In this document: piece after piece, positions 1 through 27,782 of the stretch
Numbering within the stretch: position 1 is the first letter of the stretch
How the letters are laid out: every line of letters starts with the position of its first letter
Source: a virus
Length of the DNA stretch: 27,782 bases
Strand: one strand, 5' to 3'
IMG/VR virus record: IMGVR_UViG_3300043775_000771
Span: 1-27,782 of that record
The notes under the pieces: generated by a model
What the model saw: only the letters and a program-made list of their open reading frames with translations
What the model was told of the DNA's origin: nothing
Database searches by the model: none
Program-made: the position numbers and the translations under genes

Positions 1-189
1 CTCAGGCTCGTCAGCCGGGTGCAGCGTCCTGCGTGGCAGCTTGTACCGCTGTGCCCACTTCGTAACGGTGGAATAAGCCACGCCAAACCGCTTGGCAATC
101 TCTGCGGTTGGCACGCCTTCAGCCCACAGCTCGTGCAGCAAAACGACATCCGCCCGCGAGTGGTTGCGTGATACGTCGCTGGCCTTCAT
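1..189 (-). CDS. HTH DNA-binding protein, partial (C-terminus beyond window)
   Basis: An ATG at 189 opens a minus-strand frame that has no stop for 63 codons and runs off the left edge, so only the N-terminal part is seen. Residues about 25-50 read AEGVPTAEIAKRFGVAYSTV followed by TKWAQRYKLP, a classic helix-turn-helix of the kind found in small phage regulators and resolvase/transposase HTH domains. The start overlaps the stop of the upstream clamp gene by four bases (ATGA), suggesting translational coupling. The role is inferred to be DNA binding. Whether it is a regulator, a terminase-like or a recombinase fragment cannot be decided without the missing C-terminus. Confidence 0.75.
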   Translation of the reverse strand, partial: MKASDVSRNHSRADVVLLHELWAEGVPTAEIAKRFGVAYSTVTKWAQRYKLPRRTLHPADEPE

Positions 190-1328
190 GCGTCCTCCGC
201 CAGCGGCATGATGACGCCCGTGTACGAATCTCCAACCTTCATCACCGTCTTGCCATCTGGCTTGCAGATATGAATGGCAACGCACGGTTCGTCGTCCTGG
301 CCAAAAGGCTTGAGAAAATGATGCACGTACTTCGGATCAAGCTTGACGGTGGCGGGATCCGCAGGCGATTCAACGTGGCACTCAACCTCTGACTGCCCAG
401 CCTCTGAGCTCTTTGCAGTAAGAGTCAACGTGTCGCCTGAGAAAGCGAACCGCACGCCCTTTGATGACTCTGTGGCCACAACCGCTGCACAACTCACGGC
501 GTGAGCTAGGTCGCTCCGAGACACTGAATGAGCCTGTGGCAGCTCTTGCCCAAGCACGTCGCGCCACCTTGGGAATCGCCCTTCAATCAGACGGCACGTC
601 ACAGTGATTCCGCCAACATTCCCTCTGAACGCCTTAGCGTCACACTCGATTGACACGGTTTCATCAGCCCCTGCCTCGTTCGACAGCCACACCAAGGGGG
701 AGGTAGGAACGATTGGCGACTTCTTTTCCGTACCCTTTGGCTCGCCAACAAAATCGTCGGTCGCAGCCTCGCGGCCTACCTCGGCAATGCTCATTCTTCT
801 GCCGTCCGTGGCAACAAAAAATGCAGTGTTGCCAACGCATTCAATCAACACGCCGCCGAGAGCGTATCTGCTACTTTCCCTGTCGATGGCGTAAATGACT
901 GACTTAACGGCACGTCTGAACTCGTCACCCGTCAATGTCAACATGGGGTGCAAGTCCTCTGGCTCCCACAACGGGAACTCAGACGCAGGCTCGGTTGGCA
1001 ACTTCCACTCACAGCCCTTGGCCTTGATCTTGCACGTTGAGCCGTCTGGCGTGAGCGTCACGGTACTCCCGGTGGCATTCAGCAGGATGGTGTGCAGTCG
1101 GTTCTTCGGCAGAAGTATCGGCTCGCACTGAGCGTCCATCAGTTCAACGTCAATCCTGCAGTCCAAGTCGGTGCCGGTTACCAGGCCATTGCCGATGCAG
1201 ACGTTAGTGATCGCGCTATTGTTTGCCTTCCTGGCAACAGCCATTCCGGCTATCCTCACTGCCCTTTTGAACTCTTCGAGGTCCAGCGTGATTCCACTCG
1301 TCTTCCGTTCTTGTGTTGCCGTAGCCAT
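186..1328 (-). CDS. dnaN: Phage-encoded DNA polymerase III beta sliding clamp (DnaN-like)
   Basis: The 380-residue product has the length and three-domain layout of bacterial DnaN, the ring that tethers the replicative polymerase to DNA. Visible family signals are ITLDLEEFKRAV near the N-terminus, SAITNVCIGNG and GTDLDCRIDVEL in domain 1, LTGDEFRRAVKSVIYAIDRESSRYALGGV and FFVATDGRRMSIAEV in domain 2, and a domain 3 ending GDSYTGVIMPLAEDA where bacterial clamps have a YxxMPMR-like end. I chose the ATG at 1328. An upstream TTG (1361) in frame is possible but lies deeper in the preceding small gene. The Shine-Dalgarno AAAGGA abuts the ATG, so spacing is poor and coupling to upstream translation is likely. 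It sits in the early operon and would let the phage load its own clamp for replication. Confidence 0.88.
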   Translation of the reverse strand: MATATQERKTSGITLDLEEFKRAVRIAGMAVARKANNSAITNVCIGNGLVTGTDLDCRIDVELMDAQCEPILLPKNRLHTILLNATGSTVTLTPDGSTCKIKAKGCEWKLPTEPASEFPLWEPEDLHPMLTLTGDEFRRAVKSVIYAIDRESSRYALGGVLIECVGNTAFFVATDGRRMSIAEVGREAATDDFVGEPKGTEKKSPIVPTSPLVWLSNEAGADETVSIECDAKAFRGNVGGITVTCRLIEGRFPRWRDVLGQELPQAHSVSRSDLAHAVSCAAVVATESSKGVRFAFSGDTLTLTAKSSEAGQSEVECHVESPADPATVKLDPKYVHHFLKPFGQDDEPCVAIHICKPDGKTVMKVGDSYTGVIMPLAEDA

Positions 1329-1437
1329 TCCTTTGGCCCTTTCGTGAGAGAGACACACCAACCAAGATCCCGAGAGCGAAAGTGCCCGCGAGAAGTGTTT
1401 CGCCTATTGCCAACCACACGAAATCCGAGAGCGTCAT
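1216..1437 (-). CDS. Small putative membrane protein overlapping dnaN
   Basis: A 73-residue frame begins at an ATG that overlaps the upstream gene's stop (ATGA). Its first 30 residues form a convincing hydrophobic segment, FVWLAIGETLLAGTFALGIL then VGVSLSRK, i.e. one transmembrane helix followed by basic residues. The remaining about 40 residues are polar and lie inside the clamp gene in another frame (about 113 nt overlap), so the long tail may be incidental. The coupled start and clean hydrophobic N-terminus argue that it is real. The function is unknown; a single-pass phage membrane peptide is all that can be said. Confidence 0.5.
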   Translation of the reverse strand: MTLSDFVWLAIGETLLAGTFALGILVGVSLSRKGQRNGYGNTRTEDEWNHAGPRRVQKGSEDSRNGCCQEGKQ

Positions 1438-1703
1438 AGCCCCTCCTCGTCTTCAAGTAGCGGCCAGCTCTTGGGCTGCTCGCGTGCTTCGATGTGCTCG
1501 AAATAGCACGCCTGCCTGACGAGTCTGGCCCGCAGTTCGTCGTTCTCGGCCTTGAGCGTCTTGATGGACGCAATGGCAATCCCGATGGTGCGAGCGTTCG
1601 CCACGAGCGAGTCGTGCATGCTCCAGTTGTCAGCGTCTTCACTCGCGTGGATGCAGCCACCCTGCAGACGAAGCAGACGCTTGATAAGTCTTTCGGTTGT
1701 CAT
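1434..1703 (-). CDS. Small hypothetical early protein
   Basis: This 89-residue product has no domain I recognise. It starts MTTERLIKRLLRL, then has a helical stretch around residues 40-62 (SIKTLKAENDELRARL) with coiled-coil-like spacing, and an acidic end (LLEDEEGL). Its ATG overlaps the stop of the LexA-like HTH gene by four bases and its own stop overlaps the membrane peptide's start, placing it firmly within the early operon. A DNA-associated accessory role is possible but not shown by the sequence. Confidence 0.65.
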   Translation of the reverse strand: MTTERLIKRLLRLQGGCIHASEDADNWSMHDSLVANARTIGIAIASIKTLKAENDELRARLVRQACYFEHIEAREQPKSWPLLEDEEGL

Positions 1704-1936
1704 GTTCGCACCCTTATTCCTCGTGACTTCCCCGGTTCGCGTGTAATCCAGCCCTTACGCTCCAGCTGCTCAAGCATCCCCGTCACCGCGTGCGGGCTCT
1801 TGTAGGCCAGCCCGGCCGCGATCTCGCGGACGCTTGGCCCCCACATGCCGGCGGTGGACGCAATGAACTCGTACGCCCGCTGCTGCGAAGGCGTGAGCGG
1901 CAGGCGCTCGATGGTGGTGGTGTTCTCTGGGGTCAT
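1700..1936 (-). CDS. LexA-type winged-helix DNA-binding protein (no peptidase domain)
   Basis: The 78-residue product matches the N-terminal DNA-binding domain of LexA: LTPSQQRAYEFIASTAGMWG, then PSVREIAAGLAY and a recognition-helix region SPHAVTGMLEQLERKGWITR, ending REPGKSRGIRV. This mirrors the LexA pattern of 'RQ..v..fI......PS.REIa..lG..S...v...L..LE.KG.I.R....RaI'. The C-terminal Ser/Lys autopeptidase of LexA is absent, so it cannot self-cleave and is probably a constitutive or modulated regulator. Its start overlaps the DUF1376 gene stop (ATGA), and it lies between replication genes, suggesting control of early transcription or a helicase-loading accessory role. Confidence 0.8.
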   Translation of the reverse strand: MTPENTTTIERLPLTPSQQRAYEFIASTAGMWGPSVREIAAGLAYKSPHAVTGMLEQLERKGWITREPGKSRGIRVRT

Positions 1937-2829
1937 AGGTCTTCCTCCTTGAGTTTCATGGACTGTGCAAGCGCCACCACTTCCTTCGGACGCCTGTACG
2001 GTGCTGGCTGGTAGTCGGTGAACTCGCGTGCCTTGCGTTCCAGCCTTTCACGCTTGGCAACTTCCTCGGCGGCCTGGCCCACAACGCGGATGGTGCCGCC
2101 CTTGTCCTGCGATCTGCTCAGCCAGCCAACTAGAAACTTCCGCCAGTTCGACTTCTTGGCCTTGGCGGTGTTCGTTTTCAGCCACTCAGTTGCCCTGAGT
2201 AGCTCGATGTCCAGCTTGCATGCCGGAAACGCTTCGGCCCAAGTCGCTCTGTCTGCGTCGGTAATTCCCTGCCACCCGTCATCAATCGTCCACTGAATCG
2301 CATACTTCGGCTGCGAGCGTTTCCGCCGCCTCGGCGGATCGCTCGTAGCAACAACAGGCGCAGCCTGTTGTGTGTCTTCTCCGTCAGGAGAAGCACTTGG
2401 ATATGACGTTGACGTTGACGTTGACGTTGGATGGCATCCGTTTGCTATGCGTTTGCTATGCGTTTGCGATGCGTTTGCTATGCGTGACGCATCGCCGGAC
2501 CACCGCCCAGATGCCGCAGACTTCGCAGCCTGCGAACGCTTCTCCCTGATTTCGACGCACCGGCAGCGGTGCTCTTCGAGCTTCGCGTTGCGGAGAAGTC
2601 CGTCATCGCCTGCAGGAAACTTGCCCACAAGCACAGGCCAGCAACGAGCAACGCCAGGTGAAAGCCGCTCCAAGTCGGCGGGCTCGGCCGGAAGCGAGCC
2701 GCGATCCCACTGGATCATCAGCAGCGTCAGGTAGTGTCCTCGCTCCTCAGCCGTCCAGCCGATGGTGCTCGTCAGGAAGTCCCTGACATAGAGCGGGAGG
2801 TACACGTCAACTTTGGTGTCAGCGGACAT
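1933..2829 (-). CDS. DUF1376 (YdaU-type) phage replication protein
   Basis: The 298-residue product begins MSADTKVDVYLPLYVRDF and continues with GWTAEERGHYLTLLM, IQWDRGSLPAEPADLERLSP, the DUF1376 domain (about residues 6-75) found in phage replication-initiation genes. A low-complexity linker (about 110-175, including alternating Thr-Ser encoded by 6-bp repeats) leads to a C-terminal region with W-K-T-N and KKSNWRKFLVGWLSRSQ, a pattern frequent in phage replisome organiser or primosome-type proteins. The ATG at 2829 is preferred over an upstream in-frame start at 2841 because the domain starts directly after it. It overlaps the preceding small gene by 11 nt. The replication-initiation role is inferred from the family; no ATPase motif is present in this protein. 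Confidence 0.8.
   Translation of the reverse strand: MSADTKVDVYLPLYVRDFLTSTIGWTAEERGHYLTLLMIQWDRGSLPAEPADLERLSPGVARCWPVLVGKFPAGDDGLLRNAKLEEHRCRCVEIREKRSQAAKSAASGRWSGDASRIANASQTHSKRIANGCHPTSTSTSTSYPSASPDGEDTQQAAPVVATSDPPRRRKRSQPKYAIQWTIDDGWQGITDADRATWAEAFPACKLDIELLRATEWLKTNTAKAKKSNWRKFLVGWLSRSQDKGGTIRVVGQAAEEVAKRERLERKAREFTDYQPAPYRRPKEVVALAQSMKLKEEDL
2405..2428. repeat. Tandem 6-bp repeat (GACGTT x4)
   Basis: Four perfect head-to-tail copies of GACGTT lie inside the DUF1376 gene. On the coding strand they encode a Thr-Ser alternation in the linker. Because the unit is a multiple of three, copy changes would only lengthen or shorten the linker. Confidence 0.95.
2440..2483. repeat. Tandem 11-bp repeat (GTTTGCTATGC x4, one copy with one change)
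   Basis: Four consecutive 11-bp units occur, the third reading GTTTGCGATGC. They lie within the DUF1376 gene linker and encode the partly repeated peptide SRIANASQTHSKRIANG, as each unit is read in a different frame. Eleven is not a multiple of three, so gain or loss of one unit would shift the reading frame of a replication gene. Units are adjacent with no spacers, so this is not CRISPR. Confidence 0.95.
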
Positions 2830-3040
2830 TGGCGGCCTCACGGTTCTGCAGCTGCTTTTGCCACTCCACTGACTCAGCGGCCCGCTTCACAAGTGCGACG
2901 TGATGCCTTCCGATAGCGTTGGATGCCTCGTATAGCGCGCCGCTTGACTCAACAGACCGTCCGTCTTCTGCTGCCATTTCGTTGAGCATGTCGCGGATCA
3001 GGCGCATAAGCGTCTGCGTAAACGTTGGTTGCTTTGTCAT
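2819..3040 (-). CDS. Small hypothetical early protein
   Basis: This 73-residue, largely helical, mostly charged protein (MTKQPTFTQTLMRLIRDMLN..., ending RAAESVEWQKQL...) has no recognised domain. A good Shine-Dalgarno (AAGGGGA, 6 nt before the ATG at 3040) supports the start, and its end overlaps the DUF1376 gene start by 11 nt, so the two are probably co-translated. It may be a replication accessory factor by position only. Confidence 0.65.
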   Translation of the reverse strand: MTKQPTFTQTLMRLIRDMLNEMAAEDGRSVESSGALYEASNAIGRHHVALVKRAAESVEWQKQLQNREAANVR

Positions 3041-3065
3041 GCTGGATCCCCTTCCATTCCGCCAC

Positions 3066-3081
3066 GCCTCGTCGAAGAGGC
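3066..3081 (-). terminator. Short hairpin after the large HNH gene
   Basis: GCCTC-N6-GAGGC forms a 5-bp stem in the 48-nt gap between the HNH gene stop (3089) and the next start (3040). There is no U-tract, so if it matters it is more likely an RNA-processing or attenuation element than a full terminator. Confidence 0.3.
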
Positions 3082-3088
3082 ACCGTGC

Positions 3089-4309
3089 CTACGCGACAAA
3101 CGCCGCGTCGCTTTTCCCGTTGTTGCAGTCGTGGCAAAGAGTCCACAGGTTGCTGCTGTCATTTGCCCCTCCGCGAGCAACTGCAGTTCGGTGATCTACC
3201 TCCAGCTTCACGCCGTCGCGCTGACTCCTGCCGCACAACTGGCAGGCAAATTGGTCGCGACTCAGGATCGCGAATCGCAGCTTCTTGGAAATAGACGCAC
3301 GCCGAGCTGAAGCTGACTGACTGCACCGATCTGCGTCGCCAACTTCTTGCGCCAAAAATCCTGTGGGAACGTCAGACAGGTGCTTTGGAATAACGACGCA
3401 TCCAGACCGCATTTTCAAGACTGGCTTTTGGCGACCTTCGCCGGTCCAAAACAACGCCATGTGCGGATTTCGCCAGTGCGGACTGCAGTCTTTCTGCTCC
3501 TGAAGCTTCTTTCCTAGGTCGAACCCACGGCCAACAAGTCGTGCGGCGCGATCTTCTAGCCAAGACTTCGCAGCGTGGTCCGCGCTTTCGTATCTGCTGA
3601 GATCCTTTTCTAAAATCGCAGGAGTTATGAGGTCATTTCCGTCAGCCACAAGAGCGATGAACTGAATCAGCCTCAGCACCGTTTCTTCCTGTTCCGGAGT
3701 GGCCTCGCCAAGAAGAGATTCCCGCTTCTGCCCAGACTTTCTCTCGCACAGAATAATTAGGTCAGACACGGTTTCTGTTGCCGCTCCATGAAGCATTGCG
3801 GTGAACGTCTTGGAGACATCTGGCTTTCGGCGCGTGTCGTCAAAAGATGCAGCGAGACGCAATCTGCCGATCAGCCTGCAGGCCTCGCGAGAACGTTCTG
3901 ACATCCACTCAAGTTCAGGCGTCTTCTTCTCGAAAGACCACCCAAAAGCGTGCCGATTCCTGCAGTTGGGGGAATGAACGAGAACTGTTTTGATTCCGTG
4001 CGGCTCCATGCCAACAGGAAACCGCAGAAGACACGGCGTGACAGGCAAGCAAATGTCTGCCCACTGGATTTGCGGGTTAACTTTCCGCGCAAGCTCAATC
4101 GCTATCGGGTAAACGTTGTAGTAGGGCCTTTCAATGTTGCGCCAAAGCCTTTCAACGATTGGGCTGCAAAGGCCAAGAATGCTTCCGGCTGCGCGAATCG
4201 CCTCATATGACATGGCGGCAGCGTGTGACCGTATGATCCGGTCTAGGAACTCTTCGTTGGTGCCACGCTCGCCACGTGGGCGGCACGGCACAAAGTCATG
4301 GAATCGCAT
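3089..4309 (-). CDS. Large protein with unknown N-terminal region and C-terminal HNH nuclease
   Basis: The 406-residue product ends in a clear HNH endonuclease domain: RFAILSRDQFACQLCG (Cys356, Cys359), LEVDHRTAVARGG (the DH of the ββα-metal core at 372-373), Asn387 in SSNLW, and a second Cys pair (392, 395) before NNGKSD. The first about 335 residues match nothing I recognise. They contain an HTH-like opening (MSYEAIRAAGSILGLCSPIV), RPYYNVYPIAIELARKV, and a Cys/His-containing stretch around 113-121. The start is the ATG at 4309, in a TGATG overlap with the upstream winged-helix gene and preceded by GGAGGAAGG, rather than the upstream in-frame TTG. An early-expressed DNA endonuclease is inferred. 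Possible roles are host DNA attack, homing, or recombination processing beside the annealing protein, with the N-terminal part as a targeting domain. Confidence 0.82.
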   Translation of the reverse strand: MRFHDFVPCRPRGERGTNEEFLDRIIRSHAAAMSYEAIRAAGSILGLCSPIVERLWRNIERPYYNVYPIAIELARKVNPQIQWADICLPVTPCLLRFPVGMEPHGIKTVLVHSPNCRNRHAFGWSFEKKTPELEWMSERSREACRLIGRLRLAASFDDTRRKPDVSKTFTAMLHGAATETVSDLIILCERKSGQKRESLLGEATPEQEETVLRLIQFIALVADGNDLITPAILEKDLSRYESADHAAKSWLEDRAARLVGRGFDLGKKLQEQKDCSPHWRNPHMALFWTGEGRQKPVLKMRSGCVVIPKHLSDVPTGFLAQEVGDADRCSQSASARRASISKKLRFAILSRDQFACQLCGRSQRDGVKLEVDHRTAVARGGANDSSNLWTLCHDCNNGKSDAAFVA

Positions 4310-4620
4310 CACGCCTTCCTCCAAATCACCGCCATCCGCCCGCTGCTCGTCCGCCTGGTGCCCGCCTCCACGATCAGGCCGCGCCGTGCCAACTCAATCC
4401 GCCTGGGCCTGACGGTGCTCGCGTTCATCTCGAGCTCGTTCGTGATTTCTTCGTCAGTGCTGGGCGTGCGACAGATCAACTCGTAGACGCGCCGCTGCAT
4501 CGCGTTCAGCGTTGCCGGCCCCAGCGAGTCCGCAGCAGCGGCAGACGTGGCCGAGCCGTTCACGCTGGGCGCTGGCGTTGCGAACAGCGGCAGCGGTGCT
4601 TCCTTGTAGTAGTCGCTCAT
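4309..4620 (-). CDS. Winged-helix transcriptional regulator-like protein
   Basis: The 103-residue product has a disordered Pro/Ala/Ser N-terminus (1-35) followed by a winged-helix fold: NAMQRRVYELICRTPSTDEE, ITNELEMNASTVRPRRIELA, RRGLIVEAGTRRTSSGRMAV. The pattern 'T..ei...l.....stvrpR..eL...G.i......R.t..Gr...vw' is typical of small phage HTH proteins that sit beside recombination and replication genes. It is preceded by AAAGGACGCC, the leader motif shared by several early genes here, and is coupled by a TGATG overlap to the HNH gene. DNA binding is likely; whether it represses, activates or guides the HNH partner is unknown. Confidence 0.75.
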   Translation of the reverse strand: MSDYYKEAPLPLFATPAPSVNGSATSAAAADSLGPATLNAMQRRVYELICRTPSTDEEITNELEMNASTVRPRRIELARRGLIVEAGTRRTSSGRMAVIWRKA

Positions 4621-4779
4621 CCGTGGCGTCCTTTCCGTCCGTGTGTATTTGCCGGGTTACGCCCGGCGCGTCCGACTCACCGCCGGATCAACGGCGTCGG
4701 CTGCGGTTGTTACTCGCCACCTACCGCTAGGCGGCCAATGCGGCTGTGTTCGTCAGCCTGCGTCGCCAATGGCGTGGCG
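4621..4779. promoter_or_regulatory. Intergenic leader with consecutive hairpins
   Basis: This 159-nt gap separates the small gene ending at 4780 from the winged-helix gene starting at 4620. It contains GCCGGG-N5-CCCGGC (4651-4667) and CGCCG-N6-CGGCG (4681-4696), and a weaker CGCC...GGCG further right. No U-tract follows on either strand. It most likely holds a promoter or an mRNA leader structure. No protein-coding frame is convincing. Confidence 0.45.
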
Positions 4780-5016
4780 TTAGTCGCTGGACTCCGGTGG
4801 TGGAACGCAACTCACGGGCGTGTGCTGAATGCTGGGCTCGTACTTCTCAAGCCTTCGCAGCGTGTCGCTGAGTTCACGGCGAAAGACTTCGGCCATGAGT
4901 CGCTCGCGGGCCACGGCGTTGGCTTGGGCCAAGGCCCAACTTGCCATGCGTGGCAAGTGCTGCCGCTCGAGGTAGTCCGCCACAACCTTGGCGTCGATCA
5001 CGAGTGGCTCGCTCAT
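4780..5016 (-). CDS. Small hypothetical protein coupled to the annealing protein
   Basis: This 78-residue, helix-rich, charged product (MSEPLVIDAKVVADYLERQH..., RRELSDTLRRLEKY) has no recognised domain. Its ATG overlaps the stop of the Bet/RecT gene by four bases, so it is probably made in step with it. In Red-like systems the neighbour is often an exonuclease, but this protein is far too small and shows no nuclease residues. A recombination accessory role is only a positional guess. Confidence 0.6.
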   Translation of the reverse strand: MSEPLVIDAKVVADYLERQHLPRMASWALAQANAVARERLMAEVFRRELSDTLRRLEKYEPSIQHTPVSCVPPPESSD

Positions 5017-5702
5017 GCGTGCACCTCGTGCTCGGCGGCCTCGTGGGGGAACTCCTGGCCACGGTCTTCGGACTCAACGGTCAACGTCGGCACTTCCTGC
5101 TTGCCGGAAAACCTGCGGTGCTGCAGCGGCTCGGCGTGGTGGTTCACCGTCACGCTCACCTGCGGCTGTCGCATCCGGTCGGCCTCGTCTGGATCAACGA
5201 TGCCGCTGAATCCGAAGGCGTAGCGGATGGCCTGAATGGCTGCCTTGTGGCGAAGCATTCGGGCTGGCCACTTCTTCCATGGCTCCGTGCCCTGGCGGCA
5301 CTCGGCCAGGTACTCGGTGACCTCAACCGGGTGGCTGCGGTCCTTCCGGTGCACCTGGGCCGTGATCGCTACCAGCTGCCCGTCATCGCCCAGCCTGTCC
5401 ACGAACGTGATGCCGTCGTAGGCCGCGTGGTTGTTCGCCATCGTCATCCACCCGTCGATGCCAACGATCGGCTGGATGCCGCCGGCCCGTGTTGGGAAGG
5501 CGTAGATTTCCTTCGTCACCGGGTTCAGCCCGTACTCGTTGGCCACCAGCAGGAAGGCAGCGAACTGCTCCTTTGTGGCCTTGTCGCAGCCACAGGTGGC
5601 ACGCACCGTGGCCTCAAAGGCCGCTGGCTCCATGCCAAACTTGGTGGCCATGCTCAGCAAGATGCTCTTGCGGTCGTTCGTGTTTGCAATCGTCGTGGTC
5701 AT
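5013..5702 (-). CDS. bet: Bet/RecT-family single-strand annealing protein
   Basis: The 229-residue product carries the Bet family core: FLLVANEYGLNPVTKEIYAF (51-70), GGIQPIVGIDGWMTMANN (74-91) and EPWKKWPARMLRHKAAIQAI followed by RYAFGFSGI (140-168), then DPDEADRM. These proteins coat and anneal single-stranded DNA in lambda Red-type phage recombination. The tail after about 180 is unstructured, acidic and His-rich, a usual site for contacts with a partner SSB or exonuclease. The start at ATG 5702 has AAAGGGA four nt upstream. No companion Exo/RecE-type nuclease is recognisable nearby; the large HNH protein two genes downstream is the only nuclease candidate in the operon. Confidence 0.9.
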   Translation of the reverse strand: MTTTIANTNDRKSILLSMATKFGMEPAAFEATVRATCGCDKATKEQFAAFLLVANEYGLNPVTKEIYAFPTRAGGIQPIVGIDGWMTMANNHAAYDGITFVDRLGDDGQLVAITAQVHRKDRSHPVEVTEYLAECRQGTEPWKKWPARMLRHKAAIQAIRYAFGFSGIVDPDEADRMRQPQVSVTVNHHAEPLQHRRFSGKQEVPTLTVESEDRGQEFPHEAAEHEVHA

Positions 5703-5726
5703 CGCGTCCCTTTCTGCGTTGTGGTG

Positions 5727-6155
5727 TTACTCTTGGAAACCGTTACTGCTCGTCTCGACAATGCCAACGTCTTCAAGTCGGGCCAGCGGATGCTTGGCAA
5801 TCTGCTCGGCGGCAGCGGCTAGCCGCTCAAGCAGCCGCTCAACGCCCGCCAGCGAAGTGGCGATGTCAGCCATTGACTCGCACACCGACTCGTACTGCAG
5901 ATCTGTCTGCTGCTTTGCCTTGGCTTTGGGCTTGTCGCCTGTGAGCACTTGGCGTGCAGCATCTGCATCTACCCACACCGGCCCAGTGCGGTCGTCGGTG
6001 CTACGCATCAGCTTGACGGCCGCAATCACGCCATCTGTGTGTGCGTCACTCAACTTCTTCTGGTCGGTAAGCGAGTCTGCCAGCACAGAAATACGCTTGA
6101 AACCGTCAGGCACTTGCGACTCGTCAGTGATCACCTTTGTTTTAAATCGCCTCAT
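5727..6155 (-). CDS. Hypothetical early protein upstream of bet
   Basis: The 142-residue product starts MRRFKTKVITDESQVPDGFK and has a conserved-looking segment RISVLADSLTDQKKLSDAHT then DGVIAAVKLMRSTDDRTGPV (21-60), a Lys/Ala linker, and a helical second half (SVCESMADIATSLAGVERLL, ERLAAAAEQI) that may form a coiled coil. The first half reads like a compact DNA-recognition fold, but no named family is evident. The start has AAAGGA six nt upstream (AAAGGACGCGAG-ATG), and an attenuator-like hairpin lies just before it. Confidence 0.6.
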   Translation of the reverse strand: MRRFKTKVITDESQVPDGFKRISVLADSLTDQKKLSDAHTDGVIAAVKLMRSTDDRTGPVWVDADAARQVLTGDKPKAKAKQQTDLQYESVCESMADIATSLAGVERLLERLAAAAEQIAKHPLARLEDVGIVETSSNGFQE

Positions 6156-6174
6156 CTCGCGTCCTTTGCTGTTG

Positions 6175-6206
6175 AAAAAAGCCCGCTCCGCGTCCTGCTC
6201 GGCGGG
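6175..6206 (-). terminator. Intrinsic terminator/attenuator-like hairpin with U-run
   Basis: On the minus strand CCCGC-N15-GCGGG is followed by C and then six T residues (6175-6180). It lies between the gene ending at 6285 and the gene starting at 6155, about 20 nt before that start. This fits partial termination or attenuation within the early operon. A second hairpin, GGGGC-N3-GCCCC, occurs at about 6229-6241 in the same gap. Confidence 0.5.
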
Positions 6207-6284
6207 TGGTTAGTGCGTCCTTGCTGCTGGGGCTCCGCCCCACTCCTTCCGCTCAGCGGTTCCACCGCCTTGCGTTCCCTTGTT

Positions 6285-6527
6285 TCAATGCGTGATGTCT
6301 GCGACGGGCACGTAGACCCAGCTGCCATCGGTGTTGACGCAGATCTCTCCGCGATCGTTGACCCACTCGACGCGGCCACTCCAGCGGCGACCGCAGGTAG
6401 TGCCGCTGACGAAATCGCCAACGGCTGGCTCTCGCGTCTTGTGGGCCGGGCTCAGCGTCTGCTCGTGCAGGCCAGCGACGGCGGCGAGGTACTCGTTTTC
6501 TGCGGGGCTTGATTCATTCGTGATCAT
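6285..6527 (-). CDS. Small hypothetical protein (SH3-like beta fold possible)
   Basis: The 80-residue product begins at an ATG with AAAGGAA about eight nt upstream. The C-terminal half, PAVGDFVSGTTCGRRWSGRV then EWVNDRGEICVNTDGSWVYV and PVADI, has the alternating beta pattern of a small SH3- or KOW-like barrel (GDxVxG...wxGxVxxVxxxG.v.V). Such domains bind nucleic acid or protein partners. An upstream in-frame start at 6608 was rejected because it would pass through a run of 12 cytosines and lacks a ribosome site. Confidence 0.6.
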   Translation of the reverse strand: MITNESSPAENEYLAAVAGLHEQTLSPAHKTREPAVGDFVSGTTCGRRWSGRVEWVNDRGEICVNTDGSWVYVPVADITH

Positions 6528-6586
6528 CGTCCGATTCCTTTTGTGTTCCCATGTCCACCAACCCCATTGCGGGGAGGAGTGTAAAT

Positions 6587-6598
6587 GGGGGGGGGGGG
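6587..6598. repeat. Homopolymer run of 12 G (plus strand)
   Basis: Twelve consecutive G lie about 60 bp upstream of the small gene at 6285-6527. Such a run is prone to slippage in replication and sequencing. It could vary promoter spacing or be an assembly-length uncertainty. Confidence 0.9.
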
Positions 6599-6668
6599 CA
6601 ATACTCATGCCAAAGGGCCTAGAAAAAAAGAGAAATCCTTTGCTTTGTGCGGTGCGTAACTTGTCGAA

Positions 6669-6785
6669 TCAGAAGCGTTTTGGGTTGACGATTGAAGCGT
6701 GGTGGCAGCCCCACCCGATGTGGTTGCGGTAGTGTACAAGCGTCCACCTACGAGGCAAGCGTCTGTACGAAGATTCCAGTGGCAT
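6669..6785 (-). CDS. Candidate 38-residue basic peptide
   Basis: This short frame (MPLESSYRRLPRRWTLVHYR..., 38 residues, strongly basic with many aromatic residues) is supported only by context. It lies immediately after the 47-residue gene, has two AAAGG motifs 10 and 15 nt before the ATG, and its start codon touches the 3' arm of a 10-bp inverted repeat whose loop holds those motifs. No family is recognised and codon evidence is too short to judge. It may be nothing more than an intergenic frame. Confidence 0.25.
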   Translation of the reverse strand: MPLESSYRRLPRRWTLVHYRNHIGWGCHHASIVNPKRF

Positions 6786-6831
6786 ACCTGCACGGCCTTT
6801 CCTTTCCGAGCCTTGTGCGTTGTGCAGGTAT
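6784..6831. repeat. 10-bp perfect inverted repeat (ATACCTGCAC / GTGCAGGTAT)
   Basis: Arms are at 6784-6793 and 6822-6831 with a 28-nt loop, directly next to the stop codon of the 47-residue gene (6832-6834). As RNA on the minus strand it forms a stable stem whose loop is purine-rich. It could end or process that gene's message, or control a small downstream frame. The rest of 6528-6668 apart from the G run shows no gene or recognisable site. Confidence 0.75.
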
Positions 6832-6975
6832 CTAAGCAATGCGACCAAAAAAAGAGACAACGATGGTGGCAATGTCGAACACCGCTCGAGCAAGGGCGCT
6901 TTCTGTCCCCAGTTGCTGGCCCAGGTGCACCAGCGTCAGGGCAACCACCAAGTCGTTCCAAGACACTCTGCTCAT
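6832..6975 (-). CDS. 47-residue small hydrophobic protein
   Basis: A short gene begins at ATG 6975 with GGAG six nt upstream (GGAGAACGTC-ATG). The peptide starts MSRVSWNDLVVALTLVHLGQ and ends ARAVFDIATIVVSFFGRIA, giving two moderately hydrophobic stretches and few charges, as in small phage membrane proteins. It is the first gene downstream of the excisionase-like gene. No homologue is recognised. The ribosome site and hydrophobic pattern are the support. Confidence 0.5.
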   Translation of the reverse strand: MSRVSWNDLVVALTLVHLGQQLGTESALARAVFDIATIVVSFFGRIA

Positions 6976-7025
6976 GACGTTCTCCATTCGGGGGGAAGAG
7001 TAGTCTAGTTATCTGCGAAACGTCA

Positions 7026-7056
7026 ATAGGGACTTGAGAAGATTTTCTCGGCCTAT
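7026..7056 (-). terminator. Hairpin directly after the excisionase-like gene
   Basis: GAGAA-GATT-TTCTC (7036-7049) is nested inside ATAGG/CCTAT arms (7026-7030 and 7052-7056), only five nt past the stop at 7061. No T-run follows, so termination strength is uncertain. Just downstream on the minus strand TTGACG (about 7019-7024) resembles a -35 box, with a weak -10 (TACTCT) about 18 nt on, a possible promoter for the gene starting at 6975. Confidence 0.4.
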
Positions 7057-7060
7057 GAGA

Positions 7061-7357
7061 TCAGCCGCGCCTGCTGGCTGGCGGACGGCCTTGGCGTGTG
7101 CCGGCGGCACGCTCTGCCGCAATCACGTCTGCCCGCTCTCGTAGCTCAATGGCGTCATAGACGGGGCATCGTTTGCCAAATCTATGGTCTGACCAGATTT
7201 CCTTTTCGCGGGCCAGCTGCCGCAGGTAGCCCACGCCAACGCCCAGGATCTCGGCGGCCTCAGTGGTGCCTACGAGTTCCCGCTGTGTCTCCGTTGCCGT
7301 GTCCATGGCCAGGAGTTTAGCGGGCTGTCTAGCGGGTGTCAGTTTTTTCTTCGCCAT
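7061..7357 (-). CDS. Excisionase/MerR-like HTH DNA-binding protein
   Basis: The 98-residue product has a basic N-terminus (MAKKKLTPARQP) then LVGTTEAAEILGVGVGYLRQ, LAREKEIWSDHRFGKRCPVY, DAIELRERADV. This is the helix-turn-helix excisionase family pattern '(v)tt.EAAeiLGvs...v..la....i....fGkr.p.y...el'. A start at ATG 7357 is supported by the basic arm; an internal ATG (7303) is an alternative. The gene diverges from the integrase gene across 172 bp that carry repeated TGTAC motifs. It is probably the directionality factor (Xis) and/or an autorepressor of the int/early switch. Confidence 0.72.
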   Translation of the reverse strand: MAKKKLTPARQPAKLLAMDTATETQRELVGTTEAAEILGVGVGYLRQLAREKEIWSDHRFGKRCPVYDAIELRERADVIAAERAAGTRQGRPPASRRG

Positions 7358-7410
7358 GTTTCCAGTTCACGCAGTCCGATCAATCATACGGATTAACTCG
7401 CCTTGCCTGC

Positions 7411-7484
7411 TGTACTGGAAACGCTGTACAGTAGATTCGCGGCGATGTTTCTACCGGATGGGGTGTAGTTTGTACATTTGTACA
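7411..7484. promoter_or_regulatory. Cluster of TGTAC(A) motifs between int and the xis-like gene
   Basis: TGTAC at 7411, TGTACA at 7425, 7471 and 7479 occur within 74 bp. The last two are within a tandem TTTGTACA TTTGTACA. TGTACA is itself a palindrome, so each copy could bind a dimer half or full site. The location between divergent integrase and HTH genes is where operators and recombination-arm sites are expected. The rest of 7358-7529 holds only the int ribosome site. Confidence 0.55.
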
Positions 7485-7529
7485 CTATCCGCTAGCATCG
7501 CCTTTTTACCAGAAAATGGGAGGCGTGCG

Positions 7530-8471
7530 ATGACTCTGAGAGATTTGCTGATTGACCGGATTGCCCCGCTTAAAGGGCTGTCGGACAGGTCTGTGGCTAT
7601 GTATTCGGCAACGCTGGACAGGTTCCGCGACTACCTGGGGCATGAGCCCACGGTGGACGATCTGGATGATTTAACGGCCGCAAAGTTCCTGAGGTGGCGG
7701 CAGGCTACCCAGCACAGCAAGTGGAAGAAGATCTCGCCGGCCTCGCTGGCGAAAGACAGCGCCCACCTGCGGAGCCTGTGGACTTGGCTGGCCAAGAAAC
7801 GATGGAAACGCAGCAACGGCGAACTGGTGGAGTTCCCCGACTACGCCCGGCCTCGAGTCCCTAAGCCCGTTCCGAAGGCTTTCCGGGCCGAGGAGCTTGC
7901 CAGGCTTGTCGATACCGCCCGGCACAGGAAAGGCACCGTAGCGGGCAAGCCAGCGGCCTGGTACTGGGTGACCAAGATTCTCGCCATGTTCCAGACGGGC
8001 GAGCGAATCGGTGCTGTGCTCGAGCTTCGATGGGAGCAGGTGGATCTGGAGCGGCACACGCTGACGTTCTTGGCCGCCACCCGCAAAGGCCACAGGGAGA
8101 CGATTACGCGGGCGATCACGCCGGAACTGTCCAAGATGCTGGCCATGTGCAAAGGGGCCCCCAGCGAGCGTGTGTGGCCTTGGGTGGAGGATCGTGAGTT
8201 CCTGTCCATCTACGGCAGCCTGCGCGTGCTGTGTCGCACAGCTGGGGTGCCATACCACCCGTTTCATTCAATCCGGAAAAGCACAGCGAGTTATCTGAAG
8301 CGGGCAGGAATCTCAGCCAAGAAGCAGCTGGGGCACAGCAGCGAGGAGATGGCGGAAACCCACTATTACGACGAGGAGATAACGGGACGGGAGTCCAACT
8401 TAGACTACCTGCCAGACATCACGCAGCGGCCGGAAGACAGGCCCGACGCTGGGCCGGGCAGGCCGAGATGA
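7530..8471 (+). CDS. int: Tyrosine recombinase (phage integrase)
   Basis: The 313-residue product is a site-specific tyrosine recombinase. An N-terminal SAM-like core-binding domain (about 1-105) precedes the catalytic domain, with Arg159 in TGERIGAVLELRW, Lys186 in RKGHRE, the His246-x-x-Arg249 box in FHSIRKSTASYL, His269 in QLGHSS and a nucleophile Tyr279 or Tyr280 in ETHYYDEE. All key residues are present. The ATG at 7530 is chosen over farther upstream starts because GGGAGG sits six nt before it and the domain begins at once. It is the only plus-strand gene. It integrates and, with the divergent HTH protein, excises the phage genome. The extra Pro/Arg/Asp tail after 300 is probably disordered. 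Confidence 0.93.
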   Translation: MTLRDLLIDRIAPLKGLSDRSVAMYSATLDRFRDYLGHEPTVDDLDDLTAAKFLRWRQATQHSKWKKISPASLAKDSAHLRSLWTWLAKKRWKRSNGELVEFPDYARPRVPKPVPKAFRAEELARLVDTARHRKGTVAGKPAAWYWVTKILAMFQTGERIGAVLELRWEQVDLERHTLTFLAATRKGHRETITRAITPELSKMLAMCKGAPSERVWPWVEDREFLSIYGSLRVLCRTAGVPYHPFHSIRKSTASYLKRAGISAKKQLGHSSEEMAETHYYDEEITGRESNLDYLPDITQRPEDRPDAGPGRPR

Positions 8472-8479
8472 ACCCGGCA

Positions 8480-8530
8480 CAGGGCGAGCGACGGCGGGAA
8501 AGGGATAAAACCGCCGCCGCTCAAGCCCTG
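8480..8530. terminator. Large hairpin between convergent int and late operon
   Basis: CAGGGC GAGCG A CGGCGG, a 13-nt loop, then CCGCCG C CGCTC AA GCCCTG gives 17 base pairs with one mismatch and a two-base bulge. It fills the 66-bp gap between the integrase stop (8471) and the last late gene's stop (8538). The position suits a bidirectional transcription barrier protecting the convergent genes. There is no U-run on either strand, so factor-dependent or processing roles are possible, and an attP arm cannot be excluded. Confidence 0.6.
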
Positions 8531-8537
8531 GCCTAGG

Positions 8538-8744
8538 TCATCTGTCGGGCCAGCATTCGTAATACGCAGACTCGTCGTGCCTCGCCCGCTCTACTGCGGC
8601 CTCGCCCTTCACGCGGCTGAGATCTGCCAGCAACCGCAGCACGTCCGCTGCCAGCGTCCCGCTTGTGCCCGTGTACGCACCAGAGAACTGACGGGCCCGC
8701 ATCTCGCACTCAAGCAGGTAGGCGTCAGTGAGCGGCTCAGCCAC
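8538..8744 (-). CDS. Small hypothetical protein, last gene of the late operon
   Basis: The 68-residue product (MAEPLTDAYLLECEMRARQF then SGAYTGTSGTLAADVLRLLA) is helical with a Gly/Thr/Ser turn and an acidic, aromatic C-terminus. The GTG at 8744 is chosen because GGGAGG lies seven nt upstream and it overlaps the preceding gene's stop by eight nt; the farther upstream in-frame start at 8798 would overlap that gene more deeply. The family is not named by me. Confidence 0.6.
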   Translation of the reverse strand: MAEPLTDAYLLECEMRARQFSGAYTGTSGTLAADVLRLLADLSRVKGEAAVERARHDESAYYECWPDR

Positions 8745-9309
8745 GTTTGGCCTCCCGCAACTTGAGCAGGCAGATGAGCGACCAGTTGGCGGCGTCAATC
8801 AAGGCGTTCTCGTAGTCGACGGGCTGGCCGTTGGCGTACTTCTGCATCCGCACCACGCAGTCAGACAAGTCGCACAACGCTCGACGCCATGGCTCGACGC
8901 CGCACTTGGCCGACGCGGTGACGTTCTCAAACGGATCTGCCGCACCGCCATACGATGCCGTCTTTTCGTAGTGCAGCTGCCGCAACTCCTCAAGCAGTTC
9001 CAGAAACGGCAACGAGCCGGGCCGCTGTTCGTGCGTGATGCCGTCGCCGGCTAGACGCTCTAGGGCCTCGTCTAGTTCGTCTTGCGTTAGGCCAGCCCGG
9101 TGCAGGTGGTGCTCGTGCAGCAGGTGCTCGATGTATGGCTTATCGACGTGTTGCGTTTCCTCTGCTTCTGCGACAGATGACGCAGCATCTGTCGCCGCCT
9201 GCGACACGCCATACCATTCCTCAAGTGGCCTTCCTTCGGCTTGCGCCTCGCGGCGTGCCTCGACTGCGTTTCGTAGCGTTTCGTTTGCTTCTGCGATTGA
9301 CGGGCTCAT
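8737..9309 (-). CDS. MazG/DUF1599-like nucleotide-metabolism-associated protein
   Basis: The 190-residue product has a helical, Glu/Ala-rich N-terminal half (1-100) and a C-terminal region LHYEKTASYGGAADPFENVT then SAKCGVEPWRRALCDLSDCV and a closing DYENALIDAANWSLICLLKL. The 'KtasYG...dpfeN......g..pw...l..l.dcv.R...y..g....yEnal.DaanW..i' layout resembles the four-helix MazG/DUF1599 family associated with nucleotide pyrophosphatase or modification genes. The ATG at 9309 has AAAGGACGCCG just before it; an upstream start at 9432 lacks support. NTP hydrolysis is an inference from this resemblance, and the full MazG metal-binding ExxE pairs are not clear. Confidence 0.6.
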   Translation of the reverse strand: MSPSIAEANETLRNAVEARREAQAEGRPLEEWYGVSQAATDAASSVAEAEETQHVDKPYIEHLLHEHHLHRAGLTQDELDEALERLAGDGITHEQRPGSLPFLELLEELRQLHYEKTASYGGAADPFENVTASAKCGVEPWRRALCDLSDCVVRMQKYANGQPVDYENALIDAANWSLICLLKLREAKRG

Positions 9310-9478
9310 CGGCGTCCTTTCGTGTGGCGTGCAGTGCGCAGGTTTCGCTAATCCAAAACACCGGAGCGGTGCCCCAGAAAAACCCGCGTCCGTGGTGATT
9401 GTCCAACACGGGGCAAGTGCAGCCGGCTTCAATCGCTGCGTCGCTGCCTGGTGTTGGCTTACTCGTCATCGTTGTCAT
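9221..9478 (-). CDS. Small Cys-containing phage protein (CTCPVLDN motif)
   Basis: This frame begins MTTMTSKPTPGSDAAIEAGC and carries CTCPVLDNHHGRGFFWG, FWISETCALH, a pattern I associate with short conserved phage proteins of unknown function (PGS..A...GC.CPv.DN..G.G.....FW....CplH). Starts at 9478 or 9469 (ATG) both fall in the end of the metallophosphoesterase gene. The C-terminal 30 residues overlap the next gene in another frame and look basic and unstructured, so the functional part is probably the first 55 residues. Spaced Cys and His residues suggest metal binding. Confidence 0.6.
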   Translation of the reverse strand: MTTMTSKPTPGSDAAIEAGCTCPVLDNHHGRGFFWGTAPVFWISETCALHATRKDADEPVNRRSKRNATKRSRGTPRGASRRKAT

Positions 9479-10361
9479 CGCGTGGCGAGTCGTGGAAAGA
9501 CGCACGCAGTTCAGTGTGGTCCGTGTTCCACCGAAGCAGCATCCACCAACCGCCAAGCGGCCTGCTACTCATGCCCTTCTCAACGGCCCAGCCATCGGTA
9601 AGGCACTCTTGCTTGTAGGCCGCACTTCGCACCAAGTGGATAGGCCTCACCCGCACGAGCCCCGTAGGTGAGAGCCGTTGCCGGCTGGCCTCAATGAGCG
9701 TCCGCTGGTGGACGTGCCCTGCGTGAACGCAGTCAGCGTCCACGTCCGTGAGGTAGCGGCTGTAGTCAATGACGCCGCGAGTCACCGGGCCACCGCCACC
9801 GTACCCGTGGTGATACCAAAGCCGATAGAGGGCGGTGCTCGTCTTTCCGGCCTTGGCCCGGAACATCACCCAGCCTGAGTAGCCAGCGTGTCGGCACTTG
9901 CTGCCACGCACTCGCAGCTGCTCGACGAGCCTGGTGGTCAGGCACGTCTCCATCCGCTTCCGCACAGCCGTCTCGTGGTTGCCCGGCGTGATCAGGGCCA
10001 TCTGCTCGCGGTACGGCTCGAGGTACTCGGCGCACTGGGTAACAATGTCGTCGTAGTAGTTGCCGCGTTGGAACTCGGGCCGCACGTCCCACTTGCCGTT
10101 CGATCGCGGGTCGTACTTGCCACCCATCGCGTCGAAGTGATCGCCAATGCTGAGCACTGCGGCGTTGAGTTCGCGGGCTTTCGTGAGATCCGCAGACAAC
10201 TTCTCTCTGTTGCACTTCACTGAGTCCCAATGCCAGTCACTAGAGAGCAGCACCCAGAGACGCTGGCTAAAGTCAATGCGGGTGACGCTGCCTTCAAGGC
10301 TGGTGACGTTCCACGGGTCTGATGCGTTCTTGCGGCGGAATGTGCCAGAGCTACGGCCCAT
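9459..10361 (-). CDS. Calcineurin-like metallophosphoesterase
   Basis: The 300-residue product contains the ordered metal-binding motifs of the superfamily: SDWHWD (Asp42, His44), IGDHFD (Asp74), PGNHE (Asn128, His129), YHHG (His184-185) and GHVH (215-218). These bind two metals and hydrolyse phosphodiesters or phosphomonoesters. A His replaces the more usual Asn after GD (GDHFD rather than GDxxD/N), a small departure. It overlaps the peptidase gene's end by 11 nt and is located in the late operon downstream of tail genes. Substrate is unknown; nucleic-acid processing or nucleotide salvage are possibilities. Confidence 0.87.
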   Translation of the reverse strand: MGRSSGTFRRKNASDPWNVTSLEGSVTRIDFSQRLWVLLSSDWHWDSVKCNREKLSADLTKARELNAAVLSIGDHFDAMGGKYDPRSNGKWDVRPEFQRGNYYDDIVTQCAEYLEPYREQMALITPGNHETAVRKRMETCLTTRLVEQLRVRGSKCRHAGYSGWVMFRAKAGKTSTALYRLWYHHGYGGGGPVTRGVIDYSRYLTDVDADCVHAGHVHQRTLIEASRQRLSPTGLVRVRPIHLVRSAAYKQECLTDGWAVEKGMSSRPLGGWWMLLRWNTDHTELRASFHDSPRDDNDDE

Positions 10362-10638
10362 CAGTTACCTCGCGGAAGTTCAACGCATAGAGAACCTTGG
10401 CGATGTCCTTGCCTGCCTGCTCGACGTGCTCTTCGCTGGCGGTAGGAAAAAGCGCATGGAGTAGCTCGTGCGTCAGGATCGTGAGCTTGTGCCGGCCCTT
10501 GAGCCCGCTGTGAATCAATATCCTTGGCCGCTTGCTCTTCTGGCTGTAGGTGTAGCCGTACGCCTGGCCCTTAAGGTCCGTGAACCGGACGAGCCACCGC
10601 TCGTCGCCGTTGAGTGTGAATACGTGGTCCTCGGGCAC
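10351..10638 (-). CDS. Small zinc metallopeptidase-like protein (HExxH)
   Basis: The 95-residue product carries LTILTHELLHALFPTASEEH, an HExxH zinc site with a further His/Glu region about ten residues on, preceded by a beta-rich domain (WLVRFTDLKGQAYGYTYSQK then RPRILIHSGL). This is the SprT/minigluzincin-like architecture seen in small phage proteins. The GTG at 10638 is chosen because AAAGGAG sits six nt upstream; a longer frame from 10755 lies over the preceding Zn-finger gene and has no site. It may be an active protease of virion maturation or simply a zinc-binding fold. Confidence 0.72.
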   Translation of the reverse strand: MPEDHVFTLNGDERWLVRFTDLKGQAYGYTYSQKSKRPRILIHSGLKGRHKLTILTHELLHALFPTASEEHVEQAGKDIAKVLYALNFREVTDGP

Positions 10639-10672
10639 GGCCGGCTCCTTTGCACGTAGGTTGGCAGGGCTG

Positions 10673-10924
10673 TCAACCGATGCCGATCTTGCGGCCCAGT
10701 TCGTTGAGCGCCTCAGCCCTCTGAGAGCATCCACACGGGCGGCCGATAGCGGCACTCACTCGCTCTTCAGTGATACCTATTGCGGACAGGCCAGCTTTCA
10801 CTATGTCGCCCAGGCCACGCGGCGGCACAGGCGTTCCGCAATTGCGGCGGACGTGCGGAGCGGAGACTGCCGCGCCGCAGACGCGACAGCGGAGCGATGA
10901 CGGGTCGATGTCGCAATTGATCAT
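10673..10924 (-). CDS. Small Cys-rich protein, probable zinc binding
   Basis: The 83-residue product begins MINCDIDPSSLRCRVCGAAV and has a CxxC pair followed by a Cys at about residue 29, then GLGDIVKAGLSAIGITEERV and a second Cys cluster RPCGCSQRAEALNELGRKIG. The ending 'cgCs.Rq..LN..g..lGig' is a pattern I associate with short late proteins of this phage type. A zinc ribbon plus a helical hook fits. The function is unknown. Confidence 0.6.
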   Translation of the reverse strand: MINCDIDPSSLRCRVCGAAVSAPHVRRNCGTPVPPRGLGDIVKAGLSAIGITEERVSAAIGRPCGCSQRAEALNELGRKIGIG

Positions 10925-10944
10925 TCCGACCGTCTGCCTTGTTA

Positions 10945-11766
10945 CTAGCAGCCAGAGTCCAACGCTGTGAATCCTGGAAACGATCCGGACGAATAGACAA
11001 ACCGCAGCGCGTCCACCTTAATTTTATCTTCTGCGGTAAGCCAAAGCCTAGTAGGTGAGCCAAGGACGGTGCTCAGGCCAGAACGTGAAGTCACTCCTCC
11101 GAATCCAGGCAGAGAAAATCCCACACGCTCAGCTTGAGAACTCATCGGAAGGACGCAAACAGGATAGAGGAAGCTCGTAAATGCGGTTGGCAAATAAACA
11201 TCCACATAACCGCCTATGGTTTGCGTTTCAGTATCTGTGAATGCCTTGGAGTCGTAAGTAACAAGAGGCGTTAGCGAATAGTCCTGCTGCCTGATGTCAT
11301 GCCACCAGTACTGAGGACTAACATTTACGCCACTGCCGCCAAGGAAATGCCAGGCGTTTGCGCTGCTATACCACGACGACCCAGCCATTGCGGATTCGCT
11401 CTTAATGTCGGCGAGCACAACTCTCGGCCCCTTCTTTACTCTGATCGTCATGTCTGACTTGCACAACCGAGCCGCCTCAGATTGTCCGCCAGGGTACGCA
11501 AACGAAAACTCTAGGGTGAATGAATGCGTTTCGGTGTACTTGTACGTTCCGCTTCCGCTGTCGTACGCGAGGGAGTAAGTCCCGGCAGACACGGCTGGCG
11601 TGTAGATTGTCGCCTTCTTTGCCGTGCCTAAGTCCCACTCCAGAGTGCCGTACTTCGCTGAAGATGCGGCGAGGTCCACCTCAATCGAGTCTGGATTGTT
11701 ATAAGGCCAGCCGGGCCATCCGCCGGCCGAACACAAGCAGCACGCGCACCCCGGCAGCAGCACCAT
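10945..11766 (-). CDS. Putative tail/structural protein with Cys-rich N-terminus
   Basis: The 273-residue product starts at the ATG in TGATG overlap with the upstream gene (GTG codons three and nine nt upstream are alternatives). It opens MVLLPGCACCLCSAGGWPGW, with four Cys within six residues, then becomes a Thr/Ser/Gly/Tyr-rich beta protein (TYSLAYDSGSGTYKYTETHS, YWWHDIRQQDYSLTPLVTYD). The beta-rich composition and location after the tape measure suggest a tail-tip or fibre protein. The opening has an LPGC box, but the hydrophobic stretch before it is too short for a convincing lipoprotein signal, and a folded Cys knob is as likely. Confidence 0.6.
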   Translation of the reverse strand: MVLLPGCACCLCSAGGWPGWPYNNPDSIEVDLAASSAKYGTLEWDLGTAKKATIYTPAVSAGTYSLAYDSGSGTYKYTETHSFTLEFSFAYPGGQSEAARLCKSDMTIRVKKGPRVVLADIKSESAMAGSSWYSSANAWHFLGGSGVNVSPQYWWHDIRQQDYSLTPLVTYDSKAFTDTETQTIGGYVDVYLPTAFTSFLYPVCVLPMSSQAERVGFSLPGFGGVTSRSGLSTVLGSPTRLWLTAEDKIKVDALRFVYSSGSFPGFTALDSGC

Positions 11767-12146
11767 CACGAGCACTCCGCGGCGATCAGGTACCACGCTG
11801 TGCCGTCTTTGGCGATCGCGCAGTTTTTTGTTGTAGACGTTGATGTAGTTCCGGTGATTGCCACGAAGATGTTTTGGGCCACCGCAGTGTTGGGCGGTGA
11901 CGCTACCCCAAGAAACGTCACCACCTTGGCAGTGTTCTTGCTCCACGAACCCGTAAACGTGCAGACGCGGAAAACCTTGCTGCCGCCCGGCATCGGATGG
12001 TCAAACGTCAGCCCCGGTTGATTCCGGTCGCCGGCCTCGACGGTGCGAACCGCCTTTGCGATCCGCTGGGCCGCACCTCGAGAAAACGACACGAACGACT
12101 TGCCAGCCGCCTGCCCTGCGCCGTTGCTTGCTCCCTGCTCTGCCAC
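11766..12146 (-). CDS. Hypothetical tail-region protein
   Basis: This 126-residue product begins at a GTG with GAGGG upstream. It has a helical N-terminus (SFVSFSRGAAQRIAKAVRTV) followed by a beta-rich, Thr/Ser-rich body (VFRVCTFTGSWSKNTAKVVT, IFVAITGTTSTSTTKNCAIA) ending AWYLIAAECS. The helix-then-beta layout fits a small trimeric fibre or adaptor in the tail tip. No named family is recognised. Confidence 0.6.
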   Translation of the reverse strand: MAEQGASNGAGQAAGKSFVSFSRGAAQRIAKAVRTVEAGDRNQPGLTFDHPMPGGSKVFRVCTFTGSWSKNTAKVVTFLGVASPPNTAVAQNIFVAITGTTSTSTTKNCAIAKDGTAWYLIAAECS

Positions 12147-12148
12147 GG

Positions 12149-12526
12149 TCAGCCCTCAACGATGCTGACCACCAGCTGCGTGCCGGCGAGGTTGGACTGA
12201 GCCGCGTAGTTGCCAGCAGCCAGACGCCCTACGGCAGCCTCGCCGCCCTTGAGCGACACGCAAGGCACGAGAGCCCCTGCGGATAGCTGCCCAAACGAAA
12301 CGGCCGCTGTGGACACCGTGGACAGGTTACGGGCGAAGAACAGGCCAACGCTAGACATCGTGGCCGTTGTGATTGCCACAGTGCCGGCGGCGTTGGTCCC
12401 CGGCGTGAGCGTCAGCGTGTTGATGCCGCTGGCGCTGCAGTCAGCAGTGACGCCAGACGCCACCAGAGCTTGATTGAGCGAGCCCTTGGCTAACTGGGCG
12501 TTGATATTCCAGGTGAGATCAGGCAT
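12149..12526 (-). CDS. Hypothetical tail-region protein
   Basis: The 125-residue product (MPDLTWNINAQLAKGSLNQA...) is low in charge and rich in Ala, Thr, Ser and Val, with alternating beta strands. AGGAG five nt before the ATG supports the start. It lies two nt before the next gene. Composition suggests a structural virion protein, perhaps a tail-tip decoration, but no family is recognised. Confidence 0.6.
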   Translation of the reverse strand: MPDLTWNINAQLAKGSLNQALVASGVTADCSASGINTLTLTPGTNAAGTVAITTATMSSVGLFFARNLSTVSTAAVSFGQLSAGALVPCVSLKGGEAAVGRLAAGNYAAQSNLAGTQLVVSIVEG

Positions 12527-12534
12527 GGCTGCTC

Positions 12535-13401
12535 CTACTGCTGTGTTGGCGTTCCGAAATATTGCTGAAAGTTCACGGCCTTGTGCACGCGGCGAACCAG
12601 AATAGTTGGTGCCCCGCTTGAGATGGCACCTTCCGTCGTGAGCGGCTGCGGATTGCTAGACGGCACCTTGTCGCCGCTGTCGGTGTCGATGACGTAAGCC
12701 CGTTTCTTGGTGCCGCCGTCCAGGTAATTCCACCCGACGTTGGGCAGCTGGAGCGGCCACCCGTCAGGGCGATACTCCAGCGTCACCTCGACTTGCCAGT
12801 AGCGGACCTCGACTTCGTTTACCACCTCGACGGCAGGCGTGGCTGCGATGCCCGAGCACTTCCATGTGTACGGCTCAGCCCCAAGGTACGAAGACGAGTT
12901 TACGGCGTTCGTAACTGTCGTGGCCAACCCGTAGTCAAACGTCTGGCGGTTGCCGCTGATGGACGCTTGCAGCGTCGAAATATCCGCCTGCACGCCCTCA
13001 AAGAAATCCTGAGCAGAGTTCTGGAGGGGCGTAAGAACGTCGCCTTCCTCGTAGTAGTAGAGCGCCGGCACTTGCAGGCCCCCGGTGCTCCACTTCCAGA
13101 TGTCTGCTCGAGCCAGCGGGTTAGGGTCTACGTTCTGCTGCTTGGGCAGTTCGTAGTCCCACGTCACTTCATAGTGCCAGCGTGAGCCGTTGTAGTTGGC
13201 GACGCCAACATTCATGGCCTTGCAGTATGACGCCTCTGGGTGGGCAGCCAGAAACGAAATGCCAGGAGCATTGGCGATTGCTGTCTGAGGAGTCGCCGGG
13301 TCGTCCACCTCTACGACGAACTTGCGCTGAAAGGTGGGAGCTTCGCCAAACTTCCGCGAAGCGGCGACGGTGGCGAGCTCGGTGTAGGAAAGGATGGCCA
13401 T
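12535..13401 (-). CDS. Hypothetical tail protein (after tape measure)
   Basis: The 288-residue product starts in a TGATG overlap with the tape measure stop. Its content is beta-rich and aromatic (YNGSRWHYEVTWDYELPKQQ, PALYYYEEGDVLTPLQNSAQ, VRYWQVEVTLEYRPDGWPLQ, GGTKKRAYVIDTDSGDKVPS), with an Arg/His C-terminus. In siphoviruses the gene after the tape measure encodes the distal tail or hub-type protein. The position supports a tail-tip role, but no Dit signature is visible to me. Confidence 0.65.
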   Translation of the reverse strand: MAILSYTELATVAASRKFGEAPTFQRKFVVEVDDPATPQTAIANAPGISFLAAHPEASYCKAMNVGVANYNGSRWHYEVTWDYELPKQQNVDPNPLARADIWKWSTGGLQVPALYYYEEGDVLTPLQNSAQDFFEGVQADISTLQASISGNRQTFDYGLATTVTNAVNSSSYLGAEPYTWKCSGIAATPAVEVVNEVEVRYWQVEVTLEYRPDGWPLQLPNVGWNYLDGGTKKRAYVIDTDSGDKVPSSNPQPLTTEGAISSGAPTILVRRVHKAVNFQQYFGTPTQQ

Positions 13402-15092
13402 CAGGCGGCTGCCCCCAAGATGTCCACCTTTTCCTGCTGCAAGGCCCGAAGCTCGCCACGGATCTCGTCAAGCTTCTGGGTTTGCTTTCGGTATTCGGCA
13501 ATGGCGGGATCTTCGCGGCCGGTGGCCAGGGCTAGGAACTGGGCCATGCCCTCGCTAGAGCGAACGTCGTTGGCTTTCAAGGCTTCGTTGGACTTGCCGC
13601 CAAGGGCGGCGGCACGCTCGGAAAGAATGTCGCCAATGTCGCCACGCTTCCCGGCCATCTTCTCGTCTATGGCTGCAGCCTTTTTAGACGCATCTTCCTG
13701 TCGCTTGCGTGCGTCTTCGGCGTCTTTCTTCGCCTTAGCGTCCGCAGCTGCGGCTTCCCTTGCAGCCTTATCGTCTCGTTGCTTCTGTGCCCTTGCTCGC
13801 TCACGCTCAGCACGGGCCTCTGAGTCGTTCATTCGCTCTCGGGCACGGTTGACAGCACGCCCTGCCGGGCCTTCCGGCGCGCTCTGCGAAGAGTTGCCGC
13901 CAAACACTGCGCGGCTAGCTGCTGCACCGGCGTTAGACGCGGCACCTTCCATCTCTGCAGCGTTTTGCTGAGCTTGTTTTTCGGCGTTTGCCGACAAGTC
14001 TTTGCCAAACTTCTCAAGGTCACTGGAAACCCACGAGCCGATGCCTTCAAGGAACTTGCCTAGCCCCATGGCCAACACGTTGCCAGCAATCTGAAACAGA
14101 TTGAAACCTGCCCGCAAAATCTCTGCGACGGCAGTGAACACGTTGCCGGTAAACTCAAACACAGAGCCAACTTCCTGCAGAGTCACACCAAAACCATCAA
14201 ACTGGGCTACGGCATTGTCAAAGATGCCAGCGAAGTAGTCCGCCACGTCTAGCAAGGCGTTGGAAATCGTGTCGGCAATGCCGCCGCCTTCGCCTCCGAC
14301 GTTGTTGAACTCTTCCACGAACGCCAGCAAGTCGTTAGCCAGCGACTCAACGACAGGGGCAAGGTTGCCAACCACGTTGCCGATGATGCCGTCAAAGGTG
14401 GCCTTCACCATGTCTAGGGCGTCATTCATGCCGCCGATGGCCTCTACTTGATCATCACCCACGATGGCCCCTAGCCTTCGCATACGCTCTTCAACTTCGG
14501 CAAGGTTCTGATTCATCAACGGCAGCAACTCAACGCCGGCCTTGCCAAAGATTGAAACGGCGGCGGCTGCTCGCTCCGCTGGTGTTGGCAATGCCGAGAT
14601 GGCGGCCTGGATGGCCTTAAACTGATCTTCCGGTGCCATTGCCTGCAGTTGCTGAAAGTCCAGCCCAAGCTTGGTAAACGCTTCGGTTTTTCCGCTTTCT
14701 GCTGCTTGGCCGATTTCCACGCCAAGCTTTTGAACGGCTCCGGTTACGTCATCAATGCCTGAGAGCTTGGCGGCCATCTGCAACGCTTGCAGCGACTCAA
14801 CGCCAATGCCCGTGCGTTGTGCCAAGTCGCTCATGGCGTCCACGCCTTGGGCAACATTGGCTGCGTAACTGCCAGCCGCTCGAGCAGCCGACATAAACGC
14901 ATCGGCGGCCATGCCAATGCCCTTGGCAACCACGGCCCCAATGGCGATGTTCTTGATAAGCGACAGGTCGCTGGAAGTTTTGCGGGCCTGATCGCCCAGC
15001 CGGTCCATCGCCTTGGCGGCTTGGTTGGCACCTGACACAACGCCGCCGGCGGACATGCTTGCCCGCATCGCCAGTGCCAGAGTTGTTGCCAT
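13401..15092 (-). CDS. Tail tape measure protein
   Basis: The 563-residue product has the composition of tape measure proteins: Ala-rich, almost wholly helical, with hydrophobic segments around 45-70 (IAIGAVVAKGIGMAADAFMS) and 330-350 (FQIAGNVLAMGLGKFLEGIG), and a long charged coiled-coil region about 415-475 (RERMNDSEARAERERARAQK). It follows the tail chaperone pair as expected. The residues TGIGVESLQALQMAAKLSGI match a common tape-measure sequence. At about 1.5 angstrom per residue the tail would be roughly 80-85 nm, on the short side. Its start is three nt after the frameshifted chaperone's stop. Confidence 0.85.
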   Translation of the reverse strand: MATTLALAMRASMSAGGVVSGANQAAKAMDRLGDQARKTSSDLSLIKNIAIGAVVAKGIGMAADAFMSAARAAGSYAANVAQGVDAMSDLAQRTGIGVESLQALQMAAKLSGIDDVTGAVQKLGVEIGQAAESGKTEAFTKLGLDFQQLQAMAPEDQFKAIQAAISALPTPAERAAAAVSIFGKAGVELLPLMNQNLAEVEERMRRLGAIVGDDQVEAIGGMNDALDMVKATFDGIIGNVVGNLAPVVESLANDLLAFVEEFNNVGGEGGGIADTISNALLDVADYFAGIFDNAVAQFDGFGVTLQEVGSVFEFTGNVFTAVAEILRAGFNLFQIAGNVLAMGLGKFLEGIGSWVSSDLEKFGKDLSANAEKQAQQNAAEMEGAASNAGAAASRAVFGGNSSQSAPEGPAGRAVNRARERMNDSEARAERERARAQKQRDDKAAREAAAADAKAKKDAEDARKRQEDASKKAAAIDEKMAGKRGDIGDILSERAAALGGKSNEALKANDVRSSEGMAQFLALATGREDPAIAEYRKQTQKLDEIRGELRALQQEKVDILGAAA

Positions 15093-15095
15093 ACG

Positions 15096-15392
15096 TCACC
15101 GCTTCAGCTTTGAGAGTTCCGCTGCGATCTGTGCGCCAGTCATTGGCGGCCGTTCGATCGGCATGAAATCTTCTTCGTTTGGTGGCCTGCCCTTTGTGTA
15201 TGGGGCCAGAGTCGCCGCCACTATTCGCCCTGTCTGCCGCCAGCCTCCGAGATCCAAAGGTGCCACGTACCTGTGCATTGCCAGCCAACCCTTGAACTCA
15301 GCTACGCTCATCGTGCGGCCAAGTTCCTCAACAGTTCGCCCCAACGTCCCGGCCAGCAGATACACAAAGGCATCCAGCGGCCGGGCTAGGAG
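15096..15392 (-). CDS. Tail assembly chaperone T extension (made by -1 frameshift from the G frame)
   Basis: This frame is open from the slippery site to its stop. Its first convincing start (GTG 15365) lacks a ribosome site. Read after a -1 shift it adds 98 residues beginning LLARPLDAFVYLLAGTLGRT and containing MSVAEFKGWLAMHRYVAPLD then a basic helical stretch and RPPNEEDFMP. The 'Ms..Ef..W......P.....r......A.......... .dFmp' layout matches lambda gpT/DUF4035-type extensions. The joint G-T product would be 208 residues and would bind the tape measure during tail tube polymerisation, while G alone is made in excess. Confidence 0.75.
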   Translation of the reverse strand, partial: LLARPLDAFVYLLAGTLGRTVEELGRTMSVAEFKGWLAMHRYVAPLDLGGWRQTGRIVAATLAPYTKGRPPNEEDFMPIERPPMTGAQIAAELSKLKR

Positions 15393-15398
15393 TTTTTT
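15348..15398 (-). promoter_or_regulatory. -1 programmed ribosomal frameshift signal
   Basis: A slippery heptamer A AAA AAC (15392-15398) is in the zero frame of the G gene (codons GGA AAA AAC TCC TAG). Six nt later CCCGGCC (15379-15385) can pair with GGCCGGG (15348-15354) to form a 7-bp GC stem with a 24-nt loop, a standard stimulator at a standard distance. The zero-frame stop TAG (15386-15388) is inside the spacer. Confidence 0.82.
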
Positions 15399-15721
15399 CC
15401 GATGTCCTCAATCTCCTTCTCGTCTAGGTCGTTGTGCCGCTGAGCAATCTTGAAAAGCCGCGCCCCAACGGTGCCGCTCAGTCCCTTGAGTTGCTCGCTG
15501 GTGAAGAGCGGCTTTCCGTCCGCGTCAACTAGGCACTTGCACAAATACCGCGTGCGGTAATCGTCAATGCCCTCTCCCTTGGCTCGCAGGCACGCGAGTT
15601 CCCACGCCTGCAACTCGCCAAGCGGCATCGTGCGAACCCACACGTCGCACTTCCACTCAGGCACGTTGACCTTGAGAGACTGCGACTGATCAGCGGCAAG
15701 GATTTCTTCAGCAAGCCCCAT
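15386..15721 (-). CDS. Tail assembly chaperone G-like protein
   Basis: The 111-residue product (MGLAEEILAADQSQSLKVNV..., then YLCKCLVDADGKPLFTSEQL) has the 'l..dl.G.plft.e....l' core of short tail chaperones that precede the tape measure. It ends EIEDIGKNS at a TAG just after an A AAA AAC slippery site, so about one ribosome in many should continue into the T frame. It starts in a TAATG overlap with the second tail-tube gene, ensuring coupled translation. The function is to coat the tape measure and recruit tube subunits, by analogy with lambda gpG. Confidence 0.8.
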   Translation of the reverse strand: MGLAEEILAADQSQSLKVNVPEWKCDVWVRTMPLGELQAWELACLRAKGEGIDDYRTRYLCKCLVDADGKPLFTSEQLKGLSGTVGARLFKIAQRHNDLDEKEIEDIGKNS

Positions 15722-16101
15722 TACGTTGTCGCTCCTAGTTTGAATGCCACAGAGTATTCCTGTAGCTCTCCTACACTAGCCCGCCATGCAAGCGATTGGA
15801 TGATTGCAACGCCGTTCCAATACTGCTCCCCGCCTAACCCAAACTTGTACACAACAAAGTCACAAGTCTGCCCGACTAGGGAATCAGTAATCTGACTGCG
15901 TGAGCGCATGACGAAAGACGCGGTGCCGTCGTCCGTGTCTGCTGGCCGAAACTTTTTCTTGCGGACAGTAGACGTGCGAGGAGTGACCTCAACGGTGTCA
16001 GCTTGCACGCCGTCAATAGACGCACTTGTGACTTCCTCAAAGTCAATGTCTCCGAAGTCGCCACTGATGGTGACGCCGATGCCCTGCGAACTAGTTGCCA
16101 C
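15721..16101 (-). CDS. Tail tube-like protein 2
   Basis: The 126-residue product starts GTG with MATSSQGIGVTISGDFG, a short beta-rich fold with the ending ASVGELQEYSVAFKLGATT. The neighbouring upstream protein has the same start motif (MATDSQG) and the same end motif (SVGELVKQSLTFKVKS), so these look like paralogues. Central charged residues (VTPRTSTVRKKKFRP) differ. Gene order (after neck proteins, before chaperones) places the major tail tube protein here. Its ribosome site GGGAGG is partly in the loop of a small hairpin. Confidence 0.68.
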   Translation of the reverse strand: MATSSQGIGVTISGDFGDIDFEEVTSASIDGVQADTVEVTPRTSTVRKKKFRPADTDDGTASFVMRSRSQITDSLVGQTCDFVVYKFGLGGEQYWNGVAIIQSLAWRASVGELQEYSVAFKLGATT

Positions 16102-16117
16102 GACGGCCTCCCGTCGT
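16100..16117 (-). promoter_or_regulatory. Hairpin presenting the Shine-Dalgarno of tail tube-like gene 2
   Basis: On the minus strand ACGACGG-GAGG-CCGTCGT forms a 7-bp stem with the four-base loop GAGG, which is the core of the Shine-Dalgarno. The 3' arm includes two bases of the GTG start (16099-16101), and the 5' arm overlaps the upstream gene's TAA. Translation of the second tube-like gene should therefore depend on this hairpin being opened, e.g. by ribosomes finishing the upstream gene. Confidence 0.7.
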
Positions 16118-16443
16118 TACGACTTCACCTTGAACGTAAGCGACTGCTTTACGAGCTCGCCAACGCTGTAGGCAACACTGGAGCTTGAGACGGTTGCCGT
16201 GTAGGTCGTGCTGGCAAACACAAGGTTGCCTGACGTGCCAATAGCTAACGCGGTGGCCCCGTATGCCTCGCAGCTCACCTCGTTGTCAATGAGGGCAGGT
16301 GACTGGTAGGTGCGACTTGCACCGCTGGAGAGGCCAAGGTGCGAGTTGTCAAGCAGATCGCCGCCAGGCGTGACAGTGACGCTAGTGACGGTGTACGTGC
16401 TGCCGCTGAAGGTGAACGTATTGCCCTGCGAATCAGTCGCCAT
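16117..16443 (-). CDS. Tail tube-like protein 1
   Basis: The 108-residue product (MATDSQGNTFTFSGSTYTVT..., ending SVGELVKQSLTFKVKS) is a Thr/Ser-rich beta protein with the N- and C-terminal motifs shared with the next gene. It has AGGAGAGG before the ATG at 16443 and a hairpin directly upstream. It is the first gene after a 75-nt gap and thus may have its own processed or promoted message, typical of an abundantly made tube subunit. Which of the two paralogues forms the tube and which caps or decorates it cannot be told from sequence. Confidence 0.65.
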   Translation of the reverse strand: MATDSQGNTFTFSGSTYTVTSVTVTPGGDLLDNSHLGLSSGASRTYQSPALIDNEVSCEAYGATALAIGTSGNLVFASTTYTATVSSSSVAYSVGELVKQSLTFKVKS

Positions 16444-16453
16444 CGTGGCCTCT

Positions 16454-16495
16454 CCTAGTGAGTTTTGGGCGGCAAAGCCCTACTCACAAACTAGG
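16454..16495 (-). promoter_or_regulatory. Hairpin upstream of tail tube-like gene 1
   Basis: On the minus strand GTGAGT-A-GGGC-N6-GCCC-AAA-ACTCAC gives two stacked stems, and outer CCTA/TAGG can also pair around a GTTT bulge, partly covering the AGGAG ribosome site. It stands in the gap between the gp10-like gene and the tail tube gene. Likely roles are RNA stabilisation, processing or start-site control of an abundant product. Confidence 0.6.
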
Positions 16496-16518
16496 CGACC
16501 AATAGGCACCCCTTGCAG

Positions 16519-17211
16519 TTACTTGCCGGACTTATCGGCTTTCTTCGCGGCGTACTTTGCAAGCTGTTTCTGAGCATTTACGAGCCCTTGCCGCAGTTCT
16601 TTTGTAAGGCTTGCGGCCACCTGCGGGCTGACTTGTTCCCATGTCTTTCGCACCGGGTGCTGGGCCTTCACGGCTGGCAGCACAAGCACCTCGCCAGCCT
16701 TGGCGGCCTTGAAAAAAGACTTAGGGTACTTCGGCGTGGCCTGCACGACCTTGCGTCCGCCCTTCACCATTCTTTGGCGACGGATGGAAAAAGGCCCAAG
16801 GCTTCCAAAACTGGACGCAATCATAAAACCACGGCTTGATCGTGTTTTGACTTTGCGCTCCTTGGTTCCGAACTCAATCCAGAACTGATGGAAAGCCCTG
16901 TCTGCACCCTTTTTCACTTTGCCGCCTTGAGCCACTTTCGCCTTTCCGGTTCCGGCCTTCACGTATCCGACGATTGCCGCGCCAGTGCCGCTTTCGGCGT
17001 AACGCACAGACTTAATTTTCACCGCTCTCGCAAGGTTGCCCGTTGGCCCTTTTGGCGAGTTTGCCTTCAACGCTGCCACGGCCGGAAGCATTGCACGCTT
17101 CACGGCTGCGCCTTGCGTGATTGCAGAAAGCCCTTTCGGCAACTGACGGAATCCTTCTCTGAGCTCCTCAAAGTCTGGGAACTCAAACTTTATGGCTGGC
17201 ATTGCCATCAC
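16519..17211 (-). CDS. HK97 gp10-like neck/tail protein
   Basis: The 230-residue product contains IKFEFPDFEELREGFRQLPK, AVKRAMLPAVAALKANSPKG then TGNLARAVKIKSVRYAESGT, VGYVKAGTGKAK and HQFWIEFGTKERK, the order of features in HK97 gp10/Mu-type neck proteins (helical N-term, 'P..tG.L..si......', 'v..g......y..f.EfGT'). It is longer than the usual 130-160 residues owing to a basic insertion and a Lys-rich helical tail. Start: GTG at 17211 overlapping the DUF3168 stop (GTGA); an ATG three nt later is nearly equivalent. Confidence 0.78.
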   Translation of the reverse strand: MMAMPAIKFEFPDFEELREGFRQLPKGLSAITQGAAVKRAMLPAVAALKANSPKGPTGNLARAVKIKSVRYAESGTGAAIVGYVKAGTGKAKVAQGGKVKKGADRAFHQFWIEFGTKERKVKTRSSRGFMIASSFGSLGPFSIRRQRMVKGGRKVVQATPKYPKSFFKAAKAGEVLVLPAVKAQHPVRKTWEQVSPQVAASLTKELRQGLVNAQKQLAKYAAKKADKSGK

Positions 17212-17630
17212 GTTGCCTCATTGATTCGGAAGTCAAACGTCTGCACTACTGAGTAGTACGGCAGCATCTGGTCATCGGCTGGCAAGTCCACGCCATCGGC
17301 CTCAGTCTGCAGCGTGCTCCGCTGGATCGTCACGCCGGCCGTCGTGCCAGTCCAGCCATCCACCGCCAGGCGTACCGCTCGAGCAATTGACTTCACGCTC
17401 GTATATGACGTGCCGTAGGTGGTCAGCTGCAGCGTCACGACGGGATTGCCGACGTTGCCAGCGAGCGACTGGGGACGCTCCACCGCAGTCCGTTGATACA
17501 CAACCAGCGGCAGCGGCGCGCCCTGCGGGGCAATTAGCGGGTACACGCGAGTGCTGATGAGCGAAGAGACGGCCGTGCGGCTCGTCAGGCGTGCGTACAG
17601 AAATGCTTCTGGGGCTTCGGGAAGGCTCAT
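17208..17630 (-). CDS. DUF3168 tail completion/terminator-type protein
   Basis: The 140-residue product has the DUF3168 layout: EAFLYARLTSRTAVSSLIST, RVYPLIAPQGAPLPLVVYQR, a middle of beta strands (NPVVTLQLTTYGTSYTSVKS) and a short helical IARAVRLAVDGW followed by YYSVVQTFDFRI. These proteins cap the tail tube or join it to the head in siphoviruses. Its start overlaps the head-closure stop by four bases. The order here (DUF3168 before gp10-like) is reversed from many HK97-type phages, where gp10 comes first. Confidence 0.78.
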   Translation of the reverse strand: MSLPEAPEAFLYARLTSRTAVSSLISTRVYPLIAPQGAPLPLVVYQRTAVERPQSLAGNVGNPVVTLQLTTYGTSYTSVKSIARAVRLAVDGWTGTTAGVTIQRSTLQTEADGVDLPADDQMLPYYSVVQTFDFRINEAT

Positions 17631-17953
17631 GAGTCACGCTTCTCTGTGCAGATGATTTCCTGATAATCCAACCGGTCCTGCTCTAGCACTTGGCCGATCT
17701 CTAGCGTGCGGCTGCGGTATTGAATCCGCATGGCAGACGTGAGCCCGTTGAGATAGCGGATCTTTATGCGGTGCGTCATAAATCCAACCGTCTCGGCAAA
17801 GCGTTCCGTTTCGCGGGCAGACAGCGAATCAACCGAAGCCCACACAGTGGCAAACGTGGTCCACGCCAGCGTTGGCTCACCCACCGCGTTTCTAGTGGTG
17901 GTGGCCTGCTCAATCGTTATGCGTGTCCACATGTCGCCGGCGCGGAGGGTCAT
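17627..17953 (-). CDS. Head closure protein (SPP1 gp16/phage head-tail joining type)
   Basis: The 108-residue product follows the family pattern: MTLRAGDMWTRITIEQATTT then GEPTLAWTTFATVWASVDSL, SARETERFAE and FMTHRIKIRYLNGLTSAMRI with a final RTLEIGQVLEQDRLDYQEII. The 'lr.rI.I......r...Ge....w....tvwA.v...sg.E...a......t..I.iRy..gi....ri' signature is diagnostic of phage head-tail joining proteins. It is coupled by four-base overlaps on both sides. Confidence 0.88.
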   Translation of the reverse strand: MTLRAGDMWTRITIEQATTTRNAVGEPTLAWTTFATVWASVDSLSARETERFAETVGFMTHRIKIRYLNGLTSAMRIQYRSRTLEIGQVLEQDRLDYQEIICTEKRDS

Positions 17954-18678
17954 CGGTAGCTACCCCATCGCAGCGTGTCGAGCATCGCCTTGACGCCAAA
18001 CGGCACCTCAGAAAGCGCTGTCTCGGCGGACGCATCGCGGTTGCTCCACAGGTGACCCACAACCATTTTGATGGCAGACTTCACGGCGGCCATGTTCAGC
18101 GTGCCAGACCTGTTGGTGTCCATTGCGTCAGTCCAGTAGCCAGTTGGCCCTGCCCACCACGTCACCTCGACGGCGTTCTGATCCATGAGGTGCGATGGCC
18201 ACGTTCCGCCGTACAGTGGGCGAGCAACGGCAGGCGTAGAGTCGTAATCTGCTCGGTACAGCGACGATGAAAGCGTGGTGAGCGACGAGCCTGCAGTGGG
18301 CTTGTACCTGATAACCACAGGGGCGGACACAATCCCCGCATTTGGGTCTACATAGGTGGGTGATGCCGGCGGGCGTGGTAGCTCAATGTCCAGCTGGGGC
18401 AGCGTGCCCTGGCGGCCTTCAATGTTGTTCCCGTCGGCCTTGAGCCCAAACTGCACCGGCGAGCCCACGGATCCGTAAAACGAGTCCAGCAGCATGGTGT
18501 ACTTCGACACAACGAAAGTGCGGTCGCAGTAGTCCTCTGCCCATTTGCGTGCTGTCGTAATCAGGGCACTGATCAGATCGTCATCATCGGAGTTGTCGAT
18601 GCGTACGTGCAGTTTTGCCTCTGCCGTTGTTACCGGCTCTGCACCTTGCTCGTAGCGTACTAGGCTGCGGTATCTCAT
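17950..18678 (-). CDS. Head-tail connector (gp6-like)
   Basis: The 242-residue product begins with EPVTTAEAKLHVRIDNSDDD then LISALITTARKWAEDYCDRT, the helical gp6-like connector domain (PVtl.eak.hLrid...dD.li..li.aA....e.yt.r), here followed by an unusually long beta-rich middle (PRPPASPTYVDPNAGIVSAP) and a C-terminal helix KSAIKMVVGHLWSNRDASAE. The long middle region accounts for the size, larger than the about 100-residue compact forms but typical of the longer phiE125-gp8-type version. The role is to attach below the portal ring. Confidence 0.85.
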   Translation of the reverse strand: MRYRSLVRYEQGAEPVTTAEAKLHVRIDNSDDDDLISALITTARKWAEDYCDRTFVVSKYTMLLDSFYGSVGSPVQFGLKADGNNIEGRQGTLPQLDIELPRPPASPTYVDPNAGIVSAPVVIRYKPTAGSSLTTLSSSLYRADYDSTPAVARPLYGGTWPSHLMDQNAVEVTWWAGPTGYWTDAMDTNRSGTLNMAAVKSAIKMVVGHLWSNRDASAETALSEVPFGVKAMLDTLRWGSYR

Positions 18679-18890
18679 CGGCGCTTTCTCCTGCGCGGTG
18701 CGTCTGCGGTTTCCACGTCGCGGCGCTCAACGGCCGCCACCTCGAGCAGGGGCTGCTCCTCGACGTGATTGACGGCGTAGCCATGCAGCACAAGGCTCTT
18801 GGCTGGCCCCCTGTCCATCACGATCACGTCACCGCGTCTGTACGCTTGGTAGGGCCGAACGAAACGGATACGGGATTGGTCATCTCTCAT
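18675..18890 (-). CDS. Small hypothetical head-region protein
   Basis: The 71-residue product (MRDDQSRIRFVRPYQAYRRG..., then GPAKSLVLHGYAVNHVE, ending in a run of Arg/Lys) shows a small beta fold of the type 'ir.vrp...y.rGd.i....g.a..L...G.A' seen in short phage proteins located before connector genes. It is coupled to both neighbours by four-base overlaps. The basic tail could bind DNA or the capsid. No function is established. Confidence 0.65.
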   Translation of the reverse strand: MRDDQSRIRFVRPYQAYRRGDVIVMDRGPAKSLVLHGYAVNHVEEQPLLEVAAVERRDVETADAPRRRKRR

Positions 18891-19648
18891 GCGTTCATCT
18901 CCCCGTGTTCAATGCTGCCCCACGCCTCGGGCGGCCTGCGGCCACCCTTGTTCCAGTAGTCGCTGGGGCTCTGGTAGACGGGTTTGAGATCCCGGCCCGG
19001 CCAAGTGAACTTGAGTTCCGCGTGGCCAATGGCCACCTGCGGGGCAATGCCAAGTGTGTTGCCGGCGGCCTTAAACTGCGCCCAGAAGTGAATGTCTGGG
19101 TCGCGCCTTGAAACCTCACCCGGCGGCGCATCACCCCAATGCCCATCAGGACGTGGAGTGCCAAGAAACCACGGAGTGGGGGTCCGCTTGAGTGCTGACG
19201 AGCGAATGAGCGTGCAGCCAAAGTGGGCAGTTTCGACGGGCTGAATCACCGCCTCAAACCATGCGTTAGGCAGCTGCACCGTGCCAATGGTGCCGTCGTG
19301 GCCCTCGGGCGTGAACATGGGCACGCCCTCGTCACGCTTCGTCTGCAGCGGGGCCACAGCGTCGTACCCGCTGATCAGCGCCGCCGTCATCAGCCGTTGA
19401 ATGGTGTCGGCCTCGTACACGCTGTCGAAATCGACAACTAGAACCCAGTCAGTCCGTTCAATCATGTCCAGCAGGACACGATCTAGGCACTGTTCCCAGA
19501 ATGCACCCGTGAACTTGGTAGGGCGAATGTTCAGCGGCAGCAGGCTCTGCATCGTGCAGAAGAAGTTGTCTTGAAAGCCCAAGCGGGGCACAGAGAACGC
19601 CGCTTCGACTCGCAGATCGTGCTCGATGTTGCCTACGCGAAACTTCAC
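18887..19648 (-). CDS. Glycosyltransferase-like protein (GT-A fold, DxD) in the head operon
   Basis: The 253-residue product shows features of GT-A glycosyltransferases: a strand-helix start, TDWVLVVDFDSVYEADTIQR with the DxD motif DFD at 73-75 (nucleotide-sugar/metal binding), YDAVAPLQTKRD, HFGCTLIRSSAL (about 142-153), and a later DPDIHFWAQFKAAG segment (183-196) resembling the acceptor-side 'D.df...a..aG' of family 2 enzymes, followed by a His (209). No signal peptide or membrane span. It is separated from capsid genes by a hairpin but overlaps the next connector gene by four bases, so it is expressed with head-completion proteins. Transfer of sugar to a virion protein, DNA base or host glycan is possible; the sequence does not decide. 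Confidence 0.72.
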   Translation of the reverse strand: MKFRVGNIEHDLRVEAAFSVPRLGFQDNFFCTMQSLLPLNIRPTKFTGAFWEQCLDRVLLDMIERTDWVLVVDFDSVYEADTIQRLMTAALISGYDAVAPLQTKRDEGVPMFTPEGHDGTIGTVQLPNAWFEAVIQPVETAHFGCTLIRSSALKRTPTPWFLGTPRPDGHWGDAPPGEVSRRDPDIHFWAQFKAAGNTLGIAPQVAIGHAELKFTWPGRDLKPVYQSPSDYWNKGGRRPPEAWGSIEHGEMNA

Positions 19649-19662
19649 GAGTGCTCCTTGGT

Positions 19663-19713
19663 AAACGCCAAACGGGCGGCCGGGCGAACCCAGCCGCCCG
19701 CTCTTGGGCGTTT
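19663..19713 (-). terminator. Strong GC hairpin with UUCG loop (terminator or message barrier)
   Basis: On the minus strand CGGGCGGCTGGG-TTCG-CCCGGCCGCCCG forms 12 base pairs (one U-G pair) closed by a UUCG tetraloop (19673-19700), followed by TTT, and nested inside AAACGCC/GGCGTTT arms (19663-19669, 19707-19713). It lies between the decoration-like gene (stop at 19732) and the glycosyltransferase start (19648). It probably ends or stabilises the abundant capsid message, with read-through to neck genes. Confidence 0.8.
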
Positions 19714-19731
19714 TACTATGCGTGTCCAGCG

Positions 19732-20163
19732 TCAGAGGCTGGCGTAGTTGTTCACGCCAGCCGTGGTGGCATCGGTCGAGAACGATTCGGCCTTGCTGAG
19801 CCGGGCATTGGTGACAACTGCCACCGTGTTGCCGGGGCTCGTCACCACCGTCAGGTACCGCTTGCGGCCACGCAGGTCGATGTTGAACCGAGCCACCGCA
19901 CCGACAACTGCGCCGGTCGTGGAACCAGCACCAGCCGTCACCGAGAGGCCGCTGATGTCCGCCTGGCCGGAGCCGCTAGCGTCCGACTCCTGCACCTTCA
20001 GCACGCTGGCGTACGCCGAGGTGGCCGCCGTGAACGGCGAGAACACCACATCAATGGCCGCATACTTGAAACCGAGCGTGTCGATCTCGTGCGAGTGCGT
20101 GGCCGAAGCCGCAACGCTCGCCGCAGCCTTCGTCACGCTCTTATTGCCGCTGGCATGGTTCAT
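19732..20163 (-). CDS. Putative head decoration protein
   Basis: The 143-residue product follows the major capsid gene. It is Ala/Thr/Ser/Val-rich with an N-terminal extended arm (MNHASGNKSVTKAAASVAAS) and beta segments (KYAAIDVVFSPFTAATSAYA, VARFNIDLRGRKRYLTVVTS). Such small beta proteins encoded next to the capsid are frequently decoration or head-fibre proteins, but no named family is evident. AGGAG lies 11 nt before the ATG, rather distant. Downstream is the strong hairpin, consistent with co-transcription with the capsid only. Confidence 0.55.
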   Translation of the reverse strand: MNHASGNKSVTKAAASVAASATHSHEIDTLGFKYAAIDVVFSPFTAATSAYASVLKVQESDASGSGQADISGLSVTAGAGSTTGAVVGAVARFNIDLRGRKRYLTVVTSPGNTVAVVTNARLSKAESFSTDATTAGVNNYASL

Positions 20164-20197
20164 GGTTCAAAGTTCTCCTGGGAAGGGTGAGTCAGGT

Positions 20198-21595
20198 TCA
20201 GGCAAGCTTAAGAGCCACGACCGGGCCAGCTTCGGTGGTTGAGCCGAGCGAGTGGCATACGATATCGAGCCTTTGAACAGCCCTGAATGCGGTAGCATCC
20301 TGTTCGAAGTAGCGCTGGTCGCTGGACGCAATCTGCATGTCGGACTTGACCGCCATGATTCCAGCCAGCGACAGGTCGCCAACGTAGGCAGCGATGGTTC
20401 CAGTGGTGGGGGCAGCCGTCATCTTGAGCACCCAGACCACAGGCAGGCCAAGGAACGTGTTGGGCGTGCCCTGGGCGAGGTTCGCAGCCGTGTTGCCGCC
20501 CGACAGGGCACCGATGGTGCCGCTGCCAGCCGTGCCGCTCGACAGCATCATCCGCTGCACGCTGTTGTGATACACGCTGGGGTGCATGTACCACGCCGAG
20601 GTGCCGATGGCGTAGCGGGGAAGCTTCGCCAGAGCACCGAGGTAGTCGTCAATGTCCAGGGCCGCAATCGACGTGTTGCCGGTGGCTGCCGTTGCAATCG
20701 ACGCGGTGTGCGTGCCGTCATCAATCTGCACGAGGCCACGGATGCCGCCGTAGGTGCTGGTGCCGGTGCCGTTGAACGCGGCATCGTCAATCGCACCCGA
20801 CAGCGAGGTGGCGTATTCCTGGGCAAGCCACGACGCAACCGAAATCGCGTTGTCGGCTAGGAGCTCGTTGCTCACCTTCGTGGCACACGCCAGCTTCTTG
20901 GCAACCAGCTGCACCATCGTCGCGGTCGGGTCGCTCGTCGTGATGGTGCTATTTTCTCCCAACCAATACGAGGTCACGCCCGTCAATCTGCGCGGGACGA
21001 GAAGGGTATCGCTCGACATGGTGACGTTCTGGAAAACATTCATTGCCACGCCGAAGCGCTCAACCAACCTCACGATCGTATTGCTGAAATCCTCAAACAC
21101 GAGGGCACCGCCGAGGCTGTTCACCTGGCCGCCCATGTCGCGGTACTCAGCGCCGAGGTGGTCCGAGCACCACTGCCGGGCGTTCCGGTCACCGAAGTGA
21201 GCCTTCAGCCACTGGCCGCAGCGGTGGGCCATTTCGGGCGACTCAAAGATGCCGGGCTTGTAGCCACGGGTCGAAATGGGCTCGATGCGGGTCTTCACGT
21301 CGGTTGTCTCCACGGGTGCAGCGCGGTGCAGAACCTTGAGCAGTTCAGCCTTGCGGGCCTCAGCGGCCTCGCTCTTGGCAATGGCGGCCTTGATCCGCTC
21401 AGCCTTGGCCAGCAGTGCGTCGTACTTGGCCTGGCGGGCCTCGACGGCCTCGACGGCGGATCGCTCGCCCTCAACGGGCATGCCATCGGCGTTCTCTACA
21501 GCCTCGTCAGCAGCAACCTCTTCATCGAGCATGCCGAGCTCAGCGAGAGTGGCGGCGAGTTCGTCGAGAAGTTCTTTGACCTTGCTGGCGGCCAT
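20198..21595 (-). CDS. HK97-fold major capsid protein
   Basis: The 465-residue product starts MAASKVKELLDELAATLAEL with a helical delta/scaffold domain (about 1-105, coiled coil with KLxxAxRIKAAI-like repeats, RQAKYDALLAKAERIKAAIA) that the prohead protease is expected to remove. The capsid domain follows: GGALVFEDFSNTIVRLVERF, LVPRRLTGVTSYWLGENSTI, LACATKVSNELLADNAISVA, GIRGLVQIDDGTH, SAWYMHPSVYHNSVQRMMLS and FLGLPVVWVLKMTAAPTTGT, all in the order of HK97 capsids. The ATG at 21595 is chosen because AGGAG lies eight nt upstream; an in-frame GTG at 21637 is farther into the leader. It is the shell protein of the phage head. Confidence 0.93.
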   Translation of the reverse strand: MAASKVKELLDELAATLAELGMLDEEVAADEAVENADGMPVEGERSAVEAVEARQAKYDALLAKAERIKAAIAKSEAAEARKAELLKVLHRAAPVETTDVKTRIEPISTRGYKPGIFESPEMAHRCGQWLKAHFGDRNARQWCSDHLGAEYRDMGGQVNSLGGALVFEDFSNTIVRLVERFGVAMNVFQNVTMSSDTLLVPRRLTGVTSYWLGENSTITTSDPTATMVQLVAKKLACATKVSNELLADNAISVASWLAQEYATSLSGAIDDAAFNGTGTSTYGGIRGLVQIDDGTHTASIATAATGNTSIAALDIDDYLGALAKLPRYAIGTSAWYMHPSVYHNSVQRMMLSSGTAGSGTIGALSGGNTAANLAQGTPNTFLGLPVVWVLKMTAAPTTGTIAAYVGDLSLAGIMAVKSDMQIASSDQRYFEQDATAFRAVQRLDIVCHSLGSTTEAGPVVALKLA

Positions 21596-21683
21596 GTGTG
21601 TGGCTCCTGTGTGCGGTAGGTGGTGACCTATTCGCACGGTAGAGCCTTGGCTGGCACTCCTTGCAGAATGCGTGCTGCGAGTA

Positions 21684-21701
21684 GTTACCTAGTTAGGTAA
21701 C
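21684..21701. promoter_or_regulatory. 18-bp palindrome before the capsid gene (GTTACCTA-GT-TAGGTAAC)
   Basis: Eight-base perfect arms around a two-base centre overlap the stop of the zinc-ribbon gene and lie about 90 bp upstream of the capsid start. The loop is too small for a terminator, so a protein-binding site or a cruciform-prone leader element is more likely. The remaining leader 21596-21683 shows no recognised promoter. Confidence 0.6.
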
Positions 21702-21865
21702 GAGCGCCGGCGAATCTCGCACGACTTCACGCACTGCTTCGCAGTGTGCCGGCAGTTCGGGCACCGCAGATATCGCGTGCAGACGTTCGCCTTTTCCACA
21801 GACGCATACACGCCAAGACGTGCAGAGCGGCAGTGGCCGCAAACATCACCCGACTTTGTGGCCAT
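21689..21865 (-). CDS. 58-residue zinc-ribbon protein between protease and capsid
   Basis: This short gene begins at ATG 21865 (GAGG five nt upstream) and overlaps the protease end by 20 nt. Its product, MATKSGDVCGHCRSARLGVY... then CTRYLRCPNCRHTAKQCVKS, has CGHC at residues 9-12 and CPNC at 37-40, the spacing of a zinc ribbon, with further Cys at 31, 46 and 50. The family 'CxxC..(r)......r.rrCp.C....' is widespread in small phage proteins that bind nucleic acid. It lies in a spot where HK97-like phages usually have no gene between protease and capsid. Confidence 0.7.
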   Translation of the reverse strand: MATKSGDVCGHCRSARLGVYASVEKANVCTRYLRCPNCRHTAKQCVKSCEIRRRSLPN

Positions 21866-22481
21866 GCTGCCTCAAAAACCTACGAATCGCCTTCTCAGAC
21901 TTCGCATCCCGTCGAAGTTCCGGCAGCTTCAGCGCCGGTCGGTGCGATTGTAGAAACCGCTCATAGCTGCGAACCGCCACGCCCGTAGTGGCCTGCTCAT
22001 ACGCTGGCGTCAGGACTGGGCTAACGTCATAGACGCCCTCCACGGAAATCACGCTACGCAGGGCCGTGCCATCTTCGTCCTTGTCCCACGACTCCTCGCC
22101 AATGACGAATGCGAATGAACTTCCCCACACGTCACCTCGAGCGATCAGCGTGGAAAGATCCCGGCCCAACTGCGTGTCTGGCACCTCGACGCTGTACCGC
22201 ATGCCCTCGTCATCGGTGTCCACCGTCAACGTGCCGCTGCGTGTTGAGCCCAGCACGTAGTTGGGGTCATGGTTCCACAGGGCCACGACCGGGTGCGACT
22301 GCTCTTTGAGAGCGCGGGTAAACGCCCCCGGCATGATCTGCTCGCGGAACGTGCCCAGCATCGTGCTGCGGACGTTGTACTTGGCCGCATAGCCACCGAT
22401 ATACGCCTTGCCGGCTTCTCGGGTTTCCATCGTCAGCGGCAGGGCAACGCAGCGGCGTTCAATGTTGTCCATGTGGCTCAC
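21846..22481 (-). CDS. HK97-type prohead protease (Peptidase U35/S78)
   Basis: The 211-residue product has the family motifs: GGYAAKYNVRST, EQIMPGAFTRAL, VVALWNHDPNYVLGSTRSGT (catalytic His71), a DTQLGRDLSTLIARGDVWGS block ending SFAF (catalytic Ser122), and VISVEGVYDVSPVLTPAYEQ with an acidic residue at 148 (third catalytic member). It cuts the capsid delta domain and itself during head maturation. GTG 22481 overlaps the portal stop (GTGA); an ATG nine nt later is an alternative. The region is followed directly by the zinc-ribbon gene. Confidence 0.92.
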   Translation of the reverse strand: MSHMDNIERRCVALPLTMETREAGKAYIGGYAAKYNVRSTMLGTFREQIMPGAFTRALKEQSHPVVALWNHDPNYVLGSTRSGTLTVDTDDEGMRYSVEVPDTQLGRDLSTLIARGDVWGSSFAFVIGEESWDKDEDGTALRSVISVEGVYDVSPVLTPAYEQATTGVAVRSYERFLQSHRPALKLPELRRDAKSEKAIRRFLRQHGHKVG

Positions 22482-23830
22482 TTCTTTTTGCGTGGTTTGC
22501 GAGAGCGTGGCATCGGGCCAGCGGGCTTGACGGCCTCCTCTGCCGGCGTCGTGCCGTTCAACAGATCGTCCGTGTACGACTGGGGCAGGTTGTCGGCCGG
22601 GGCAGACTCGCCAGCATTACCAACGCTGGCATCGGCCGCGATGCCCTGCATTGTGGTCAAGTTCATCTGCATGTACCGCTGATCGCCCTCTGGGCCAATC
22701 GGGTTCATGTTCAGAACCTCGCGGCACTCGTTGACGCTGTAGATGCCGGTTGTGAGCATCGTTTGCAGCCATGCGCCTTGGGCGGCTAGGTCGCCACGCA
22801 ACAGGCCACGGGTATCAAACTCTGCGAAGTAAATCTCGTCCTGCGTCACCAAGTCGCGGGTGATCGCGGATTCCCAACGGCGGAACCACGGCAACAACGT
22901 CTGCTGCACCAAGTCGATGGCGGCCTGCTCCTGGCTCGCATAGCCAACCTTGGTCTTGTCCTGCACATACGACGGGTCAACGCGGTACGCACGGCATATC
23001 TCAACCGTCTGATACGCCCGCGTCTCAAGAAACTGGCTTGCCTCGTTGCTTGCTTGCACGTCCTTCCAGTGAACTCCCTGCGGCAGCACTGCCGTTCTAT
23101 GAGCCCGGTCAGCGCCCCTGTGAATTCTCTCAAACTGCTCACGCAGCCGCTCGGCAGTTTCAACCGTGATCGGGTTGTCGCTTTCCATCAGCCCCGACAG
23201 CCGGCAGGCGTTGCCGAAGTACGATCCGCCGTGAGCCTCAAGGGCTTGGGCCAGGGCGATAGCGTCACGCGAGAGCGTGATGGGCAGCATTCCAGTCACG
23301 CCGTCTTGGCTCAGCCACCGCAGGTGGAAAATCTGATCCTGCCGGTAGTAAGACTCGGTGCCGTTCTGCTCGCGGTAGCAATAACGCAGCGTGCCGTCCT
23401 CCAGCTGCTTCACCGTCATGCGGCTGGGGTGCAGCGGCCAGAGCTCAGTGACAGCCCCGGCGGAACCGCTGCGGATCTCAGCGTAGGCGTTGCCGTACAG
23501 CAGGCAGTGGGCCGTCAGCATTTCGCGAAACTCAAACGACGTTTGCCAGCCGTTGGGTGCCTGCGAAAGAATCCGATACAGCGGCAGATCGCGGGCACGC
23601 TCTTTGCCGCCCTCTTGCAGACGCCGATACAGGTGTAGCGGAATCGTGGCCACGTTCTCGGCAATCAGCCGCACGCAGGCCAGCACCGCCGAGCACATCA
23701 GCGCCGTTTCAGGCGTGATGCGAACCCCGGCCGGGCCTCGAGCAGGTGACTCGCTCCACCCGTCGCCGTACGAGCCACGCAGATCAATGATGCGGTACGA
23801 CTTCTCGGGCGTCTCGGCGTTGGCGATCAT
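22478..23830 (-). CDS. HK97-family portal protein
   Basis: The 450-residue product has the portal family order: ITPETALMCSAVLACVRLIA then ENVATIPLHLYRRL, HCLLYGNAYAEIRSGSAG, ELWPLHPSRMTVKQLEDGTL, QIFHLRWLSQDGVTGMLPIT, ANEASQFLETRAYQTVEICR-type core (ASNEASQFLETRAYQTVEIC), YVQDKTKVGYASQEQAAIDL and GIYSVNECREVLNMNPIGPE. It forms the dodecameric DNA-entry ring. The ATG at 23830 overlaps the terminase stop by four bases (ATGA) and is preferred to an in-frame upstream start at 23884. The Lys/Arg-rich C-terminus is unstructured. Confidence 0.93.
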   Translation of the reverse strand: MIANAETPEKSYRIIDLRGSYGDGWSESPARGPAGVRITPETALMCSAVLACVRLIAENVATIPLHLYRRLQEGGKERARDLPLYRILSQAPNGWQTSFEFREMLTAHCLLYGNAYAEIRSGSAGAVTELWPLHPSRMTVKQLEDGTLRYCYREQNGTESYYRQDQIFHLRWLSQDGVTGMLPITLSRDAIALAQALEAHGGSYFGNACRLSGLMESDNPITVETAERLREQFERIHRGADRAHRTAVLPQGVHWKDVQASNEASQFLETRAYQTVEICRAYRVDPSYVQDKTKVGYASQEQAAIDLVQQTLLPWFRRWESAITRDLVTQDEIYFAEFDTRGLLRGDLAAQGAWLQTMLTTGIYSVNECREVLNMNPIGPEGDQRYMQMNLTTMQGIAADASVGNAGESAPADNLPQSYTDDLLNGTTPAEEAVKPAGPMPRSRKPRKKK

Positions 23831-25446
23831 ATCGTGTGGATGTCCCAGGTTTGTTCTGGCTTCGGTGCGGTTGCCGTCTGCCACAGGCCAACTGCTTCCA
23901 CGAGTGCCACCATGCCGTCAATGCGTTCGGTGCTCTTGCTCTTGCTCAACTTAATGTCGCCGGCGTGGTTCATCTCAATGGCGACGTTATTGGCCATCCA
24001 TCCGAGAAGTTGGTTATTGGCGTGCCGCAGCTTGCCTCCGAGAACCAACGTCTCCAAGAACTTGGCTGGGCTCGACATTGAGCCGAAGCCCTGCCTAAAG
24101 GCTACGATGTCATAGCCGTCTGCTTGCAGTTGCTGGGCGACGTGTTGGGCATTCCAGGGATCAATTCCCATCTGCCGAATCACGAAACGCTTGCTGATTT
24201 CGTTGATGTCTCTCCGCACGGTGTCGTAGTCGGTGGCATTGCCGTCCGTGAGCCGTAGCAGCGGCCCGTACTCGTTGCGTTCTTTGGCCCAGTCCAGATA
24301 GGGCACCTTATCCCGGTGTGCCCGGCCTTGGGCGTTCTCGGAAGCAGCCCAAAAGAATGGCAGCACGTCAAAGGTGCCATCATCGTCAGGAAAGAGATAC
24401 ACGGCGCAGGTCAGGTCCGTGGTGCTCGACAAGTCCAGTCCAACGTACGCCTGGCGGCCGTCGAGTGGTCGCAACTCGCCGCCGCACGCAGCCCACTTGT
24501 CGGGCAGAATCCATCGCACGTCTGACGCCGTGGCCACGTCAAGCCGATATCTCAAGAAAGAATTGAGTTTTGAAGGACTGTTCTTGGCTTCTAGTGCGTC
24601 TGCCGCAAATGACTCCAGCGTGATGGTGTGCCCCAGCGACGGGTTAGCCTTGTGCCACGTCGCCTCTGCAAAAGGGTCATCGGCTTCGTCGGCCTTGAAC
24701 ACACAGCCGAAGAAGGCCGGGTCTAGCTTTGGGTCTGCCTTGCACCGCTCGGCATACGTTCGCTGTTCCCACCACAGAGCCTTGCGGTCCAACTCCCCGG
24801 CCGTGGTGATGGACAGCAGCAGCGGCTGCCGGCGGGAAGCACCGCCGTACCTGAGCGCGTCCCACAGGCGGCGATCGCGTTGGGCGTGGAGCTCGTCAAA
24901 GAGCAGGGCGTGAATGTTCAGCCCTTCAGCCCGAAACGCATCGGCACTCAGCACCCGGTAAAACGAGTTGCTGGCCCGGTGAATGATCGTCTTCCGCGAG
25001 TCCACCACCTCAAGCACCTTGGACAGGGCAGGCGAAGCCCGCACCATCGCTGCGGCCTCCCTGTAGATGATGCCAGCGGATTCTCGGTCAGTGCATGCCC
25101 CGTAGACTTCGGCCCCTGGCTCCTCGTCGGCCAATAGCATGTACAGGGCGATGCCAGCAAGCAGCGTGCTCTTTCCGTTCTTCTTCGGCACCTCAATGTA
25201 GGCCACTCGGCGCTGCCGCATGCCATCGGGTTTCAGCCTGCCGAAGAGCTCGCGGAAAATGTCGTGCTGCCACGGCAGTAGCGTGAATCGCTCGCCTGCG
25301 TGCTGTCCTTTTGAGTGACGCAGCACACCCTCAAAGAACCGCACCACTCGTCGGTACTTAGCCTCGCCAGCCGGCGAAAGACTAGGCACCTTCTGAGGCA
25401 AAGAACGCTTCAAGATCGTCTTTGGGCGTTTCGGCTTTCGTCCCAA
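23827..25446 (-). CDS. terL: Terminase large subunit
   Basis: The 539-residue product is the packaging ATPase/nuclease: FTLLPWQHDIFRELFG, Walker A-like VPKKNGKSTLLAGIALYMLL (motif at 86-94), Walker B LLFDELHAQ (181-189), the coupling motif LLSITTAGE, and a nuclease domain beginning YVGLDLSSTTDLT (Asp338). It belongs to the HK97-like/YmfN group. The start shown is a TTG that overlaps the small-subunit gene by 65 nt; nearby in-frame GTG codons (such as 25389) are alternatives, so the first about 20 residues are uncertain. It packages DNA together with the small subunit and the HNH protein upstream. Confidence 0.93.
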   Translation of the reverse strand: MGRKPKRPKTILKRSLPQKVPSLSPAGEAKYRRVVRFFEGVLRHSKGQHAGERFTLLPWQHDIFRELFGRLKPDGMRQRRVAYIEVPKKNGKSTLLAGIALYMLLADEEPGAEVYGACTDRESAGIIYREAAAMVRASPALSKVLEVVDSRKTIIHRASNSFYRVLSADAFRAEGLNIHALLFDELHAQRDRRLWDALRYGGASRRQPLLLSITTAGELDRKALWWEQRTYAERCKADPKLDPAFFGCVFKADEADDPFAEATWHKANPSLGHTITLESFAADALEAKNSPSKLNSFLRYRLDVATASDVRWILPDKWAACGGELRPLDGRQAYVGLDLSSTTDLTCAVYLFPDDDGTFDVLPFFWAASENAQGRAHRDKVPYLDWAKERNEYGPLLRLTDGNATDYDTVRRDINEISKRFVIRQMGIDPWNAQHVAQQLQADGYDIVAFRQGFGSMSSPAKFLETLVLGGKLRHANNQLLGWMANNVAIEMNHAGDIKLSKSKSTERIDGMVALVEAVGLWQTATAPKPEQTWDIHTI

Positions 25447-25843
25447 GTCGCACCCTGCTGCTCGGTGTCAGCCCAAAGTCACCCATCAGACTGGCCTGCA
25501 ACACGACGAGCCCGCGATACAGACTGCCGGCGGGATTCGGTTTTACGCCACCGAGATCCGTTTTGATTGTTGGGCCGCTGGCCCTGAGCTCAAGCAGGCA
25601 GGCTTGAGCAGCTGCGTGGACTTCGCACAGCGTGGCCAACGCTTCGCCGTCGCCCGTGGTCAGCACTCCCATACTGGCAAGGATGTCAACGAGTTCGTGC
25701 CACTTGGCCACCGCAATCGGCTCAACGGCCAGGCGTTCCGGCATCGGCGGCGTGCCGGGCGGCGCGGACGGTTCGCGTTTGGCCGGGCCGCGTTGGGTGC
25801 CTTCCAGAATCTTGATGGCGGTTGGTTTCGGTTTTCGGCCCAT
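25382..25843 (-). CDS. terS: Terminase small subunit (P27 family)
   Basis: The 153-residue product starts MGRKPKPTAIKILEGTQRGP, the classical opening of P27-family small terminases, followed by a proline-rich stretch and a helical core (AKWHELVDILASMGVLTTGD, ALATLCEVHAAAQACLLELR, NPAGSLYRGLVVLQASLMGD, FGLTPSSRVRLGT). It recognises the packaging site and positions the large subunit. No strong Shine-Dalgarno is seen before ATG 25843. Gene order HNH-terS-terL is a hallmark of cos-type packaging. Confidence 0.9.
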   Translation of the reverse strand: MGRKPKPTAIKILEGTQRGPAKREPSAPPGTPPMPERLAVEPIAVAKWHELVDILASMGVLTTGDGEALATLCEVHAAAQACLLELRASGPTIKTDLGGVKPNPAGSLYRGLVVLQASLMGDFGLTPSSRVRLGTKAETPKDDLEAFFASEGA

Positions 25844-25920
25844 TGCGATTGGCTTTCAAAAACGGTGTCAGATTTCTGCGGCGCGCACGCATGAGGAAAC
25901 CACGGGGTTTTATAGGGGGC
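25844..25920. promoter_or_regulatory. Gap before terS; candidate cos region
   Basis: This 77-bp gap between the HNH gene and terS is where HNH-assisted cos phages usually place the packaging site. It includes a GC-rich palindromic core TGCGGCGCGCACGCA (TGCG/CGCA arms about GCGCGC, about 25876-25890) and an A/T-rich end. Nothing in sequence alone proves a cos cut. Confidence 0.35.
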
Positions 25921-26256
25921 TCACCCCATACTTTCGACCCGCCCCCGGTCGCCGCGTTCTCGTAGCGTCTTGCGTGCGTGGCACGCGATACAAAGGCATT
26001 GCCCGTTGCCTACGTCGTACCGATCACCGCCTTGGTTAATGGGCGTTACGTGGTCAGCCTGGGCCTCCTTGGGCCCACCGCAAACACGACCACAATCCCT
26101 GCACGTCCAGGCGTCTCGCGTGAGAACAGCCTGACGCCACGCCCTGTGGGCTTTATCGCAGTACCCACGGGCTGCCGCGTTTGGCCTGTTGGACTCGTCA
26201 CGCTTTCGGCGTGCGACCAACCGCAGCGGCCTGTGGATTGGAATACGGTTTGGCAC
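25921..26256 (-). CDS. HNH endonuclease adjacent to terminase
   Basis: The 111-residue product has KAHRAWRQAVLTRDAWTCRD then CGRVCGGPKEAQADHVTPIN, QGGDRYDVGNGQCLCIACHA, the HNH signature: CxxC (Cys pair in TCRDCG), ADHVTPI (Asp-His), Asn in the GNGQ turn, and CxACHxxKT. Such terminase-associated HNH proteins (HK97 gp74 type) act in specific DNA cleavage and packaging with the terminase. GTG 26256 directly follows the upstream stop TAA. Basic N-terminus probably helps DNA binding. Confidence 0.88.
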   Translation of the reverse strand: MPNRIPIHRPLRLVARRKRDESNRPNAAARGYCDKAHRAWRQAVLTRDAWTCRDCGRVCGGPKEAQADHVTPINQGGDRYDVGNGQCLCIACHARKTLRERGDRGRVESMG

Positions 26257-26610
26257 TTAGGACTTCATCACGACCGATACGGTGGCCGTGGCGTTGGTGC
26301 TGGCTGCCACCAGCTTGACGTACGGGAACGCATAGGACGCATCAGGCAGAGCGTACGCCGTGCGATTTACGGTGCTCGGGGCCAAGGTAATAGCCGCGAC
26401 TGAACCACTGGAGTCGTACAACTGGCAGAACGAGCCGGTATCCGTGTCATTGCCCCACACGTTAATAGTGGCCGCGTTGGTGGTGATGGTGGGCAGCTGA
26501 ACAATGGCACCCGCCATATCTTCCATGCGCAACGTCGTGCAGGTGCTCGTGGCCGTCGTGACGGTGGCCGTGACTACCCGGAAGTTCCGCTTGATTTTCA
26601 CCTGGCTCAT
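26257..26610 (-). CDS. Hypothetical structural-type protein
   Basis: The 117-residue product starts MSQVKIKRNFRVVTATVTTA with GAGGAG six nt before ATG 26610. It is Thr/Ala/Ser/Val-rich and beta-patterned (AGAIVQLPTITTNAATINVW, SYAFPYVKLVAASTNATATV), as in small phage fibre or decoration proteins. It lies between the tail-fibre-like genes and the HNH gene. No family is recognised. Confidence 0.6.
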   Translation of the reverse strand: MSQVKIKRNFRVVTATVTTATSTCTTLRMEDMAGAIVQLPTITTNAATINVWGNDTDTGSFCQLYDSSGSVAAITLAPSTVNRTAYALPDASYAFPYVKLVAASTNATATVSVVMKS

Positions 26611-26680
26611 GATCGCTCCTCAGTGTGTGGCTCGGGTCGTGCCCGAATCGTGGCCTCTGCCGTTACTGTACGGGAATCTG

Positions 26681-26695
26681 CTGCAACTCTTGCAG
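26681..26695 (-). terminator. Short hairpin between two late genes
   Basis: CTGCAA-CTC-TTGCAG forms a 6-bp stem with a 3-nt loop five nt beyond the stop of the 26700-27050 gene. A second stem TCGGG-N5-CCCGA is at about 26628-26645, right before the next gene's ribosome site. No T-run is present, so these are weak attenuators or processing sites at most. Confidence 0.35.
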
Positions 26696-26699
26696 TTCA

Positions 26700-27050
26700 C
26701 TAGCTCACAGGGCTAGGGGACTCCTCTGGCACCAGTTGCGGCACGGCGTCGGTGGCAAACTCAAGGTCAGCCAGCGGCACCACTTCCACACTGGCGAAGT
26801 TCGTCGCGTCCAGGCGTGCGAAGCCCGCCGCGTAGATGCCGACTTCTGCGAGGCACTGCGGCAGGATATCGGCAACGTGGCACCAGCGACCATCGGCCAG
26901 AGCGGCAGGGTACACGGTGCAGCGAGGGTCGCCGTACCAAGCGTGAAAGTTCAGCATCTCCTGAGCCAGCGGCGTGTCGAACACAATCGCCAGCGTCTGG
27001 AGCGTGGCCGTGTCTGGCAGCGGCTGCAATAGGAACTCTAAGAGGGTCAT
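26700..27050 (-). CDS. Hypothetical protein coupled to the LamG-like gene
   Basis: The 116-residue product (MTLLEFLLQPLPDTATLQTL...) contains AWYGDPRCTVYPAALADGRW, DILPQCLAEVGIYAAGF and an acidic Pro/Ser tail. The start overlaps the stop of the LamG-like gene by four bases. It could be a chaperone or receptor-binding partner of the preceding protein, a common arrangement for phage fibre genes, but no domain proves this. Confidence 0.6.
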   Translation of the reverse strand: MTLLEFLLQPLPDTATLQTLAIVFDTPLAQEMLNFHAWYGDPRCTVYPAALADGRWCHVADILPQCLAEVGIYAAGFARLDATNFASVEVVPLADLEFATDAVPQLVPEESPSPVS

Positions 27051-27782
27051 ACTCGCCCCATTGCGGATTGGAAGGCTTGCATGGCGGTGTTGTAGGCAGT
27101 CACCTGAGCGGCTGTCATGCCAGCACCGATGCTGTATGCGGCCATTCGACCGTTGTAATATTCGGTCGGCCCGTTACGGGCGAAGACGAAGAAGGGACTC
27201 GCGCCAGTAGTTTCGGCAGTGTTAACTTCGCTTGTGCCGATAGACACAGCATCGTCGTACAGGGTCAGGAGCGTCGTACTTGTACGGCTTGCCAGAATCA
27301 ATCCGCCGTTTGTGTTGGTACGGTTATTCGCAAACGCGCTGTTTGCCTTGCCAAGTTCAGTCTGTATTCCGTAGTTGGGTGCAGTGGAGCCAAACAACTG
27401 AAGGAACAGGCGATAGCGATCCGTCACGCCGTTAAACAGCACGCCGAGTAGAGTTCTTGCCGACGCAATATCCTGCGTGCCAGTGATGAACGACGATAGG
27501 TGGCAGTTTGCAGCGCCGGGAAGTTGATCGACGTTGAATCCAGTGTTCAGGTACTTCGTCGTCCCATTCCCCGTCAGCCCGCCCGTCGCCCCCGTCTCCG
27601 CGTAGTCGGTGCCGACGCCGACGAAGGCGTTGTTGGTGTCGGTGGCGTTGCCATACTGCGTCCCGCCGAGCGACGGCCCCCGATAGAGCGGCACCAGTGC
27701 GGCGTTGAGGTTTGAGCCGCAGAACAGGTTGAGACGGTAGAAGTGGTCGCGGATGCCAGCCGATGCGATAGCCGAACAGAAC
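27047..27782 (-). CDS. LamG/concanavalin-like tail fibre or structural protein, 5' end beyond window
   Basis: The frame is open up to the right edge, so the N-terminus is missing and the internal GTG at 27694 is not the start. The visible 244 residues read ...GIRDHFYRLNLFCGSNLNAA, LVPLYRGPSLGGTQYGNATD then TGNGTTKYLNTGFN, beta-rich blocks (LASRTSTTLLTLYDDAVSIG, ASPFFVFARNGPTEYYNGRM) and the ending AAYSIGAGMTAAQVTAYNTA followed by MQAFQSAMGR. The end 'G..y.G.i....iG.glt..q....y..m..f...lgR' is the C-terminal signature of LamG-like lectin folds. It is probably a receptor-binding or virion surface protein located upstream of the terminase. Confidence 0.75.
   Translation of the reverse strand, partial: FCSAIASAGIRDHFYRLNLFCGSNLNAALVPLYRGPSLGGTQYGNATDTNNAFVGVGTDYAETGATGGLTGNGTTKYLNTGFNVDQLPGAANCHLSSFITGTQDIASARTLLGVLFNGVTDRYRLFLQLFGSTAPNYGIQTELGKANSAFANNRTNTNGGLILASRTSTTLLTLYDDAVSIGTSEVNTAETTGASPFFVFARNGPTEYYNGRMAAYSIGAGMTAAQVTAYNTAMQAFQSAMGRV

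Follow-up and report, generated by a model that had tools for sequence, protein, structure and literature searches.

The question raised by this locus is whether a phage tail assembly chaperone gene and the open frame that overlaps its end are joined by a programmed -1 ribosomal frameshift, as are the G and T parts of the lambda tail chaperones, or whether the second frame is reached in some other way. The locus is found on the minus strand of a viral contig from IMG/VR (IMGVR_UViG_3300043775_000771), all 27,782 bases of which are referred to here as the window. The sequence evidence from the window and its relatives supports, as a prediction, a programmed -1 frameshift of the lambda G/GT kind, with a probability that we would place at about 0.93.

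The phage is siphovirus-like, and the region is its tail module. The G gene (15386..15721, minus strand; 111 codons) has an ATG start that overlaps the stop of the gene upstream. It is followed in the -1 frame by the T segment (15096..15392, minus strand; 98 codons plus a stop at 15098-15096), the predicted C-terminal part of a G-T fusion, and just after T begins the gene for a tape measure protein of 563 amino acids (13401..15092, minus strand) that matches the PHROG tail length tape measure families with E-values down to 4e-22. Upstream are genes for head closure, tail terminator, neck and capsid proteins and then for protease, portal and terminase. The cassette sits between the tape measure gene and that of the major tail protein, the latter assigned by position only. 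Elsewhere on the minus strand of this phage contig are an ORF with DNA polymerase III beta-clamp domains (186-1361, E=4e-15), genes for a RecT family protein (5013-5702) and an HNH endonuclease (3089-4324) and, between the capsid and connector genes, a 253-amino-acid ORF (18887-19648) that is without a Pfam match and looks by eye like a glycosyltransferase. When GTDB genomes were searched for a host, neither the G-T alignment nor the terminase found a relative.

An earlier note on this DNA had proposed a tail G/GT chaperone pair ahead of the tape measure gene, in which slippery site, spacer and structure agree, and had called for G and T to be aligned with known families. The gene position is as it described, and each element, when tested, was consistent with the proposal, to which relatives have added comparative evidence. 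In the family comparison G gave a full-length match to PHROG 344 (tail assembly chaperone; E=7e-19) and a weak one, under the cut-off, to Pfam Phage_TAC_13 (E=6e-4). When an AlphaFold2 model of G (pLDDT 75) was used in a fold search of solved structures, the best match was the HK97 tail assembly chaperone 2ob9 (probability 1.00, E=1.4e-3); a sequence search of the PDB with a G-T profile returned nothing relevant, so that the link to 2ob9 came from the fold search only. By its PHROG match and its predicted fold, the G product is a tail assembly chaperone. The T segment matches PHROG 337 (tail protein; E=1.3e-11), with the domain beginning at T residue 7, and Pfam Phage_tail_T from T residue 29, the latter match being under the cut-off in the window (E=0.005) and reaching 5.6e-8 among relatives. 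As the PHROG 337 domain begins ahead of the first plausible ATG, the -1 frame appears to hold a T-like domain that does not have its own gene start. Of 12 fusion sequences, 11 have a match to PHROG 14766, a single tail protein family of 224 amino acids; the range of that match, as given for the fusion of the window, is residues 58-151 and crosses the G-T junction at 110/111.

The heptamer A AAA AAC lies in the zero frame of G at 15392..15398 (minus strand, read 15398-15392) and is followed by TCC and the G stop TAG (15386..15388), which bears out to the base what the earlier note had read. From the heptamer the -1 frame is open from 15392 to 15096, again as had been claimed, and the predicted fusion has 110 + 98 = 208 residues. 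The closest stop in the T frame upstream of the slip is a TGA at 15410-15408 and any -1 shift is therefore confined to a stretch of about 20 nt, within which AAAAAAC is the sole canonical heptamer. Across the 25 minus-strand ORFs there are eight in-frame canonical heptamers, and only the one at 15398-15392 is near a gene end, the others being at least 199 nt away from one. Stems of seven base pairs that are all GC and close a loop of no more than 30 nt are scarce, with only three on the minus strand, and one of these follows the heptamer. The arrangement of heptamer and stem exceeds chance.

Scans of IMG/VR for relatives of the cassette yielded 145 loci at which both parts are present; some of these are overlapping copies of one contig, and 60 distinct cassettes remain. 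Codon diversity was followed in 29 representatives that are less than 93% alike. In all 145 loci T is in the -1 frame relative to G. All 60 distinct cassettes carry the nine bases GGAAAAAAC without variation, while the G stop can be TAG, TGA or TAA and stands, in relatives, either directly behind AAC or after one further codon. Among the representatives the slip codons GGA, AAA and AAC show zero synonymous change, against a mean synonymous diversity elsewhere of 0.43 in G and 0.47 in T. Past the slip, minor-allele counts over codons 0-26 of the -1 frame are 76, 43 and 213 at codon positions 1, 2 and 3 respectively, a pattern which indicates that this frame evolves as protein from the slip onward. 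These relatives in practice refute the suggestion that a sequencing or assembly error, which typically shows as a shift of frame at a homopolymer, has split one ordinary gene, as the same frame relation recurs in all of the loci, from many independent metagenomes and with differing stop codons; an artefact of this kind is so improbable that it can be set aside.

The structure downstream of the heptamer (15348..15385, minus strand) has as its outer part a 7-bp GC stem in which CCCGGCC (15385-15379) pairs with GGCCGGG (15354-15348). Stem and position are those first described, with a spacer of 6 nt between heptamer and stem, which fits the spacing of 5-9 nt for the structure in stimulated, dnaX-like bacterial -1 frameshifting. 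The loop had been given as 24 nt, and its length is right, but the loop itself pairs, so that the whole forms a near-continuous imperfect hairpin of 15 bp with a predicted energy of -24.2 kcal/mol. Dinucleotide shuffles give -12.3 kcal/mol (z -4.75), and in the 29 representatives the native fold is better than that of synonymous recodings, with a mean z of -3.2 and the weakest value, -1.6, in L139. The stem codons GAC, CGG and GCC are frozen in this set. Covariation is weak, with few events, because the stem hardly varies; one compensatory outer pair was seen, C-G in the window's group and A-U in most others. The case for a structure is therefore made from the synonymous constraint and the folding energy. 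A sliding fold profile along the gene was left out as evidence since its 42-nt windows cut the stem, and an Rfam search across the site returned no family. Taken over the relatives, the patterns of sequence change place slip site, hairpin and T frame under purifying selection.

A second candidate signal, a Shine-Dalgarno-like GAGGA(C/G) (15402..15409, minus strand), precedes the slip site by about 8 nt and might act as a stimulator in the manner of that in dnaX. The GAG codon 8-9 nt ahead of the slip has a synonymous diversity of 0.01 against a background of 0.43 in the 29 representatives, and GAGGA is present in most relatives; the L127/L128 group has CAAGA instead. Since some relatives lack it, GAGGA was not kept as a required element, and it would be an optional aid at most. 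In E. coli, A AAA AAC has been reported to slip far less readily than A AAA AAG (PMC5009743), a point that counts against the frameshift. Such weakness, should it hold with the tRNAs of the phage's own host, would suit a low ratio of G-T to G. A further reading, that two conserved stimulators, the GC hairpin and the GAGGA, drive the G-T frameshift and offset the weakness of the heptamer on bacterial ribosomes, is tentative and in our view rather doubtful. Were it true, the cassette would be a variant, stimulated as in dnaX, of a frameshift described as unstimulated in certain tailed phages.

Two other routes to a T product have to be weighed. The one that survives better, though still at long odds, is that T is translated independently, with no frameshift, from the in-frame ATG at 15311 or from a GTG at 15365. 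That T has no ribosome site was part of the original description and is mostly right, the PHROG 337 domain starting earlier than the ATG; it overlooked a GAGGAA about 12 nt upstream of this codon, with a predicted anti-SD energy of -6.2 kcal/mol. The ATG (15311-15309) is kept in 29 of 29 representatives and the Pfam match begins only at T residue 29, both of which would be expected of a start at this point. However, the GAGGAA is a weak motif at a long, poorly suited spacing and is weaker still in several relatives, and most of them have CCG in place of the GTG. The 27 codons between slip and ATG, moreover, are conserved as protein with an excess of change at the third position, and their residues fall within the PHROG 337 domain and contain two confidently predicted helices. 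An independent start would also leave the invariant heptamer and the hairpin unexplained. Less probable again is slippage of RNA polymerase on the A6 run, in which the addition of one A would yield the same frame and hence the same fusion, and for which invariance of the run would be equally expected. Six A residues are short for slippage by a bacterial polymerase, and slippage of tandem tRNAs better accounts for the in-frame C that never varies behind the run, for a codon phase of X XXY YYZ and for the conserved hairpin at ribosomal spacing.

Under the programmed -1 ribosomal frameshift that is preferred here, most ribosomes would stay in the G frame as far as the TAG, yielding the 111-residue chaperone, and a minority would slip back by one base at A AAA AAC through tandem tRNA slippage and continue in the -1 frame to give a G-T protein of 208 residues. 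The GC hairpin 6 nt downstream would help this slippage, and the upstream GAGGA may possibly do so too. If the parallel with lambda holds, the tape measure protein would be coated by the G part, with the T part bringing in the major tail protein. We infer the slippage, its rate and these roles from the layout, the homologies and the selection described above. Frameshifting in tail chaperone genes is known and widespread in phages, and the cassette raises no new question of principle; its signal is unusually well conserved among relatives, and the comparative evidence, from 60 distinct cassettes with synonymous constraint, makes it a well-supported further case.

For lambda, the partner of the G part is the tape measure protein and that of the T part is the tail shaft protein, the ratio being about 30:1 (PMC5009743). 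The cassette shares with lambda gpG/gpGT a chaperone gene before the tape measure gene, a -1 heptamer near the end of G and T in the -1 frame (PMC5009743), and the features of the lambda pair that were tested (chaperone, T domain in the -1 frame, X XXY YYZ heptamer near the end of G, gene position) were all found here. The slip site differs, being G GGA AAG in lambda (PMC7618472) and A AAA AAC here. In Streptomyces phage Dubu, genes 13/14, which encode a homologous G (31% identity) and precede the tape measure gene, carry the annotation of a tail assembly chaperone joined from two pieces; the Dubu heptamer is GGGAAAC, adjoining the stop, and differs from AAAAAAC, and folding of the 49 nt past the stop is no better than that of shuffles. 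Moraxella catarrhalis phage Mcat10 and its relatives share a homologous T (40% identity) and have AAAAAAC TCA TAG with a 7-bp hairpin just downstream. No frameshift is annotated in the Mcat10 record, and gene callers that miss such an event would annotate T separately, as has happened there. The Mcat10 hairpin differs from that of the window in having a tetraloop and then U7; with this U7 it directly follows AAAAAAC TCA TAG within the T frame (L150:1506-1529; z -4.99) and looks like an intrinsic terminator in the place where a frameshift stimulator would be. A AAA AAC is reported or predicted in Acinetobacter phage Loki, Caulobacter phage phiCbK and the haloarchaeal HCTV-2 (PMC5009743, PMC5313236, PMC3556154). 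In the passages concerning Loki gp12/gp13 and phiCbK gp93/gp94, AAAAAAC is the predicted slip site within the tail chaperone gene, as here, and that of Loki adjoins the stop, as in most relatives of the present cassette; these passages make no reference to a structure downstream (PMC5313236, PMC3556154). Certain tailed phages have been described without stimulatory signals (PMC5009743), whereas a conserved GC hairpin follows the site here; in this the cassette is a clear instance of a phage tail-chaperone site with a conserved hairpin downstream, and a modest refinement of what is known of such sites.
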